Positions 1 through 56,327 of a stretch of DNA of 56,327 nucleotides are shown one piece after another. Origin of the DNA: a virus; IMG/VR virus record IMGVR_UViG_3300027889_000009, positions 1 to 56,327 of that record; one strand, written 5' to 3'. The notes below the pieces were generated by a model that was not told the DNA's origin, searched no databases, and saw nothing but the letters and a program-made list of their open reading frames with translations. The position numbers were made by a program, and so were the translations under genes. The number at the start of each line of letters is the position of its first letter. Position 1 is the stretch's first letter.

Positions 1-811
1 CGGCAACCGCTGCCCACCGATCTTGCCAGAGCTTCACCTGGTCCTCTTTGCCGTTCCCCTTCGCCGCCGGTTCAGGTGGGCCAATCTTCTCCACACCCGC
101 TGGTCCCACGCGGAAGGTGAAGGTCTGCTGGCTGGGGTTGTTTTTAACGGCCTTCAGGAGTTCGGCGACTGCCAAAATTTGAGCGACCTGGGCGCGGTTC
201 TGGCTTTCCTGTGCGACCAGCTGCTGGAACCCCGTGACGGCGGCGCTGTGCAGGCGTTCGGTGCCGGCGCCGAACTGGGCGGCCATTTGGTAGAGTTGGG
301 CGACGTTGTTGTCCGAGTAACTGCCGAGTAGCTGGGCGAACGACGATGCGTACAGCGTCCCCGCCGTAGCGCCGTATGTATTCGTGTAACTCCCTGAGTA
401 ACCGTAGGGGATGGTGGTCACGCTGCTGCCGACGACGGTGGTGCCGTACTTGGCAGAGAGCAAAGCGATAGCCTGATTGAACGCGACCTTATCGGCAAGG
501 GCGGCGTCCAGTTTCAGGAACTCAGTGCGCCAGTTCTCCGTGTACTGGATGGTTGGTGTGGCTGGCGCTGGCGGTTGAACGTAGACCACCTGGACCGGGG
601 TGTAGGCGTAGCCGGAGTAGCCTGGGTAGTACACGCCGCAGCTGTAATAACTGGCTGTCGTGTATGGCGAACGGGAATACGCTTGGTTTCCGTACCACCA
701 GTAGTTGTCGCGGTAGGTGTAACCGCTCGGCGTGGTGTAGCCGTTGCTATACTGGCTCAGGCAAATAGGCGAAAAGGTCAAGATGAACAAAACTGCCAAG
801 AGATTCTTCAA
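1..811 (-). CDS. Exported tyrosine-rich protein, 3' end outside window
   Basis: An open frame of about 270 codons runs off the left edge with no stop. I place the start at a TTG (811-809) because AAGGAG lies 7 nt upstream and the first residues, MKNLLAVLFILTFSPICLSQ, form a good signal peptide. Mature residues 20-75 are rich in Tyr, Gly and Ser, followed by a Pro-rich hinge (PPAPATPT) and a helical, Ala/Gln-rich region. The product is probably exported; its function is unknown. The start lies inside the 3' end of the HNH nuclease gene. The reading frame is firm; the start is less so. Confidence 0.7.
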   Translation of the reverse strand, partial: MKNLLAVLFILTFSPICLSQYSNGYTTPSGYTYRDNYWWYGNQAYSRSPYTTASYYSCGVYYPGYSGYAYTPVQVVYVQPPAPATPTIQYTENWRTEFLKLDAALADKVAFNQAIALLSAKYGTTVVGSSVTTIPYGYSGSYTNTYGATAGTLYASSFAQLLGSYSDNNVAQLYQMAAQFGAGTERLHSAAVTGFQQLVAQESQNRAQVAQILAVAELLKAVKNNPSQQTFTFRVGPAGVEKIGPPEPAAKGNGKEDQVKLWQDRWAAVA

Positions 812-1319
812 AGAATTTCTCCTTCGCGTGTTTTTGGACAACTTCTTCAGTGGCACTTCTCCATGCTTTGCGGTAAACAACAGCGTAGACAATGTGCCTA
901 GGTACGCCATGCTTCCTAACCAATTCGCAACTTCTCATGCCTTTGGCATGGTCTTCGTAGATAGCAACGGCTTTGTCGTCGCTTATGGTCGCTAGGCCAT
1001 GCTTCTCTCCAGGGTGCATCCTGTTTTTCTTAACTGCATCTGCGACATTTTCTTGGTGCGTTCCAAGGAAAAGGTGTTCAGGGTTACAGCATGGCGGATT
1101 GTCGCAACGATGGCAAACATGGCCTTTTCCTGGGTCACCATAATGGATTCTGTACATCTCTCGATGGACATATCCGTTCTTGTTGCCGCCGACACACACA
1201 AGACCGTAACCAAGTGGTAATTTTGCTCCTGACCACTCCCAGCATCCATTTTCTTTGACAACGACCCTGCCCTTTATCTTTTGCAGAAGAGTCGCGTCGT
1301 CGATACGATGACGTGGCAT
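747..1319 (-). CDS. HNH homing endonuclease
   Basis: This 190-residue protein has the free-standing phage HNH pattern: an N-terminal CWEWSG motif, then YVHREMYRIHYGDPG, a metal/catalytic core GHVCHRCDNPPCCNPEHLFLG (His, two Cys pairs, Asn-Pro-xx-Leu) around residues 66-86, and a C-terminal helix-turn-helix-like half (SCELVRKHGVPRHIVYAVV). Such enzymes nick or cut DNA and spread into neighbouring sites. AGGAG precedes the ATG. Its last 65 nt overlap the start of the next gene, as expected if the element landed at a gene's 5' edge. Confidence 0.85.
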   Translation of the reverse strand: MPRHRIDDATLLQKIKGRVVVKENGCWEWSGAKLPLGYGLVCVGGNKNGYVHREMYRIHYGDPGKGHVCHRCDNPPCCNPEHLFLGTHQENVADAVKKNRMHPGEKHGLATISDDKAVAIYEDHAKGMRSCELVRKHGVPRHIVYAVVYRKAWRSATEEVVQKHAKEKFFEESLGSFVHLDLFAYLPEPV

Positions 1320-1406
1320 GACTTGGCACTCCTAATGCCTTGTTGTGCAGAACCCGCCGGGCGTTCACATCGCTCGGCGTGTTCGTTTATCCTAGCAATT
1401 CCGCCG

Positions 1407-1493
1407 TCACGTTGCCATCACACTGGCGACGGCGGCGATGATGGCGAACACCAGGCCGACGCGGAGGAGTTGCAGGAGAATCAGTTTACGCAT
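1407..1493 (-). CDS. Small single-pass membrane peptide (28 aa)
   Basis: ATG 1493-1491 is preceded by AAAGGA at good spacing. The 28-residue product has basic N-terminal residues (MRKLILLQLLR) and one hydrophobic helix (VGLVFAIIAAVASVMA), then stops. It sits between the candidate sponge gene upstream and the HNH gene downstream. The function is unknown; a small regulatory or lysis-related membrane peptide is possible. The evidence is the ribosome-binding site plus membrane character. Confidence 0.45.
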   Translation of the reverse strand: MRKLILLQLLRVGLVFAIIAAVASVMAT

Positions 1494-1503
1494 GGGGTTC
1501 CTT

Positions 1504-1890
1504 TCAAACGGTATGGGTGCCTTCAACACCACGGGCGAGCCGCTTTTCTGTGCGATGCTTCAGCCAGCCAATGGCCTCGCGGACGTGATACAGGGCTTGT
1601 TGGTTTTCAAAACAGGAATATTGGCCAGATTCAAAACCTTCAAGGCGATCTGCAAGAATAGCCAATAATGCTTCGTGAGTTACCCCGTTGGTTCCCACTT
1701 CGGCGATAGGTCCATTTTGGAACGGTATGACAACCTTCCTTTGATCGTGTCCCGTCATGTCATGCCCATCGGTGTTGCCCCACTCGATTTCATAGACGTG
1801 GTTGGCGTTACTGTGGCCACGCTCATCGGTCGCGCAGACCGTCAAGCCATCGTTGACGCGGTTGACCTTGTGGCTGGTTAATTCTCGCAT
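1504..1890 (-). CDS. Candidate Acb2/Tad1-type cyclic-nucleotide sponge
   Basis: The 128-residue protein belongs to a widespread phage family recognisable from FQNGPI (57-62), NGVTHEALLAIL (68-79) and the C-terminal RGVEGTHTV. The last ~45 residues form a helical hairpin, YSCFENQQALYHVREAIGWL followed by KHRT, like the hairpin of Acb2/Tad1 proteins that bind cyclic nucleotides and blunt CBASS or Thoeris. Family members usually read R-E-N where this one has F-E-N. AAAGGA precedes the ATG. Family membership is well supported by pattern recall; sponge activity is inferred. Confidence 0.7.
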   Translation of the reverse strand: MRELTSHKVNRVNDGLTVCATDERGHSNANHVYEIEWGNTDGHDMTGHDQRKVVIPFQNGPIAEVGTNGVTHEALLAILADRLEGFESGQYSCFENQQALYHVREAIGWLKHRTEKRLARGVEGTHTV

Positions 1891-1900
1891 GGTGGTCCTT

Positions 1901-2173
1901 TCACAGATAGTTGCGTTGGTTGCACAGCATCCTGTGCAGAACTTCTTCGAGCGGAGAACCGTCTTCGCACTTATCGGCCACCTTCAGCAGTTCTTCCAAT
2001 CCTGCCAACTCACGCCTCTTGTCGGCGACGATTTTCTGAAGTCGTTCTTTTGCCAGGTCGCGACTAGGAACGTCGCGGTATTTGCCGCGGCTTGGCGGAT
2101 ACTCGCCCATGACATTGGAATTTGCTTCCGCTTGTGTGATTTCTCGCATGATTTTTTCCATTTCCTTGCTCAT
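1901..2173 (-). CDS. Small charged helical protein (90 aa)
   Basis: The frame encodes a highly charged, mostly helical protein (EKIMREITQAEANS ... DKRRELAGLEELLKVADKC), 10 nt upstream of the sponge gene and 1 nt downstream of the stop of its neighbour, so it is probably co-transcribed. I recognise no domain. It could be a short coiled-coil adaptor. Confidence 0.6.
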   Translation of the reverse strand: MSKEMEKIMREITQAEANSNVMGEYPPSRGKYRDVPSRDLAKERLQKIVADKRRELAGLEELLKVADKCEDGSPLEEVLHRMLCNQRNYL

Positions 2174-2174
2174 T

Positions 2175-2843
2175 TTACTTTGTGGTCGTGAAGTCCAGAC
2201 GTGTTTCCTTGCCCGCCCGGACTATCGCTTGCCGCTCCACAGTCTTCCCGTTGACCGTCACAGCGATAGTGTACGCGAAATCCTTGCCGTGCTCCAGGTC
2301 GGGCGTTTTGTACGCCCTTTCCACACCAGAAAGCGACGTCTTCTGCCCCCCAATCGTTACCGTCGCATCCGCCGCCACCGTCACCACGATGGTCCCCGGT
2401 TCAGGGGGCAACTCCTTCTTTACATCGGGCACCGCCGCCTTGTCACCCTTCCCCAGCGGCGGACCAGCAACCGCCGTCCCGTCCACCTTGGCCCGCGCTT
2501 CAGCGGCCAGTTTTTCGGCCATCGCCTTGTCGGCGTCCGCCTGTTTCGCCAGCGCATGGGCGGCAGCTGCACGCTCGGCGGCTTCCTTGGCCAGAGCGGT
2601 GCGGTAGTCGGCTTCGGCGACATTGGCCTTGCGATCAGCAACTTCGGCTTCTTTCGCAGCGAGGTCGTAAGCTGCCTTGGCGGCGTGCAGCTTTTCTTGC
2701 GCAGCGGCAGCATACGCTCTGGCTATGGTCGCAGCAGTGCCGACATCTTGCAAGGACGGCGGTTGCTGAAAGTAAATCGAAAACTGAAACAGGCCAGCAG
2801 CGCCGAGCCACATTAGCCCAAGAATAGGATGTATATGATTCAT
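2175..2843 (-). CDS. Exported Ala-rich coiled-coil protein with TIGR03000-like C-terminus
   Basis: The N-terminus is a signal/anchor segment (HPILGLMWLGAAGLFQFSIYF). Residues ~30-130 are an Ala/Lys/Glu coiled coil (AAKAAYDLAAKEAEVADRKA). After a Pro-rich linker, residues ~150-222 are a beta domain: TVTIGGQKTSLSG, YKTPDLEHGKDFAYTIAVTV and RAGKETRLDF, the pattern of TIGR03000, a domain found essentially in Planctomycetes. It is probably exported. In a phage it looks acquired from the host and could remodel or shield the cell envelope. Start ATG 2843. Confidence 0.75.
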   Translation of the reverse strand: MNHIHPILGLMWLGAAGLFQFSIYFQQPPSLQDVGTAATIARAYAAAAQEKLHAAKAAYDLAAKEAEVADRKANVAEADYRTALAKEAAERAAAAHALAKQADADKAMAEKLAAEARAKVDGTAVAGPPLGKGDKAAVPDVKKELPPEPGTIVVTVAADATVTIGGQKTSLSGVERAYKTPDLEHGKDFAYTIAVTVNGKTVERQAIVRAGKETRLDFTTTK

Positions 2844-2846
2844 GGT

Positions 2847-3545
2847 TCACACCTTCCTTTCGGCTTTGAAGTTCGGCTCCGACCACACTTCCAAGTAGTC
2901 CAGGTGCCCATTGAGTCGGATGACAAGAAACGGGTCTGGATCCCTGATAAGACGCGACACTTCCATGTATTCCACGAACACGCACACTTCTGGAGCGAGC
3001 GCCTTGATGTCCATAGCAGTCTGCAAGGCAAAAGTCGGCACTATGCCTTTCGATACGCCATATTCCGTCAGTGGGCGCATAACCCATCGTGCTTCCGTCT
3101 TTGGTCCGCTGATGACCAGAGCGGTGACAAATGAAACCAACGCGGTCATGAATAATGAAGCCATGAACTTGGCTACGCCGATTTGCGTGGCGTACAAGTC
3201 AAAGTTCTCGTTCAGCATGCCGTTGCAAATCAAACAGAAATAGCCTGTTGTCAAAGCGCCAAGCACCGAACCAACCAAAGTGACGGCAAGAAGAAAAACC
3301 ACGAATGGACTGTCGTTTCCAATCTTGCTACCAATCGTTTGTCGCACCATGCGTTCCTGGTACTCACGCACCGATTCCGGCGTGAACGGTGCGATGTCGA
3401 GTTTGCGGTACACTTCCCGCAGCGTGCTGGGCACCACTTGTTTTTCGAGTGCCGTATAGCCGAGTATGTTGGCAACTTCGGTGGCAAACGTGTCGTCTGG
3501 TGACGGTTCGGTGGCGATGGGGGCGCGGATGAGTGTGGCGGCCAT
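2847..3545 (-). CDS. Two-helix inner-membrane protein (232 aa)
   Basis: The start is ATG 3545-3543, preceded by AAAGGA; a longer open frame upstream has a non-coding look. After a soluble N-terminus (~80 residues) come two membrane helices, FVVFLLAVTLVGSVLGALTT and FMASLFMTALVSFVTALVIS. The C-terminal cytoplasmic part contains PLTEYGVSKGI and LEVWSEPNFK. The next gene begins 4 nt after its stop. Function unknown. Confidence 0.7.
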   Translation of the reverse strand: MAATLIRAPIATEPSPDDTFATEVANILGYTALEKQVVPSTLREVYRKLDIAPFTPESVREYQERMVRQTIGSKIGNDSPFVVFLLAVTLVGSVLGALTTGYFCLICNGMLNENFDLYATQIGVAKFMASLFMTALVSFVTALVISGPKTEARWVMRPLTEYGVSKGIVPTFALQTAMDIKALAPEVCVFVEYMEVSRLIRDPDPFLVIRLNGHLDYLEVWSEPNFKAERKV

Positions 3546-3550
3546 TGTTG

Positions 3551-4030
3551 TTATCCTTTCGTTGGTTGTTTCTGCAAGATTTCTTCGTCGATGATGTTCG
3601 CAATCCGTGTGGCCGCGTTGGCGTCCATGACGTAGTTGCGCATGTCCTGGTCGCACCAGATGCGGGCGGCAATGTGCAGGGCTTTCTCGGATGGCACCAT
3701 GTTCAAGCACGAAACTGGCGGCACTGATGGGCGATAATCGTCTGCCACGCAACTACCATCGGGCATAACTTGTACCGGCGGTCCTTCATCAGCACGGTCA
3801 AGTATTTCTTCCAACTCGGCAATCGTCGGCCGCGCTTTGGTGACGGGCGGCGACTTGGCTTCGCCGTCATCCTTGCCGTACCATTTATCCCGCGCCCGCA
3901 CGGCCTGATTGAAAGCGTACAGGCATTGCTTGAGATACGTCGCCAAGATGAAGTCGGGAGTGCTACTGCCATTTTCCATGTTGTGGCAGTTGATGGCGTT
4001 GGCGATGCTTTGCTCGAAACTTGCGGTCAT
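3551..4030 (-). CDS. Conserved phage protein with MENGS-TPDFILA motif
   Basis: The 159-residue protein contains a signature I recall from many phages: NCHNMENGSSTPDFILATYL, then CLYAFNQAVRARDKWYG near residue 40. The middle is Pro-rich and the C-terminus helical. Its start overlaps the stop of the upstream haem-motif gene by 4 nt, indicating translational coupling. The function of the family is unknown. Confidence 0.75.
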   Translation of the reverse strand: MTASFEQSIANAINCHNMENGSSTPDFILATYLKQCLYAFNQAVRARDKWYGKDDGEAKSPPVTKARPTIAELEEILDRADEGPPVQVMPDGSCVADDYRPSVPPVSCLNMVPSEKALHIAARIWCDQDMRNYVMDANAATRIANIIDEEILQKQPTKG

Positions 4031-6033
4031 TTAAGCACCTTTGGTTGTGTGGTCAGCGTTTCTTCCGGTTTCGTCTTCAACTGTTCCTGTTGCGGTTCCG
4101 GTGGCAACGATGCCCGCGCCACCTGCACCCGTTTTGCCATGAACGAAAAGACGAGCCAATACTGCGATGCGTTGATTCCTTCCACCGATGGTGTCCAAAG
4201 CGCTGCGATGCGTGCGTCTTCCGCTGGTCCCACGGGTGGCAGGTACTTGCTCAGTTGCTCAGCAGCGTGGTTGCGGTTCTTGAACGGGATGCCCAGGTCT
4301 TTGCACGCCCGCCGTGCGTCGGCCAGTTCATACCATTTGTTATAGATTGCCCCGATGCGCTCCCCCGCCAACTTCACCACGTCCAGTTGGGTCTTGCTCG
4401 CCTTCCACGGCCCCGTCACCTTCAAAATGGCTCTCGCGTAATTGTCCCGCGCCGCTGGCAGCGCTGCAAGTTCCAAGTCGCCAGCGTACAGGCCAGCGAG
4501 CCGGTTCACCACGTCGGCCTGCGTTCCCTTGCCGCTGATGTCGCCAAGGATGTCAACGCCGCGTCCCTTGTAGCCTTTCACCAGGGACATGACGTCGTTG
4601 GTGAGCGTGCGCCACCCATCGTCGGAGCGGTGGCATCGGATACAACCAATCGCTGGCTGGAGTCGCTGGGGGTGTGGCGAAGGCACGGTCGAGTCGTTTG
4701 CGACGTCCGGTGGCACTTCACGTTGCAACTTTCCATTTCCATCGAACAGTGCGAAGGTATGCAGTCCGAACTGATTCGTGGCGATGACTTCACGGGCGTC
4801 ATCGACGAACGAAAGCAGATTGAGCATGGCGTCACGGGCGATGTCAATCTGCTTCTGCTTCACGTCCCTCGTCACGATCACGACGGCTTGACCGTCAGAC
4901 GGGCGAGACGCCCTTGTGGGAATAGCATCGGCACGCCTTGGCCTGCCTGTCACCCCGGAACGGAACACGGCCACCCTGTTTTCAGGGCGGTTTTCTTCAA
5001 AAGCCCTTTGAGCGGCATTGCCAGCCGAAGTGGCACTGCCTACGCCAAGGCGGAACAGGAACAGGTCTTCATCCGTGATGCCTTTTTGTTTCGATTCCTT
5101 GATGCCGACCAGCTCATAGTAAAGGCCGCTCCAGATGGTCTTGAATACCCCGTCATCCTGGATGCTCGACAAAGCGCGGAACACGAAGTATTCGTGGTTC
5201 ACCACCGGCGCTTCCGATTGCGTCTCATGCACCAGCGCCGCCATCAACCGTGGGTCAATGTGCTCGCCCACGAGTCTCAGCACGTCCCCGTTGTCCAGCC
5301 CCGTGACGGTGACGACTTCGGTAACGGTTTCATCTTCCCAACGCTGTGTATACGTCTTGCCGTCCGTGTGGACGAACGGCGGCACGGTGACCAGTTTGTT
5401 CTGCTTGAGAACCTTCGTGACGGTCTTCTTTCGCGTTGGGATCTTGCCAGCAACCAGAGCGCCGGCGAACTGGAGTGTATCTTTGGTCAAAAGCAACGAG
5501 AACCGTGGGTCGAATCTCATTTCTTCAAATGCTGCTGCCCATTCTCGATAGTCTTCATCCCGTGGCGCGTAGTCGCGCAGGTCGATGCGCGCCAGCAGCA
5601 CCTTGCCGTTGGTGACGGGCACCGGGCGTTTGCCAATGCTTCCCCGGCTCACAAGGTTCACGGCGTAGGAGACGGCTTGCAGGTCTTCAAACTCGCCGCT
5701 GGCGATCCAGATGTAGCGAATGTGGCAACGCAAGTCGGCGTGAATCGTCATCACGTCGGTGAGTGCCAACGCCAGTGCATCGTTCTCGCTGGCGTGCTGG
5801 TAAGCGGGCGCGGCTTGGCGGTAGAAGGCTGGTGCGGCGGCAGCGGCGAACAGCGTTGCGACCATGAAGACTACCTTGTAGTGCAAAATCTCCTTGGCCT
5901 TTTCCAGGGCAGCATGCCGTATCAGCGCCGCCGTGCTCAACCCTGCCTTCTCTGCCGCGTTTTTCAAGGTGTCCCGCATCCGCTTGGACACACGGACCAT
6001 AATGGTGCAGTCGAGCGGCTGCTTGCGTTTCAT
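4027..6033 (-). CDS. RHH DNA-binding / membrane / c-type haem fusion protein
   Basis: This 668-residue protein joins three parts in one frame. Residues 1-50 look like a ribbon-helix-helix or Arc-type DNA-binding domain (TIMVRVSKRMRDTLKNAAEK then AGLSTAALIRHAALEKAKEI). Residues 53-72 form one membrane helix (KVVFMVATLFAAAAAPAF). Residues 73-668 are predicted to be outside the cytoplasm and carry CIRCH (464-468), a canonical c-type haem site, plus a LLARIDLRDY segment like that of Gemmata exported proteins. The promoter ends 7 nt before the ATG, so the mRNA is probably leaderless. An internal Met at residue 57 could start an ordinary exported protein instead. Confidence 0.75.
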   Translation of the reverse strand: MKRKQPLDCTIMVRVSKRMRDTLKNAAEKAGLSTAALIRHAALEKAKEILHYKVVFMVATLFAAAAAPAFYRQAAPAYQHASENDALALALTDVMTIHADLRCHIRYIWIASGEFEDLQAVSYAVNLVSRGSIGKRPVPVTNGKVLLARIDLRDYAPRDEDYREWAAAFEEMRFDPRFSLLLTKDTLQFAGALVAGKIPTRKKTVTKVLKQNKLVTVPPFVHTDGKTYTQRWEDETVTEVVTVTGLDNGDVLRLVGEHIDPRLMAALVHETQSEAPVVNHEYFVFRALSSIQDDGVFKTIWSGLYYELVGIKESKQKGITDEDLFLFRLGVGSATSAGNAAQRAFEENRPENRVAVFRSGVTGRPRRADAIPTRASRPSDGQAVVIVTRDVKQKQIDIARDAMLNLLSFVDDAREVIATNQFGLHTFALFDGNGKLQREVPPDVANDSTVPSPHPQRLQPAIGCIRCHRSDDGWRTLTNDVMSLVKGYKGRGVDILGDISGKGTQADVVNRLAGLYAGDLELAALPAARDNYARAILKVTGPWKASKTQLDVVKLAGERIGAIYNKWYELADARRACKDLGIPFKNRNHAAEQLSKYLPPVGPAEDARIAALWTPSVEGINASQYWLVFSFMAKRVQVARASLPPEPQQEQLKTKPEETLTTQPKVLK

Positions 6034-6068
6034 GCGTGGCAGTATAGCGTTTGTACTGCGTTTGTCAA
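6031..6068 (-). promoter_or_regulatory. Strong sigma70-type promoter with direct-repeat operator, leaderless start
   Basis: On the minus strand TTGACA (6068-6063), a 16-nt spacer and TATACT (6046-6041) stand 7 nt before the ATG, so transcription should begin at or next to the start codon. The spacer holds two ACAAACGC copies 11 nt apart, on the same DNA face: a plausible operator for the RHH domain encoded by this gene (autoregulation, inferred). Confidence 0.75.
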
Positions 6069-6090
6069 TCGGTTTATTTACCGCGAACCC

Positions 6091-6119
6091 TTGTCCGTCC
6101 AGCGTGTCCTGCCTATCAT
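6091..6119 (+). promoter_or_regulatory. Promoter for tRNA-like gene and 535-aa gene
   Basis: TTGTCC (6091-6096), a 17-nt spacer and TATCAT (6114-6119) make a good sigma70-type promoter. Initiation near 6126 would give a transcript with the tRNA about 16 nt from its 5' end, followed by the coding region at 6254. Confidence 0.65.
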
Positions 6120-6141
6120 TACTGTGCGGGCCTTCCCGTTT

Positions 6142-6214
6142 CGTGGCGTAGCTCAGTCAGCAGAGCGCACCGATATTGCCGGTGAGGTCGGGGGTGCAAT
6201 TCCTTCCGTCGCGA
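6142..6214 (+). tRNA. tRNA-Asn-like gene with anticodon ATT
   Basis: The 73-nt sequence folds fully as a tRNA: acceptor CGTGGCG/CGTCGCG with two G-T pairs, D arm GCTC/GAGC, anticodon stem CACCG/CGGTG with loop ATATTGC, 5-nt variable region, and T stem GGGGG/CCTTC. The anticodon at 6175-6177 is ATT (reads AAU, Asn); A34 is unusual in bacteria, where GTT is expected. The T loop TGCAATT has G instead of T at position 55, and CCA is not encoded. It may be a divergent tRNA or a tRNA mimic. Confidence 0.65.
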
Positions 6215-6253
6215 CTTTTCCAAACCCGTTTCTCAAGCAATAGGGGAAGCGCC

Positions 6254-7861
6254 ATGTCCTTGACCACGTCCACCGTCCACACCGATCACGACCACTACTA
6301 CAAGGAATTCGAGCGCCTGATTGCTGACCGCATTGCGTCAGCGCAGGAGCCGCTGTTCACCACGAACGCGGAAGGCTTGTGGGAAGCCTACCTTGCCGGG
6401 ATTCCGGCAGAGCACCGGCAGTATTACAACTGCCGTTGGTGCAAGAGATTCATCGAGAAATACGGCGTGTTGGCGGCAATCAACGCCGATGGCAGAACGT
6501 CAACGTCGCTGATATGGGGCGTCGATGTTCCACGTTTCTTTCTCGACAGCGCGGTTCGGTGCGGCAACATCTTGGCGAAAGCCAAAGTCACCGGCGTCTT
6601 CATCAACGGCGATAAGGTTTGGGGCACGCCAAGCAACGTGGCCGGCGTCGGCTCCAAGTACGTCGGCCAGACCTGGACCCACCTGCACGGCACGCCGCCC
6701 ACGGTGTTCAAGTCCGCGCTGAAGACCGCCGATCAGGAATCCGCTGAGAAAACGCAGGACTACATCACGCTCAAGCGTGGCCTGGACGAATTCCCCGTCG
6801 AAGCCGTCGTGCAGGCTGTGCGCGTCCTGGAAGCCGACGCCGTTGACCGCAGTGAAAAGACACTGGGCGTCGCCAAGTGGCTGCTGGCCCTGCACCAGTC
6901 CATTGCCAGCTTGCGCGGCCCGATGCGCGACAACCTGGTGTGGCTGGCCGTCGCCAAGGCGCCGCCGGGTTGGTGTCACGTCCGCAGCACGATGATTTCG
7001 ACGCTCCTGGATGACGTTGTGCAGGGTTTGCCGTTCGAGACGATCAAGTCGCGGTGGGACGCAAAGATGCACCCGCTCAAGTATCAGCGGCCGGTAGCGC
7101 CACCGAAAGATGGCGCCATCGACGCGGCCAACAAGATCATGGCCAAACTCCAGAGCGAGGGTGCGTTGGCGCGTCGGTTCGCGCGGCTGGACGAGGTGAC
7201 GGCCCTGTGGCGTCCACGGACGGAAGAGGTTGCACCGGCGAAGGCCAAAGGCGGAGCGTTCGACCATCTGAAGGGAAAAGGCGGCACTGCTATCAAGGAA
7301 GTCGAGTTGCCCGCCAAGACAATGGGATGGAATCATTTCCGTGATACGGTGCTGCCGGATGCACTGGAAATCGAGGTACAGCTTGGATGGGGCAACCTGC
7401 CCTTCTACGGCCTGACCACCGCCGTCAACGCCGACGCGCCGGCCATCATCCAGTGGGACGGACTACCCAACCTACCGCGCAACCCGGTGGCGCAGTATTT
7501 CTGGCACGGCGGCTCGCCTGCCAGCCAGTGGGGATTGACGCCGGGGTGGTGCAAGGTGGACGCCATTTGCCTGAAGCCGTGTCACTGGCAGTCTGACAAG
7601 TTTTCGCATCATGGCGGCGGCGTATTCTTCGTGATCGCGGCAGCGCGTGAGTCGCGGATGAGCGGCGCGGCCATCTTCCCCGAAACGCTCCGCGCCGAAT
7701 ACCACAGGATCCGCAGTGTGATTGAAGCTCACTCGCGGCAGTCGGAGATTGCTGGCATGGCGGAAGGGAACGCCAACGGTATCGCTCTGGACGGGCATGG
7801 CAAGCTGACCGTGCGAGTCAAGAGCAAGAGCGGGTTGGACAGCTACGTGCTGAGCATCTAA
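6254..7861 (+). CDS. Conserved phage protein of unknown function (535 aa)
   Basis: The start is ATG 6254 with GGGGA 7 nt upstream; the longer frame would run through the tRNA. Visible features are a CxxC near residue 60 (YNCRWCKRFIEKYG), TWTHLHGTPP, a helical middle (LGVAKWLLALHQSIASLRGP), MHPLKYQRP, and a C-terminal half with GWCKVDAICLKPCHW. I recall homologues in many tailed phages without assigned function. It stands alone on the plus strand between its own promoter and a strong terminator, which suggests independent timing of expression. Confidence 0.8.
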   Translation: MSLTTSTVHTDHDHYYKEFERLIADRIASAQEPLFTTNAEGLWEAYLAGIPAEHRQYYNCRWCKRFIEKYGVLAAINADGRTSTSLIWGVDVPRFFLDSAVRCGNILAKAKVTGVFINGDKVWGTPSNVAGVGSKYVGQTWTHLHGTPPTVFKSALKTADQESAEKTQDYITLKRGLDEFPVEAVVQAVRVLEADAVDRSEKTLGVAKWLLALHQSIASLRGPMRDNLVWLAVAKAPPGWCHVRSTMISTLLDDVVQGLPFETIKSRWDAKMHPLKYQRPVAPPKDGAIDAANKIMAKLQSEGALARRFARLDEVTALWRPRTEEVAPAKAKGGAFDHLKGKGGTAIKEVELPAKTMGWNHFRDTVLPDALEIEVQLGWGNLPFYGLTTAVNADAPAIIQWDGLPNLPRNPVAQYFWHGGSPASQWGLTPGWCKVDAICLKPCHWQSDKFSHHGGGVFFVIAAARESRMSGAAIFPETLRAEYHRIRSVIEAHSRQSEIAGMAEGNANGIALDGHGKLTVRVKSKSGLDSYVLSI

Positions 7862-7880
7862 ACGAAGTGGTTGAAACATC

Positions 7881-7919
7881 AAATGGCGGGAGCCATCAAA
7901 AGCTCCCGCCATTTCTTAT
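7881..7919. terminator. Bidirectional Rho-independent terminator
   Basis: A perfect 13-bp stem (AAATGGCGGGAGC with GCTCCCGCCATTT) around an 8-nt loop lies between convergent genes. CTTATTT follows on the plus strand. The A-rich flank is poor in U on the minus side, so plus-strand termination is the firmer call. Confidence 0.8.
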
Positions 7920-8156
7920 TTACTTCAGCATCATGTGCCGCCCTTCCGGCCCACCATGCCCCCAGAAGTGCAGCGTCAATCCCACAATCGCCCACCCTAG
8001 CAGCGCGATGAACGGCACCCCCAGCAGCGGGTACTGCCGCACCCATGACGTGATGGTGCGGAAGTTGTTGGCGGACAAGAACCAGTCCAGGAGAAGCGTC
8101 AGGACGGTGGCGATGATGATGCTGACGAAAACGTAAAGGCCGGTGCTGCTGTACAC
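7920..8156 (-). CDS. Small two-helix membrane protein (holin candidate)
   Basis: The 78-residue frame starts at GTG 8156. It has two hydrophobic helices, LYVFVSIIIATVLTLLLDWF and LLGVPFIALLGWAIVGLTLH, and ends in a charged tail (GPEGRHMMLK). Size and topology fit a class II holin, but no lysin is visible nearby. It is the last gene of a run of small membrane proteins. Confidence 0.6.
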   Translation of the reverse strand: MYSSTGLYVFVSIIIATVLTLLLDWFLSANNFRTITSWVRQYPLLGVPFIALLGWAIVGLTLHFWGHGGPEGRHMMLK

Positions 8157-8159
8157 GAT

Positions 8160-8597
8160 TTACACCTTAGGAGCCAACGATTGGACTGTCTTCATTGCTG
8201 CTTCGTTTTGGTCTACCACGAGTTGCTTGGCAATATGATCGCGGTACAACGACTCTGCCGCTACTGCCGCCGCCAGGTCGTCGGGCAATCCAGTCTGTGT
8301 TGCCTTCCAACGGGTCAACTCCATGTTGCTTTTCAACTGTACTCCCATACCGCTGTTGACCAGCATGTGAACCTTGTCGAGCACTGCCGACTGTGCGTCC
8401 AGCTTGGCATCCTGAATATCAGAGCGGTTTTCAAGCGTTTTCTTCACATCGCCCACTTTGGATGCCGCCTGGCCTGCGGCTACCTTGGCGTCGTCGGCAC
8501 CGTCCTTGACCGCGTTGCGTGTCTTGGTCTGAAGGTATCCCAGGTAGCACGCCACCACGGCACCGATCAGGGCTTGCCACACGACGTCGGACATCAC
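8160..8597 (-). CDS. Membrane-anchored coiled-coil phage protein
   Basis: An N-terminal helix (WQALIGAVVACYLGYLQ) is followed by a long coiled coil. The family motif VHMLVNSGMGVQLKSNMELT sits near residue 80 and YRDHIAKQLVVDQNEA near the end. I recall this VH-LVNS-MGVQL pattern in many phage proteins next to lysis genes. A role in lysis (spanin or holin partner) is possible but unproved. Its ATG overlaps the upstream stop by 4 nt. Confidence 0.7.
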   Translation of the reverse strand: MMSDVVWQALIGAVVACYLGYLQTKTRNAVKDGADDAKVAAGQAASKVGDVKKTLENRSDIQDAKLDAQSAVLDKVHMLVNSGMGVQLKSNMELTRWKATQTGLPDDLAAAVAAESLYRDHIAKQLVVDQNEAAMKTVQSLAPKV

Positions 8598-8893
8598 TTC
8601 ACCCCGAAGAATTCCCTAGCCAACTCCAACCAATGTACGGCGTGCATGAACTTGACGCCACGTCTGCTCCGGTACTCAATCGCCGCCCGAATCCACGCGT
8701 CCTGTTCCGGAGTGTACGTCACTTCGTGGGAACCCGCTCCCGTGAATTCGGCAGCGTTCGGCGCCTCCTGCGGTGGGTGCCAACCCTGCGGCTCCGCCTT
8801 GCCAAAGATGCGCTTCCCGTGCTTGCCGGCGCAATCCTGGCACAGCTGGCTCTTGGGCTTCGCCTCTTGCTCATTGCAGCGCAAGCACAGCAT
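8594..8893 (-). CDS. Zinc-ribbon protein (99 aa)
   Basis: The start is placed at ATG 8893, directly before MLCLRCNEQEAKPKSQLCQD, a four-cysteine CxxC-x12-CxxC ribbon. The rest is an acidic/aromatic region with a C-terminal helix (FMHAVHWLELAREFFGVK). An upstream in-frame start would add a sequence that looks non-coding. Function unknown. Confidence 0.6.
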   Translation of the reverse strand: MLCLRCNEQEAKPKSQLCQDCAGKHGKRIFGKAEPQGWHPPQEAPNAAEFTGAGSHEVTYTPEQDAWIRAAIEYRSRRGVKFMHAVHWLELAREFFGVK

Positions 8894-8950
8894 TGTCCAC
8901 TCTAAAAGTGCCGGCCTTCCCACCCACTGACCGGCGAGTGGGTTTCAACC

Positions 8951-8986
8951 AGGCGGCACCGTTTGCCCTCCCTGGTGCCGCTCTCG
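8951..8986 (-). terminator. GC-rich hairpin after 8995 gene
   Basis: GCGGCACC and GGTGCCGC form an 8-bp stem right after the stop of the gene at 8995-9219. No U-tract follows, so it may be a Rho-type pause, an mRNA-stability element or a weak terminator. Confidence 0.4.
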
Positions 8987-8994
8987 CTTGTGGT

Positions 8995-9219
8995 TCACGC
9001 TATCCTGATGATGGGGTGGCCTATCAGGGCCAAAAGAAAACCGATGGCCACAAAGACCGCCAGGATGACGAGCGCCACGCGCACAATGCGCATCCACGGC
9101 TCGACGTCGGGGAACTGCCTGCTGATGTAAAAAGTCAAGAAAAACATCAGGCCAAAAATGCCGCCAACGGCCAGGAGCCAGATGAAGATCCGCACCACTT
9201 CGTCTATACTGAGTACCAT
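8995..9219 (-). CDS. Small two-helix membrane protein (74 aa)
   Basis: Two hydrophobic helices (IFIWLLAVGGIFGLMFFLTF and IVRVALVILAVFVAIGFLLA) flank a short charged loop (ISRQFPDVEPWMR). The size matches small holins and other phage inner-membrane proteins. It lies 12 nt downstream of its neighbour. Confidence 0.6.
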   Translation of the reverse strand: MVLSIDEVVRIFIWLLAVGGIFGLMFFLTFYISRQFPDVEPWMRIVRVALVILAVFVAIGFLLALIGHPIIRIA

Positions 9220-9231
9220 TGCCGCACCCTT

Positions 9232-9624
9232 TCAGTTAGCCAAACCCGCCACCTGCACCACTTCCTCCTCCGTGGCGCTCCCCGCCGTCGCCAGCACGGA
9301 TCGGCACATCGCGTCACCGTTAAACTTCAGGAACGCCCCCAGTCCGTAGTCTTCCCTGAGCGGCGTGGCAATCTGCCGCCGCACGAACAGGTAGGCGCCC
9401 AGTGTGTTGGCCTTGGCGCCGGCAATAACCCCCGCTGGCGTCGGCGCCACCGGGCACAACCCACCGGCACCGCCGCCCAGGAACGCTTGCAGGGCCGCCA
9501 GGGCAGCTTGCAGGAGCGCCGCCCAGATGCCGGGCGGCAGCGCGCCCACGCGGCCGCCGGCAATCTCGTAGTTTGACTCCAGCTTCATCGAGATCGTCTG
9601 GAGGAAGTCGGTCGCGTCGGCCAT
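9232..9624 (-). CDS. Phage protein with Gly/Ala-rich hydrophobic core (130 aa)
   Basis: ATG 9624 has AAGGA at good spacing. The N-terminus (MADATDFLQTISMKLESNYE) is soluble. Residues 30-60 are Ala/Gly-rich and could be amphipathic or membrane-active (LLQAALAALQAFLGGGAGG). The C-terminal half contains TLGAYLFVRRQIATPLREDY. I do not recognise the family. Confidence 0.6.
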   Translation of the reverse strand: MADATDFLQTISMKLESNYEIAGGRVGALPPGIWAALLQAALAALQAFLGGGAGGLCPVAPTPAGVIAGAKANTLGAYLFVRRQIATPLREDYGLGAFLKFNGDAMCRSVLATAGSATEEEVVQVAGLAN

Positions 9625-9643
9625 TGGCGTTGTCCTTGGGTGA

Positions 9644-9799
9644 TTAAAAATCGTTGCTTCTGTGGTCGAGCACCAGCGCGTACACAAAAAGCGACAGGTT
9701 CCACATGGCCCACACAGGCCAGTAGATGACGTTGCAAACCGGGCGCCCGATGGCCAGCAAATCCGGTATGCCCGTGCTGGTTCGTGGAAAGTGAATCAC
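9644..9799 (-). CDS. Small membrane protein (51 aa)
   Basis: The start is GTG 9799-9797, whose TG is shared with the TGA stop of the upstream gene (GTGA coupling). AGGA lies 9 nt upstream. The product has a helix rich in aromatic residues (NVIYWPVWAMWNLSLFVYAL), then LDHRSNDF. It is a further member of the local set of tiny membrane proteins; function unknown. Confidence 0.6.
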   Translation of the reverse strand: MIHFPRTSTGIPDLLAIGRPVCNVIYWPVWAMWNLSLFVYALVLDHRSNDF

Positions 9800-10521
9800 G
9801 CAACCGTCCTTTTCTTCTTGGGTAAGAATCTCTCCAGCATGCCCACAAGCCGCACGGCCACTTCATGCGGTTCCTCGGCTTGCTCGACCAGTGCGATGCA
9901 CATTTCGGCCACGTCACCGGGAGAAGCCTTGGCAACGGCCTTGGTCAGCGACTCCTGGAAAGACCGATCCTCCTGTTCGGCGCGGCGTTTTTGAAAAGAC
10001 GATTGCCGCGAATACGGGCTTTTGTGCGTGTTGAGCACTTCGCCCATCGTCTTGATTACGCCCCAATTTTCGCTGACCGCACGCCGAAAAAGCGTCTTGG
10101 CCCGTTTCTCGTCGCCTTCCTTTATCCGCCAGGTTTCATGGGAGGATACGTTCTCGACTTCGTTGTTGCGTGTTCCCCGGCAGCGCTCGATGAACACCTG
10201 GAAATAGCGGATGGCAGCATGCGAGATCGTGCTTGAGGACAGGTCACAGCCAAGCAACTCGGCGGCCTGCGACGTAATTATCAATTCCCTGATAGTTTTG
10301 CACGATACGTCCAATGATTCAGCGGCTACCTGGATCGCTCGCTTCCGAGTTAGCGACTTTTTGAGCCGCGTCCACGGAGGCATGCCGTCGCCTTCCTTGA
10401 GGAAGGCCAGCACGAAATCGTGAAGCGTGTGCCCCACGGCCAGCAGCGTATCGCGGTGGTTGCGTTCGCCGCTTTGAAAGCGGACCTTGGCTTGCTGGAG
10501 CAACTCGGATGAAGTTGTCAT
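9796..10521 (-). CDS. Predicted DNA-binding phage protein (241 aa)
   Basis: The start at ATG 10521 (MTTSSELLQQAK) follows a GGGGGA motif. A longer frame is rejected because its first 31 residues lie inside the upstream gene and are low in coding character. A helix-turn-helix-like stretch, RAIQVAAESLDVSCKTIREL, occurs near residue 70. The C-terminus is basic (ERFLPKKKRTVA). The regulatory role is inferred. Confidence 0.6.
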   Translation of the reverse strand: MTTSSELLQQAKVRFQSGERNHRDTLLAVGHTLHDFVLAFLKEGDGMPPWTRLKKSLTRKRAIQVAAESLDVSCKTIRELIITSQAAELLGCDLSSSTISHAAIRYFQVFIERCRGTRNNEVENVSSHETWRIKEGDEKRAKTLFRRAVSENWGVIKTMGEVLNTHKSPYSRQSSFQKRRAEQEDRSFQESLTKAVAKASPGDVAEMCIALVEQAEEPHEVAVRLVGMLERFLPKKKRTVA

Positions 10522-10523
10522 CG

Positions 10524-10871
10524 TCAATCCCCCGTCGATGCCGAGCGCTGCACCGCCACGTTGCCATTCGTCAGTACCGCGTTGCCGCCGTTGTCCACGC
10601 GCCGCACTTCCCAATACTGGTCACCCACGGGGAACGTCAGCGTTGTCAACCGTGGGATGCTGACCTGAAACTGCCCCATCGGCGCGTTGGTGATGGTCAC
10701 TGCAATTGTAGCAGGACTCGATGCCGTCGATGCCAGCACCGAACCACCCGGCCTGTCCGTCACCGTGGCGGCGATGGTCCATCCTGTGATGTCGATGGGG
10801 GACGGCACCACGGTACAGTTGCATTGGATGTCTTCCCCTTGGAAGAATACCAGTGGGTTGTAGATGCTCAT
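10524..10871 (-). CDS. Ig-like/BppU-type virion protein (115 aa)
   Basis: The protein begins FFQGEDIQCNCTVVPSPIDI, followed by GWTIAATVTDRPGG and YWEVRRVDNGG. This matches the beta-sandwich pattern at the N-terminus of siphophage baseplate or fibre proteins (BppU_N-like), where it attaches fibres to the virion. It ends 2 nt before the next gene and overlaps the repeat protein upstream by 4 nt, so it is probably a structural partner of that protein. Confidence 0.6.
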   Translation of the reverse strand: MSIYNPLVFFQGEDIQCNCTVVPSPIDITGWTIAATVTDRPGGSVLASTASSPATIAVTITNAPMGQFQVSIPRLTTLTFPVGDQYWEVRRVDNGGNAVLTNGNVAVQRSASTGD

Positions 10872-11875
10872 TGTGGTGGATCCACTTCAAGGTTGAACAA
10901 GTTGCCTTGACTGACTCGCAGTTTGAATATCACCTTGGCACTTGATATGGGAACCGGCAATTCCAGGTTCAGGCCATGCACGAAGAATTGATTCTCCTGC
11001 GGTTGTCTCGGCAGCATCGGCAGCGGCCAGTCCAGCTGGTAGAACGGCTCTGGTGGAGCAACGTAGGTCGTCGTCGTCAGTAAGTTGGGCGGCGGCTCTG
11101 GCTGTATCGGATAACGGGGCCGCAATGGCAGCGGCCATTCGGTCAGATGGAACGGCGGCGCCGGCGCGACGTAGAACGTGGTCGTCAACAGATTGGGCGG
11201 GTCGGTGATTATCGGGTATCGCGGACGCATCGGGTTCGGCCAATCCACCTGATGGAACGGCGCGAATACAAAGAGCGTCGTGAGTAGATTTGGCGGCGAT
11301 TCTGGCTGAATCGGATAGCGTGGACGTTGGGGATTTGGCCAATCCAGTTGGTAGAAAGGCGACGGTGGCGCAACGAAGTCTACCGTCGTCAGCAGGTTGG
11401 GCGGATCTGAAAGTATGGGATAGCGCTGTCGCTGCGGCAGCGGCCAGTCTGTTTGGTAAAACGGGGCGGCTGGTGGAACAAAGAATGTCGTCGTCAGCAG
11501 ATTGGGCGGCAAGTCTGGCTGAACTGTGTTTCGCCGTGGCGGATTCGGCCAATCTGATTGCGAGAATGGCGCTGGAACCGCAGCACCCAGCACCATGTTG
11601 CTGTAGTTGAATACGGTCAGGCTTCGTGGACGAACTGGTGGATTCGGCCAATCGTAGACTGGTGCCTGCCCAGCAGCACCGAAGAATTGGTCCTGTCCTA
11701 TCAACTGGACGTTGGCGCCGCGAATGAATCCACGGTTCTCTTGCGGTTGCGAAGGTACGCGGGGATTCGGCCAATCTGCCTGCACGAAGGGCATCGCAGT
11801 AGATGCCAGTGTCGTGACAAGCAGATTGGATTGCTCGAACCACTGGTAAAACCTTCGCCGCCACGGGGTTGCCAC
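10868..11875 (-). CDS. Tandem DWPxP-repeat virion-like protein
   Basis: This 335-residue protein is made of about eight units built on PFxQxDWPxPxRPRYPI and PPNLLTT, roughly 33-38 residues each. The middle five are very alike and the ends diverged. No enzyme motif is present. The Pro/Asn/Trp pattern suggests an extended filament or whisker, as in minor phage structural proteins I recall. The homing nuclease gene ends exactly 1 nt before its start codon. Confidence 0.7.
   Translation of the reverse strand: MATPWRRRFYQWFEQSNLLVTTLASTAMPFVQADWPNPRVPSQPQENRGFIRGANVQLIGQDQFFGAAGQAPVYDWPNPPVRPRSLTVFNYSNMVLGAAVPAPFSQSDWPNPPRRNTVQPDLPPNLLTTTFFVPPAAPFYQTDWPLPQRQRYPILSDPPNLLTTVDFVAPPSPFYQLDWPNPQRPRYPIQPESPPNLLTTLFVFAPFHQVDWPNPMRPRYPIITDPPNLLTTTFYVAPAPPFHLTEWPLPLRPRYPIQPEPPPNLLTTTTYVAPPEPFYQLDWPLPMLPRQPQENQFFVHGLNLELPVPISSAKVIFKLRVSQGNLFNLEVDPPQ
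10990..11600 (-). repeat. Coding tandem repeats, about 105-110 bp unit
   Basis: The DNA shows the same periodicity as the protein: blocks such as CAGATTGGGCGG and GGCCAATC recur roughly every 105-110 nt on the plus strand. Near-identity of the middle units suggests recent unequal recombination or replication slippage. Confidence 0.65.
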
Positions 11876-12802
11876 CTATACCTCGCTGGCTACTCGCTTT
11901 GCTTTTTTTCGCTCGTTGCGGCACGTTCGGCATTCAATCTTGCCCGAATTCGTGACGCGTAAATGAACATCATCGCGGGGATGACCGTTTGGACAATGTG
12001 TTGTTCTTTTCGCCTTCAATGTTGCACTGATTCTTGCTCGCACATCATCAGTCATCCTGTCGCACTGTGGAATCAGTGGCCTGCCAAGGTTTGCAGCATA
12101 CTCTTCCCTCTTTCGTGCGATGGACTCTTCCCGTTGTTCTGGCGTCCTGGCCGCACGACGTTGGCGTGCCTGTTCCTTGGTTATTTCACGACGGGAACGG
12201 TCGTACTCTCGTTTTTCTTCCCGGTGCGCTTCTGCATAAGCACGCATGGCTTCGGCTGTCATGTGTTTCGTGCGCTCATAGTAATTATTAGCCCTTGCTC
12301 GGCGAGTTTCCTGTTGCTCCGGTGTTTCGCTGGCATAGACAGATTTAACGCGAATCGTGTTGCATGTCCGACATATGCGTTTACTTTTGGCGTTGCTATA
12401 AGTGTTCGCCTCCGTGTATTCGTGCCCCTTTGGACAGTGGGTAATCAGGGCGGCGCGGGCGCCGTGAATCGCTTTCGCTCTCTCAAGTTGCTCCGGCGTG
12501 TATTTGGATCCTTCTCTTGACCGTGCCTTTGGACACACATTGAACACTGGCTTGGCGGTGTCCAGGTAATGTTGCTCTCTGGCAAGCAAGTCGGCCTTGT
12601 CACATTCCTCAACGACCACGAATGCAAAAGCATCCTCACCGTGTTTGCTCCAAGAATTTTGCAAGCGCGGCGAGTGATGCTTGCCATTTCGCAACAACTT
12701 TCGATGCTGGTGCCATCGGCTTTTGATGCGCTTGCTGCTACCGATGTACCTATTGCTGGTTCCTGTCTGTTCAATGGCGTAGATGCCACACTTCTGTTGC
12801 AT
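11876..12802 (-). CDS. GIY-YIG homing endonuclease
   Basis: The N-terminal 90 residues form a GIY-YIG nuclease domain: CGIYAIEQTGTSNRYIGSSK, a catalytic Arg in RWHQHRKLLR, and LAREQHYLDTAKPVFNV carrying the metal-binding Glu. The C-terminal part has two Zn modules of the form HCPxGH...CRTC (THCPKGHEYTE...ICRTCN and THCPNGHPRDD...CRTCRNERKK) separated by a charged helix (EEKREYDRSRREITKEQARQ). It is inserted between virion genes, as expected for a mobile nuclease. Confidence 0.9.
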   Translation of the reverse strand: MQQKCGIYAIEQTGTSNRYIGSSKRIKSRWHQHRKLLRNGKHHSPRLQNSWSKHGEDAFAFVVVEECDKADLLAREQHYLDTAKPVFNVCPKARSREGSKYTPEQLERAKAIHGARAALITHCPKGHEYTEANTYSNAKSKRICRTCNTIRVKSVYASETPEQQETRRARANNYYERTKHMTAEAMRAYAEAHREEKREYDRSRREITKEQARQRRAARTPEQREESIARKREEYAANLGRPLIPQCDRMTDDVRARISATLKAKRTTHCPNGHPRDDVHLRVTNSGKIECRTCRNERKKAKRVASEV

Positions 12803-12848
12803 GATAATCCCCCTTGAAGACTATCATGCAACAAAGTCGCATCGTTGG

Positions 12849-13415
12849 CTATACGAAAGCCGAAAATGACGCAAGTGCGGCAACACCAACGCTTAACAGC
12901 AAAGCCAGCGGCTCATATACAAGGTGACTGCCGAGCAAACCGGGCGTGCCCCCTGTAAAAGCTGACAGCGACACTTCACCGAACGACGCGGCGTTTCCGA
13001 GCATGCGGAACTCGCCGCCGGGTGGCGCCACCCAGCGCACGATGCCGCCGAAAGCGTTGAAGGACAATTGCAGGCGCGCTCCGGTGGTCGATGGTACTGC
13101 CCGCTTGGGTTCCGTTGTCGCCGTGTCAAAGGCGACAGGTGGAGCGCCCAGCGCCGCCGTTGCCGGATCGAGTGGTCCTGTGCCAGATCCAGAGTTGGCG
13201 ATTGAAAGCGTGGCGCCGACGGTGCTATCACGGGCGAGTACCATGAAGGTGGGCGCTGATGCACCAGCTTGGCCACCCATGTATACTTCCTGGACGTCGA
13301 TGCGCTGCGTTGTTGAGCCACCCTGGAGTGCCATGTAGCCAGCCGCGGTAAAATTGGCATTGTCCGCAACGGCGGTCGGCGTCCAGGTTGATGATGCGTA
13401 GGTCCACTTTGCCAT
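12849..13415 (-). CDS. Beta-rich phage structural protein (188 aa)
   Basis: The 188-residue protein has a set of motifs I recall from many siphophages: GYMALQGGSTTQRIDVQEVY, GGQAGASAPTFMVLARDSTV and LGNAASFGEVSLSAFTGG. The family is all-beta and usually lies among tail-fibre or capsid-surface genes, as here. The last 20 residues are hydrophobic (LALLLSVGVAALASFSAFV). Confidence 0.7.
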   Translation of the reverse strand: MAKWTYASSTWTPTAVADNANFTAAGYMALQGGSTTQRIDVQEVYMGGQAGASAPTFMVLARDSTVGATLSIANSGSGTGPLDPATAALGAPPVAFDTATTEPKRAVPSTTGARLQLSFNAFGGIVRWVAPPGGEFRMLGNAASFGEVSLSAFTGGTPGLLGSHLVYEPLALLLSVGVAALASFSAFV

Positions 13416-13418
13416 TGT

Positions 13419-13835
13419 TCACTCTCCAAGGATAAGGGGCGATTTTGGTACGGTTAAGGATACTTTTGTCAACAAGGGCGACAGGTTAGGCAAACAAGTC
13501 ACTGGAATGCCCTTATCTTCAAGCCGAGAATTGTGCTCCTGCACAAAGTCCAGCAGTTTATCGATGCTGCAACAAACGCCGGTTTGCGCCATTGCAACCG
13601 CGCACACATCGCAGACATACGCATCACATCTGGGACAATATTCCCGCGCCCGCGTGCGCAATGGGTTAAGGATGACACAGGACGAACAATGTGCGCACGT
13701 CACCGTGGCGAACTCACCCCTTTTGTCAGCGCCAACGGCAGGGCCAGCTATGCCCGCAGCGTGCAGCATCTCAGGCGTGAGACCTGGACTAAACGTGTGG
13801 TCAATTAGTAAATAGCCTTCACGTTTTGTTGACAT
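13419..13835 (-). CDS. Phage zinc-finger protein (138 aa)
   Basis: The opening STKREGYLLIDHTFSPGLT and the Zn core CAHCSSCVILNPLRTRAREY then CPRCDAYVCDVC match a common phage family in which the usual sequence is GYLLIDHRASPGL. At least three Cys pairs are present, probably binding two Zn ions. It is consistently found among virion morphogenesis genes; its exact role is unknown. Confidence 0.8.
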   Translation of the reverse strand: MSTKREGYLLIDHTFSPGLTPEMLHAAGIAGPAVGADKRGEFATVTCAHCSSCVILNPLRTRAREYCPRCDAYVCDVCAVAMAQTGVCCSIDKLLDFVQEHNSRLEDKGIPVTCLPNLSPLLTKVSLTVPKSPLILGE

Positions 13836-13851
13836 AATTACCTCAAGTCGG

Positions 13852-13872
13852 TTCCAATGGATTCTATTGGAA
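13852..13872. promoter_or_regulatory. Inverted repeat between virion genes
   Basis: TTCCAAT and ATTGGAA form a 7-bp hairpin with a 7-nt loop just after the stop of the 13878-15203 gene. There is no U-tract; it may be an mRNA processing or stability element. Confidence 0.4.
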
Positions 13873-13877
13873 AGGAC

Positions 13878-15203
13878 TTACCAATAGTGTTCCAGCATCA
13901 TGTTGGTAGCATCTTCGTAACCGGGTTGTGGATTAGCTGGTACTGAATACGGAACCAACCCATACCCCGCAATTGCCCAAGCTGCCGTTATTGCTATGTT
14001 GTCCCACTGCATCGTAACGACAGTAGATGCCGGCACAAGTCCCTCGTCCGAATTTGCCCCATTTCCTAGAGTACCGAACACGATGTTGCGGCTGATCTGA
14101 CCAGTATGTGCGGTAACCGCCGACGATTGACCGGCAGCAACAGCTGAATGAACAGTGTCCTTATCGGCGACAGTGGTGATGTTCACCGTCGCGGGAGTGG
14201 CAACACCTGAATTTATTCCGCTATTGCCGGCAAAGGCTTCTGTTGGCGTGGATGGAGTGACGTTGTAGTAACTGGCAGCCGTGCCGGCGCTTGCCACCGA
14301 AGCGGAGAGGGTAACGGCGATGGTATGCGTACCAGTCGCTGGAGCAACCAGACCCCAGCACTCCACCCGTCCCGTTCCACTGACTACGTTCTGGGCACCT
14401 ATCAAGCTGAGCGATACACTGTTGTAAGTGACGCCTGTAACCGTGGTGCCGGGCACAGAAAATATCTCCACGTCCACGGCTAGAAAACCGTTGGCCCCGG
14501 TGCAGGTGTGCATCCACGTATAGGAAGACGACGCAGACTGATAACCAGAATTGGAAGCTGCATCGAACGGAGCACCTATCGGGTTAAATGGAGCGTCACC
14601 GTCCCAAACAATGCCGCCGTGCAGCGTCATCGTGTCGCTGTTGCCGCTGCCGTCCACCGTCGTCGTATTCCCCGGACCTTCGGTAAGTTCCCACAGGCCC
14701 AGCAGACTGCCCAAAGTGTTTGGGTTCAATGTCCCGTTGTAGATGTTCGCCGCCTGCGTGCTGCTCAGGGCGGTTGACGTGGCGAAGATGTCCCACAACT
14801 TTCCACTAAAGAAGAAGGAAGAGCTGGTTGACTGGCCAAAATTGCCGACACTATGATGCGTTGTATCCACAGCCCTTGAACTGGTGATTTCAGAAACACC
14901 GTTCAGGTACACCACCTGAGTGCCAGCGTTGGCCACAGCGACCACGTTGTACCAAACCCCGGTCGTCAGTACCGTGGTGCCATTATCGACGTTGGAGCCG
15001 TCCCACCCCATTTCGAGCACGTTGCCGCTTGTGACTCGCACGCTAAGGTATCCGTCCTGACAATAAATGAATTGCAAGACTCCCAGAGCGCTTAGCTTGA
15101 ACCAAAAGCCGAGAGTCAGTGTGGTACTGCTGAATATACCGCCATTGGCCAGCGATGTGTACTGGTTGCTGGCTGCGACAAAGTCTAGGCTATACCGTGC
15201 CAT
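13878..15203 (-). CDS. LamG/lectin-type receptor-binding virion protein
   Basis: Residues 1-180 match a LamG/concanavalin jelly roll: LTLGFWFKLSALG, GVWYNVVAVANAGTQVVYLN, SGKLWDIFATSTALSSTQA and GSLLGLWELTEG. Residues ~205-420 are a second beta domain (TGVTYNSVSLSLIGAQN, GTHTIAVTLSASVASAG) ending in EHYW. Such proteins bind glycans at the tip or side of the tail. It follows the large exported propeller protein with a 3-nt gap. Start ATG 15203. Confidence 0.75.
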   Translation of the reverse strand: MARYSLDFVAASNQYTSLANGGIFSSTTLTLGFWFKLSALGVLQFIYCQDGYLSVRVTSGNVLEMGWDGSNVDNGTTVLTTGVWYNVVAVANAGTQVVYLNGVSEITSSRAVDTTHHSVGNFGQSTSSSFFFSGKLWDIFATSTALSSTQAANIYNGTLNPNTLGSLLGLWELTEGPGNTTTVDGSGNSDTMTLHGGIVWDGDAPFNPIGAPFDAASNSGYQSASSSYTWMHTCTGANGFLAVDVEIFSVPGTTVTGVTYNSVSLSLIGAQNVVSGTGRVECWGLVAPATGTHTIAVTLSASVASAGTAASYYNVTPSTPTEAFAGNSGINSGVATPATVNITTVADKDTVHSAVAAGQSSAVTAHTGQISRNIVFGTLGNGANSDEGLVPASTVVTMQWDNIAITAAWAIAGYGLVPYSVPANPQPGYEDATNMMLEHYW

Positions 15204-15206
15204 CAG

Positions 15207-18005
15207 TTACCACCAGTACGACATAGAAGCACCCATACCGATACCAGCGCTTGCAGGAGGGGCATATTGCTGCACACTGTAGGAGTACAGGTTGCCGCCG
15301 TTCGTCTTGAATCGGGGACGGTATAGTCCAGCTGGCAACGTGCTCCCATTCCACGTTATCGTCGTACCCGTCGTGCCTGCGCTGACCACCGTACTCTGCG
15401 CGTCACCAAAGCCAGTGATGACATTTCCCTGCGGGTCGAGCAATGCCACCGTGATGTTGCCCGCCGTGCCGTCAGCGTTGACCACTATGGCGTTGACGTT
15501 GGCCACTGATTGATACATCGCCCTGCACGTCACAGAGCCATTCGCTCCTGATGGAGCAAGTGCTTGCCACCTGTCAAAGGGGATGAATCCAAGGCACAGC
15601 TGGTTATCGTAGCCTGTGCCAGCATCGTGAGACACGGTGCCGCCGCTGTACCAAATGTAAATCTGACCGCCGATGTTGAAGTAACCACTGGTGCCGTACA
15701 TCACCTTGGTGTCCGGCCCGGTCACACCGTTGGGAATCCAGTGGTCTTCAACAAGAACATTGCTGTAACCTTCGTCCGGTGAGACATACAGGGACATATC
15801 CGTTGTCCCGTTCGCGTCTACCGCCCGCGAGAATATCGTGATTGGCACCACCCAAAGACGCCCACGCTTGTACGGAGCACACGCCGAGTAGTATTGGTAG
15901 TTCCCCGAACCGGCGATCAGCAAGAACGGCCCCGACCAGTTGGAAGCGTGGGACGGGTTGGACGTAGCGCAGGTGTAGATGCCCAGCGAACGCTGCTCCT
16001 GCTGACTGTTATTAAGGTACTGGGCATAGATAAACGGCTTGCCGCTGGCCCTGAATGTGAGTGCGTCGGCGATGTACGTTGAAGTCGTGATCCCGAATAT
16101 CGTGGGGTTATTGCCTAAATCGAACGTGCCGTCGTCGTGCTGCACGATGTACTGCACGTCCACACCGAGCCCGCTGTTTGGCCCACAACTGAACAGGTAC
16201 TTCGGCTGATGCGTCCCGCTGATGGTGGTAACGCTGAGGACACGATATGTCGATGCGTTGTAGCTGTACAGGCCCACCTTCGTCGAGCCAGCAAATTGAG
16301 AAGTCGTCCACGTCAGCGGGTAACTGTTGACACCCTGAGTCAAGGTCGCAGTTATGACGTTGCCATTCAAAGAACCTGCGATTGTGCAATACTGACCTAC
16401 AACAAGACTGCCGGCAGCGACGAAGGTCAAAGACGTGAAACTGCCATTGATAACTTCGTAGAGGATAAACGTGCCCGACACCTGTGCAGGAACGAGGAGC
16501 AGGTAGTTCTGGTAATCGGTCCAACGGAGCATGAATCCATAAGCGGCTCCGTCGCTCTGTACGATTATCTGGATACTAAAATTGTAGTTAGCAACACCAA
16601 CTTCAATCCAGGCAGTTAGGGTCGCGTTGCTGCCGGGACCAGTCACCGTACCACCGCTGACGACAAACGAACCGGCTCCAGTGCCGAGTATCCAGCACAA
16701 CCCGGTTTCAGGGAAGTAATTGGCGGTCAAGTCGGTGCCATTGCTGAACGTGCCAGATACCAAAGTTGCCGATGGTGGCGTCCAGGTTGGATTATAGACC
16801 ACCCCGACGACGTAGTAGGCTTCTCCGTTGGTGTTGCAGTCAATCAGGTTGTTCGTGGTGGTTCCCGATGACGGTGGGTACTTCGCCAGATTAAGCGTGG
16901 GCTTAGTCCAGCTGATGCCATCGGACGAATATGCGTAAGCAGACCCCATGTTTGCTAGGTTGCTATCAAAGCAGGAGTAGAGCGCTTCATACCTGCCCAG
17001 AATCGCGTTGTAATACACGTTCCAGTAAGCAGCGTAAATGTCCCAGGTATTGCCTGTCGTGATCGGGTTGCCGCTGTACTTCGTGAAAGTGGTGATGGTC
17101 TGCGTCAACCCGCTCGTGGCGTACACGCAGGTCATGCCGTTGGTGCCGCCAGCTGCTACGGAAGTGCCGAAGTCCAGGAACAACTCGTTCCACGTCGATG
17201 GCGTACTGCCGTTCCAGCCGGCTGGATGCCCGCGAGCTTCTCCGTAAGCGAACAACGCGTGCCGGTCCACGGCGTTAACAGCTGCGCCCTGGACGAAGAG
17301 AAATTCCGGTAAGTCGCCGACTAAGACGGCGCCGCTGTAGTAGCCTACTGTCAACGGATTGGTCGGGGCGCCCAACGAAAAACCACCGCCCACACCTGAG
17401 TTAGTCCCCAAGCCGAGGCTGACGTCCCAATCCCAAGCAGCCACCGTGGTGCCGTCAAAAGTGATGAGCACGCCGTGGACAGCCGGCGTCTGTAACACGC
17501 TGGACCACGACCAGTTGACGGTGAGGGTGCCGGCATTTGAGATCAGCACGACCAACGAACTCGTGCTGGCGATGTACTTGATACAGAAACCAGTCCCTGT
17601 CCCATTGGCGCTAGTGTCGAAGATGACATAGGTGCCCGTTGGCGGAAACACGGCGGATCGCGGGAAGTAAAGGATCGACCACGGGTTGCCGTTGGAGAAA
17701 CCGGTCCAGTCGCCAGCAGACGCCGCTTGCAGGCCCTGGTTGGCGGCGCCGGACCAGCTGATCTGCTGTTTACCGATTGGCCAGTCTTGCGGATGAAAGA
17801 CCGGCGGCGTGCCGAGTGCCGTGAGCGTTTTGCCACCTATCGCATCGGTTAAGGAAGCGACGTTGGCACCTTCAGCAAGCAGCAGGGTATCGGCCTTGTA
17901 CTGGTTAGAGTACACAGCTCCGGCGGTCGTCAGTGTCGGCGGCGTTAGCGCCATGAGCACAACTAGAAGCCACACGCTTCTGCCCCTGTCTTGACGGAAG
18001 GCCAC
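15207..18005 (-). CDS. Large beta-propeller/lectin protein with signal-like N-terminus
   Basis: I start at GTG 18005, giving 932 residues; a longer open frame collides with the glycosyltransferase gene. Residues 1-30 look like a signal or anchor (RSVWLLVVLMALTPP). Next come a LamG-like domain and then repeated blades with YSSDGISWTKPTLNLAKYPP, PDTKVMYGTSGYFNIGGQIY and IWYSGGTVSHDAGTG, like GH43/GH32 five-blade propellers, with an inserted beta-sandwich. It may be a glycan-binding or depolymerase tail protein, or an exported enzyme. A later ATG at 17954 is an alternative start. Confidence 0.6.
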   Translation of the reverse strand: MAFRQDRGRSVWLLVVLMALTPPTLTTAGAVYSNQYKADTLLLAEGANVASLTDAIGGKTLTALGTPPVFHPQDWPIGKQQISWSGAANQGLQAASAGDWTGFSNGNPWSILYFPRSAVFPPTGTYVIFDTSANGTGTGFCIKYIASTSSLVVLISNAGTLTVNWSWSSVLQTPAVHGVLITFDGTTVAAWDWDVSLGLGTNSGVGGGFSLGAPTNPLTVGYYSGAVLVGDLPEFLFVQGAAVNAVDRHALFAYGEARGHPAGWNGSTPSTWNELFLDFGTSVAAGGTNGMTCVYATSGLTQTITTFTKYSGNPITTGNTWDIYAAYWNVYYNAILGRYEALYSCFDSNLANMGSAYAYSSDGISWTKPTLNLAKYPPSSGTTTNNLIDCNTNGEAYYVVGVVYNPTWTPPSATLVSGTFSNGTDLTANYFPETGLCWILGTGAGSFVVSGGTVTGPGSNATLTAWIEVGVANYNFSIQIIVQSDGAAYGFMLRWTDYQNYLLLVPAQVSGTFILYEVINGSFTSLTFVAAGSLVVGQYCTIAGSLNGNVITATLTQGVNSYPLTWTTSQFAGSTKVGLYSYNASTYRVLSVTTISGTHQPKYLFSCGPNSGLGVDVQYIVQHDDGTFDLGNNPTIFGITTSTYIADALTFRASGKPFIYAQYLNNSQQEQRSLGIYTCATSNPSHASNWSGPFLLIAGSGNYQYYSACAPYKRGRLWVVPITIFSRAVDANGTTDMSLYVSPDEGYSNVLVEDHWIPNGVTGPDTKVMYGTSGYFNIGGQIYIWYSGGTVSHDAGTGYDNQLCLGFIPFDRWQALAPSGANGSVTCRAMYQSVANVNAIVVNADGTAGNITVALLDPQGNVITGFGDAQSTVVSAGTTGTTITWNGSTLPAGLYRPRFKTNGGNLYSYSVQQYAPPASAGIGMGASMSYWW

Positions 18006-18077
18006 GATGAGTGTATCATCTTCATTCAACAAACGTATCATAAGGATACGCTGGCGGTTCCGCAACGAGAAACCGAA

Positions 18078-18953
18078 ATGGCCAAGCATCTTGTCGCTTT
18101 GGGGCGTCCCACGGGAAACGGATACGAGCGGGTTGAGATAGGCAATCTCATCATGGAAGTGACGGGACAGTTCTACAACGACCCGGAAGTGACGCCGTTT
18201 ATCAGCGACATCGTCCACATCCCCATCCAGAAGTTCCCCACGTCGCTGGCACGCAACACACTCGTGGACAAGTGCCAGAAGTACGCCGGTCCCGCAGGTG
18301 CCAGGGTCGATTACCTGATGATGGTGGACGTGGACGGGGCGCCGCGTCCTGGCACCTTCAAGGCCATGTTCAACTTCCTTCGCCAGCAACCTGTTCCCAG
18401 CGTCGTTGGTGCCCCGTACATCAGTGGGGATGGGTCAATCCAGGTGTTCCACTTCGACAGCGCCCAGGTCCACTTCAGGCACGGCCTGAACGACTTCGGC
18501 ATCAAGCGGTACAGCAGGGAGTTGGCGGCGCTGAAGCAGGGAACAGGATTCGAGCGCGTGGCGTGCGTTGGGACGCACTGCGTCATGTTCGACATGCGGG
18601 TGTTCGACGACCTGAAGCGGCCTTACTTCATGTACGCAAGCAACGAGATAGGCACGGAATGCACGGAGACGGAAGACTGCTACCTGATGCGGCACCTGTT
18701 CCACAAGGGAACGCCGATATTCTGTGCGTGGGACTACCCTGCGGTCCACTACAAGGAGCTTCCCTTGGAGATACCGACGCCAATCGGTCTGGACCAGATA
18801 CCGGAGTTCTACCAGCGGAAGGTGGCTGCTGCGGAAGCGGTGTCGCTCAAATCAGAAGAGAAGTGGGACAAGGATGCGGTAGCGGCACTGCGGCCAAATG
18901 GCAACGGCGAAGTCACTCCTTTGGCTTCGCCTTCAGATGACCGCGCTCGTTGA
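18078..18953 (+). CDS. GT-A type glycosyltransferase-like protein
   Basis: The start is ATG 18078 (MAKHLVALGRPTGNGYE); upstream codons overlap the opposing gene. The protein shows a GT-A pattern: FPTSLARNTLVDKC, then VDYLMMVDVDGAPRP with a DxD at residues 84-86, VVGAPYISGDG, and a C-terminal acceptor region TECTETEDCYLMRHLFHKG with PAVHYKELPLEIP. It probably transfers a sugar to a virion, DNA or surface glycan. It is on the strand opposite its neighbours, and its 3' end overlaps the next minus gene by 41 nt. Confidence 0.8.
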   Translation: MAKHLVALGRPTGNGYERVEIGNLIMEVTGQFYNDPEVTPFISDIVHIPIQKFPTSLARNTLVDKCQKYAGPAGARVDYLMMVDVDGAPRPGTFKAMFNFLRQQPVPSVVGAPYISGDGSIQVFHFDSAQVHFRHGLNDFGIKRYSRELAALKQGTGFERVACVGTHCVMFDMRVFDDLKRPYFMYASNEIGTECTETEDCYLMRHLFHKGTPIFCAWDYPAVHYKELPLEIPTPIGLDQIPEFYQRKVAAAEAVSLKSEEKWDKDAVAALRPNGNGEVTPLASPSDDRAR

Positions 18954-19314
18954 ACCGCTCCTTGCGAAGCCTGAGTACGGCCTTGCGCCACAACTCTTCC
19001 ATGAGCGGGTAGTCTTCCTGTCTTGCCCAGAATCCACATTCTTCCGACCACGTCTCGTCGCGGAACGTCAGGTTTTCGGAGTAGATGAACTTGCGGATGC
19101 GTGCCTTCTCTTGGCCCTTGTCGTCTTCCCACACCTGCCTGATGGTCGCTTCAAAATCGCCGGTGATTTGACCCAGGATGCAGTCGTCGTTGCTGGCCAT
19201 GCTGAGACGGGCAAGGTCAAGGTTGTACTTGAAGAGCCACTTGGGGTGGTGCTTGTCGAGCCAGGCGATGCCCTTCTTGATGCGTGCCTTGACGGCCAAC
19301 TCATTCATGGGCAT
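18913..19314 (-). CDS. Conserved phage protein (133 aa)
   Basis: The start of the protein, VKARIKKGIAWLDKHHPKWL, followed by LARLSMASNDDCILGQITGD, fits a small phage family defined by a G-x-x-x-LD-xx-P-xW and C-(I/V)LGQ pattern. The C-terminus is basic. The function is unknown. Convergent overlap with the glycosyltransferase gene (41 nt) is tolerated. Confidence 0.65.
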   Translation of the reverse strand: MPMNELAVKARIKKGIAWLDKHHPKWLFKYNLDLARLSMASNDDCILGQITGDFEATIRQVWEDDKGQEKARIRKFIYSENLTFRDETWSEECGFWARQEDYPLMEELWRKAVLRLRKERFNERGHLKAKPKE

Positions 19315-19317
19315 GCG

Positions 19318-19518
19318 TCAATCCCCAAACAGGGCCTGTTCGATTGCCGCCATTACTTCGCTGACGGTGACGTCCTTGATAGTGACTGACCTGGACTTGT
19401 TTCCCTTGACGGGAGTTGAACCTTTTACAAGGTAAATCTTAACGCAAACCGTACCTTTGTCATCCTTCTTGTGGTTGCTCCCATATCCACCACGGACAAA
19501 CTTCGTGACGCTTTTCAC
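19318..19518 (-). CDS. Small basic protein (66 aa)
   Basis: Lys/Gly-rich N-terminal half (VTKFVRGGYGSNHKKDDKGT) and a C-terminal helix (DVTVSEVMAAIEQALFGD). It overlaps its upstream neighbour's stop by 4 nt. I recognise no family. Confidence 0.5.
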   Translation of the reverse strand: MKSVTKFVRGGYGSNHKKDDKGTVCVKIYLVKGSTPVKGNKSRSVTIKDVTVSEVMAAIEQALFGD

Positions 19519-19832
19519 TGCTGTTCTCCTTTGCTGAGTACGTCTGCCACCGTGATGACCAAATCCGCCATTTTCCTGTAGATGTTCGCCCGGTGCAGAC
19601 CCAACGACTGTGCCGCCAACGTCAGGTTGCCATTGTAGGTCTTGATGGAGTCGGTCACCATGTCGTACTGCAATTGGCGCTGTGCCTGTGCCAGCGTCAT
19701 GCCGCGAGCGGCTTCGACGAATGATGACACGCTCGGCATTCTTTCGCTGACGAGCGTATCGTCATCGTGCAGCATCTCCTTCATTTTTTTGACGCCATCC
19801 ATGATTTGCCGCAGTGTGTAGGTGGTTTCCAT
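19515..19832 (-). CDS. Fis-type helix-turn-helix protein
   Basis: The start chosen is ATG 19832 (METTYTLRQIM); a TTG 45 nt upstream is possible. After a helical N-terminus, residues ~75-100 form a Fis/NtrC-type HTH: NGNLTLAAQSLGLHRANIYR. It probably binds DNA as a dimer and may regulate this or the divergent plus-strand operon. Confidence 0.65.
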   Translation of the reverse strand: METTYTLRQIMDGVKKMKEMLHDDDTLVSERMPSVSSFVEAARGMTLAQAQRQLQYDMVTDSIKTYNGNLTLAAQSLGLHRANIYRKMADLVITVADVLSKGEQQ

Positions 19833-19977
19833 TGCGTTACTTTTCTGGCGTTGCTTTGCATTGAGCCGCTTTGCCAAGCACTACATCGCTCTGATGTGCT
19901 GTACTGGCGTTTCATGCCATAATGATACGCTAGGAATCCCAGAAAGGCAACATCTTCGTTGCCCTGCAACAACGGTA

Positions 19978-20006
19978 TTGCCCTTGGCGGTGGTGCCGCG
20001 TAGAAT
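19978..20006 (+). promoter_or_regulatory. Promoter for XRE-GroES operon
   Basis: TTGCCC (19978-19983), a 17-nt spacer and TAGAAT (20001-20006) precede the plus-strand operon. Just upstream, GGCAAC and GTTGCC form a hairpin (19946-19963) that could be an operator or the end of opposing transcripts. The region between the divergent genes (19833-20079) holds nothing else recognisable. Confidence 0.55.
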
Positions 20007-20079
20007 CACGTCGGCAACCGTGTGCTAGACAGTGTGGCCACCGAGCTGGCCAATTCGGTGGCATTTCTGGAGCAACTTC

Positions 20080-20292
20080 ATGGCGATGGGATTCGGCAAG
20101 CGTCTGGCACAGCTACGCAAGGACCGCGGCTACTCCGTGCGTGGCCTTGCCGACATCGTAGGCGTCCACCGTCAGGAGATACAGCGCCTGGAGCGAACGC
20201 GGTCCAACCCGACGTGGACGAAGGTGCTGGCGCTGGCAGCAGCCCTTGGCGTAGGCGTTGGCGAGTTCACGGACAACGGGAGAAAACGGTAA
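20080..20292 (+). CDS. XRE/Cro-type regulator (70 aa)
   Basis: ATG 20080 has GGAGC 8 nt upstream. Nearly the whole protein is one HTH domain: FGKRLAQLRKDRGYSVRGLA, IVGVHRQEIQRLERTRSNPT, LALAAALGVGVGEF. It is the first gene of the plus-strand operon and is the likely switch or autoregulator between the two strands. Confidence 0.9.
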   Translation: MAMGFGKRLAQLRKDRGYSVRGLADIVGVHRQEIQRLERTRSNPTWTKVLALAAALGVGVGEFTDNGRKR

Positions 20293-20780
20293 TGTCGTCT
20301 CACGCAAGTTTGTACATCGGCCCATTCGTGGAGTGTAAGGTGACGCGGACCACCGTGGAGCGGACGCTTGACAAGATTTGTGTCAACGATGTCTGTCCGA
20401 GATTTGAGCGGCACACGTATGACAACAACAAGTTCTGCGCCGAGTGCGGCCATCCTGTTGGTCACCGCAAAATACAGGAAGAAGGCGATTCCGTGGACAG
20501 GTACGACATGACCGTGAAGTTGCGGGAAAAACTTGCTTCCGTCGCCGTATCCACTGGCATGCACCACTACGTGCCCAACGTGTACGTCAAGGGCATGGAG
20601 CGGCAGATGCGCCTGCATCCAGAAGAACGCGAGTTTGCCCACGTCTTGGACCCAGGCACGTTCATCGACGAGTGCCACGCCTTCACCAAACAGTTCTGTG
20701 CTTGCATGGACATGCTGGAGCAAGCCTACGGCAAGGAAAACGTGCGTGTGCGGTGGGGAATAATCAATACCATCGGTTAG
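20292..20780 (+). CDS. Zn-ribbon-containing phage protein (162 aa)
   Basis: The ATG overlaps the TAA of the XRE gene (TAATG). The protein contains C-x4-C and CxxC pairs (KICVNDVCPRFERHTYDNNK then FCAECGHPVGH, residues ~35-62) forming a likely Zn ribbon, then a C-terminal helical half (HAFTKQFCACMDMLEQAYGK). Function unknown. Confidence 0.65.
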   Translation: MSSHASLYIGPFVECKVTRTTVERTLDKICVNDVCPRFERHTYDNNKFCAECGHPVGHRKIQEEGDSVDRYDMTVKLREKLASVAVSTGMHHYVPNVYVKGMERQMRLHPEEREFAHVLDPGTFIDECHAFTKQFCACMDMLEQAYGKENVRVRWGIINTIG

Positions 20781-20789
20781 GAGCAAACG

Positions 20790-21092
20790 ATGAGCGACGA
20801 AATACGCATGGACGGCACGGCGATGGACAGGCCCATCCCGTGCCACATGCCCATCGGCGAGCGGCAGTACCTTGGACGCCTGCGGTGTCCACAGGGGCAC
20901 AAATTCAATTGTCACCGCATGGGCAGCATGAACAGCCCGTACATGCCAAACCCTGTGGACACCTACCGCATCTTTTGCACGGGCGGCGAGTGTGGCATGG
21001 ACTTGCACTTCGATATGTACCAAGAAGGCCACGGCGAGCAGCTGACGCCGCCAGGATACACGCTGGCCCCAATTGAAGGCGGTGCGATGTGA
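20790..21092 (+). CDS. Cys/His-rich phage protein (100 aa)
   Basis: The gene starts 9 nt after the upstream stop. LRCPQGHKFNCHRMG and IFCTGGECGMDLHFDMY supply Cys and His residues for Zn binding. It overlaps the next gene by 4 nt. Function unknown. Confidence 0.6.
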   Translation: MSDEIRMDGTAMDRPIPCHMPIGERQYLGRLRCPQGHKFNCHRMGSMNSPYMPNPVDTYRIFCTGGECGMDLHFDMYQEGHGEQLTPPGYTLAPIEGGAM

Positions 21093-21367
21093 TACTAAGC
21101 GAAACCGACAAAGAAGACCTGCTCGGCTTCCTGCTGTTCGAGCAAGGCGACGGTGGCATTCTCGACAGCGGCATGCGCGTCACCTTCAACCGTTTCCAGC
21201 ACCTGGAAGTCGAACCAGTCACAGGCAAGCTGATGAGCGCCATCCCACCGGGAGCGCTGGCCACGGTCCACGTCGTCAGCGATGGTACGCTGGAGTTACG
21301 GAACAAGGTGGCGATAACGACGGCAATTCCTGTACTACCTGAGAACACCCAAGGAGTAACTTTGTGA
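21089..21367 (+). CDS. Small beta-rich protein (92 aa)
   Basis: Starts at GTG 21089 overlapping the upstream TGA. The N-terminal helix (SETDKEDLLGFLLFEQGDGG) is followed by beta strands (MRVTFNRFQHLEVEPV; IPPGALATVHVVSDG). It precedes and overlaps the GroES-like gene by 4 nt. No family recognised. Confidence 0.6.
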   Translation: MILSETDKEDLLGFLLFEQGDGGILDSGMRVTFNRFQHLEVEPVTGKLMSAIPPGALATVHVVSDGTLELRNKVAITTAIPVLPENTQGVTL

Positions 21368-21654
21368 GCATTACCGCACGCAACGACATGGTACTGGTCC
21401 GCATCGTGGACAAGGGAAGGACCGAATCCGGCATCGCCATGCCGGACATGGCTCAGGAAGGCAAGGAGTACATCGTGGAATCCATCGGCCCAAAGGTCGA
21501 AGGTCTCGATATCGGCGACAAGGTGCTGGTTCTTGGCGCACGCGGTTCCACATGGGAATTCATACCCAACTCGCGCGACCTGTTTATCGTCAGGGAATCA
21601 GCCATACCGCTTGTATACGGTGGCACAGCGAAGCGTTCAGGAGCGAAGACATGA
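21364..21654 (+). CDS. GroES-like co-chaperonin
   Basis: The 96-residue length and the pattern MVLVRIVDKGRTESGIAMPD, VESIGPKVEGLDIGDKVLVL and LFIVRESAIPLVY match the Cpn10/GroES fold, with a mobile loop around GRTESGIAMPD. Phage co-chaperonins such as T4 gp31 replace host GroES so that the GroEL cage can fold capsid protein. A GTG start overlaps the preceding gene. Confidence 0.85.
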   Translation: MSITARNDMVLVRIVDKGRTESGIAMPDMAQEGKEYIVESIGPKVEGLDIGDKVLVLGARGSTWEFIPNSRDLFIVRESAIPLVYGGTAKRSGAKT

Positions 21655-21878
21655 GCGATACCTTGGCCGACCGCGACAACAGGGTAAACCGCGCCCTGGC
21701 GCACATGTGCAAGACAGAACTGGACAAACTCACCCACGCCGCCAACCACGGTCCTGCTGGTGGCCTGCCGCTCACTGGTTCGCTCCTGGACAAGGCGGTG
21801 AACCTGGAGTTGGCGTTTGCGGCCACGGGACGGCTCAGGAACGACGTGTTGAAGTTGTTCTCGACGGAGTTGGACTGA
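21651..21878 (+). CDS. Small helical protein (75 aa)
   Basis: ATG 21651 overlaps the GroES-like stop by 4 nt. The product is helical (VNRALAHMCKTELDKL; LLDKAVNLELAFAATGRLRN) with no recognised domain. Position suggests translational coupling with the co-chaperonin. Confidence 0.55.
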   Translation: MSDTLADRDNRVNRALAHMCKTELDKLTHAANHGPAGGLPLTGSLLDKAVNLELAFAATGRLRNDVLKLFSTELD

Positions 21879-21879
21879 C

Positions 21880-22188
21880 GTGTCCAAATCAAAAACCTGT
21901 CTGCGCCGTCGTCTGTGGTATCGCACCTTTGGCACGTCCAAGGTTGGCGTGTGCCACTGGTGCGGCAACCCCATCCACTTCGATGAAGCCACGGTTGACC
22001 ACGAACCGCCACTGGCAGAAGGCGGCGACGACCAGCACGTATTCATCGCGTGCTCTCCGTGCAATCAGCGGCGTGGCCAAGAGTTGTTGAAGAAGATGAA
22101 CGCACGAAACCGTCGTGTCGCAAGGAAGTCGGTCAACAAACCAGTTGCTGTGCGTGCCAACTGGCATGGCGGCTGGTACATGGACTAA
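21880..22188 (+). CDS. HNH endonuclease (102 aa)
   Basis: The domain is CHWCGNPIHFDEATVDHEPP (first Cys pair and the H of HNH), then GGDDQHVFIACSPCNQRRGQ (Asn and second Cys pair). It is short, as for packaging-associated or homing HNH enzymes. It ends the plus-strand operon. It is not next to terminase or portal, so a homing or recombination role is as likely as packaging. GTG start. Confidence 0.85.
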   Translation: MSKSKTCLRRRLWYRTFGTSKVGVCHWCGNPIHFDEATVDHEPPLAEGGDDQHVFIACSPCNQRRGQELLKKMNARNRRVARKSVNKPVAVRANWHGGWYMD

Positions 22189-22628
22189 TCGGTGATTTGC
22201 GCCGGGTACTGCGTCACCATCACCGGCTCGCCACTAAGCAACGCCTTACCTACTTCATCGGCGTTTTTATGCAGTGCAGCCACTTCTTCTCCCAACTGTC
22301 TGCATCGTGCTTCCAATTCCCGGTAACTTGGCCACACGCCGCCTTCGCATCGGTTCTCGATGAATCGGCGGCAGCTCTCAAGCATCTCTTCCTTGTTGCC
22401 GACGTGTCTGTCGCACGGTGGTAGGCCAGCGGCGACGTAAAGGCGGTCATCGTCTTCGATGCACCTATCGTCTGCCTTCTGGATGTGGTGTTCGGCAATG
22501 GCGATGCGGAGTGCGTCAATCTCGGCGAACAGCGACAGTATCACTTCTTCTGGTTCCAGTATAGGCAAGGTGGTGTTGTGAACGTGGTCTCGCCAGATGG
22601 CCAACTGTTCGTCGGTTGGTCGGTTCAT
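22185..22628 (-). CDS. Helical phage protein (147 aa)
   Basis: ATG 22628. The N-terminus TDEQLAIWRDHVHNTTLPIL and the middle helix AEIDALRIAIAEHHIQKADD are typical of small phage early proteins; Glu-rich C-terminal helix (LEARCRQLGEEVAALHKNAD). It overlaps the next gene upstream by 4 nt. Function unknown. Confidence 0.6.
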   Translation of the reverse strand: MNRPTDEQLAIWRDHVHNTTLPILEPEEVILSLFAEIDALRIAIAEHHIQKADDRCIEDDDRLYVAAGLPPCDRHVGNKEEMLESCRRFIENRCEGGVWPSYRELEARCRQLGEEVAALHKNADEVGKALLSGEPVMVTQYPAQITD

Positions 22629-22954
22629 CGCGTTCTCCTTCGGTAGAAGTCCATCACGCCACTGTCGTATTCCCATCCCTGACGCATCAGCCACGCCGCC
22701 AGCATCTTGTTCCCCACGCCTTCCACGACCACCATGTCGAACCGCTCGTCGGCACAAACCATGTCCAGGAACCGCGTGAAGTGACCCTGGCGCTGGCTGG
22801 CGTCTTCCACCTTGACGGTCTCGACGACGATGGCGTGGATGGTTGGGCGCATGGTCCAATTGGGACGCTCTGCCGAAAGACGCAGGTGTTCGGCGTCAAC
22901 CCAGCACTCGCGGATGGTGGCGGTCAGTGGGCCTACGGTGATGGTTTGTCGCAT
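22625..22954 (-). CDS. GNAT-fold acetyltransferase-like protein
   Basis: The 109-residue protein ends with the short phage GNAT pattern: VEDASQRQGHFTRFLDMV (cofactor loop Q/R-x-x-G-H), VVVEGVGNKMLAAWLMRQGW and FYRRR. The reduced family lacks the full first half of classical GNATs. The substrate is unknown; some phage GNAT-like proteins modify host RNA polymerase or DNA bases, but nothing here shows which. Confidence 0.6.
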   Translation of the reverse strand: MRQTITVGPLTATIRECWVDAEHLRLSAERPNWTMRPTIHAIVVETVKVEDASQRQGHFTRFLDMVCADERFDMVVVEGVGNKMLAAWLMRQGWEYDSGVMDFYRRRTR

Positions 22955-23200
22955 TTAATGGCCCTTGATGCGTCTTTTCGTTTCGCAGTGACTGTAGCCG
23001 CAAGCGCACAAAATCACGCACTGGTCCGGTGAAGGCTTGGCGAAGTAATCCCTGTCGTGCATGAGCCACCACTGGCCATGCGTTTTGCAGAAGTATTTGC
23101 AAAACCGCCTGAACCTGTTGAGCTTACGTTCTGGGTGCGCCCGAAGTATGTGGACTTCACCGTTTGGCAGGCTTACCGTCGTGTCATTAGTCGGCATCAT
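22955..23200 (-). CDS. Small Cys-rich protein (81 aa)
   Basis: Start at ATG 23200, whose TG is shared with the stop of the upstream gene. It has basic N-terminal half (HPERKLNRFRRFCKYFCKTH) and a Cys-rich end (DQCVILCACGYSHCETKRRI), probably Zn binding. Function unknown. Confidence 0.55.
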   Translation of the reverse strand: MMPTNDTTVSLPNGEVHILRAHPERKLNRFRRFCKYFCKTHGQWWLMHDRDYFAKPSPDQCVILCACGYSHCETKRRIKGH

Positions 23201-23361
23201 CTCGTCATCCCACTTTCTTCCCACTCTTGCCGGTACTTGTTTATGGCGGCCACGGCTTCATCGGCCGTCAAGAATAGCTGGTCGTGCGCGTTCCAAACGG
23301 CGGCTTCAAACTCATCTGGTGTGCCGTGCTTCCCCTTCAGTTCTTGCTGTTTGTCGGTCAT
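23197..23361 (-). CDS. Small acidic helical protein (54 aa)
   Basis: A 54-codon frame from ATG 23361 to TGA 23199-23197, coupled to the next gene by ATGA. The sequence (KGKHGTPDEFEAAVWNAHDQ; LTADEAVAAINKYRQEWEES) is a typical soluble helical mini-protein. No family recognised. Confidence 0.55.
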   Translation of the reverse strand: MTDKQQELKGKHGTPDEFEAAVWNAHDQLFLTADEAVAAINKYRQEWEESGMTR

Positions 23362-23390
23362 TGCGTTGCCCAACTAACGATCCCTTGCTG

Positions 23391-23873
23391 TCATATCGAA
23401 ATGCCGTGACGACGCAAATAATCGCCGATGCTGTCCAGCAATTCCCGATCTCCGCTGCCAAAGCCGGTTCGCTTCATCAACTGCTCCAATCTCACCACGG
23501 CAAGACGCAAAAGCATCTGTGGCTCGCAAAGTTGGTTGGCAAGGTCGAATTCGTCAACGGTGCCAAGTCTTTTCTCAGCAAGATACTCGGCATGGTTGCC
23601 ACGGCTCAATTCTTCGTTCACAACACGAATATCGCTTCCCAGGCTAGTAAGTTTCGCCTGAAGGTCGTAAATCTTCTTGAGCACCGCAACATGCAAGCCG
23701 GCCAAGTGTTTGTATTCCTTGTCCGGTATCCGCCTACCATTTCCAAACCGCGTCTTGATGTCCAACTTTTCGCTGCTGGCCTTCGCCAACTCTTCAACCA
23801 GTACAGACTTTTTCTGCTTCAAGGCGATAAGACGTTGCTGCGCCTGCTGACGAACGGATTGTTCCACTTGCAT
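23391..23873 (-). CDS. Coiled-coil protein (160 aa)
   Basis: The first 100 residues are almost continuous coiled coil (QQAQQRLIALKQKKSVLVEE; VLKKIYDLQAKLTSLGSDIR); the C-terminus is a separate small helical region (LLDSIGDYLRRHGISI). It could be a scaffold or regulator. No family recognised. Confidence 0.6.
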   Translation of the reverse strand: MQVEQSVRQQAQQRLIALKQKKSVLVEELAKASSEKLDIKTRFGNGRRIPDKEYKHLAGLHVAVLKKIYDLQAKLTSLGSDIRVVNEELSRGNHAEYLAEKRLGTVDEFDLANQLCEPQMLLRLAVVRLEQLMKRTGFGSGDRELLDSIGDYLRRHGISI

Positions 23874-23929
23874 AATTGGTCCGCTGGTTTAGCAGCGTCT
23901 CCTTTTGTTTTACCATCAACGCCAATTGT

Positions 23930-24136
23930 TCACGCTAACGGTGTCCCGCATTTTCTGCAAGTCTTTCCTTCCATATTCCCCTTCAGAAAGACGTGTTTGC
24001 CGCATCCGTGGCACCGTTTCCAACATCCTTCCTTCAGTACTTCGGACCAATGCTTGTACTTCTTGCGAGTTTCCCTTGCTTCATTCTTGCGCTCCTGAAT
24101 TTTCTTTCGCATATTTCCCATGTCATATGTCTCCAT
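23930..24136 (-). CDS. Zn-ribbon protein (68 aa)
   Basis: A basic N-terminal helix (RKKIQERKNEARETRKKYKH) is followed by CHGCGKHVFLKGNMEGKTCR and CGTPLA, a CxxC-x14-CxxC ribbon. It may bind nucleic acid. Its start codon marks the left edge of the large non-coding region. Confidence 0.65.
   Translation of the reverse strand: METYDMGNMRKKIQERKNEARETRKKYKHWSEVLKEGCWKRCHGCGKHVFLKGNMEGKTCRKCGTPLA
24087..24115 (+). promoter_or_regulatory. Possible promoter of the large structured RNA
   Basis: TTGCGC (24087-24092), 17-nt spacer and CATATT (24110-24115) lie inside the 5' part of the opposing gene, pointing into the structured region. The match is moderate; no better candidate is visible. Confidence 0.35.
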
Positions 24137-24139
24137 AAA

Positions 24140-24731
24140 ACGCTATGGCGGTACGCTGGGAATTCCCTGCTAACCAACGTAGTCGGTTTCGCAGGGTTTA
24201 CGCTGGGCTACGCCATCTGGACTGTCAGGGGTGTTGCACGGAGTCGGCGAATCCCGGAACAAGAGTTTTTATTTGTTGGTGCCAGATAGGACTGGCTGCC
24301 CGGACCACGACGTATTCCCGTTGCTGGATCACACTACCAGCCCGTTGCATGGGAAACCGTCCGAAGACGGAACGCTATTTAGGATTCGCACCATACGCGG
24401 CACGCTTGGTAATGGGCGTGCCTTCCGGCTACCGGACCTTGCGCGGCAGCCCCCATGTGACCCGGTTACTTTTTGCTCAACGGAGAAAGAGCCGGGGAAG
24501 ATACCGTGGCGGGAACGCCCCGCCGATGGCGGTCGGTCTTGGGATTACACGGTGTCCGTTATGCGAGTAATGTCCGCGCGGATGCCCGTGCTGGAAAAGA
24601 AGTGAAAGAAAAGATGTGATGGGGTTGAATACGGCGACAGTGCTTGGTATAAAACCCCTGACTGAATCTTTTCTTTCGGCCCCGTGGTCTACCAAATAAC
24701 AGTTTGGCCCGACTGCGGGGCCTTTTCTTTT
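24140..24731 (+). ncRNA. Candidate large structured non-coding RNA (~590 nt)
   Basis: No frame here looks coding, but the plus strand is full of perfect or near-perfect stems in order: ATGGCG/CGCCAT enclosing CCCTGC/GCAGGG and AACC/GGTT; AACAA/TTGTT; GCCAG/CTGGC; GCTGG/CCAGC; CCGTC-CGAA-GACGG; GGCACGC/GCGTGCC; GGCGGG/CCCGCC; a 12-bp stem GAAAGAAAAGAT (24604-24615) with 24666-24677 enclosing GGGGTT/AACCCC. It ends in a terminator. Size and ornate folding recall phage RNAs such as GOLLD and ROOL, but I cannot show homology by sequence. Confidence 0.65.
24678..24731 (+). terminator. Terminator of the structured RNA
   Basis: GGCCCCG (24678-24684) pairs with CGGGGCC (24716-24722), followed at once by TTTTCTTTT. 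The loop carries its own small stem CCAAA/TTTGG. Orientation is plus, with no plus-strand gene upstream other than the structured region. Confidence 0.75.
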
Positions 24732-24803
24732 GCCACGTCGATTTTGTATCATCCCGCAACGTCGCGGTCAACCACAAAACGGTAAGGAAATGGCAGCTAC
24801 CGT

Positions 24804-25331
24804 TTACGCCTGCCATCTGCCTTTGCCGCAATGTTTTGGTGGCGCCCCCGTGCGTTCCCTGTGTCGTGCCAGTCGCGTGCAAATCGTCCCGGCAGTCGTG
24901 CCGTATATCTTGGCCAGTTCGTCAATGGACGTTCCAGACATAAATGATTCATAAATAAGGCAGTTGCGTCTTGCGACTTCTCGATCGCGTGGTTTGTGCT
25001 TGGCGTATGTGATGCCGTGCTTGGCGCATGCCTTCCTGACGGATATGACACTGACGTGCAGGCGAGCGCACACGGATGCGATGCTCTCGACACCGCTCTC
25101 CAGTCCGGCCAACTCGCTCAGCGGTATGACAGGTGGAACCACTCGGCAGATGTGTTTTCTAGGCGTGAACCCGGTGCGTCTGGCTTCATCGTGGACGATT
25201 TGGTGTATCCGTTGCCTGCTCATACCGTGGCGGCGTCCTAGTTCGCCGTCGCTGACCCCAGCCTGATAATCGCGGACTATTTCGTTGTTGCGTGAGCTGA
25301 CGTCGGCACACTGCTTCGATGGCTTTCTCAT
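24804..25331 (-). CDS. Double helix-turn-helix DNA-binding protein (175 aa)
   Basis: The start at ATG 25331 is chosen because the -10 box ends only 6 nt upstream; ATG 25352 lies inside the promoter. The protein has an N-terminal HTH (DGELGRRHGMSRQRIHQIVH), a middle helical region (ASVCARLHVSVISVRKACAK, a second HTH-like unit) and a C-terminal HTH (TSIDELAKIYGTTAGTICTR). This resembles sigma-region-4 or resolvase-type HTHs without a catalytic domain. It is probably an autoregulator. Confidence 0.7.
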   Translation of the reverse strand: MRKPSKQCADVSSRNNEIVRDYQAGVSDGELGRRHGMSRQRIHQIVHDEARRTGFTPRKHICRVVPPVIPLSELAGLESGVESIASVCARLHVSVISVRKACAKHGITYAKHKPRDREVARRNCLIYESFMSGTSIDELAKIYGTTAGTICTRLARHRERTGAPPKHCGKGRWQA

Positions 25332-25337
25332 GCACTT

Positions 25338-25366
25338 ATTGTATCTTGACATCAACTAACGTCAAG
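25338..25366 (-). promoter_or_regulatory. Promoter overlapped by inverted-repeat operator
   Basis: On the minus strand TTGACG (25365-25360), 16-nt spacer and TACAAT (25343-25338). Inverted repeat CTTGAC/GTCAAG (25345-25350 and 25361-25366) spans the -35 and spacer. The mRNA would begin at the ATG (leaderless). The layout suggests repression by the encoded HTH protein. Confidence 0.7.
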
Positions 25367-25585
25367 TGGTATACGCGCCGATATCGGCGGCCGTCCGCGC
25401 TTTCCAGGCTGCCACCGTGGACCACCGCGCACGGCCATTATCCGCTCCCGTGCCTTCACCTGGCACGGCTTGCACAGGGACCGCTTGATGTTTTTCCGTG
25501 GCTTTCCGCACTGGGGGCAGCAACCGACGACGGTTTTATTCAGTTGCCACTTTCGCTGGCGAGTTTGTGGCATGTTGTTCACCAT
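25352..25585 (-). CDS. Zn-ribbon protein (77 aa)
   Basis: Start at ATG 25585 (MVNNMPQTRQRKW) with GGAAT upstream. VVGCCPQCGKPRKNIKRSLC then KPCQVKARERI gives a CxxC-x10-CxxC ribbon; the tail is very basic and Pro/Gly-rich. Its 3' end contains the promoter of the next gene. Confidence 0.6.
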   Translation of the reverse strand: MVNNMPQTRQRKWQLNKTVVGCCPQCGKPRKNIKRSLCKPCQVKARERIMAVRGGPRWQPGKRGRPPISARIPLDVS

Positions 25586-25719
25586 TGCCCATTCCAAAAT
25601 TGTGGTGTATCGTTCCTGCCTGCGATGCTGGTCCAGTGCAGGGCCAGCAACTCGCACAGACCGATGGCAGCGCCGAGCGCTACGGTCACCGCAAACAGAA
25701 CGAAGAAGACCTGCTTCAC
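25579..25719 (-). CDS. Small membrane or exported peptide (46 aa)
   Basis: GTG 25719 follows GGGGGTGAT. The product MKQVFFVLFAVTVALGAAIG has a hydrophobic helix, then LCELLALHWTSIAGRNDTPQ. It overlaps the next gene by 7 nt and follows the tail protein stop by 1 nt. Function unknown. Confidence 0.55.
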   Translation of the reverse strand: MKQVFFVLFAVTVALGAAIGLCELLALHWTSIAGRNDTPQFWNGQW

Positions 25720-25720
25720 A

Positions 25721-27544
25721 TCACCCCCACTGCTCGATGAGTCCGTTGATTATCGTGAGCGTGTCGGCCGCGTTGGCCACGTCCCACGTCAAGGTGACCT
25801 TCAGGACATTGCTGCTGGTATGCGTGAACGTGGCAGACTCGAACTCCAGCGCCGTACCGACCATTCCGTCCTTGCTGGCGTTGTCGTACTGGAGCCAACC
25901 GCCACCACCGATTGTATACACCCCGCCGCTGACAGATACGGTCAGCATCGCGTCAATTGTCCAGTTCGCCCCGGTGAGTGAGCCGGCAGGCGTGATGTCT
26001 CCACTGGTCGTCAGTACACTGCCAGCGAAGTACAGGTTGAACGTGAAGCCGGTGGTTCCGCTGTTATCGGTGCCGAACGAACCCCCCAGGTGGATCTTGA
26101 ACGCGGTGCGGTTGCTGGTGGTGCTCGCTCCGCTGGTGCCGGTAATCAGGGTGATCTCGGTGACGGTGTTGGCGACGGTTATGGGCACGCCTATGGCGGC
26201 GAAGATGACGGGGCCACTGCCACCGCCGCTTGTCGTCGTCAACGTCTGCACAACCCAGTTGGCTGAGTCTTGCTTGGAAACCAGCCAGCAGTTGTACACC
26301 GTCGTCGTTGTGATGCTGGCGTTTACCCCGTTGATTTTGTCGGTGCCGTTCGGGGCAAGAGTCAGCGTGTTGCCACCCTTAACCAACTGGATCAGATATG
26401 TAGTGCCGCTTTGTGCGGATTCTGCTCCGACGAATTGCTCACTGGCGGCGGGCAAATTGACCGTGACGGCATTGCTAGACGTATCCACAAACAGTTCGCA
26501 ATCGTAAACTGTGCTGAGCGTATAGGAAGAAGATGAAGTGCTTAATGCTCCAAGCGTCAGACCGTAACTATTGAAACAGCCAGTAATCGTTACATTCCCT
26601 TGGCTATAAATCTCCATACATGATTTTTGCGCACCGTCAACCTGAGACAGTATCTGATATATTCCTTGCAGGCTGCTACCAACCATCCCGCCGCTCACTG
26701 TGCCGATAAAGTCGCATTGCCGCGACCTGCTGGCAACTCCCGAATCGAAGGCATTGCCGTGCATTCGCCACTGTGGAGATGGTTGCGGCGTACCAATGCC
26801 TGACGACGTAGTGTAATTGGCAAGGACGAGACCGTCTCTTCCCCCACCGAACGCAACGCCGATGTTCTGTATAACAATGGTTTTGGTGCTGTTTATGGTC
26901 CACTTGCTAACGCCGTCAGTTTCTAGGACAACATCGCTAAATGGAGCATCTAGTATCACCCAGGGAATCGTTGTGTTGTTGAGCGTGTCCGCACCGGCTG
27001 GCGCCACAGAAATGTAGTTGGTGCTATAGCACTGGCCGGATTCGTCGATGATTCTCAGTTGCTGGCCATTCTTGCAAGATGCCGCCGCTGGGAGCGTGAC
27101 TGTGCGAGCGTTTGAAATGGCTATGTAAGCGACGATGATGTCGGTTGCGAGCGCAGTGTAGTTCGTGTCGTTGACGGGAACGCGGCCGGCGCAGCAACCC
27201 GTGGTGGTACTGGTGAATCCGGACGGAGCCAGGAACTCGTAGCACAGCTGATACCCGATACTCGCCCGCACCTTCATCTCGACGTAGCACGGCACGGTGA
27301 CCAGGGTGTTGTTGATTTCCAACCCAGGTTGGACGTAGGGGAACACCGAACCGATGCCGTAGCGCTGCGGGGATGCTGGTATGAACGTGCCCGTACCGGG
27401 GTTGACGGCCACTTCCTGCCAGTCGTACAACCAGATACCAACGAAATCGCCGTCGCCCATCGTGACGTTGGTGAGTTGCGCATTGAAGACGTCGTTGAGC
27501 CACGCCGGACCAGATGGTTGTTCGTCGAATGGGTCATCTGCCAT
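25721..27544 (-). CDS. Distal tail / receptor-binding protein (607 aa)
   Basis: ATG 27544 (MADDPFDEQPSGPAWL). The protein is largely beta-structure with Thr/Ser/Gly-rich motifs, including VTLPAAASCKNGQQLRIIDE and TYLIQLVKGGNTLTLAPNGT, repeated head modules seen in phage tail fibre and capsid-spike proteins (an 'ordered solvent/peak' type pattern around ATDIIVAYIAISNARTV). It is the last gene of the tail cluster, where adhesins usually sit. Confidence 0.65.
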   Translation of the reverse strand: MADDPFDEQPSGPAWLNDVFNAQLTNVTMGDGDFVGIWLYDWQEVAVNPGTGTFIPASPQRYGIGSVFPYVQPGLEINNTLVTVPCYVEMKVRASIGYQLCYEFLAPSGFTSTTTGCCAGRVPVNDTNYTALATDIIVAYIAISNARTVTLPAAASCKNGQQLRIIDESGQCYSTNYISVAPAGADTLNNTTIPWVILDAPFSDVVLETDGVSKWTINSTKTIVIQNIGVAFGGGRDGLVLANYTTSSGIGTPQPSPQWRMHGNAFDSGVASRSRQCDFIGTVSGGMVGSSLQGIYQILSQVDGAQKSCMEIYSQGNVTITGCFNSYGLTLGALSTSSSSYTLSTVYDCELFVDTSSNAVTVNLPAASEQFVGAESAQSGTTYLIQLVKGGNTLTLAPNGTDKINGVNASITTTTVYNCWLVSKQDSANWVVQTLTTTSGGGSGPVIFAAIGVPITVANTVTEITLITGTSGASTTSNRTAFKIHLGGSFGTDNSGTTGFTFNLYFAGSVLTTSGDITPAGSLTGANWTIDAMLTVSVSGGVYTIGGGGWLQYDNASKDGMVGTALEFESATFTHTSSNVLKVTLTWDVANAADTLTIINGLIEQWG

Positions 27545-27559
27545 GCTTTTCACGCTGTT

Positions 27560-29065
27560 TTAGAACGGAAATCGCGTATAGGTGGGGTCTTGAAATAGGA
27601 GAGCGAAAGGCGCACTCAACCACTTGGGATATTGCCCACTGATGCCTTGCTGGACACCGTAGAAATTTGCGTCCGAGCTGGAGTAGTGAAAGGCCCTATC
27701 CCCATACCACGGTTGCAGGTTATGGCCAACGGCGATCCAGTTCTTGTTGTTGGGATTGGGGAATGGTCCGATGTCGCCCGTGCCAACGCGGTAAGTGAGC
27801 AGGAACGTGAACTCGATGTTGCACAGAAGGTCAGGCAATGCCACGGGGTTATTACTGCCGCCTGGGGGTGCCTGGAATAGCCGCGTCTGCACCACGGGCG
27901 GCGTGAACTTCTTAGGGTTGAATCCAAGATACAGCAGCTGTCCCGGTTGCCAGTTGTACCACGACATCTGGTTGATGCGGCCCAGCATCCGCGTGATGTA
28001 GCTGTTGGGGTCGGTGATGAAGCGGTATGGCACGGCGTACCAGTTGAACTTCAAAATCTGGTTGGGCAGGAACAACCGCGGCGAATCCTGGAATATCAGT
28101 GGGGTGTACGCTGGCCCGATGGTGACGATTGGCGGCGTCGTGTAACCGCTGCCGCCGGTGATGACAGTGATGGCGGTTATCTGCCCGTTGGCACCTACTG
28201 TAGCCTGCGCCGTGGCTCCGCTGCCTGGACCACTTGAAGCTGGCGTTATGCGTACAGCTGGCGGTGACGTATAGCCTGCGCCGGGCAGACCAATGGTGAT
28301 GCCGCCTGGGACCGTCACCGATGTTCCCGTCAGTGCTGCTGTTGCCGTCGCCCCTGCGCCGTTACCGCCGCTTGTGCCGGGAACCTGGAACAAATCTCCG
28401 TTATTGTTCCTGAACTTCATCTGCCCTTGCTGGGCAATCACGTTGTCATCCTTGGGGATGATGTCGAAGTCGGTGTAGCGAATCCATTCTGCCGCGAAGT
28501 CGTTGGAACTGTAGGCGTTGCCGTTGACGTCGTAGTACAGACCCCTTGAGCCGTCTGCGGCGACTGGAGCGTCGTACCAGATTGACTCGTTGGCAAGGAT
28601 GGGGAAGGTTCGCGGCATGAACTCGACCGTCACCTGCCAGTTGGGATACATGGCAAAGAACGGTTGCGTGGCAGCTGTGAGCGGGTTATTTGGTGTTACA
28701 GCAGCGTTGTGATTTTTGGTCGGTTGCCCAATTCCCTTGAATCCCTGGATGGTTGCCGCGTAATAGTAGTTCAGTTGGGCATCCTGAAGCGGCAGCGACC
28801 GTGGTATTGGTCCGCCTACGGTGGTAGGCAGTAGTGCTGGATTAAACCAGCTTGGCTGGCTGGAACTTGTCGTTCCCAGGATGTCGGTGATGACGGGCAG
28901 CACGTCGGAAGGAGTAAGTGGATTAGGTGGTCCGAAAGAGCCTGGACCATTGTACGGTCCAGTGCCGACGAGCAAGTTACGCACCACCTTGCCGCTCTCG
29001 ATGCTGCAACCGATGCTGCTTGGAGATATGCTATCGGTCATCTCGTAGTAGGTGTACGTCGGCAT
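27560..29065 (-). CDS. Tail-tip structural protein (501 aa)
   Basis: Start ATG 29065 (MPTYTYYEMTDSISPSS); the longer frame overlaps the tape measure gene. Between residues ~290 and 365 there are two copies of a GAGYTSPPAVRITPAS / GSGYTTPPIVTIGPAY beta-repeat, common in phage tail proteins. The rest has no recognised domain. Position directly after tape measure suggests a distal tail or baseplate component. Confidence 0.65.
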   Translation of the reverse strand: MPTYTYYEMTDSISPSSIGCSIESGKVVRNLLVGTGPYNGPGSFGPPNPLTPSDVLPVITDILGTTSSSQPSWFNPALLPTTVGGPIPRSLPLQDAQLNYYYAATIQGFKGIGQPTKNHNAAVTPNNPLTAATQPFFAMYPNWQVTVEFMPRTFPILANESIWYDAPVAADGSRGLYYDVNGNAYSSNDFAAEWIRYTDFDIIPKDDNVIAQQGQMKFRNNNGDLFQVPGTSGGNGAGATATAALTGTSVTVPGGITIGLPGAGYTSPPAVRITPASSGPGSGATAQATVGANGQITAITVITGGSGYTTPPIVTIGPAYTPLIFQDSPRLFLPNQILKFNWYAVPYRFITDPNSYITRMLGRINQMSWYNWQPGQLLYLGFNPKKFTPPVVQTRLFQAPPGGSNNPVALPDLLCNIEFTFLLTYRVGTGDIGPFPNPNNKNWIAVGHNLQPWYGDRAFHYSSSDANFYGVQQGISGQYPKWLSAPFALLFQDPTYTRFPF

Positions 29066-29069
29066 TGTT

Positions 29070-30410
29070 CTACTGCTGACCAAAATTGCCAAAAAGACCA
29101 GTGGCGCGAAGTATTGACGCTCCAACTCTTGCCGTGATGCTTGTGGCCTGCGCTGGTGTTGGTATGCCAGCGGCATTGGCGACTGTTTGAATTGCACCTG
29201 GCCTATTGTTATTGTCTCTCTGGATATCCCTGAGCGCTTGCAGTATGTCGGCAAGGAAGTCGTTGGTCTCCTTCACGCCGCCAGCGCCAGCGACGAATGA
29301 CGCCGTGGTGACGTCCTTGGCTATCTGCTCGAAGGATGCGATTCGGGAGTTAGTGGGTGCCGCCAGTGCTCCGGGTTTGTTTGAGAGCGCGTCGATTAAA
29401 TTCTGGACGATGTTGGGAAAGACCAGCGAAGCGAATCTGGCGACGAACGCCACCATCGTCAGTATCACGCCCTTGAGAGAATCCGAGAACAGTTTAAGGA
29501 CACTGCCAACGGCGCTGATTATCGGCGCGAGAACGGTCTTGAAGACGGCCACCACGGAATCGACCAGTACCTTGACCAGCGCGTTGAACACTTCAATGAG
29601 CGCCGAGAATACCGGCTCCAAAGCAAAGAACAGGTCGATGATTGGTTGCAGTATTCCGTACAGGATATTGAGAGCGCCTGCTAATATCGTGATGATGACG
29701 GTCAGTGGGAGCATGGCGACCTTGAACTGGTCCGCCAGCACTGTCAGGTGGACCATCAGCAGCTGCAATACCGGCGTCAGCAGACCGAAGATGTTGGCCA
29801 GTACCTTGATGACGGACAGAAGCGTGTCGCCCATCAGTTGGGCGAGTTGCTGGACGATGGGGGCCAGCTGCTGCATGACGGGAAGGAGTTGCCCGGACAC
29901 GTTGGCGGCGAGACTGCCGAATACCTGAAAGACGGGCAAGAACGCCACGCCGATGGTGGCGGACAGATTCTGCATCATCTGGTCGAACAGTTGAATGGTG
30001 GCTGGGGACAGCGCCTGGACGAAGGAACGGCTCTTGCTCGCCAGATCTTCAAATGCACCCACCACGGCGCCGACGACGATGGCAACTGGTGCGAGAGCAG
30101 CGCTGAGCGTTGCGAACGCTTCGCCTATGCCAGCGAGTGCGCCGCCTGTCGTACCTGTTGGTGCAGCGGTCACTGATGGGGTTATGACAGCGCCGGCCTT
30201 GTCGATGGCCCCCTGGAGAACCTGTTCCTTGAGTTGGTACTTGCCGGCAATGCCTGTGGCGAGTGCCTTGGCGTAGGCGTTGAAGGCCGATTCGAGCGCC
30301 TTTACGGCGTCGTCGGCCTTCTTCAGGTCTTCCGGGAAGTTCTTGGCTGTGTCGGCAAGATCCTGCGTCAGCGTGTTAATCAGGTTTTGATACGCAAGTA
30401 TCTTGCTCAC
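29070..30410 (-). CDS. Tape measure protein (446 aa)
   Basis: An N-terminal coiled coil (LTQDLADTAKNFPEDLKKAD) leads into long hydrophobic helices (PVLQLLMVHLTVLADQFKVA; LTVIITILAGALNILYGILQ), the signature of tape measure proteins that set tail length and help DNA injection. 446 residues predict a short tail, roughly 65 nm by the usual 0.15 nm per residue. It follows the tail chaperone-like pair. Confidence 0.8.
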   Translation of the reverse strand: MSKILAYQNLINTLTQDLADTAKNFPEDLKKADDAVKALESAFNAYAKALATGIAGKYQLKEQVLQGAIDKAGAVITPSVTAAPTGTTGGALAGIGEAFATLSAALAPVAIVVGAVVGAFEDLASKSRSFVQALSPATIQLFDQMMQNLSATIGVAFLPVFQVFGSLAANVSGQLLPVMQQLAPIVQQLAQLMGDTLLSVIKVLANIFGLLTPVLQLLMVHLTVLADQFKVAMLPLTVIITILAGALNILYGILQPIIDLFFALEPVFSALIEVFNALVKVLVDSVVAVFKTVLAPIISAVGSVLKLFSDSLKGVILTMVAFVARFASLVFPNIVQNLIDALSNKPGALAAPTNSRIASFEQIAKDVTTASFVAGAGGVKETNDFLADILQALRDIQRDNNNRPGAIQTVANAAGIPTPAQATSITARVGASILRATGLFGNFGQQ

Positions 30411-30732
30411 TGTTGGCCCTTATCTTTGCCAGCAACTTTTCCTTGGCTTCCTTGTAGTTGGTCAGCTTGTCCCCAAGCATCCCGTGCAACCGATCCAGCG
30501 ATGCCAGCTGCTTCTCAGGCGTTACCGGCCCATCATCCTGGACTTCATCTTCATCCGGTTCCGCATCGAAGATGCTTATGCCACCGTCCTGATTGCGCTT
30601 GTGGAAGCAGAACTCGAAAATCTGCCTGTCCGTGAGTCGGGCAATCTGGTCGGGGTGCCAGTGGAACTTGTCCATCAGACTGGCGTAGATGGCGCGCCAT
30701 TGGGCCTGCGAGAGTCGCTTGAGTTGCTTCAC
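30376..30732 (-). CDS. Tail assembly chaperone-like protein 2
   Basis: Starts at GTG 30732 overlapping the stop of the preceding gene (GTGA) and ends 35 nt inside the tape measure gene. The helical protein contains LSQAQWRAIYASLMDKFHWH and RLTDRQIFEFCFHKRN. Two small genes between tube and tape measure, the second beginning at the end of the first, is the classic G/GT position; here coupling replaces an evident frameshift. Confidence 0.65.
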   Translation of the reverse strand: MKQLKRLSQAQWRAIYASLMDKFHWHPDQIARLTDRQIFEFCFHKRNQDGGISIFDAEPDEDEVQDDGPVTPEKQLASLDRLHGMLGDKLTNYKEAKEKLLAKIRANSEQDTCVSKPD

Positions 30733-31214
30733 GCCGCTGGGCTTGAGTGCAAGGCCGGCGGCATTGGTGCGTTTGGGACGGTGCTCTCCTTCTTGGTCTC
30801 GATAAGGTCGTGTGTCGGCAGGCTCTCCCTGATGACCTGCCGAATCAGCGGGACGACGTCGGCAGACCGCGCGGCGAACAGCTGAATCGTCTCCATCACG
30901 GTGATGCCGAACACCAGTGAAGACAGCAACAGCACCCCCTGTTCCTTGCCGAGCGCTTCGCGGCCAAACTCGCTTTCGAGTGCGAAGTGGCCCTTGGCGT
31001 ACTGGACGGCCAGTGCATTCAGGCGTTCTTCATACTTCTCTGGGGAGCGGAAGTCCTTGGTAAGGTACTCGGCTTCGAGCGCCTGCCGATACAGGGCCTT
31101 GGCGTAGGCTTCCTTCATGTTCTGGTCGATGAGACTGGCGCAGTACATCCGCCCTTCGTGTGCCAGCGAGAGCGGCGATGCGGAGTTTCCAAGACCGACG
31201 CTTTGGATGCCCAT
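30729..31214 (-). CDS. Tail assembly chaperone-like protein 1
   Basis: The 161-residue protein is helical (KEAYAKALYRQALEAEYLTK; EKYEERLNALAVQYAKGHFA) and lies directly between tail tube and tape measure. It may start at ATG 31214 (MGIQSVGLG). No clear slippery heptamer is visible at its end. Confidence 0.65.
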   Translation of the reverse strand: MGIQSVGLGNSASPLSLAHEGRMYCASLIDQNMKEAYAKALYRQALEAEYLTKDFRSPEKYEERLNALAVQYAKGHFALESEFGREALGKEQGVLLLSSLVFGITVMETIQLFAARSADVVPLIRQVIRESLPTHDLIETKKESTVPNAPMPPALHSSPAA

Positions 31215-31222
31215 TTGTTATC

Positions 31223-31585
31223 TCAGGTGATTGATACGGTGAAGGCGCCGCTGGACTGGACGGTGACGCTGACGCGCGGCGCTCCTTCGATGTCGTTGTC
31301 TGGGTCAAGGCTCTCGATGTAACCGTCAAGGTCAAGTCCGAGCGTGCTTTCCCATCCCAGCGACATGGTGACGAATGCCCCGGATGTCAGCGGCGTCAAG
31401 CCAGCGTTGTACGGACCTTCGATGGTGATGGTGGCGGATTGCAGACCAGCTACCAACTGTTGGAAAGGACTGGTGAAGTTGTTGACCTTGGGCAACGCGG
31501 TCTTCAGGGACGCCTTCCACTTGGCAAGGGTGTAGATTTGCCCGTCGATCGTTATGCTTCCTGTGATACCTGAGAGAAAAGCCAC
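31223..31585 (-). CDS. Major tail tube protein
   Basis: At 120 residues, with TGSITIDGQIYTLAKWKASL, SPFQQLVAGLQSATITIEGP and SVTVQSSGAFTVSI, it has the length and beta-barrel pattern of small tail tube subunits and sits at the expected place before the chaperones and tape measure. ATG 31585. Confidence 0.7.
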   Translation of the reverse strand: MAFLSGITGSITIDGQIYTLAKWKASLKTALPKVNNFTSPFQQLVAGLQSATITIEGPYNAGLTPLTSGAFVTMSLGWESTLGLDLDGYIESLDPDNDIEGAPRVSVTVQSSGAFTVSIT

Positions 31586-31596
31586 CGCACACCCCC

Positions 31597-32091
31597 TTAA
31601 CTCGTCCCGGTCTCAATGGCAGTCACCAGCACAGATACGCGCTGGTCATCGTAGTTGCTGTTTATGTCACTCAGCGGCAGGAACGAGTCAGGCGTCACGT
31701 CCATGTCGATTGCTGCTGGCACCGTTGGCAGTGGCGTTTGATTGCCAATCGTCATCCACTGCGTAAAAGAGTTCCTAATCTGCTGCCGCCACATGCTGTA
31801 TGTTGAAAGATTCCCAACGAAATCATCGTTGTTCGGCGCCACCACGGTCACGTCAATCTTGTAAACAGCCTTCCAACTAGGCGAAATGTTGCCGCCGCCA
31901 AACGCATACCGCTGCCACGTCTCAGGCGACTCATTGGGACTGACCGTAATCTGCCGCGACGGGTCAACTGGTTCTGGTTCCTTCTTGGCCTTCTTTCTGA
32001 GCACCACCGATACCGTCTGGCTGTTCATGGTCAGGCCAAGGTTCGTGACTATCTGCGTCACGGCGTTGAGTATGTCGTTCAGTACCGACAC
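31597..32091 (-). CDS. Tail terminator / completion-like protein (164 aa)
   Basis: GTG 32091 has GGGGAA upstream. The N-terminal helix LNDILNAVTQIVTNLGLTMN and later WRQQIRNSFTQWMTIG are typical of tail terminators that cap the tube at the neck; position between connector genes and tail tube agrees. The fold assignment is an inference from position and length. Confidence 0.55.
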   Translation of the reverse strand: MSVLNDILNAVTQIVTNLGLTMNSQTVSVVLRKKAKKEPEPVDPSRQITVSPNESPETWQRYAFGGGNISPSWKAVYKIDVTVVAPNNDDFVGNLSTYSMWRQQIRNSFTQWMTIGNQTPLPTVPAAIDMDVTPDSFLPLSDINSNYDDQRVSVLVTAIETGTS

Positions 32092-32093
32092 GC

Positions 32094-32426
32094 CTATTCC
32101 CCTTCGCCGTTTGTGCGCGCAAGGTTGGGACGGAACGATGCGTGCGCGCATGAATACTGGCCAGTTGGGACTTGCAGGTCTTTGGTTGTCTCTTCCGCAT
32201 TGCCACGTTCCGCTGCCAACTCTCGCCGTAACCGATTGATGACGTCTACCGTCATCTGTGCCAGCGACTTGCCCGGTTGCACTTCCGGTTCGCCGCTAAT
32301 GGCGTTGGCAATCATCTGGAATTGCTCGTCGGCCAACCGCTGCGTAATCTCGAACTTCTGCTGGTACTCATCGCGCTGGGCGGCAAGCTCGCCGATGTGG
32401 TCGAGTATGAGTGTGGCGTTTTTCAT
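32094..32426 (-). CDS. Coiled-coil phage protein (110 aa)
   Basis: The ATG (32426) overlaps the upstream TAA. A charged helix runs through the first 90 residues (ELAAQRDEYQQKFEITQRLA; VINRLRRELAAERGNAEETT). It lies inside the head-tail cluster; function unknown. Confidence 0.6.
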   Translation of the reverse strand: MKNATLILDHIGELAAQRDEYQQKFEITQRLADEQFQMIANAISGEPEVQPGKSLAQMTVDVINRLRRELAAERGNAEETTKDLQVPTGQYSCAHASFRPNLARTNGEGE

Positions 32427-33046
32427 TAGACGACGAACCCCCAAGCACTGGACGACTGTACAGTATTCCCTGAGCCGAACGACGGACACGAAACGACGAT
32501 GGCGACATTGGTTCCGCTTGCCGGCAGTGGCGGGTTGAACTTGACTGTCAGCGGCGACACGCCGACTGTGACGCCAGCTGGAATGGGCAAAGTGAACGTC
32601 AGTTGTCCGCTTGCCAATCCCGTGGTGGTAACTTGGATGCTGGCAGCTGCCGTCGCCCCAAGTCCGGTAATGGTGAAACCGGACAGGTAGTTTGTCTTGC
32701 CGCTCACTGCTGGCAGAGTTTGGTTCTGTGCCGTTGCCGCTCCCGTGCTGCTGACCACAACCGCTGTGCCGAGCGGCAAATCTCCCGTCTTCAGGATGCC
32801 GTTGGTGTCGGTCTTCAACGTCTGTGCGTTCGTGCCATCGGAGCCGCCAACGAGTACAGGATTGCCGCCAACCGCCGAACCAGACGCGACAGGCCCCTGC
32901 ACCCACCAGCTGTTCGCAGCGGTTCCCGTGGGCACGCCTTGACCGACAAGGGCATAGCCAGCGGTCCCACTGGTCGTGCCGTCACCAGCGGCCAAGAGCC
33001 AGTAAAGTGGAGCACCGACGCCGTTGACTAGCTGTATCGTCGCCAT
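32426..33046 (-). CDS. Beta-rich virion decoration-like protein (206 aa)
   Basis: Gly/Thr/Val-rich beta protein: YALVGQGVPTGTAANSWWVQ, GILKTGDLPLGTAVVVSSTG, YLSGFTITGLGATAAASIQV. No catalytic residues. Such proteins in head-tail clusters are often capsid or tail decoration proteins. Confidence 0.55.
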   Translation of the reverse strand: MATIQLVNGVGAPLYWLLAAGDGTTSGTAGYALVGQGVPTGTAANSWWVQGPVASGSAVGGNPVLVGGSDGTNAQTLKTDTNGILKTGDLPLGTAVVVSSTGAATAQNQTLPAVSGKTNYLSGFTITGLGATAAASIQVTTTGLASGQLTFTLPIPAGVTVGVSPLTVKFNPPLPASGTNVAIVVSCPSFGSGNTVQSSSAWGFVV

Positions 33047-33058
33047 AGCCTGCTCCTA

Positions 33059-33685
33059 TCACATCGGGAAGATTACTTGGTATCCCGAATTAGCCGGGTC
33101 GGTGAAGTTCGTTGATGCCTGCGTCACGCCTGTCATAATCACCAGCACCACCGCCTGATTGACGGCATCGTTGTTGGTGATGAGCACGTTCTTGAGTGAC
33201 GACGTTACTGGGATGCCGCCAGCGAGCGAACCTGTCTCGTTGCCAAAGTGGCCACCGTTGTCCACGGTGAATGTCGGTGCTGTTCCGCCCATGCCGAGTG
33301 TGTTGGCGTTCGAGCCTGCCCCACCAACGGTGATGCTGCTGCACGGCGTCCCCGTGCTGCTGTCGAACGCTGCCTGTCCCACTTGCAGCAGGAAGAAATC
33401 GTACTCCCTGACCGTCACGAATCCGAACGTCTGTCCTGCAACGTCGGTCACGATGGCTTGCAGGTTCATCGTGAACGTGCCGCTTGCCGGTATCTGGAGC
33501 AAGATGCCGCACACTTCGTTGACGGGCAGCGCCCCGGTTGCTCCGGGTGAACTTGAGTATGTGTAGGTGTCGCTGTAGCTCTGCTTGGAGATTCCGGTGT
33601 TGGTCATGCCAGCGATGACGGCGGAAGCGCTGATGTTCAGCGATACCGTCTTGACTACCTTCGTGCTCGTCAAACTGGCGACCAT
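33059..33685 (-). CDS. Beta-rich virion protein (208 aa)
   Basis: All-beta protein with VCGILLQIPASGTFTMNLQA and VREYDFFLLQVGQAAFDSST. It is followed 12 nt later by another beta-rich protein of similar size; the pair may be paralogous decoration or neck proteins. Function is inferred from context only. Confidence 0.55.
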   Translation of the reverse strand: MVASLTSTKVVKTVSLNISASAVIAGMTNTGISKQSYSDTYTYSSSPGATGALPVNEVCGILLQIPASGTFTMNLQAIVTDVAGQTFGFVTVREYDFFLLQVGQAAFDSSTGTPCSSITVGGAGSNANTLGMGGTAPTFTVDNGGHFGNETGSLAGGIPVTSSLKNVLITNNDAVNQAVVLVIMTGVTQASTNFTDPANSGYQVIFPM

Positions 33686-33688
33686 CTC

Positions 33689-34054
33689 TCACCCAATCTG
33701 CAAGTACGGTTTCCGGCAGCTGCGTTGGCTCCCGCGCACCCGTAAATGACTCCAACACCACGTTCCGGGTTTGTCCGTCGTTATCAACTCGTATGCTTCC
33801 GCCGTGGTGATGTTCCAGTACCTGTAGATCCTTCGCGGCCACTTCCCGTGAGCCAGGTACATCACGTCCATCGTCCCCGGCACCATCTCGTACCGCACGG
33901 CTTCCACGTTCGGTTCAGGCCCCGTGGTGAAGACAGCAATCCAGTCAAAGGACAGGTCTTCAATCTCTGCCTGATGGGGCGGCGGTTTGTCTGCGCCGAA
34001 CCCGAAGAACCGCGCCAACCTTCCCCAGAGTGAACCGAAGAAACCTGATGCCAT
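33689..34054 (-). CDS. KTSC-like domain protein (121 aa)
   Basis: The middle (VEAVRYEMVPGTMDVMYLAH then RIYRYWNITTAEAYELITTD) follows the KTSC pattern seen in several phage and bacterial proteins, some linked to lysyl-tRNA synthetase. The N-terminal stretch (FFGSLWGRLARFFGFGA) is amphipathic and may touch membrane. Role unknown. Confidence 0.55.
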   Translation of the reverse strand: MASGFFGSLWGRLARFFGFGADKPPPHQAEIEDLSFDWIAVFTTGPEPNVEAVRYEMVPGTMDVMYLAHGKWPRRIYRYWNITTAEAYELITTDKPGTWCWSHLRVRGSQRSCRKPYLQIG

Positions 34055-34056
34055 TG

Positions 34057-34263
34057 CTATTTATAGCCTTCAGGTGAACACCACTGCGCAACTGATTCGG
34101 CAGGCATATCGTCCGATAGGCTGCAATCATCGGAAGGGTGGCTAATCGGCGGCTCACCCTTGGTTATTTTGGGGATTTGCCCCCTGCGCACCATTGCGGC
34201 GTGAAAATCCAGGATGCGACGGGTAATCATCGCGTCAACTTTTTCCTTCATGTCGGCGTCCAT
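34057..34263 (-). CDS. Small protein (68 aa)
   Basis: ATG 34263. Helical N-terminus (DADMKEKVDAMITRRILDFH) and an unstructured Ser/Pro-rich tail. No family recognised; a minor head-tail accessory by context. Confidence 0.5.
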   Translation of the reverse strand: MDADMKEKVDAMITRRILDFHAAMVRRGQIPKITKGEPPISHPSDDCSLSDDMPAESVAQWCSPEGYK

Positions 34264-34274
34264 AGCAAATCCTG

Positions 34275-34622
34275 TCACGTTATCTGCGCCTGGCACTCCG
34301 CGTTGTATACCTGCCCCAACGCCAGCGTCGGTTGGTTCTTTATCAGGTACACGATGCCATCCGAGTCGGTAATCTTGTCCCCGTACTTGGGCGGCGGTGC
34401 TTCGGCTTGGGCAAGGTCGCTGGCGTACATGCGGAACTTGATGATGGACTTCTGGTTGAACGCCAGTGCCACGAACATCGAGTTCTGTATACTGCTCCTT
34501 GTCACCCGGTACAGCGTGTACGGCGTCCACTGGCCTTCTGCCACCTTCGAGCCGAACGTCACGGTCTCGATGTTGTCGGTATCTTGCGACAGGCGCCCAT
34601 AGTAATAGACGTCGATGGTCAT
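34275..34622 (-). CDS. Head-closure-like protein (115 aa)
   Basis: The small beta protein (TIDVYYYGRLSQDTDNIETV; PPPKYGDKITDSDGIVYLIK; TLALGQVYNAECQAQI) has the size and layout of head-tail stoppers such as SPP1 gp16, and lies just after the connector gene. Assignment rests on position and length. Confidence 0.55.
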   Translation of the reverse strand: MTIDVYYYGRLSQDTDNIETVTFGSKVAEGQWTPYTLYRVTRSSIQNSMFVALAFNQKSIIKFRMYASDLAQAEAPPPKYGDKITDSDGIVYLIKNQPTLALGQVYNAECQAQIT

Positions 34623-34625
34623 TGG

Positions 34626-34904
34626 TCACACGAACGCTATGTCAACGCCGAGTTTGTCCGCCATGTCCTTGAGTTTTTGCTTCTTCTCTTCGAGTTCGCA
34701 ATTCGGTTCGCCGTGCCTTTTGTCGTACTCCCTGGCGCGGTCCAGAAGGCGGCGAAATTCTTCAATCTCCAATGCTGTCGGGAACGGAACCGTTGGCACC
34801 GGCGATACTGGTGGCAGTGGTGGTATCACATACGGTTGCGGTGGCCAGTACCGACGAAACCAGTCGTCAGTCTTTGAATCAATCACCATCGACAAAGTAC
34901 ACAT
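34626..34904 (-). CDS. Conserved phage protein (92 aa)
   Basis: The C-terminal helix TALEIEEFRRLLDRAREYDK then CELEEKKQKLKDMADKLGVD is a pattern I recall next to head-tail genes in many phages; a Pro-rich stretch precedes it (QPYVIPPLPPVSPVPTVPFP). Role unknown. Confidence 0.6.
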   Translation of the reverse strand: MCTLSMVIDSKTDDWFRRYWPPQPYVIPPLPPVSPVPTVPFPTALEIEEFRRLLDRAREYDKRHGEPNCELEEKKQKLKDMADKLGVDIAFV

Positions 34905-34911
34905 GGTTCAC

Positions 34912-35811
34912 CTACGCCACCGAAACATTGCGGTAAGCGCCTAGTATTCCCGTCACTTCAGGCGTCAGAAAACCCACCTTCGTCCTGCCACCGACTCCGT
35001 AACTGTTGCTCCCCGTCGTGTCACTCCGCGACTCACTGGTCAGCAGCTGTCCCGTGTTCTTGCTGTTCCGCTCTGCCGCAACCTGCTTGTACAGGGCATA
35101 GAGCACGTCCCCAGGAACCTGCGGATAACCCGCCGTGTACTGCACAAGGATGTTGCCCAGACCGCTTATCAACAGCGGACTGATGCGTCCCGGCGTGTAC
35201 TCGAAGTTTGCCGGCCACCAACCATCCTGGCTGTAGACCATTCCCGACAGGCTGCTGCCGTCCGGCTGGTCCCGCGACAGGTTGTAATCCTGCCCTTCAA
35301 ACAGCTGCGTCGCACTGGCGAACGGCGCCGGGTCGAACTGGTTGCCGTCCCCCCAGAATCCGTTCTGGTCGCACCATATCGCCAACCCGAAACTGATCGG
35401 TTGCGTTCCCGCTCCCGTGGCCGACTGACTCACCGTAACCGTCGTCGTGCCCACCGTGAGTACCGTCGTCCCCGGTGGGAAGTACGGCGAGTTCACGGGC
35501 ATCCCCACGATGAGTCCGTAGTTCGGCGCCTGCCCGTAGGGGTTCGCCAACCCGGTGATAATCGGACTGCCGACGACGGTGGTTCCGGTCACCATGTAGG
35601 CGGTCACTGGGCGTTGACGGAGCAATAACCAACTCGTCCCGGTGCCGCTGTAGAAGTCGCTCAGGTAAGTTTTCTGGCAGAACTTCCTGTCGCACCAGTG
35701 CTCTATGGCGTCGTTGACGGACTGCATGATGATGGCGATGCGCGCGGCTTCGGTCTGGTCCCCGGTGGGGATTCCCAAGAGCGTCATGCAATCGGCCGCT
35801 GAACCCCACAT
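34912..35811 (-). CDS. Head-tail connector protein with beta insertion
   Basis: The N-terminal helical part (DQTEAARIAIIMQSVNDAIE, WCDRKFCQKTY) and the C-terminal LVQYTAGYPQVPGDVLYALY, KQVAAERNSKNTG and SYGVGGRTKVGFLTPEVTGI match the gp6/HK97-type adaptor that follows the capsid gene. A long insertion (~residues 75-200, GTTVVGSPIITG..., TVLTVGTTTVTVSQ) is unusual for the family. Confidence 0.7.
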   Translation of the reverse strand: MWGSAADCMTLLGIPTGDQTEAARIAIIMQSVNDAIEHWCDRKFCQKTYLSDFYSGTGTSWLLLRQRPVTAYMVTGTTVVGSPIITGLANPYGQAPNYGLIVGMPVNSPYFPPGTTVLTVGTTTVTVSQSATGAGTQPISFGLAIWCDQNGFWGDGNQFDPAPFASATQLFEGQDYNLSRDQPDGSSLSGMVYSQDGWWPANFEYTPGRISPLLISGLGNILVQYTAGYPQVPGDVLYALYKQVAAERNSKNTGQLLTSESRSDTTGSNSYGVGGRTKVGFLTPEVTGILGAYRNVSVA

Positions 35812-35813
35812 GC

Positions 35814-36074
35814 CTACCCTTCAATGGTTACTTCGCCATTGTCACTGATGACTATGTTGGCATCAGGACGAACATCGACGCGACGGATGCCTTCCTTTGC
35901 CTTGGCCATCGCTCTGGCAAACGGCGTTATGCGTTCTCCGTCCAGGAAGTGCTTGACGTAGACGGTCACTGCCCCATCGACTGGTATGTCGATGACGACG
36001 TGGTTCGTCATGCGTGGCAGGTCGAGCGCCTTGCATATCTCTTCCAAGGCTGTCATGCCGAGAGCAATCGCCAT
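35814..36074 (-). CDS. Conserved small phage protein (86 aa)
   Basis: The motif MTNHVVIDIPVDGAVTVYVK is shared by many phage proteins next to connector genes. The rest is short and mixed. Function unknown. ATG 36074. Confidence 0.6.
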   Translation of the reverse strand: MAIALGMTALEEICKALDLPRMTNHVVIDIPVDGAVTVYVKHFLDGERITPFARAMAKAKEGIRRVDVRPDANIVISDNGEVTIEG

Positions 36075-36098
36075 TGGCTACTATTCCTGCCCCTAAAG

Positions 36099-36124
36099 CC
36101 AGCTTCGCCAATTGGCGAAGCTGG
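36099..36124. promoter_or_regulatory. Perfect 26-bp palindrome between capsid-operon genes
   Basis: CCAGCTTCGCCAA and its exact complement are adjacent, forming a perfect palindrome in a 76-nt gap of the structural operon. No U-tract. It may be an mRNA hairpin that lowers downstream expression or protects the capsid mRNA 3' end, or a protein-binding site. Confidence 0.6.
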
Positions 36125-36150
36125 AGTAAAGGATGACAAAAGTTCCTTGT

Positions 36151-36633
36151 TCACGTCGAAGGCGAGCGGCTGTACCCCTTCGGGTCACCGCTGATTTTCA
36201 GCTGGCTGATAATCTCACCCGTGACGTACATCGCCACCGTGGTCCCGGTGTTGGTGATGACGTTGAGCCGAGCGTACCGCTGCGTCCGCAAGGCGCGAAT
36301 CATGGCCTGCTGGTTGGTCGTCGAGAACGTCACGATGCTGTTCGTGGCGAACGTCGTCGTCGCCCCGGTGGTGACGCCGTTGGAACTCAGCGTACTCAGC
36401 TGCACCGTGGCACCTGGGATGACGGTGAAGGTGCCGTTGGTGGTCGAGCATTCTTCCAACTGCACCGCGAAGGTGCTCTGGTTGGCGTAGGCGCCAGCGA
36501 CGATGATGGCCGCTGTATCGACTTCGCAGTTTGACAGGTCCGCCGCCGTCCCCTGCGCCGTTCCCGTCAAGGCGGCACCCGGCAGCAAGTTCGGCACAGA
36601 AAGCGTGCAGTTCACGAGATCGTACAACGCCAT
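36151..36633 (-). CDS. Capsid-associated beta protein (160 aa)
   Basis: ATG 36633 (MALYDLVNCTLSVPNLLPGA). Beta-rich, with VQLEECSTTNGTFTVIPGAT and IRALRTQRYARLNVITNTGT. I recall similar proteins directly after capsid genes in siphophages, probably decoration or head-completion proteins. Confidence 0.6.
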   Translation of the reverse strand: MALYDLVNCTLSVPNLLPGAALTGTAQGTAADLSNCEVDTAAIIVAGAYANQSTFAVQLEECSTTNGTFTVIPGATVQLSTLSSNGVTTGATTTFATNSIVTFSTTNQQAMIRALRTQRYARLNVITNTGTTVAMYVTGEIISQLKISGDPKGYSRSPST

Positions 36634-36683
36634 ATTACACTCTCCGTTGTCTTTGAATCCAGGTAATGGGCGACTTGCTGTTG

Positions 36684-38186
36684 TTAGAGTCCGAGTGTCG
36701 CCATGTTGATTACGTCGGCCCACGCGAACGCGCCTGGGTGCCGCAGACCGAAGTCGCCGTTCATGATGGCTCGCACCATCACCTGGTCCTGCTGAAACGC
36801 GATTTCACCAGGGGCTTGAGCAAACTCGATGGTGCCGAACAGGGCCATGATTGCGTCGTCCCACTGACCGCCAGCGATGAAGGTGCCAGCGGTGTTGCTG
36901 CCCTGGACGCGGCTCTGGCTGACCTGCGGCGTGGTGACGGCGGGATAACCAGACAGCACCTTCGGGAACCCCATGCCGAGCTGCCTGAACTGGTCGTAGA
37001 CGAATGGGCCTACCTGCGCCGTGGTCGTACCGTTGTAGGTCGAAGCGCGTGCCTGAGCCAGCAACCAGAACATCTCAGGACGCAGGATCCAACCCTGAAA
37101 TTCCGCGTTGTTGGCTTCGACGGCGGAAATCCACTTGTACAGATCCTGCGGACTCAGGAGCGCCAGCGTGTTGCCGCTCGCGGCGGTTGTCGGCGAGACG
37201 ACGGCGATGCCTGGCGTGTTGATGACGCCCTGCGGGACGTTGTCGCTGCCCTGCCCCTGAAGGGCGTAGTAGTCGAACGTCAACGCCAGCGTCTTCGTCA
37301 TGTCCGCACGGAGCAACGCTTCGGCAGCCGGCGAAGCGAAGCGTATCAGTTCGTTGGGCATCGTCACGATGGCGCAGCACTTCTTGTTCGACAGCAAGAG
37401 TGTGCCGGTCAGGAACTGCGAAGGCGTGATGGCCTGATTCTCGCCGATGAAGTAACCGATGGTCGGACTGGTCTGGCGCGGCATCCTGAGTCGGCCGCTT
37501 GGGGGCATCGGTACGACGCGGCAGCCAGCGTTGATGAGCGCGTCCTTGTTGCGCAAGAGCTGAATCAACTCGCCGAACTCCGGGGGTGCAACGAGTGCGC
37601 CACCGATGGTCTCGTCCAGCCACGACTGGGGACTGCTGTACGGCGTGGCCTTCTTGCCGTACTCCATCTGGTAGCGTCCGCCGACGTGATCGGCGATGTA
37701 GCGTACTTCGTCTTGGTCGATGTCGGTCTTGCCAAAGATCGTAAGAGCCTTCATCTCGGCGCGGAAACTTTCCGGGATGGGGTTGTCAGCTTCGCCGATG
37801 CTGCCCATCAACTCGGTGCCGAGCGGCGCCAGTAACAGAGATTCCGCATAGGGAGAGAACCCGCCAGGTCGGGACACATAGGCTTTGTGAAGCCGGTCGG
37901 AGATCTCGTGCTCGACCTTGCAGTTTTCGTCGCTGACGACCTTGTTGATGCCCTTGCCGCTCATGTTGCCCATCAGCCGCAGGAAGCTGAAGGGTCGGCT
38001 CGACATGATATTCTCGCCGCGGCGTGCCGTGGGCAGACCGAATGCGGCAGCAGGCGTTGGGGTGCGAGATTTGGTGGTAGTGACCGCCGTGGCTGTCTTG
38101 GCCCTGGCGGCGGCGATGAGAGCGTCAGCGTCCTTGGCCTTCTGGCGAAGCGCTTCGACTCGTTCCTGGACAATAGGACGGACCAT
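36684..38186 (-). CDS. Major capsid protein, HK97 fold
   Basis: This 500-residue protein has an N-terminal helical delta-like region (VEALRQKAKDADALIAAARA), then an HK97-type body: ETIGGALVAPPEFGELIQLL, RLRMPRQTSPTIGYFIGENQ, NELIRFASPAAEALLRADMT, YYALQGQGSDNVPQGVINTP, and C-terminal AIMNGDFGLRHPGAFAWADV. Order protease, capsid, connector confirms the role. The mature form probably begins after protease removal of the N-terminal part. Confidence 0.9.
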   Translation of the reverse strand: MVRPIVQERVEALRQKAKDADALIAAARAKTATAVTTTKSRTPTPAAAFGLPTARRGENIMSSRPFSFLRLMGNMSGKGINKVVSDENCKVEHEISDRLHKAYVSRPGGFSPYAESLLLAPLGTELMGSIGEADNPIPESFRAEMKALTIFGKTDIDQDEVRYIADHVGGRYQMEYGKKATPYSSPQSWLDETIGGALVAPPEFGELIQLLRNKDALINAGCRVVPMPPSGRLRMPRQTSPTIGYFIGENQAITPSQFLTGTLLLSNKKCCAIVTMPNELIRFASPAAEALLRADMTKTLALTFDYYALQGQGSDNVPQGVINTPGIAVVSPTTAASGNTLALLSPQDLYKWISAVEANNAEFQGWILRPEMFWLLAQARASTYNGTTTAQVGPFVYDQFRQLGMGFPKVLSGYPAVTTPQVSQSRVQGSNTAGTFIAGGQWDDAIMALFGTIEFAQAPGEIAFQQDQVMVRAIMNGDFGLRHPGAFAWADVINMATLGL

Positions 38187-38255
38187 TTAGGTGTCTCCGC
38201 TAAGGCGCTGTGGTCATATTTCCCTCGTGGTTATTGGTTGTGTCCGCCCGTGGTT

Positions 38256-38319
38256 AAAAGCAGGGGCCGGTAGCGAGCCGGCGGTCCTGCCCACGAGTGC
38301 AGACAGTTCTGCCTGTGGG
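38256..38319 (-). terminator. Tandem hairpins ending in U-tract between protease and capsid
   Basis: On the minus strand, upstream hairpin CCCAC/GTGGG with inner GCAGA/TCTGC is followed by GCAGG-GCCGG/CCGGC-CCTGC and TTTT (38259-38256). The gene order here runs capsid (start 38186) downstream, so a partly efficient terminator would lower capsid output, or the hairpins may be processed to give a separate capsid mRNA. No promoter is evident in the gap. Confidence 0.6.
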
Positions 38320-38321
38320 CG

Positions 38322-40121
38322 CTAGGCCCCCAACCTTCCGTGGCGTTCATCGACGATGTTGGCCAGCTTCACCGCCCGCCGGTCCCATGCGGACTCGGCT
38401 TCGGCCAGCATCTTCTTCTCTTCGTAGGTCAGATCCGCGTCTTCGTCCGTGCTGGCCTTCTTGATGCCCATCTGCGATGAGCCGACGTCGTTGGACACCG
38501 TTCGCTCTTCCGGTGCTTCCTGCTGTTCGTTGGGCTTTGAGTAGCGGCCCACGATATCCTTCAGGCGACTCGAATGGTACTTGCATGCCGCCCGCTGGCT
38601 CTTGCTGACTTCGCCGTTGTGGCCGGACATCTCTTCCATGAAGTCCTTGGCTTCTTCGACTGCTTCGCGCTCCATGTTGTTCATGCCCTTGGTCTGCATC
38701 ACCTTCATGGCGAGTGTCCCCAATCCGGCCATCTGCTGGTGAAAATCCTTCTTCGTGGGCCTGTCTTCCGTCTCCAGGTCATCGCCGGGTTGTTGCTCGT
38801 TGGCGACTTCGGCGGTCTCGTCTGCACCAGCGGCGCGTTCTGGTTCGGTCTCGTCGTGTTCGGCGGCCTGTTCGTTTTCTTCGTCCCACCCCTTCATGTC
38901 GAGTTCCGGGAAGTCGGTGTGGTGCTTGCCGAAGTGGTCGCGTACTTCCTGGGCCATGCCCTTGTACCGCTCCAGGTGGTCACCCATGAGCACCTTGTAC
39001 GGCTCGTGTTCTTGCAGGTGCATGTCCTTGGAGTAGTGGTGGTGCATCCTTCCCAGGTCGTGGTGGTACTCCCGCAGCGACTTGACGCCGAGCGGTTCGA
39101 CCTGCCCTTCATCGACTTCGGTGATCTCCCCTTCGGCGTCCGGCTGTGTCTCGCCAGCGGTCTCCTTGTCAGACTGTTCGTGCAGGCTTTCCGATGCTGG
39201 GTCGGTGTCTTCGACCATCGGGTCGCGTTTCTTGTTCCGCAGCGCGCCGCCGGTGGTCTCGTCGGTGGCGGATTGGGGTGTCATGGCTTTGGCCATTGCG
39301 GTGTTCTCCAGGGTCGCGCCGGGCGACCAGACTTTCTTCGGTCTTGCCAGTGGCATCAGCATGCTCTTGATGCAGGGGGCCAACCGTTTACCGTCGATGG
39401 TGTCGCGGTCAACAATCTCGCGGACGCACTCGCCGTTTGCGCCGACAATCGTCCAAGCTATTTCTAAGAGTTCACAACTCTCAATATGTTTTCCCGTTGG
39501 GGCATCCCTGCGACGGACGGTGTTCAGCATCACGTCGCTTGGCGGAAGGCGACTCGACTTCAACTCCCGGTAGCCGATGGAGTTGGCGTTGACGATGCCT
39601 TCGTCAATCAGGCCGAATATCTGCGCCGCCATCGGCAGGGACTGGCTGAAGAACGTCTCCTGAGTAGCTTCGCCGAGTTCGGCATCGCAGGTGACGGTGT
39701 AGTTGCCTGCCCTGTCGATGGTCTTCCCGATTGGCAGCGGGAAGGTTATCGCGTGGTTCCACGTCACAACCGGACTGCCCCGGTGGCTTTCACAAAGGAT
39801 GCCGCTGACTTCCAGCACGTCGCCAACCCGGTCCCGCGTCGTCGTGGCGAACACGGCTCTGGCCGACATGGTGGACTTGTTGGTCGTTATCTTGCCTGGG
39901 GCGGCGTCCAGAGCCGAAACTTCTCCGTCGAACAACTTGCGGGCGTATGGCCAGAGTTCCTTGCCGATGCGTCCACGGCGTTTCTTGCGGCGTTTCTTCG
40001 AGAGCGAGTAAGCGATTGCTAACCGTTGGTCTACCTGTGGATACTTACGCATCGCTTCTGGGTCGCTGACGTAGCGGCTCACGAAGTCTTGCTCAGTCTC
40101 GCCTTTTGTTGGCCTTGGCAT
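38322..40121 (-). CDS. Prohead protease fused to scaffold-like domain
   Basis: Residues 1-40 (ETEQDFVSRYVSDPEAMRKY, VDQRLAIAYSLSKKR) are the usual phage N-terminal module. The S78 protease follows: RDRVGDVLEVSGI, PVVTWNHAITFPLPIGKTID with the catalytic His, and NANSIGYRE with the catalytic Ser. From ~300 on the protein is an acidic, Glu/His-rich scaffold-like tail (TEVDEGQVEPLGVKSLREYH, HDETEPERAAGADETAEVAN). 599 residues is much longer than protease alone, which fits a protease-scaffold fusion. Confidence 0.85.
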   Translation of the reverse strand: MPRPTKGETEQDFVSRYVSDPEAMRKYPQVDQRLAIAYSLSKKRRKKRRGRIGKELWPYARKLFDGEVSALDAAPGKITTNKSTMSARAVFATTTRDRVGDVLEVSGILCESHRGSPVVTWNHAITFPLPIGKTIDRAGNYTVTCDAELGEATQETFFSQSLPMAAQIFGLIDEGIVNANSIGYRELKSSRLPPSDVMLNTVRRRDAPTGKHIESCELLEIAWTIVGANGECVREIVDRDTIDGKRLAPCIKSMLMPLARPKKVWSPGATLENTAMAKAMTPQSATDETTGGALRNKKRDPMVEDTDPASESLHEQSDKETAGETQPDAEGEITEVDEGQVEPLGVKSLREYHHDLGRMHHHYSKDMHLQEHEPYKVLMGDHLERYKGMAQEVRDHFGKHHTDFPELDMKGWDEENEQAAEHDETEPERAAGADETAEVANEQQPGDDLETEDRPTKKDFHQQMAGLGTLAMKVMQTKGMNNMEREAVEEAKDFMEEMSGHNGEVSKSQRAACKYHSSRLKDIVGRYSKPNEQQEAPEERTVSNDVGSSQMGIKKASTDEDADLTYEEKKMLAEAESAWDRRAVKLANIVDERHGRLGA

Positions 40122-40122
40122 G

Positions 40123-40335
40123 TCAACCAGTCCGCCCCAGCGGTGTTTTCACCTTCTGCGACAACCGCCGGTGCAGGTCTTGCAGGTGCCACTCGTTGTC
40201 CAGGAACGATTGCAGGAACGTCGCAAGGTCTGCTGGCAGCAACTTCCCCGGTGCGTACTGCTGGTCAAGGTGGACCAGTGTGTCCAGTGTGTCCTGCAAG
40301 TTGGCCTTGAGTTCCTGTTCATTCACGACCGTCAC
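40123..40335 (-). CDS. Small helical protein (70 aa)
   Basis: GTG 40335. Helical throughout (QELKANLQDTLDTLVHLDQQ; ADLATFLQSFLDNEWHLQDL). One nucleotide separates it from the protease gene. Likely an accessory head protein; no family recognised. Confidence 0.55.
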   Translation of the reverse strand: MTVVNEQELKANLQDTLDTLVHLDQQYAPGKLLPADLATFLQSFLDNEWHLQDLHRRLSQKVKTPLGRTG

Positions 40336-40336
40336 C

Positions 40337-40371
40337 GTTTTGATACGCCACCTGTGTCAAACTGATACACA
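40337..40371. promoter_or_regulatory. Putative operator with TTTTGATACGCCAC motif
   Basis: A 14-nt motif TTTTGATACGCCAC recurs next to the portal start at 46850-46868. Here it continues as TGATAC-N7-GTGTCA, an imperfect inverted repeat, just downstream of a promoter. A shared repressor for late genes is a possibility. Confidence 0.45.
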
Positions 40372-40372
40372 C

Positions 40373-40402
40373 AAGATAGATTGGTGCGGCGTGTAAAGTC
40401 AA
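40373..40402 (-). promoter_or_regulatory. Late-gene promoter upstream of prohead protease operon
   Basis: On the minus strand TTGACT (40402-40397), 18-nt spacer, TATCTT (40378-40373), 38 nt before the first small gene. It would drive the head and tail structural operon. Confidence 0.55.
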
Positions 40403-40424
40403 GTGGGAAAATGTGAAGTGGCAG

Positions 40425-40646
40425 TCAGTTGCGTTCAAGAAGGTCGATGTAGAAGCCGTCTCTCCAGCAGATGGAGCTTCCTTTTCTTGTCACGCCGATG
40501 GTGCGCGGTTCCTTGTCAGGCTCGCACCAGACGGGCAAGAGCGTGGCCATGACTGGGAATTGTTCATCATGCAGTGCCACCCTGAAGCGGACGTGCATGC
40601 ACGGTTCGCGGAATAAAACGGTGAGCCACTGCCAGTTACATTCCAT
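40425..40646 (-). CDS. Small protein (73 aa)
   Basis: ATG 40646. Short alpha/beta protein (VRFRVALHDEQFPVMATLLP; ICWRDGFYIDLLERN). Overlaps the upstream gene by 11 nt. No family recognised. Confidence 0.5.
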   Translation of the reverse strand: MECNWQWLTVLFREPCMHVRFRVALHDEQFPVMATLLPVWCEPDKEPRTIGVTRKGSSICWRDGFYIDLLERN

Positions 40647-40998
40647 GTTGCTTCCACATTGACCGTGTCCACGTCTTCAGTTCAAACCGCAGCATACCAG
40701 CAGCGATGGCGGCTGCGAACGTCCTTGTCATGGCGTCCAGGTATTGGACGGCATCATCAAGGACGTTGAAGCCAACGCCGACGTGCCAATCTCCACCGCC
40801 TGCACCACGGTCAGATGCTTGATAGCCCATGTCGGCTATGTGTTTCTGGACGGAAGTGGACAGTCCGCCTTGCATGTCTATCAGTGCGGCGAAAGCGGCA
40901 TCGTTACCACCGAGCACTTGCATGGCATATTCCTTGGTGGTTTTGTCGCCACCATCGCCGCCGCTGCCCTTGGCATCAATCATCCACTTTGTCGGCAT
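40636..40998 (-). CDS. Phage protein (120 aa)
   Basis: Start taken at ATG 40998 (MPTKWMIDAKGSGGDGGDKT). Contains SVQKHIADMGYQASDRGAGG and DWHVGVGFNVLDDAVQYLDA. Overlaps the neighbour upstream by 23 nt. No family recognised. Confidence 0.5.
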   Translation of the reverse strand: MPTKWMIDAKGSGGDGGDKTTKEYAMQVLGGNDAAFAALIDMQGGLSTSVQKHIADMGYQASDRGAGGGDWHVGVGFNVLDDAVQYLDAMTRTFAAAIAAGMLRFELKTWTRSMWKQHGM

Positions 40999-41185
40999 CG
41001 CAAACTGTCCTGTTATCAAGCATTTTTTCGACGCGCTCGATGGCTCTTTCGTGCTGCAAAATCTGTTTGCTCATGAACTCATGGTATTTCCCATCGTGCT
41101 TGTGCAAGTCTTTGGTGTAGGCAGCACACAAGGCTTGCAGGTCGTTGAGATATTCGATGAGTGCTTGAGACGTAGCCTTATCCAT
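40976..41185 (-). CDS. Small helical protein (69 aa)
   Basis: ATG 41185. All-helical (DKATSQALIEYLNDLQALCA; HEFMSKQILQHERAIERVEK). Coupled to neighbours by short overlaps. Function unknown. Confidence 0.5.
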   Translation of the reverse strand: MDKATSQALIEYLNDLQALCAAYTKDLHKHDGKYHEFMSKQILQHERAIERVEKMLDNRTVCDADKVDD

Positions 41186-41441
41186 CAATCACTTCCTTTT
41201 CCGCCGCTTTCTCAAACCGCAACTCGCACCACAACCGCACCCGTCCTTCTTCCTCAGGTTCTTCCCCCATCGCCGCTTCAAACGTCCAGCGTCCACCGCG
41301 CTCCATCAAACCCTTGAGCACTTCACGGTAGGCGATGTGCAGCAGGCGGTTCTGGATGCCCTTGATTAGGTCAGGTGGTGGGTTCCGCATCGCTTCTTCT
41401 TCGACGCGGTACACTTTCGGTTCGGTGGTGGTGGTCGTCAT
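41178..41441 (-). CDS. Small protein (87 aa)
   Basis: ATG 41441 (MTTTTTEPKVYRVEEEAMRN). Helix LIKGIQNRLLHIAYREVLKG and an acidic C-terminus (EEPEEEGRVRLWCELRFEKA). Overlaps the upstream gene by 4 nt. Confidence 0.5.
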   Translation of the reverse strand: MTTTTTEPKVYRVEEEAMRNPPPDLIKGIQNRLLHIAYREVLKGLMERGGRWTFEAAMGEEPEEEGRVRLWCELRFEKAAEKEVIDG

Positions 41442-41782
41442 CGGACATACTCCAGTTTCTCGACGCCGTAATCTTCTCCATCCCCAAGTTGCGCCCGTAG
41501 TGCGTTCCAATCAGGATTCATTGTCACGAACCGATCAAGCACCGCTTCCATGAGCGTGGCCGCGTTCTTGCGCTTTGCGACCATGTATATCACGTTGGGG
41601 TTGAACACGCCAGCTGCAGGCGGCACAACCCGTATGCGTTCCATGTGGATGGTGTCCAGCGACTTCCATTTGCGCCGCAGCGTCTCAATGGCGTGGCCCG
41701 TGCCGATGCCCGTCAATACGCACCTTTGGTCTGGGCAACCGTGGTCGCGGAAGGTGCAAAGGTAGGCGTGGTCAGCAGGCAT
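41438..41782 (-). CDS. Phage protein (114 aa)
   Basis: ATG 41782 (MPADHAYLCTFRDHGCPDQR). His/Cys-containing N-terminus, then GIGTGHAIETLRRKWKSLDT and a helical C-terminus (ATLMEAVLDRFVTMNPDWNA). No family recognised. Confidence 0.5.
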   Translation of the reverse strand: MPADHAYLCTFRDHGCPDQRCVLTGIGTGHAIETLRRKWKSLDTIHMERIRVVPPAAGVFNPNVIYMVAKRKNAATLMEAVLDRFVTMNPDWNALRAQLGDGEDYGVEKLEYVR

Positions 41783-41845
41783 CGTTTTCGGTCCAAAAAA
41801 TATCGACCCAGAAACATGGCACAATGGCCGTGAAATTGAAGAAAA

Positions 41846-41873
41846 TTCTACTGGCACATTTGTGCCAGTAGAA
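41846..41873 (-). terminator. Terminator after small-gene operon
   Basis: A perfect 13-bp stem (TTCTACTGGCACA with its complement) and 2-nt spacer, followed on the minus strand by TTTTCTTC. It ends the transcript of the genes at 41881-42286. Confidence 0.75.
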
Positions 41874-41880
41874 AACGACG

Positions 41881-42072
41881 TTACTTCATCCCGTTGTTCG
41901 GCGTCCACGTCTTCGGTACAGCCGCGAACGTGTGGCACTTGGCGCAAGTATACACTTCGGATGCGATGGTGTACCCGGTAGTCGTCGCCACGGCGATGAC
42001 GTGGCGGGCGTAGTCCATGCGTGCCGAACAGTGGCAGTAGGGCACGTCGTTGACGACACGGTTGGTGGTCAC
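41881..42072 (-). CDS. Zn-binding mini-protein (63 aa)
   Basis: GTG 42072 is fused to the preceding stop (GTGA). Cys/His residues (VNDVPYCHCSARMDYARHVI and VYTCAKCHTFAAVPKTW) form a ribbon. It is the third gene of a coupled trio. Confidence 0.55.
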   Translation of the reverse strand: MTTNRVVNDVPYCHCSARMDYARHVIAVATTTGYTIASEVYTCAKCHTFAAVPKTWTPNNGMK

Positions 42073-42155
42073 GGTGTTGCTTCCTTTGCCGCTTCAAGGC
42101 AATGTTTTACTGCTTCTTGCCTTGTCATTTTCATCTGGCCAAGGAGATAAGTCAT
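42069..42155 (-). CDS. Very small helical peptide (28 aa)
   Basis: ATG 42155 overlaps the DUF3800-like stop by 4 nt and its own stop overlaps the next gene. The peptide TYLLGQMKMTRQEAVKHCLE is helical. Tight coupling on both sides supports translation; function unknown. Confidence 0.4.
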   Translation of the reverse strand: MTYLLGQMKMTRQEAVKHCLEAAKEATP

Positions 42156-42286
42156 CTTCGCTGGGCTATTTGGTTTTCGTACTGTTTCCAGTGTTCAGCT
42201 AAAATAGCAAGGCCAACAAGGACAAAATGGGATGTGCCGGTGTTCTCCTGAACACCTGACTCGTCGAGATAGCACATGTAATACAT
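42152..42286 (-). CDS. DUF3800-like N-terminal fragment (44 aa)
   Basis: ATG 42286 has AGGTGAT upstream. The product YYMCYLDESGVQENTGTSHF then VLVGLAILAEHWKQYENQIA matches only the first strand-loop-helix of DUF3800 proteins (YLDESG motif, RNase H-like fold), normally about 200 or more residues. The missing part suggests a truncated gene, or a mini-protein that keeps only the edge of the fold. Confidence 0.55.
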   Translation of the reverse strand: MYYMCYLDESGVQENTGTSHFVLVGLAILAEHWKQYENQIAQRR

Positions 42287-42318
42287 AAATCACCTACCCA
42301 TCCCACGCGGTTTTTCTC

Positions 42319-42346
42319 TTGACATTATGCCGTGAAGACCGATAAT
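42319..42346 (+). promoter_or_regulatory. Consensus promoter of the small RNA
   Basis: TTGACA (42319-42324), 16-nt spacer, GATAAT (42341-42346). The predicted start (42353-42355) coincides with the first base of the RNA's closing stem. No ribosome-binding site or frame follows. Confidence 0.8.
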
Positions 42347-42352
42347 TAAGAA

Positions 42353-42422
42353 ATGCGACTGGGCCGAGACGCAACGCGCCTCTTGCGGGACCGATACGGA
42401 CCCGCCCCAGACGCCTTTTTTT
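42353..42422 (+). ncRNA. Three-way-junction small RNA (~70 nt) with intrinsic terminator
   Basis: Closing stem P1 pairs GCG-A-CTGGG (42355-42363) with CCCAG-A-CGC (42406-42414) across an A-A mismatch. Inside, P2 is GAG-A-CGC/GCG-C-CTC with loop AAC (42366-42382) and P3 is GCGGG-A-CCG/CGG-A-CCCGC with loop ATA (42385-42405). Every arm has one internal 1x1 mismatch. Seven T's follow at 42416-42422. It has a consensus promoter and no coding capacity. I know no family that it matches. Confidence 0.75.
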
Positions 42423-42426
42423 CAAC

Positions 42427-42459
42427 CGAGCAATTCTACAAGCTCGAAACAGTTTTTTT
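42427..42459 (+). terminator. Second terminator behind the small RNA
   Basis: CGAGC/GCTCG hairpin, then AAACAG and seven T's (42453-42459). It backs up the RNA's own terminator and separates it from the opposing gene. Confidence 0.65.
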
Positions 42460-42535
42460 CAACACATTTCGCTGCTTGCATTTGCGATAAACGAAAAATC
42501 GGCAAATCCACGCCTTTCGCAGTTCATGTCCTTCA

Positions 42536-42916
42536 CTACCCGCCAGTCTGGTCCTGTCGCACCAACGATTTTTCCATAGCGTTGAGCGTGTTGACCAGCG
42601 TCTTGAAGTCTTGCGGCGTCATGGGCACAGGTACGCGGAGGACGGCAATGTCAAGATTGCTCGGTAGCGTAATGGGCAAATCACGGAAAGTCGTCACGCC
42701 AGCGACGGATTCAATCACCACTGGATTGCCTGAAGTTTGCACAGGAATTCCACCGGCTTGCGGCCATTTGGGCACTTGCCAGCTGTCTTTTACGCCGGGG
42801 CTTGCAGTATGCGTCATGCTGGCATTCAGATCAGCTTCTTGCTCACCTTTAGATAACTTTAACTTGTTTCCTTCAAGAAGTCCAGCGTATTCCAAGGTGT
42901 CCCTAAACCCAGTCAC
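42536..42916 (-). CDS. Unrecognised protein (126 aa)
   Basis: GTG 42916 starts the frame without an obvious ribosome-binding site; a perfect palindrome lies 4 nt upstream. The C-terminal half (NLDIAVLRVPVPMTPQDFKT then LVNTLNAMEKSLV) is a beta-strand plus helix unit. The sequence is less GC-rich than its neighbours, as are the RNA genes beside it. Confidence 0.5.
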   Translation of the reverse strand: MTGFRDTLEYAGLLEGNKLKLSKGEQEADLNASMTHTASPGVKDSWQVPKWPQAGGIPVQTSGNPVVIESVAGVTTFRDLPITLPSNLDIAVLRVPVPMTPQDFKTLVNTLNAMEKSLVRQDQTGG

Positions 42917-42920
42917 AAAT

Positions 42921-42946
42921 CAGGCGGGTGTTATAACACCCGCCTG
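42921..42946. terminator. Perfect 26-bp palindrome
   Basis: CAGGCGGGTGTTA and its exact complement abut between the 42536-42916 gene and the tRNA. It may serve as operator for the minus-strand gene, or as a hairpin protecting the tRNA precursor; no U-tract follows. Confidence 0.5.
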
Positions 42947-42953
42947 ACATGTG

Positions 42954-43024
42954 GTGGGTGTGGTGCAACGGTAGCACACCGGACTCTGATTCCGGAGATG
43001 CCAGTTCGACCCTGGTGGCCCACC
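42954..43024 (+). tRNA. tRNA-Gln (anticodon CTG)
   Basis: 71 nt with acceptor GTGGGTG/GGCCCAC (one G-G mismatch at 7-66), D arm GTGC/GCAC, anticodon stem CCGGA/TCCGG with loop CTCTGAT (CTG reads CAG, Gln), T stem GCCAG/CTGGT with TTCGACC. CCA is not encoded. The mismatch could be tolerated or mean that the ends are shifted by one base. Confidence 0.8.
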
Positions 43025-43032
43025 CCTGTTTG

Positions 43033-43063
43033 ACGCAGCACGTTAGACTCTAACGCTGCTGCG
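43033..43063. terminator. Hairpin after tRNA
   Basis: GCAGC-A-CGTTAGA pairs with TCTAACG-C-TGCTGC around one base, between the tRNA and a convergent gene. It lacks U-tracts but is the only structure in the gap. Confidence 0.45.
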
Positions 43064-43079
43064 CCCATTGCCAGCGCAC

Positions 43080-43265
43080 CTATACGTTACCATTTTTCGG
43101 CCTAGCGCGCGAAGATAAAAATGCCACGGACTTTCCCGATGCCTGCAACTCTTCCTTGCACGACTCGCGCAACCGTTCTCGCATCCATCCTGAGACGCTG
43201 AGACCGGCGAGCTGCGCCGCTTCGCCAAATGCCTGTTTTTCCAGGTTGTCAACGCGAAGCTGCAT
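43080..43265 (-). CDS. Ribbon-helix-helix regulator (61 aa)
   Basis: ATG 43265. The pattern MQLRVDNLEKQAFGEAAQLA, GLSVSGWMRERLRESCKEEL is that of small Arc/CopG proteins common on phages and plasmids. Its start overlaps the preceding gene by 17 nt. Confidence 0.65.
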   Translation of the reverse strand: MQLRVDNLEKQAFGEAAQLAGLSVSGWMRERLRESCKEELQASGKSVAFLSSRARPKNGNV

Positions 43266-43587
43266 CAACTCGCCCCTGGCTTTTCCCGTCGTCCCGATGG
43301 AGTGTGCTGTCAAGGCCCACGGAAAAGACAATGGCCCCGTCTAAATTGGGGTGGAAGAGCTGCGATGACACGTTGTTGATGCGAGCTGAGAACAACGCGC
43401 GTTTTTCGGTTGGCAGTTCCCGGAAAAGTTCCCAAAGCAAGTCGGATGCTGCCTGGAATTGAATGTTGATAACCATGTCCGTCACATCTCGATCGAGGTC
43501 TTCGGCTGGACAGCTGCATTTTACAGAACCTAACAGCTGGAGCAACCGCCATTTTGACTGATGGCCTTGTCTGCAATAAAACATCAT
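43249..43587 (-). CDS. Unrecognised protein upstream of RHH gene (112 aa)
   Basis: Starts ATG 43587 (or an internal ATG at 43479). N-terminal CRQGHQSKW and KCSCP could bind Zn; the C-terminal helix MVINIQFQAASDLLWELFRE and beta part (LFHPNLDGAIVFSVGLDSTL) are undetermined. Overlap with the RHH gene looks like toxin-antitoxin or regulator pairs, but there is no homology to support that. Confidence 0.45.
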   Translation of the reverse strand: MMFYCRQGHQSKWRLLQLLGSVKCSCPAEDLDRDVTDMVINIQFQAASDLLWELFRELPTEKRALFSARINNVSSQLFHPNLDGAIVFSVGLDSTLHRDDGKSQGRVDAASR

Positions 43588-43626
43588 GACGTGCAAGGAA
43601 TCAACCCGGCGTGCAATGCAACCCGC

Positions 43627-43806
43627 TCAAAAAGCACGGTTGCATTGCAAAGCCGCTCTGACGTATCCTTCTTTTTCTGCACACTTGTCAGAGCACCACT
43701 CCGTACCGCAGTTACCGTCGTTGCCACTGCACAAAACGTAGTCCCCGCAATCGGGGAACGTGCGACCGCAGTAGTTGCACGGATACCAGTCAACGCCCAT
43801 TGTCAT
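43627..43806 (-). CDS. Zn-finger mini-protein (59 aa)
   Basis: ATG 43806 (MTMGVDWYPCNYCGRTFPDC) continues with CGTEWCSDKCAEKEGY, a well-known phage pattern with about eight Cys. It probably binds two Zn ions. Overlaps the upstream stop by 4 nt. Confidence 0.65.
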   Translation of the reverse strand: MTMGVDWYPCNYCGRTFPDCGDYVLCSGNDGNCGTEWCSDKCAEKEGYVRAALQCNRAF

Positions 43807-44021
43807 TCTCCCATCGCCAGTGCCCACGCTTCAAGGATGGCGTCCGTCGAGCGCCACACAAGACCAACGTGACCGCAAACCGGGCATGCGTCGGTTGCCG
43901 CTGTCTTCGTCCTTTGCCATGTCTTGACATGGATGCCATCGCCAACCAGTGCGGCACAATTGGGGCATTGCCATGCGCTGTCGCATCCTGGGACGATAAG
44001 GGCGCCAAGGTTGTCGTTCAT
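43803..44021 (-). CDS. Zn-ribbon protein (72 aa)
   Basis: CPNCAALVGDGIHVKTWQRT then CPVCGHVGLVW give a CxxC/CxxC ribbon; the C-terminal helix is AILEAWALAMGE. ATG 44021 overlaps the upstream gene by 4 nt. Confidence 0.6.
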   Translation of the reverse strand: MNDNLGALIVPGCDSAWQCPNCAALVGDGIHVKTWQRTKTAATDACPVCGHVGLVWRSTDAILEAWALAMGE

Positions 44022-44206
44022 TCTTCACCGTTCCAATACCGCACAGCCTTTGAGAAGTCCTTGGGAAACACAAGTCGTCCTTTCGGTGGCGGCGTGATAC
44101 TGAGTACGCCCCTGTCAACGATTTCAGGTGGCCGCAGAGCGAATTGGTTCAACAGGTCAAGCCAGCTGGCATCCCAATCGACGGCAGGAGTGACGATTAT
44201 TGGCAT
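44018..44206 (-). CDS. Small protein (62 aa)
   Basis: ATG 44206 (MPIIVTPAVDWDASWLDLLN) then LSITPPPKGRLVFPKDFSKA. Start shares a base with the upstream stop. No family recognised. Confidence 0.5.
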   Translation of the reverse strand: MPIIVTPAVDWDASWLDLLNQFALRPPEIVDRGVLSITPPPKGRLVFPKDFSKAVRYWNGEE

Positions 44207-44595
44207 TACGGTTTCGTTCTCATCGCGTCCCTGAGACGCCTGTAGGCCATGCTGCGGTGCTCTTCCGCCGACATGGGTGCATCTTCCGCATCCTTCATGG
44301 CGGCGACGTGCATCTGCTGTATGGCGTAGATGCAGGCGTCGTGCAGCTTGTCGTAGTCGATGTCGGGATGGCCTTCGGTGTACTCTGCTGCCGTCATCGG
44401 TTTGTGCGGCACTGCATTGAATGGTGGTTTCATCGCTCGACTTTCCCGTTCGCGGTCCCGCGCATCCCAGACACGATTCACACCGGAAGCAACGTCCATG
44501 CACTCGCGGTGGTTGCCGCACATCTCGCAATTGCCCAGATAACGCATGGCAAGCGGCGGCTCGGTGGCATCCCAGCATTTCAGGCAGACGAACAT
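44206..44595 (-). CDS. Cys-rich phage protein (129 aa)
   Basis: ATG 44595 (MFVCLKCWDATEPPLAMRYL) with CEMCGNHRECMD: a CxxC pair and a second Cys pair near residue 25. The C-terminus is helical (KLHDACIYAIQQMHVAAMKD; AEEHRSMAYRRLRDAMRTKP). Function unknown. Confidence 0.55.
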   Translation of the reverse strand: MFVCLKCWDATEPPLAMRYLGNCEMCGNHRECMDVASGVNRVWDARDRERESRAMKPPFNAVPHKPMTAAEYTEGHPDIDYDKLHDACIYAIQQMHVAAMKDAEDAPMSAEEHRSMAYRRLRDAMRTKP

Positions 44596-44846
44596 CACCA
44601 ATCCCCTGCGAGCATGTGTGCATAGGATGCGTAAGCGATACCGACATACCCGCAACGTGGACATTGCCCGCTGAACCTTGGCCAACGCTTCCGCACATCG
44701 GCGGCGGTCAACCCTTCTGCCTGTTTATTGTCAAAGGTGACGCCGTGGTCGCAAGCAAGGTCAAGGGTGCCCACAAAGCGTTCGTTAACAAAGTTCTCGA
44801 CGTCTTCTGGTGATGCCGGTAGCGGCAGGTAGATTTTTTCTGTCAT
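44595..44846 (-). CDS. Rubredoxin-like Zn protein (83 aa)
   Basis: ATG 44846 (MTEKIYLPLPASPEDVENFV). The C-terminus GQCPRCGYVGIAYASYAHML, with an upstream Cys (LDLACDHGV), follows a common phage pattern ending AGDW. Probably a single-Zn protein. Confidence 0.6.
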   Translation of the reverse strand: MTEKIYLPLPASPEDVENFVNERFVGTLDLACDHGVTFDNKQAEGLTAADVRKRWPRFSGQCPRCGYVGIAYASYAHMLAGDW

Positions 44847-45127
44847 GTTTTGGGTCCGATGAAGCAAATCTCCACCATTGGCTTCGGCTCTTGGTATCGC
44901 AGTTTCCAGATGACAGTGCCGTCTGCCCTACGCCAGAGTTCCTTCTGGTACACGGCGTTTTTGTACGTCAACAATTCTTCGATGGCTTGCTCCAATCCGT
45001 TTGGGCGAACCGCAGGAAATGTTGGCACCATCATGGTGAACGAGTTTACGTTGCACCACACCTTGCTCCCGTGTAATGGGCCACCGACGCATTCCAGTTC
45101 TTCCATGTCCCTTGGTGATTGCATCAT
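44843..45127 (-). CDS. Phage protein (94 aa)
   Basis: ATG 45127 overlaps the portal stop by 4 nt. The N-terminal ECVGGPLHGSKV motif (GG-L-HG) is shared by many small phage proteins; the rest is YKNAVYQKELWRRADGTVIW and KLRYQEPKPMVEICFIG. Function unknown. Confidence 0.6.
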   Translation of the reverse strand: MMQSPRDMEELECVGGPLHGSKVWCNVNSFTMMVPTFPAVRPNGLEQAIEELLTYKNAVYQKELWRRADGTVIWKLRYQEPKPMVEICFIGPKT

Positions 45128-46839
45128 CGCCGCGACTTCCTGAGAAACTCCGCTGCCCCATCGTCGTACTTGTCAATCCGTGAAGCGTGTCCGTTGTGCT
45201 TGGCCGTGTCCAGCGCGGCCGCCAACCTGTCTTCATGATAGCTCTTTCTTGGTCCGATGGCATGCTTCCCCGCTGGATTCTTCGTGCGGTTCCGCTCGTT
45301 GGCCAGCGGCGAGTTGAGCCGCCCGTGTGTCCTGTCCCCTTCGTAACCGCTCTGCAAGTCTTCTGGCTTTCCCGTCATGCCAACGGGAATCTCGCCGCCT
45401 TCCTTGTCCTGCTGCTTGCCCACGAACGCTTCGCCTTCTGGTCCGTCAAGTGGCGGCAATCCCCGGTGCTTCCTGTACTCGTTGACCTTGCGGACGTTGC
45501 CAGCCTGCACGTCAAGTGACAGCTGCTTCTCCAGCAGGTCGCGGTCGTCGATGCGCTCTGGGGTCAGGGACAGGTACAACCGCGAGCCGAAGTAGGGGCG
45601 CAGGATGCGGCGGGTCAGTTTGCCGCCGCGTTTCCAACCCAACTTTCTCAGGAGCGGTTGCAGGGACAGGATGTAATACTGCTTCAGCGATGCGAACAGG
45701 TTGGCGAAGCTGGTATCGTCACTCATCCCAGCTACCGCTTTCGGCGTTCCAAAAGCCGCAAGGATAATCCCAAGCTCCTGATTCCAGCCTTCCGTCCAGG
45801 CCATTTCCGCAGGGGCATTGGATATCTTGTCGGCCTTGATGCCAGCGGGGATGAACAGGATCTTGCCAGCGTTCTGCGGGCCTGCCGCGACGGCTTCTAT
45901 TTGCTTCCGCAGGCGCTCCATGTCGATTTGGTTGGGCTTGAGTATCTCCGGGTCCATCGTCAACGCCACGGTGCAATCGACGCCCTTCTGCTGGGTCGTC
46001 AACCGGGAAAGGTCGATGGCTTCGATGGTATCGACTTGCCGCTGCATAGCCGTGAGCGCTGAATAACCGCTGTAGCGAAGCAGGGGATGCTGGTTTTTTA
46101 TGTGAACAATCTGCTCCGCAGGGATGCGAGCGCCGGCAGCCGATTGGTACGACGGGACTGTACTGAAAGGTCCGTATGGCCAGTACGGCTGCACAAGGTA
46201 ACTGCCGTTGGGATAAACGGGTGAAGGTGGCCACGGCAGTGCTGTGGCCGTTGGTATCACGTAGGATTCCGTGGGCGACCAACTTGGGTCGCTGTCGTCG
46301 CCCATCCCTGGATACCAGAGCAACGCTGAGCCGGTTAGTCCGAGTTGCTGGGTCGTGGAGTAGATGTAGTCTGGTCCGTCATCGTCTCCGTTGGGCTGAT
46401 CGAACAACTGCACCGCAGGTTCGTCCCATCCTAGTTCCACATCCCCCACTTCTGGGTCGTCGGTGATTTCCATGATGCGCATTTCTGCGGCAGCTGCCTG
46501 GTTGCACATCGTATTGAGCGCCAAAAAAATGCTCGACGTGAAGTGGCGTGTCAGTTCGACCTTGTTGTCCACCCACATCCCAGGAGCTTTGCTCCGCAAT
46601 GCACCTAGCAGGTAGTCGAAGTCGCGTGCGGCAGCTGCCGAATCGACAACGGTATCATTGTGCAGTCGCCCTGTGAAGTCTGGTATCGGCGTCATCGGTC
46701 CTTGATTAACCGACCGATAACCAGATGGTACGGTTCCGGGACCGATCCAGTCCCGCACCCTTGTTCTTTGCCCGCGACGTGATACCGCCATTGCTGCCGC
46801 CTTTCCGGGGCGCCATTGGTTCGCTCTCTGTCTCGACAT
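45124..46839 (-). CDS. Portal protein
   Basis: 571 residues. After a basic N-terminus, VELTRHFTSSIFLALNTMCN, YIYSTTQQLGLTGSALLWYP and IPAEQIVHIKNQHPLLRYSG, SALTAMQRQVDTIEAIDLSR, and a C-terminal stem (GKILFIPAGIKADKISNAPA, FANLFASLKQYYILSLQPLL) match the HK97-type portal. It forms the dodecameric DNA gate of the capsid. Position first in the head gene order agrees. Confidence 0.85.
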   Translation of the reverse strand: MSRQRANQWRPGKAAAMAVSRRGQRTRVRDWIGPGTVPSGYRSVNQGPMTPIPDFTGRLHNDTVVDSAAAARDFDYLLGALRSKAPGMWVDNKVELTRHFTSSIFLALNTMCNQAAAAEMRIMEITDDPEVGDVELGWDEPAVQLFDQPNGDDDGPDYIYSTTQQLGLTGSALLWYPGMGDDSDPSWSPTESYVIPTATALPWPPSPVYPNGSYLVQPYWPYGPFSTVPSYQSAAGARIPAEQIVHIKNQHPLLRYSGYSALTAMQRQVDTIEAIDLSRLTTQQKGVDCTVALTMDPEILKPNQIDMERLRKQIEAVAAGPQNAGKILFIPAGIKADKISNAPAEMAWTEGWNQELGIILAAFGTPKAVAGMSDDTSFANLFASLKQYYILSLQPLLRKLGWKRGGKLTRRILRPYFGSRLYLSLTPERIDDRDLLEKQLSLDVQAGNVRKVNEYRKHRGLPPLDGPEGEAFVGKQQDKEGGEIPVGMTGKPEDLQSGYEGDRTHGRLNSPLANERNRTKNPAGKHAIGPRKSYHEDRLAAALDTAKHNGHASRIDKYDDGAAEFLRKSRR

Positions 46840-47072
46840 GATACATCGTGGCGTATCAAAAGAGCAACGAAATCAATCGGCAGTGGATGAAATGTCCATT
46901 GCTTTCGAGCAGTAAATCAACTGCCAATTCTTGCAGTTCGCGCTTTTAAGCAAAGGTGGTTTGTTTTTATTTTCGTCGCAACAATCATAGTACAAAGCGG
47001 TTTCGTCTTTTGTTCGTTAATAACACATTAGGTATGTAGTAACTACCTTTAAGTTGTTTGCGCGCAAATGGA
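46840..47072. other. AT-rich intergenic region upstream of portal
   Basis: Around 230 nt without a credible gene, clearly lower in GC than the rest. It contains the TTTTGATACGCCAC motif and perfect inverted repeat TGATAC-N8-GTATCA just before the portal ATG, and an AGGTA/TACCT repeat near 47035. No textbook promoter stands out, but it is the likely control region of the portal transcript. Confidence 0.5.
46844..46870. promoter_or_regulatory. Putative operator at portal start
   Basis: TGATAC and GTATCA, 8 nt apart, form a perfect inverted repeat 5-25 nt upstream of the portal ATG and share 14 nt with the element at 40337-40371. A common late-gene regulator is inferred. Confidence 0.5.
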
Positions 47073-47073
47073 A

Positions 47074-47104
47074 GCGGGATGCCAACTCGCATTTGGCACC
47101 CCGC
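47074..47104 (-). terminator. Hairpin ending the 47165-49310 operon
   Basis: GCGGGATGCCAA pairs with TTGGCACCCCGC (one G-T type mismatch) around 7 nt, followed on the minus strand by TTCCATTTG. A strong GC stem with a weak U-tract. Confidence 0.6.
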
Positions 47105-47164
47105 AGGAAGGATGAGACGACGACATGGTACTGCCAGCGCCAGAACGACGCAAGGCGAAGTGAC

Positions 47165-47341
47165 TCAATACTTGCTCACCAGCACCCATCGCGGAGATTG
47201 CGTTGCCACTGTCGGTTCCACCCACTGCCACCACTTGGCAAGAACTGGTTCGCCAGCGGCCGTCAGTTGGACGTAGGCGACTGGCAGGATGTACGCTCCT
47301 GGATTGGCTTCAACGCAACCAGTTGTCGATATGGGTTCCAT
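47165..47341 (-). CDS. Small protein (58 aa)
   Basis: ATG 47341 (MEPISTTGCVEANPGAYILP). Hydrophobic beta-rich, ending WQWVEPTVATQSPRWVLVSK. Overlaps its neighbour by 32 nt. No family recognised. Confidence 0.45.
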   Translation of the reverse strand: MEPISTTGCVEANPGAYILPVAYVQLTAAGEPVLAKWWQWVEPTVATQSPRWVLVSKY

Positions 47342-47495
47342 GTGCCTTTCTCGCTTTCTCAAGTTCCTGATAGATTATCCAGCACACATGCTCGTTAGCG
47401 CCGCCGATTGGGGATATCTTCCGCATCTCGACAAGTTCCGCTTCGGCCAGTTCAAGGGCACGGTTCACCACTGCTTTACGTTCGTCGCTGGTCAT
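47310..47495 (-). CDS. Small helical protein (61 aa)
   Basis: ATG 47495 overlaps the upstream stop by 4 nt. Helical (ERKAVVNRALELAEAELVEM; EHVCWIIYQELEKARKAHGT). Function unknown. Confidence 0.5.
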   Translation of the reverse strand: MTSDERKAVVNRALELAEAELVEMRKISPIGGANEHVCWIIYQELEKARKAHGTHIDNWLR

Positions 47496-47887
47496 GACAG
47501 GTTAACCACCGCTTCCGGTATCGGCGTGCCAGGTTCCACCGGCGAGAAGTCCAGGCTCCACAGTTTCAGGCACCATCCCCGTGGCGAACCTTCATAGGAA
47601 AGGATGCGCACGTCTTCTGGCATCCCGGAGCGTGTCAGTTGCCTGATGGTGATGCTCTCGGCGTAGCTTTTGTCAATGTATGACAGCCGCACGCGGCGGC
47701 GGTCTTCTTCGGACAAGTCGGCCCAATCGACGTTCATGGGATACTTTCCTTGGCGTGTGGCGGCATCGCGTGCGGCACGAAGTTTCTCGATGACGGGCAG
47801 CATCGGCTTGGGCATGTGTTTGTCCAGGGCTATCACGCGCTCCAGGTAGGCCGCTTCATCTTCGGTCAATGTCAGTTTCACGTTCAT
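47492..47887 (-). CDS. Phage protein (131 aa)
   Basis: ATG 47887 (MNVKLTLTEDEAAYLERVIA). Helical N-terminus and a beta C-terminus (RILSYEGSPRGWCLKLWSLD). Overlaps the methyltransferase gene by 4 nt. Confidence 0.55.
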   Translation of the reverse strand: MNVKLTLTEDEAAYLERVIALDKHMPKPMLPVIEKLRAARDAATRQGKYPMNVDWADLSEEDRRRVRLSYIDKSYAESITIRQLTRSGMPEDVRILSYEGSPRGWCLKLWSLDFSPVEPGTPIPEAVVNLS

Positions 47888-48681
47888 GGCTTGTCCCCTT
47901 CCGGCACGCTCAGGAACCGCTCAATCCGTGGGTCGTCTGTCGCCATTTCCATTCTTTCTTCGCTGTACGGAATCGGCGTGTCTGCCGACCACTTTTGCAA
48001 CATCCACTTGCTGTCAATGGTCCTGATGGTCAGCCCACGTTTCTTTGCGAATCGGTTCACAGCGCACACGACGCCGACCCACGCTAGGTCAAAGTCGTCC
48101 CCCGCCATGATGCCGCCAGGCGTCACCAGCGGCCACCAGTGAATCAGGTCGTCGTACACGTCTTCTTCTTCGTGCCCGGCGTCGATGTACACGAAGTCCG
48201 CCGTTACCCCGTGGTACCTGAGTACCCGCGATGCCACGCGGCTTGTCGCTGGGAACGGGACGATGATGTCGTGTACGCCGTAGTGCAGCACGTTCGCCAA
48301 GAACTGCTGGTACAGTTGCGGGCGTCCGTTGACCGTGTAGGGACGGATGTCCCATTCGTGGCCGCACTGTTTCATCTGGTGCTCAATCAGGTGCTCGGTG
48401 CTGCCTAGCCAGGTATCGACGCAGATGATGGCGTGGTCGTATTCCTTGCTCATGTCGTCTTGGTCGTCCAGCACGGTTGCCATCGTCACTGCTGATGCGC
48501 CTGTCCAGCTGCCGACTTCGATGATGAGACGTGGCCAACTGCCGCGTATCATCATCTGGAGCGTCTTGTCCATCGTCAACACTTGCGGCTTGGGCAGCGC
48601 GTTGTATCCTTCGTGCTCGTCGTGGTGGTACGGATTCTCGGCGTGCAGTTTGGCCATCAGGTCGGTGGCGGTTTTACTCAT
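47884..48681 (-). CDS. Class I SAM-dependent methyltransferase (MTase_24 type)
   Basis: RLIIEVGSWTGASAVTMATV is the SAM-binding Gly-rich loop, AIICVDTWLGSTEHLIEHQM the acidic strand, and DFVYIDAGHEEEDVYDDLIH followed by WWPLVTPGGIMAGDDFD carry the D-x-GH-xx-E catalytic/metal-type motif of this family, usually acting on sugars or small molecules. With a phage glycosyltransferase elsewhere in the window, glycan or DNA decoration is plausible. Confidence 0.8.
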   Translation of the reverse strand: MSKTATDLMAKLHAENPYHHDEHEGYNALPKPQVLTMDKTLQMMIRGSWPRLIIEVGSWTGASAVTMATVLDDQDDMSKEYDHAIICVDTWLGSTEHLIEHQMKQCGHEWDIRPYTVNGRPQLYQQFLANVLHYGVHDIIVPFPATSRVASRVLRYHGVTADFVYIDAGHEEEDVYDDLIHWWPLVTPGGIMAGDDFDLAWVGVVCAVNRFAKKRGLTIRTIDSKWMLQKWSADTPIPYSEERMEMATDDPRIERFLSVPEGDKP

Positions 48682-48684
48682 TGT

Positions 48685-49029
48685 TCACCATATCGGCGTT
48701 TCAGGCATATCTTCCATCATTCGCATGCAGTCTGGACAAGTGACGAATGTGGGCATCGTGTGCATCGTGATGGCGTCGCCGCAACGTGCATAGCCATCGT
48801 TGGTGGCAAGGTGTGTAAATTCTTCAAACGTACCGTTCTTGCGGACGTTTCCTTCACGCCGCTCCAGCATCGCCATGATCTCAGCGGGCGTTTCCTTGAC
48901 GTAAGACGTTCCGCCGTGGAAGTCGATGACTGTCCTTGCTTCTTCGCGCTTCATGAACTGCACGATGTCGGCGTTGACGTAGAACTGTTCGCTGCCGTCT
49001 GCATCTGTCAGTAGCAGGAATGTGGCCAT
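48685..49029 (-). CDS. Phage protein with Zn-like C-terminus (114 aa)
   Basis: ATG 49029 (MATFLLLTDADGSEQFYVNA). Later TSYVKETPAEIMAMLERREG and a Cys pair (FVTCPDCMRMMEDM). The start shares a base with the upstream stop. Function unknown. Confidence 0.55.
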   Translation of the reverse strand: MATFLLLTDADGSEQFYVNADIVQFMKREEARTVIDFHGGTSYVKETPAEIMAMLERREGNVRKNGTFEEFTHLATNDGYARCGDAITMHTMPTFVTCPDCMRMMEDMPETPIW

Positions 49030-49310
49030 CAATACCCCCTTCCCGGACTCACGGTGAAGTTCATCACCAGGGCACGCAATTGTGCCCATGCCCTGTCCTT
49101 TATCATCTCTACCATCTCTGGCTTGTTCAGCATGTCCTTGAGCATCTGCAGCGCTATCGGCTCGACGGCGGCGCTGATGAGTCGCTTCATGTCGTAGTCC
49201 TGGATACACTTGTTAATTGACTCTCCGATGATACTGCGGAACTCGTCGGCTTCGACGCTGGCAAGGGCGCGTGCCATCAACTCCTTGAATCGGTCTGGTT
49301 TCTCGTCCAT
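49029..49310 (-). CDS. Small helical protein (93 aa)
   Basis: ATG 49310 (MDEKPDRFKELMARALASVE). All-helical, with YDMKRLISAAVEPIALQMLK. The longer open frame is rejected because it runs against the plus-strand gene and its promoter. Function unknown. Confidence 0.55.
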   Translation of the reverse strand: MDEKPDRFKELMARALASVEADEFRSIIGESINKCIQDYDMKRLISAAVEPIALQMLKDMLNKPEMVEMIKDRAWAQLRALVMNFTVSPGRGY

Positions 49311-49328
49311 TGGTTGCACTCGTGTGGT

Positions 49329-49357
49329 TTGACGGTTGTGTTCTTCCACTGTACAAT
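49329..49357 (+). promoter_or_regulatory. Promoter of the small-terminase operon
   Basis: TTGACG (49329-49334), 17-nt spacer, TACAAT (49352-49357): the same hexamers as the promoter at 25338-25365. It drives the plus-strand pair at 49404-50597. Confidence 0.7.
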
Positions 49358-49403
49358 TGACGGCGAACAGGTTCAAGTGTGGCAAAACGAAACAGGTGGC
49401 ACG

Positions 49404-49949
49404 ATGGGCAAGAAAATCTTCGCGGAAGGCAAGTTCGGGGAACTGCTCTTGGAAGGTGGCCAGCGGTTGGGACCGCTGCACTTCACGATGAAGGTGAAAG
49501 AGTGCGTGTTCCCCGGTGTTTGTTCGTTCGCGCCCATAGAAAAACTCAGCGTCACCGCCACGTTGCCTATCTTCCTTGGCGAGTCGGTTCCTGCTTGTCT
49601 TCACGCAGGCATGCGTTGTTTGTTCTCCAGTGCCAAAGACATTCCACGTTTCACTGCCGAAGTGTACATCGACCGTATCTTGGCCGAATTGTTCGACGAT
49701 ACGCCACTTCCATCAGTACAGCGGACACCGCAATCATCCTACGAGATGGTGTACGCCTACGTCAGCATCGAGATGGTAGGCATCGGTGCGCCAAGTTTCG
49801 TCGAGATGGAACAATTGGCCAATGGTGTCGCCTACGATGTTCACAATGACATATTCATGCTGCCAGACTCGCCCGCATCCAAGGACGCCTGTACCTGCCT
49901 GTCGCTCCTGTTCGGCCACGAAGTTGGTTGCCCCTTTCGCAAGGACTGA
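49404..49949 (+). CDS. Unrecognised phage protein (181 aa)
   Basis: ATG 49404 has AGGTGG 8 nt upstream. Alpha/beta protein: LLLEGGQRLGPLHFTMKVKE, GMRCLFSSAKDIPRFTAEVY, MVYAYVSIEMVGIGAPSFVE, with a Cys/His-rich end (KDACTCLSLLFGHEVGCPFR) that could bind Zn. It precedes the terminase-like gene by 3 nt. Confidence 0.6.
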   Translation: MGKKIFAEGKFGELLLEGGQRLGPLHFTMKVKECVFPGVCSFAPIEKLSVTATLPIFLGESVPACLHAGMRCLFSSAKDIPRFTAEVYIDRILAELFDDTPLPSVQRTPQSSYEMVYAYVSIEMVGIGAPSFVEMEQLANGVAYDVHNDIFMLPDSPASKDACTCLSLLFGHEVGCPFRKD

Positions 49950-49952
49950 GCC

Positions 49953-50597
49953 ATGCACGACCCCGATGCCCTGACCTACCGCGACCTTGACTTCGATGGT
50001 TTATACCACCCTGAAAGGAACAGGAGAAAGAGCGACGAAGCCGATACCGACCACCTAAACAAGATGCACCAGGCCATCATCATGCTGTCGGCATGCGAAC
50101 CGAAGTCCATGCGCCAAGTGGCCAGCGAATTGGGCATGAGCGAATTTACGCTCCACCGCTGGCACAAGCGCGACGACTTCAAGAAGGCACTCGCCAAGGC
50201 CCGCTTCGCTGTCTTGCAGAACGCGATAGGGATGGTGCAGCAATACAGCCATGCCGCCGCCACGCGGTTGCTGCAAATCGTGCAGGACCCCGACTCCCGC
50301 GACTGCGATGCCGCGCGTGCCGCCGACGTGCTGTTGTCATACGCGATGCCCAAGAAGATGCAGCAAGCGGAAGAAGACGGCACGGGCGAAACCAGGAAGC
50401 CTGATGCCAGCTGGTTGAACAAGCTCAGCCCAGCGGCAAAGGCCGAAGTTCTTGGGCTTGCCGTTCGTGAAGTTATGGGCGATGGCGGCGCCCAAGTGAA
50501 GGTAACGGAAACAAAAACCGAAGTCACGGTTGGACCGGCGACGAAGGAGCCACTGCGCGTGGAAGGTCAGACGTCCGACACTCCCGGTGGTCTGTAG
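49953..50597 (+). CDS. Small terminase subunit-like protein
   Basis: The 214-residue protein has an N-terminal helix-turn-helix (MRQVASELGMSEFTLHRWHK), then a helical middle (QNAIGMVQQYSHAAATRLLQ; CDAARAADVLLSYAMPKKMQ) and an acidic, Lys/Thr-rich tail (VKVTETKTEVTVGPATKEPL). This is the layout of small terminase subunits that recognise the packaging site. No large subunit lies next to it, which is unusual; a regulator role cannot be excluded. Confidence 0.6.
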   Translation: MHDPDALTYRDLDFDGLYHPERNRRKSDEADTDHLNKMHQAIIMLSACEPKSMRQVASELGMSEFTLHRWHKRDDFKKALAKARFAVLQNAIGMVQQYSHAAATRLLQIVQDPDSRDCDAARAADVLLSYAMPKKMQQAEEDGTGETRKPDASWLNKLSPAAKAEVLGLAVREVMGDGGAQVKVTETKTEVTVGPATKEPLRVEGQTSDTPGGL

Positions 50598-50767
50598 TAG
50601 CGTGCATCGCCTTCCTGGATTTGCTCGCGGTCAGCGTCGATGGCCGCATTCGCTTCGTGGCCTTCATACCAACCGCAGTTGTCGCAGTTCCAGGGTCCGA
50701 AATGCAGACCGCGGCCAAGGTTCGCCTTTTCACGCCAGCATTCGGTGCTACATTGTGGGCATTTGAT
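50567..50767 (-). CDS. Zn-ribbon protein with ATC start codon (66 aa)
   Basis: A full frame begins at ATC (50767-50765), 7 nt after AAGGAG. There is no ATG, GTG or TTG before the in-frame TAG upstream. From the next codon the product is KCPQCSTECWREKANLGRGL, then CDNCGWYEGHEANAAIDADR, ending PPGVSDV: a CxxC/CxxC ribbon. The frame, Shine-Dalgarno spacing and sense content argue for a real gene using a rare start codon, or a start-codon mutation. Confidence 0.6.
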   Translation of the reverse strand: MKCPQCSTECWREKANLGRGLHFGPWNCDNCGWYEGHEANAAIDADREQIQEGDARYYRPPGVSDV

Positions 50768-50810
50768 GGTGTTGCTCCTTGGTAACTAGACGAGACTCAT
50801 TGATTATAAA

Positions 50811-50841
50811 CTATAGGTGGGACATTTTGTCCCACCTATAG
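50811..50841 (-). terminator. Perfect 14-bp terminator hairpin
   Basis: CTATAGGTGGGACA and its complement around 3 nt, followed on the minus strand by TTTATAAT. It ends the 50868 gene; the TATAAT just behind could also serve as -10 box for the ATC-start gene. Confidence 0.7.
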
Positions 50842-50867
50842 CACTATCGCAACGCCATCTTCACCGC

Positions 50868-51461
50868 TCATCTGTGTTGACCGCTGCTCGCTATTGCTTT
50901 TTCGCCCCCAGTTGATACCGGGGTATCAACTGACTCGCAGGTGCAAACAAACAGCGTCCCGTCAGGCACATTGCCCAACACCAACTTACCGTGAACGGTA
51001 CAGGTATGCCACTCGTGGCCTTCGATGCAGTGTGAATTGCGCCTGATGCCGAAGCCCTGGGAATTGATGAATTGGCCGCACACGGGGCAGTCGTTGGCAA
51101 CGTGCAGGTTCAGCTGCTCGATGGTGGCCTTGATTCCTTCGCGTATCTTCCTGGCGACGATGATGGCAGCTCCCAGGGCGAACGCCGATGGTCCGTGGTC
51201 GAACTCCTTCTCGGCGATGCGGGCACATTCTTCCCCGGTCAAAACGATGGCGGCACGCACGTCGGCGGAGATTGCTGGCGGCGTGGCGATGGGCGTGGCT
51301 GGTTCCATCTTGGCCAAGTCGCCATTGGTGCGGCGGGAATGTCTCAGGCGTTCCGTGAGCGAAGCCGTGTATCCGTAGACGTGGAATCCGCACTTCGGGC
51401 AATGGGCTTCTTCGGCGTCGGTGGAGAAGTCGGTCTTGCACTGGGGACACGCGAAGTTCAT
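50868..51461 (-). CDS. Multi-ribbon Zn protein (197 aa)
   Basis: ATG 51461 (MNFACPQCKTDFSTDAEEAH then CPKCGFHVYGY) gives a first ribbon. A helical middle (ALGAAIIVARKIREGIKATI) precedes a second Cys/His region: NDCPVCGQFINSQGFGIRRN, HCIEGHEWHTC, VCTCESV. It probably binds two or three Zn ions. Function unknown. Confidence 0.65.
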   Translation of the reverse strand: MNFACPQCKTDFSTDAEEAHCPKCGFHVYGYTASLTERLRHSRRTNGDLAKMEPATPIATPPAISADVRAAIVLTGEECARIAEKEFDHGPSAFALGAAIIVARKIREGIKATIEQLNLHVANDCPVCGQFINSQGFGIRRNSHCIEGHEWHTCTVHGKLVLGNVPDGTLFVCTCESVDTPVSTGGEKAIASSGQHR

Positions 51462-51471
51462 GTGGTTTCCT

Positions 51472-51609
51472 TCATGGGGTTACTGGTCCATCGTCGCCTA
51501 GCAGGCATATTGCTTCTTTTCCAGTTGCTGGCGTTCGTGCTATCTCTTGCACGGTTGCCCAGCATTCGTCTCTCTTGCAGTACACGCGGTCGCCTGGCTT
51601 GATGGTCAT
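51472..51609 (-). CDS. KOW/SH3-like small protein (45 aa)
   Basis: ATG 51609 (MTIKPGDRVYCKRDECWATV) then EAICLLGDDGPVTP. The PGDRVY pattern is typical of small SH3/KOW beta barrels. Coupled to the upstream gene by ATGA. Confidence 0.5.
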   Translation of the reverse strand: MTIKPGDRVYCKRDECWATVQEIARTPATGKEAICLLGDDGPVTP

Positions 51610-51836
51610 GATCTCACCTTCGTCGCATTGATGCGTACTTGTGAACCGTCCGGCATCTCGAACATCATCACACAATCTTTAACGAAAATCAATTTGGGAG
51701 TTACGCCTTCAGCCGTGTGCCAACTTGCGCCGCACGCTTCAGCGACTTCAAAACCATTGGACTCGCTCTCGTTGAAACACGACAGCAGCATGTCGATAAC
51801 GTCTGCTGGCCCCATCTTCTTACCGCGTGTCTTCAT
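51606..51836 (-). CDS. Phage protein (76 aa)
   Basis: ATG 51836 (MKTRGKKMGPADVIDMLLSC). Mixed alpha/beta with a C-terminal strand pair (PKLIFVKDCVMMFEMPDGSQ). Overlaps its neighbours by 4 nt on both sides. Confidence 0.5.
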   Translation of the reverse strand: MKTRGKKMGPADVIDMLLSCFNESESNGFEVAEACGASWHTAEGVTPKLIFVKDCVMMFEMPDGSQVRINATKVRS

Positions 51837-52243
51837 CCCGGTTTCGTCCTTCCCGTACCGTGGCACACAGGGCACGCATCTTCCTGCGGCACAGTGGACC
51901 CCTTGTGTATGTACTTCGACCGTCCGCTTCCCTGGCAGTTGGAGCACTGGTTGCGCGCCAACCCCGTGCCGAAGCACGGCTTGCACGCTTCAAAGGTGTG
52001 GCGCTCACCTTCGCCGCTGAACAGGGTCCGTGGTACGACGCCATATCCTTTGCAGGCGGTGCAGCACGTTGGAAACAATGTCGCCAAATCTGCAACGCCT
52101 TTGGTGACAATGGCAATGGCGGCGCCTATTTCCTTGACCTGTGCTTCCAGCGTCTGCACCTTGTACCCCAGCGCGGTCACGGCTTCTTCGGGGCGGTACA
52201 GATCCTTTTCCTTGGAGTCGGTAGCGGTCTTTTTCTTGGCCAT
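51833..52243 (-). CDS. DnaJ-type zinc-finger protein (136 aa)
   Basis: ATG 52243 has GGAG 7 nt upstream. The N-terminal half is a coiled coil (LGYKVQTLEAQVKEIGAAIA). The C-terminal half has four CxxCxGxG motifs (CTACKGYG, CKPCFGTG, CSNCQGSG, CPVCHGTG), the layout of the DnaJ central zinc domain, without a J domain. Such domains bind unfolded polypeptides; a chaperone-adaptor or host-factor mimic role is inferred. Confidence 0.75.
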   Translation of the reverse strand: MAKKKTATDSKEKDLYRPEEAVTALGYKVQTLEAQVKEIGAAIAIVTKGVADLATLFPTCCTACKGYGVVPRTLFSGEGERHTFEACKPCFGTGLARNQCSNCQGSGRSKYIHKGSTVPQEDACPVCHGTGRTKPG

Positions 52244-52245
52244 GG

Positions 52246-52533
52246 TCATTCTCCAGAGAAGTGGTCGGAGCACACGAACTGCGTATTCTGCGTGGCACCT
52301 TCGTAATCGTCGCTCGGATTGATGTTAGACACGAGCAAGCCTGCGAACTCTCCGTCTTCTCCTTCCTTGATGCCGACCATCCAGAGAGCCTTGCCATCCT
52401 TATACAGTCTTGTCCCCGGTGGAAAGCGTTTGAATGCCGCCTGAATCATCGGTGGTCGCGTCGCAAGCCAGTCGTTGGCTAATTGCCGCGTGTCGTCGTC
52501 CAGTCCCTTCAGGTATTCATCCCATGCTGTCAT
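52246..52533 (-). CDS. Phage protein (95 aa)
   Basis: ATG 52533 (MTAWDEYLKGLDDDTRQLAN). Short helical start, then a beta unit (PPGTRLYKDGKALWMVGIKE; FAGLLVSNINPSDDYEGATQ). Typical of small phage early proteins; function unknown. Confidence 0.55.
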   Translation of the reverse strand: MTAWDEYLKGLDDDTRQLANDWLATRPPMIQAAFKRFPPGTRLYKDGKALWMVGIKEGEDGEFAGLLVSNINPSDDYEGATQNTQFVCSDHFSGE

Positions 52534-52540
52534 TGGTGGT

Positions 52541-52882
52541 TCACCTTTTGCACTTGATGTCCACGGCATACGCGAGCATAGTTATGCCACGGATGACAGG
52601 CTCTCCATCCGATCCGGTATCGACAACAGTACCCGTCACCGGGAAGCACAGGCGTCCTTGGCCAACGAGCGCTTCGCAGACTTCGGCATCATCGGCCAGC
52701 GTTACGGTGTGGCCATCGACCAGCTTGGCTGGATAGACCGACACGCCGCTTTCCGCTTCGCCCGTCGCGTGGTTGCTGCTTCTGCGCATGCCCTTGAATA
52801 GTCCGTAGCGGATGAATACTGGCACGGACTTCCTGGGACGTATCGACCTGTAGCGTTCCCCGTAGATTTCAAACGTCGCCAT
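52541..52882 (-). CDS. Beta-rich protein (113 aa)
   Basis: ATG 52882 (MATFEIYGERYRSIRPRKSV). All-beta, with VYPAKLVDGHTVTLADDAEV and GRLCFPVTGTVVDTGSDGEP. No family recognised. Confidence 0.55.
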   Translation of the reverse strand: MATFEIYGERYRSIRPRKSVPVFIRYGLFKGMRRSSNHATGEAESGVSVYPAKLVDGHTVTLADDAEVCEALVGQGRLCFPVTGTVVDTGSDGEPVIRGITMLAYAVDIKCKR

Positions 52883-52923
52883 GTGTTCCCCTATGCTTCA
52901 CCGCTCATACGTCTTGAACGCTG

Positions 52924-53490
52924 TCACTCAATCCTTTCCACGGCATCTGGAAACGCTTCCGCCACGACTCGGTTTAGCAGGTCCAGGTACTCAAGGTTAA
53001 TGTGTGTCATCAACCTGTGCTGCTTGTCGCTGTATTCGTTGCGTGGCGGGTATCCCTGGACGTAGCTGAAGCGCAGGTGGTACAGTTGCCGCACAAGGTC
53101 GCCTGCGTCTTCGCCGATGAACGCTGTCGAGAACGGTAACTCCTGCCCGAAGTCGCTGGTGTAATCCAGTTGTGCCACAAAATTTCCGCCCGTCGTTTGG
53201 TATACCGTGATGCTGTGCCATCGCTTTGCGCCGTCAAGGTGGCTTGTCTCGTGGTTGCTGTCTCGTGCCAGCACGCGGCCGTTGAACGCCAAGGGGATGT
53301 TGCCCGTTCGGTGGATGACGTACTCCTTGTGGGAACCGTAACCACCAACTGTCGAGCGCTCAGGCGAGTTGAGCGCTCTGGAACCTGCATCGCTGTCTGT
53401 GTATGCTGGACTGCGTTCTCGCTCGACATAGGCGGCAAGGCGTGCTTCCGTCGCCTGTCGCTCGGCTTCGGCGTCGTATGGCTTACTCAT
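52924..53490 (-). CDS. Phage protein (188 aa)
   Basis: ATG 53490 with GGAG upstream (MSKPYDAEAERQATEARLAA). A beta core (TGNIPLAFNGRVLARDSNHE; AKRWHSITVYQTTGGNFVAQ) is followed by a helical C-terminus (NLEYLDLLNRVVAEAFPDAV). I recall the EYVIHRTGNIPLAFNGRVLA motif in plasmid/phage proteins; function unknown. Confidence 0.6.
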   Translation of the reverse strand: MSKPYDAEAERQATEARLAAYVERERSPAYTDSDAGSRALNSPERSTVGGYGSHKEYVIHRTGNIPLAFNGRVLARDSNHETSHLDGAKRWHSITVYQTTGGNFVAQLDYTSDFGQELPFSTAFIGEDAGDLVRQLYHLRFSYVQGYPPRNEYSDKQHRLMTHINLEYLDLLNRVVAEAFPDAVERIE

Positions 53491-53522
53491 TGCGATCTCC
53501 AAAAATAAAGGTATGGTATATC

Positions 53523-53684
53523 ATGGCGAAAGAGACCAAACCCAGCAAGGGTCGCGTCACACAAGCCGCCCGCGTCCTTGGCAGGCTCGGTGGCCTGCGT
53601 GGTGGTCCCGCGCGGGCACGGGCGCTGTCGGCGGCGGAACGGTCGGCGATAGCACGCAAGGGCGGAAACGCGCCGCGGCACTAG
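53523..53684 (+). CDS. KGG-type basic small protein (53 aa)
   Basis: ATG 53523, AAAGG upstream. The product is basic and Gly/Ala-rich (RVTQAARVLGRLGGLRGGPA, RARALSAAERSAIARKGGNA), the pattern of small plasmid/phage proteins with GG-RGG and KGG motifs that may bind nucleic acid. It is alone on the plus strand and overlaps the next gene's end by 4 nt. Confidence 0.6.
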   Translation: MAKETKPSKGRVTQAARVLGRLGGLRGGPARARALSAAERSAIARKGGNAPRH

Positions 53685-53827
53685 GTCACAGCGCGTACCG
53701 CGATGGTCCAACCGGCGTAGCGTCCGCCTTCGGCACGCTCTCTTGCTGATTGTTCGCTGCTGGCGCGAACTACCCATTCGAGTTGGCCGAACAATGAATG
53801 TGTCATCGTAATCAGGTACGCTTGCAT
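53681..53827 (-). CDS. Small protein (48 aa)
   Basis: ATG 53827 (MQAYLITMTHSLFGQLEWVV) then RASSEQSARERAEGGRYAGW. A short beta-alpha protein resembling many small phage genes with the pattern 'MKxYLIT...ASSEQSARE'. Function unknown. Confidence 0.5.
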   Translation of the reverse strand: MQAYLITMTHSLFGQLEWVVRASSEQSARERAEGGRYAGWTIAVRAVT

Positions 53828-53861
53828 CGTGGTCACTCCTTGGCGGCAATGCGCCGCGGCA

Positions 53862-54095
53862 CTAGGCATCATCCCAAACCGTGCTTCCGTCCGCATTGGC
53901 TTCGCCGCCAGAGAAAGATTGGTACGCTTCCAGCCGCTCTCGAATCATCTCGGTGATGGCGCTGGCCGCCAACTGGTCGATGGTGATTCCGCGTTTGACG
54001 GCTTCGCGTTCGTAATGCTCCGTCATGGTGCCGTACATACTGCCTAGCATCTGTGCCATTTCGCTAGTGGCCAAGGACCATTGTTCGTTGCTCAT
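53862..54095 (-). CDS. Small helical protein (77 aa)
   Basis: ATG 54095, preceded by AAGGAG. Mostly helix (SEMAQMLGSMYGTMTEHYER; TIDQLAASAITEMIRERLEA) with an acidic tail. Its leader is the 11-bp stem at 54117-54177. Confidence 0.55.
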   Translation of the reverse strand: MSNEQWSLATSEMAQMLGSMYGTMTEHYEREAVKRGITIDQLAASAITEMIRERLEAYQSFSGGEANADGSTVWDDA

Positions 54096-54116
54096 CGTCG
54101 TCACTCCTTGAAAGTA

Positions 54117-54177
54117 GGCCGCTCCGGGATTGTCGCGGGTCACCAATTAGCGCCCGTAGGTTTCCACCGGAGCGGCC
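54117..54177 (-). promoter_or_regulatory. Long-stem leader of 53862-54095 gene
   Basis: GGCCGCTCCGG and CCGGAGCGGCC form a perfect 11-bp stem closing a 39-nt loop, 22 nt before the ATG. It directly follows the structured terminator RNA and may insulate or regulate this small gene. Confidence 0.5.
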
Positions 54178-54180
54178 AAG

Positions 54181-54255
54181 TAAAAATGGCATGGGAAGCC
54201 GCTTCTGGGACGCAGAAGTGTGCGGCACGCGGACTACTAATCCGGCCCATGCCAT
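54181..54255 (-). ncRNA. Structured terminator RNA with three-way junction
   Basis: On the minus strand a perfect 10-bp closing stem ATGGCATGGG/CCCATGCCAT holds two hairpins, CGGA-ttagtag-TCCG and GCCG-CACA-CTTCTG/CAGAAG-CGGC, and ends in ATTTTTA. It lies 7 nt after the stop of the 54263 gene. It is more than a simple terminator and has the same three-arm plan as the RNA at 42353-42422. Confidence 0.6.
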
Positions 54256-54262
54256 GTATCGG

Positions 54263-54493
54263 TTACTCCGGTTCCATCTGCCACGGCTCGAACAACTCGT
54301 CATCGGCCAGCAGACGTTTGGCATAGGTCCGCTTGCCGCTGGACTGGTCCCAAGCGCGGCGGAAGATAACGCCGTCTTCACCGCTCGCGTAGGATACCAG
54401 TACAATTTGCCCCTGGCATGCAGGCGGCGTGAGCCACTGGCTATGGTCGGTTGGTTCGCTGCACGGTTGCCACTTGATCGTTTTCGTTGCCAT
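54263..54493 (-). CDS. Phage protein (76 aa)
   Basis: ATG 54493. Beta-rich, with ATKTIKWQPCSEPTDHSQWL and GEDGVIFRRAWDQSSGKRTY; ends DDELFEPWQMEPE. No family recognised. Confidence 0.55.
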   Translation of the reverse strand: MATKTIKWQPCSEPTDHSQWLTPPACQGQIVLVSYASGEDGVIFRRAWDQSSGKRTYAKRLLADDELFEPWQMEPE

Positions 54494-54520
54494 GACTTTC
54501 TCCTTGTTTATCCGATAATC

Positions 54521-54583
54521 TTACGCAGCCTGTCGGCCCCCCAGCTCCATCAATTGTTCAATGGTCCGGTCCATCGTCATCAT
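54521..54583 (-). CDS. Possible very small peptide (20 aa)
   Basis: ATG 54583 with AAGGGATG upstream; product MMTMDRTIEQLMELGGRQAA. Too short to judge beyond ribosome-binding site and helical look. Confidence 0.25.
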   Translation of the reverse strand: MMTMDRTIEQLMELGGRQAA

Positions 54584-54620
54584 CCCTTCAGTTGCGGCCC
54601 CGTGGGGCCTGGGTGGGTGG

Positions 54621-54833
54621 TCACGGCAGCAAGCCCGCGCGGTAGGCCGCTAACGCGGATTGGTTAGCGGCCGCATTCCTGGCGGCACAGAACGCCGCCG
54701 CCAAGTCTCTCAATTCTCGCGGGCAATCGTCACATATACAGTGACGATCCGCGAAAATCTCACAATAAGGCAGTACCGACTCAAATCCAGCCACTTCCCA
54801 AGGGAAGTGGCGAAAGGTGTTTAAGCGACTCAT
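54621..54833 (-). CDS. Small Cys-containing protein (70 aa)
   Basis: ATG 54833 (MSRLNTFRHFPWEVAGFESV). It has CEIFADRHCICDDCPRELRD, a Cys/His cluster, and an Ala-rich helical end. Overlaps the upstream gene by 4 nt; a hairpin (54791-54810) lies in the coding sequence. Confidence 0.55.
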   Translation of the reverse strand: MSRLNTFRHFPWEVAGFESVLPYCEIFADRHCICDDCPRELRDLAAAFCAARNAAANQSALAAYRAGLLP

Positions 54834-55033
54834 GAAATAATCCTCCTGAGCCTGTCGGCTCCCTTGAAATCGCCGATCACGTTCAGGCGGTCGTGGACTG
54901 CTGGCCATTGGCTGTCGTCGTCGGCCGCGGCCAGCATCAGCAGGCCAAGCTCGCGGTCCACCTTGTCCCGAACGCGGGCGGCGCACAGGACCCAGGCGAA
55001 ATACTCGTCAAGGGTGAATTGGCGGCGAAGCAT
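54830..55033 (-). CDS. Small helical protein (67 aa)
   Basis: ATG 55033 (MLRRQFTLDEYFAWVLCAAR). Helical throughout, including VDRELGLLMLAAADDDSQWP. No family recognised. Confidence 0.55.
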   Translation of the reverse strand: MLRRQFTLDEYFAWVLCAARVRDKVDRELGLLMLAAADDDSQWPAVHDRLNVIGDFKGADRLRRIIS

Positions 55034-55042
55034 CGTCCACTC

Positions 55043-55270
55043 CTACATTGCAGGGGCTGACTGATCGGCCGACGTCCAGGGGTGCAGCACGTTGCCGTTC
55101 CAATCAACAGCGTGTGGAACATTGTCGATAAAAACGAATAGGCGGTTGTTGGAACTGACGCTGTACGTGCCGGGGCGGTCTGCCAGTCCGTTCAACTCCT
55201 GGCACCGCTTGTGCCAGCGATCTTTGCTCATCCTGGCTTCCCAGTCTTTTGTGGTTTCAGTCGTCGCCAT
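55043..55270 (-). CDS. Small protein (75 aa)
   Basis: ATG 55270, chosen over 55276 because GGGAG then has proper spacing. MATTETTKDWEARMSKDRWH, then NNRLFVFIDNVPHAVDWNGN, a beta hairpin motif. No family recognised. Confidence 0.5.
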   Translation of the reverse strand: MATTETTKDWEARMSKDRWHKRCQELNGLADRPGTYSVSSNNRLFVFIDNVPHAVDWNGNVLHPWTSADQSAPAM

Positions 55271-55301
55271 TGTCATCTCCCGTTCGTGGTGGTGGTGTGG
55301 G

Positions 55302-55460
55302 TTAGGCGGCGGCCCGGACTAGCGTGAGGCATCCGGCGTCGTACCGGGACTCGCTGCCGTCCAGGAATCGCACCGTGTAAATGCCGCCGCCGTTGTCGAT
55401 CACCTTGCCCTTGCGCCCGTCGAAGGTTTCCACAATGTCGCCAAGATTGTAAGTCGTCAT
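55302..55460 (-). CDS. KOW/SH3-like small protein (52 aa)
   Basis: ATG 55460 with AAGGAG 8 nt upstream. MTTYNLGDIVETFDGRKGKV, then GGIYTVRFLDGSESRYDAGC: a KOW or tudor-like beta barrel. The tetranucleotide repeat lies 25 nt upstream, so expression may depend on repeat number. Confidence 0.6.
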   Translation of the reverse strand: MTTYNLGDIVETFDGRKGKVIDNGGGIYTVRFLDGSESRYDAGCLTLVRAAA

Positions 55461-55485
55461 CGGTCATCTCCTTGGTTGGTTCGCG

Positions 55486-55535
55486 TCACTCACTCACTCA
55501 CTCACTCACTCACTCACTCACTCACTCACTCACTC
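55486..55535. repeat. Tetranucleotide repeat (TCAC) x12.5
   Basis: Fifty nucleotides of perfect TCAC repeats (GAGT-type on the minus strand), 26 nt before the ATG of the gene at 55302-55460 and in the leader or promoter of that gene. Length changes by slipped-strand mispairing are expected. Confidence 0.95.
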
Positions 55536-55614
55536 GACACTACCTAATGCACTCCCCATGCCACTGGCATGGATTCGCGTTTACCCTGTAAATAATCACG
55601 TTTGGTGATTCTAC

Positions 55615-55633
55615 CCGCCAATTCGTGGCGGGC
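55615..55633 (-). terminator. Terminator after 55672-55839 gene
   Basis: CCCGCC/GGCGGG hairpin with a 7-nt loop, then a second hairpin AATCAC/GTGATT (55592-55609) ending in ATTTA, directly after the stop codon. Confidence 0.55.
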
Positions 55634-55671
55634 AACTGTGTCATTGTGATACGGTGGTGTGCGGCGTTTCG

Positions 55672-55839
55672 CTACGATGACTTGCGCGGCTCCCATTTAC
55701 CTTCTGGCGGCAACTCCCGCTTACCTTCTGCCGATTTGGCAAAGGCAACGGCTTCCTTGCGAGTCGAGAACGGCCCGGTTCTGTCCTTCCCGCAATGCAG
55801 CCACCACACACGATTTTCAGACCAGTTGCACTTTTCCAT
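55672..55839 (-). CDS. Small protein (55 aa)
   Basis: ATG 55839. MEKCNWSENRVWWLHCGKDR, then STRKEAVAFAKSAEGKRELP: an alpha/beta mini-protein with two Cys. A longer overlapping frame was rejected as it lacks this sense pattern. Function unknown. Confidence 0.5.
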   Translation of the reverse strand: MEKCNWSENRVWWLHCGKDRTGPFSTRKEAVAFAKSAEGKRELPPEGKWEPRKSS

Positions 55840-55857
55840 TTCTCTCTCCACAAAAAG

Positions 55858-55965
55858 TTACGGTTTCCACTGATCCGCAGGCAACATACCTGCGTACCAC
55901 AACGTCAACTCCAGCAGGTCACCAGCGGCGTCTACCACGTCTTCAGTGGTGACGTGCTGGGCCAT
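55858..55965 (-). CDS. Small helical protein (35 aa)
   Basis: ATG 55965. MAQHVTTEDVVDAAGDLLEL, then TLWYAGMLPADQWKP. Amphipathic helix. Evidence is sense-like sequence and tight packing between neighbours. Confidence 0.45.
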   Translation of the reverse strand: MAQHVTTEDVVDAAGDLLELTLWYAGMLPADQWKP

Positions 55966-55976
55966 GATGACGCTGG

Positions 55977-56273
55977 CTATCGTTGCGGATAGGCCAGTTT
56001 CGGTTGCGATGTCGTGTCAATCTCGTAATCCGCCAGCACCTTATCGATGTATGCCTTGGCGGTCTCGCTGCCGCCACGAGCGGCGCAGCGGAAGATTTCG
56101 GTCATTGCGTCAACCTGGTCCCTAAATTTTGCGACGTTTTTTTCCGCCATCGATACCTTGCCGCGCAGCATCATCAACTCGCGGTTGTTCGGTTCGGCCG
56201 CCGCTTCAAGAACCCTGATGTGCTCGCGTGCCCACGTCGGCAGTTTGGCAATCTTCTTTTGCAAATCTTCCAC
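55977..56273 (-). CDS. Phage coiled-coil protein (98 aa)
   Basis: GTG 56273 has AAGGGAG upstream. MEDLQKKIAKLPTWAREHIR, VLEAAAEPNNRELMMLRGKV and AARGGSETAKAYIDKVLADY match a common small phage family with an LPxWARxHIxxLE start and a C-terminal AAxGG-xAxAYxxxVLxDY. Function unknown. Confidence 0.65.
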   Translation of the reverse strand: MEDLQKKIAKLPTWAREHIRVLEAAAEPNNRELMMLRGKVSMAEKNVAKFRDQVDAMTEIFRCAARGGSETAKAYIDKVLADYEIDTTSQPKLAYPQR

Positions 56274-56327
56274 GTCTCATTCTCCCTTCCCCGCTGGTGG
56301 GCGCACAGCGGTGGTGTTGTGTCAACT

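Follow-up and report, generated by a model that had tools for sequence, protein, structure and literature searches.

A small RNA within an accessory insertion of a phage head-gene region

The window is the whole stretch of DNA analysed here (56 kb), positions 1-56,327 of IMG/VR virus record IMGVR_UViG_3300027889_000009. PHROGs identifies its capsid and portal proteins; the closest relatives of the capsid are encoded on other viral contigs and in a planctomycete MAG (Phycisphaerales). A small RNA is encoded within the head-gene region, in the direction opposite to the head genes. Portal and capsid searches returned few relatives, and the closest ones (L002, L003) lack the insertion that holds the RNA: there a homologue of the 70-aa frame at 40123-40335 comes immediately after the portal gene. 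Hence, the RNA is not a feature of the head operon. BLAST of the RNA region against phage records gave no match. The features of the locus are:

40336-45123, no strand assigned: accessory insertion holding the RNA, tRNA-Gln and small genes
42152-42286, minus strand: DUF3800 stub, 44 codons from ATG, N-terminal part only (PF12686, tblastn)
42319-42346, plus strand: sigma-70-type promoter TTGACA-N16-GATAAT, 11/12 consensus matches
42353-42422, plus strand: DUF3800-associated small RNA, ~70 nt, three-way junction and U-run end (fold, homologues, covariation)
42355-42363, plus strand: 5' strand of P1, GCGACUGGG, pairing with 42406-42414; a conserved 1x1 mismatch interrupts the stem
42366-42382, plus strand: hairpin P2 with a conserved 1x1 mismatch, the most conserved arm of the family
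42385-42405, plus strand: hairpin P3, whose sequence varies within the family with strong covariation (both sides changed in 8/8 pairs)
42406-42422, plus strand: 3' strand of P1 and seven T's, the intrinsic terminator of the RNA (from sequence)
42427-42459, plus strand: weak second hairpin and T-run, a doubtful terminator not flagged by the terminator scan
42954-43026, plus strand: tRNA-Gln (CTG), ~530 nt downstream of the RNA on the same strand

The 4.8-kb block at 40336-45123 separates the portal from the next head genes, and its small genes encode zinc-ribbon-like proteins and a NikA/DUF6290-like protein. An initial annotation had placed the RNA beside a tRNA-Gln in an AT-richer island. The tRNA gene is present, and GC content is indeed lower there, but only slightly (~49-51% versus 57% for the window). 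A 20-nt near-perfect inverted repeat with zero spacer (42914-42953) directly abuts the tRNA-Gln gene. Transfer RNA genes lie ~0.2-0.6 kb from the RNA in three phage lineages (Gln in the window; Arg and Ile at L035:8402-8576; Ser at L048:10276-10365). Elsewhere in the head region, a perfect 12-bp hairpin with T's after it (41846-41873, minus strand) is a strong terminator candidate.

The promoter outranks every other promoter-like site in a 9-kb region, and shuffling the 60 nt upstream never reproduced its score (0/200). Its -10 box places the probable 5' end of the RNA at 42353, seven bases past the promoter. The RNA folds into three arms, each with one 1x1 mismatch, at -29.1 kcal/mol (z -3.1; 0/200 shuffles equally stable). 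These arms are P1 (GCG-A-CUGGG / CCCAG-A-CGC), P2 (GAG-A-CGC AAC GCG-C-CUC) and P3 (GCGGG-A-CCG AUA CGG-A-CCCGC), and the seven T's at 42416-42422 end the RNA. The original proposal of a distinct small RNA that runs from its own promoter to its own terminator is thus well supported. The second terminator of that proposal fares less well: a hairpin and a T-run exist, but the stem has only 5 bp, the loop 10 nt, and the T-run lies 6 nt away. The region is also not free of reading frames, as had been claimed, since a 45-codon ATG frame (42353-42490) crosses the RNA. We rejected this 45-aa frame as a gene: homologues do not keep it, and in L023 it stops after four codons.

Homologues and conserved structure

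At the gathering threshold and at E 10, no Rfam model matches the window RNA. A covariance model built from the window sequence alone (R1) was run on 392 planctomycete genomes and gave four full-model hits (E 7.6e-16 to 1.8e-7). It matches both strands because the element is nearly palindromic; the plus strand was chosen for the promoter and the T-run. All four planctomycete hits adjoin the start of a DUF3800 gene. An independent search of the same genomes with a DUF3800 protein identified six with close homologues, the best four being the genomes with RNA hits. The two more distant DUF3800 genes have other structured sequences just upstream, terminator-like and different from the window RNA (L021:2406-2500, minus strand; L022:1400-1500). 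The L021 sequence scores 32.8 bits for DUF3800-VI, against a threshold of 35. Further DUF3800 RNA subfamilies therefore probably exist.

A protein search of viral contigs yielded six further DUF3800 loci, five of them closely alike (L023-L025, L027, L028), and the RNA is present in 6/6. A Leptospira weilii plasmid carries an identical RNA with DUF3800. We also scanned viral contigs for the RNA pattern without protein information, which returned 20 contigs. Those confirmed by the model all adjoin DUF3800 and include the new loci L034, L035, L042 and L048/L052. Exact arm patterns had no match in viral contigs, because P3 varies. A model built from 13 sequences (R2) recovered the same four planctomycete loci, with no fifth or unlinked copy. 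Overall, every model-confirmed homologue adjoins a DUF3800 start, the window RNA adjoins a DUF3800 stub, and the loci are spread across planctomycetes, Leptospira and diverse phages.

Two groups of candidates were discarded as chance matches. Weak model hits L014-L016 (E 4e-4 to 7e-3) have no DUF3800 nearby and were lost with R2. Pattern hits L036-L038, L040, L041, L044, L045, L049 and L051 lack both DUF3800 and a significant model hit.

The distribution of homologues bears on the functions first suggested for this RNA. An antisense RNA to the head operon, an antiterminator like HK022 put or a packaging RNA would suit its position inside the head region and opposite to the head genes. However, the homologues lie at DUF3800 genes of bacterial genomes, plasmids and unrelated phages rather than at head genes, and the nearest phage relatives lack the RNA. 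A U-run terminator directly after the RNA is also at odds with a put-like antiterminator. These functions are unsupported, and we regard them as highly improbable.

We aligned 13 distinct RNAs from the window, planctomycete, plasmid and phage loci. Paired cells amount to 93.3% versus 80.9% in shuffles, a comparison that somewhat favours the tested structure since the alignment includes the sequence from which it was read. Both sides have changed in 11 pairs, and 0/500 shuffles reach any of the measures. When partners are slid by one to three columns, pairing falls to 37-43%. All eight pairs of P3 vary, though the sequences with these changes bear no relation to the window in that arm. P1 and P2 are mostly fixed in sequence. 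The homologue search called for in the initial annotation thus returned both strong hits and compensating changes. At two 1x1 mismatches (columns 5-60 and 16-26), 25/26 cells lack a pair; the opposed bases are U-U in most members and A-A, A-C or U-C in others. T-runs like that of the window follow the RNA in ~9/13 homologues and are missing in the Leptospira lineage and L034. Hence, in these the DUF3800 mRNA may include the RNA.

The DUF3800 RNA motifs are reportedly described in Weinberg 2017, and their role is still open in the literature found since that 2017 description. The motifs are named for their association with DUF3800 genes (PMC10910872), and those in Rfam include DUF3800-I (RF02969) and DUF3800-IX (RF02968) (PMC11701678). 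The two hallmarks of DUF3800 RNAs, DUF3800 adjacency and a covariation-supported structure, were both found in the 13 RNAs. No DUF3800 Rfam model scores above its gathering threshold on any new RNA, whereas DUF3800-VI (RF02915) itself was detected in L031-L033; R2 in turn finds no DUF3800-VI loci. Covariation, DUF3800 linkage and the lack of an Rfam match argue strongly, from sequence comparison, that these RNAs form a new subfamily within the DUF3800-associated RNAs already known. The RNA was "unknown", as first described, in that no Rfam model detects its subfamily, but it belongs to the DUF3800 RNA motifs. The adjacent truncated DUF3800 gene had been correctly reported, although its importance as the key to the RNA's identity was overlooked.

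DUF3800-VI was found here on plasmids and beside more distantly related DUF3800 genes; Pseudomonas phage Marin has it too. In this phage, the RNA (L033:1616-1671) precedes a "hypothetical" protein matching DUF3800, and the locus lies downstream of a CI-like repressor.

Orientation of the RNA and DUF3800 stubs

At same-strand loci, the DUF3800 start codon lies 16-36 nt beyond the end of P1, and most of this gap is T-run and ribosome-binding region. This leaves no room for a separate promoter; hence DUF3800 would be read from the RNA promoter through the terminator. The RNA has a strong promoter upstream in the window, L010, L011, L012, L013 and L048, while in several AT-rich members the promoter match is no better than in shuffles. 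A terminator lies between the upstream RNA and DUF3800 in L010, L012, L013, L026 and L048. The promoter-RNA-T-run unit is directed away from DUF3800 in the window and in L011, yet in L010 a very similar RNA is directed towards it. This flip fits a trans-acting RNA and is hard to reconcile with a cis leader.

A leader or attenuator that stops transcription before DUF3800 and sets its level, with no action in trans, would account for an RNA that lies 16-36 nt ahead of the start codon on the same strand, and for the T-run at most loci. Rfam types DUF3800-VI as Cis-reg, in line with such a role. Apart from the unit facing away in the window and L011, however, three phages retain the RNA without a gene to regulate, and the conserved mismatches and P2 sequence exceed what a terminator needs. 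We therefore consider a purely cis-acting leader unlikely.

The window stub starts 66 nt from the RNA, on the other strand. It scores 20.5 bits against PF12686 (cut-off 21), and a tblastn alignment at 42280-42161 shows 55% identity to the L011 DUF3800 (E 1.6e-10), covering residues 2-41. No other part of the gene was found by tblastn in the 56-kb window. Two further phage contigs, one with HNH endonuclease, methyltransferase and tRNA genes (L035) and one with helicases and a primase (L042), also carry an intact RNA, with a DUF3800 frame after it in which residues 1-28 are all that is left:

L035:8779-8904, minus strand: DUF3800 stub, homology to residue 28
L042:4204-4335, plus strand: DUF3800 stub, homology to residue 28

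Neither contig contains other DUF3800 parts. An RNA with a stub thus occurs in 3 of ~7 viral lineages (window, L035, L042), on unrelated contigs. The stub-associated RNAs score 80.5, 76.4 and 75.3 bits, within or just above the range of planctomycete RNAs with full DUF3800 (64.3-79.1 bits). We found no mention of this orphan state in the available literature on DUF3800 RNAs.

All three break points fall at or before codon 41. If breaks were uniform over ~297 codons, the chance would be ~0.003, for a pattern noticed post hoc. As the RNA-led scan is independent of the remaining gene length, the similar break points are not a search artefact. Those of L035 and L042 agree exactly (residue 28), and we found no explanation for the clustering.

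The RNA could simply be debris. The phage would have acquired the DUF3800-RNA module and lost the gene by deletion, leaving an RNA that is undecayed and functionless here. The insertion is missing from relatives, the partner gene is broken and only a single copy of the window phage is known, all of which fits a passenger relic; retention of the RNA could be recent and neutral. On the other hand, the promoter, all three arms and the T-run are intact, and the same RNA and stub state recurs in two other unrelated phage contigs. The L042 RNA still has 51% GC within a phage locus of 31% GC. We take the relic seriously as a possibility, though not as the probable one.

It is also conceivable that the RNA and the first DUF3800 codons form the left end of a transposon-like unit, the stubs being non-autonomous copies. 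Closely similar break positions (residue 28 in L035 and L042, ~41 in the window), an RNase H fold like that of many transposases and loci scattered over planctomycetes, Leptospira and diverse phages would agree with this. However, no common right end was seen by eye after stubs or full genes. DUF3800 codons 1-28 show no excess third-base identity, which argues against a hidden DNA or RNA signal there as the cause of the stubs. Every RNA has a terminator of its own and lacks a guide-like extension. Such an element end is improbable in our view.

Proposed role and comparison with known systems

DUF3800 proteins have an RNase H fold and are putative nucleases (PMC10910872, PMC12669027). We take the fold from these papers; an AlphaFold DUF3800 model from six sequences was poor (pLDDT 60) and was not used. 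Defence-system models gave no match for two proteins, and the L011 DUF3800 (L011:550-1431) weakly matched PADLOC candidate PDC-M04A (E 1.5e-5) over its N-terminal residues 2-53.

The reading we favour, and think rather probable, is that the ~70-nt RNA, self-promoted and self-terminated, is a trans partner of the DUF3800 protein and in phages acts alone on foreign DUF3800. The RNA would bind the protein in trans and either hold it inactive or specify it, resembling the antitoxin of a type III toxin-antitoxin pair, and read-through of the RNA's terminator would yield the protein. In the window phage the stub lacks a nuclease body whereas the RNA is whole, which would leave the RNA as the only part able to act. 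An RNA kept without its own protein can act only on DUF3800 proteins made by others, and its target would be one from the host or another element. More tentatively, we suggest that phages of different lineages keep the RNA and drop the nuclease after 28-41 codons, and that the orphan RNA, expressed during infection, may serve as a decoy or antitoxin that disarms host DUF3800. A decoy, which the initial annotation also lists, is a candidate function and the most interesting of these readings.

The subfamily offers a compact covarying RNA with a conserved P2, two 1x1 mismatches and a defined protein partner. It also includes natural loci with flipped or orphan RNAs; the flip, as an argument for action in trans, makes the RNP/antitoxin hypothesis directly testable. 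Should orphan copies shield phages, DUF3800 would count as a defence nuclease, and the RNAs as a new class of RNA-based anti-defence.

Among known RNAs, DUF3800-VI is the nearest counterpart. Like the new RNA, it lies just upstream of DUF3800 and has a closing stem and two hairpins. However, the two share no detectable sequence similarity and differ in stem lengths, and neither model finds the other's loci. The new RNA is set apart from DUF3800-VI by a 1x1 mismatch that divides P1, by a hairpin of the form GAG-N-CGC/GCG-N-CUC, by a promoter of its own and, usually, by a U-run. DUF3800-I and DUF3800-IX are likewise structured and DUF3800-associated, but the new RNA matches no Rfam model at E 10. 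The omega RNAs of TnpB/IscB are also encoded beside an RNase H/RuvC-type protein on mobile DNA; the new RNA differs in its terminator end, its lack of a guide extension and the absence of visible transposon ends. Type III toxin-antitoxin loci (ToxIN) resemble part of the loci of the new family, in which promoter, RNA, terminator and putative nuclease gene make up a small unit; the likeness does not extend to L034 and Leptospira, which have no T-run, or to the divergent arrangement of the window and L011. ToxIN combines pseudoknot repeats with a ToxN-type nuclease, whereas the new family pairs DUF3800 with a single-copy RNA, a nested three-way junction and putative antitoxin, whose family shows no tandem pseudoknot repeats. 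A phage-encoded mimic of an RNA antitoxin, pseudo-ToxI, is documented as a means of escape (PMC3475682), and under the decoy reading the orphan RNAs would be a comparable RNA-only counter-defence.
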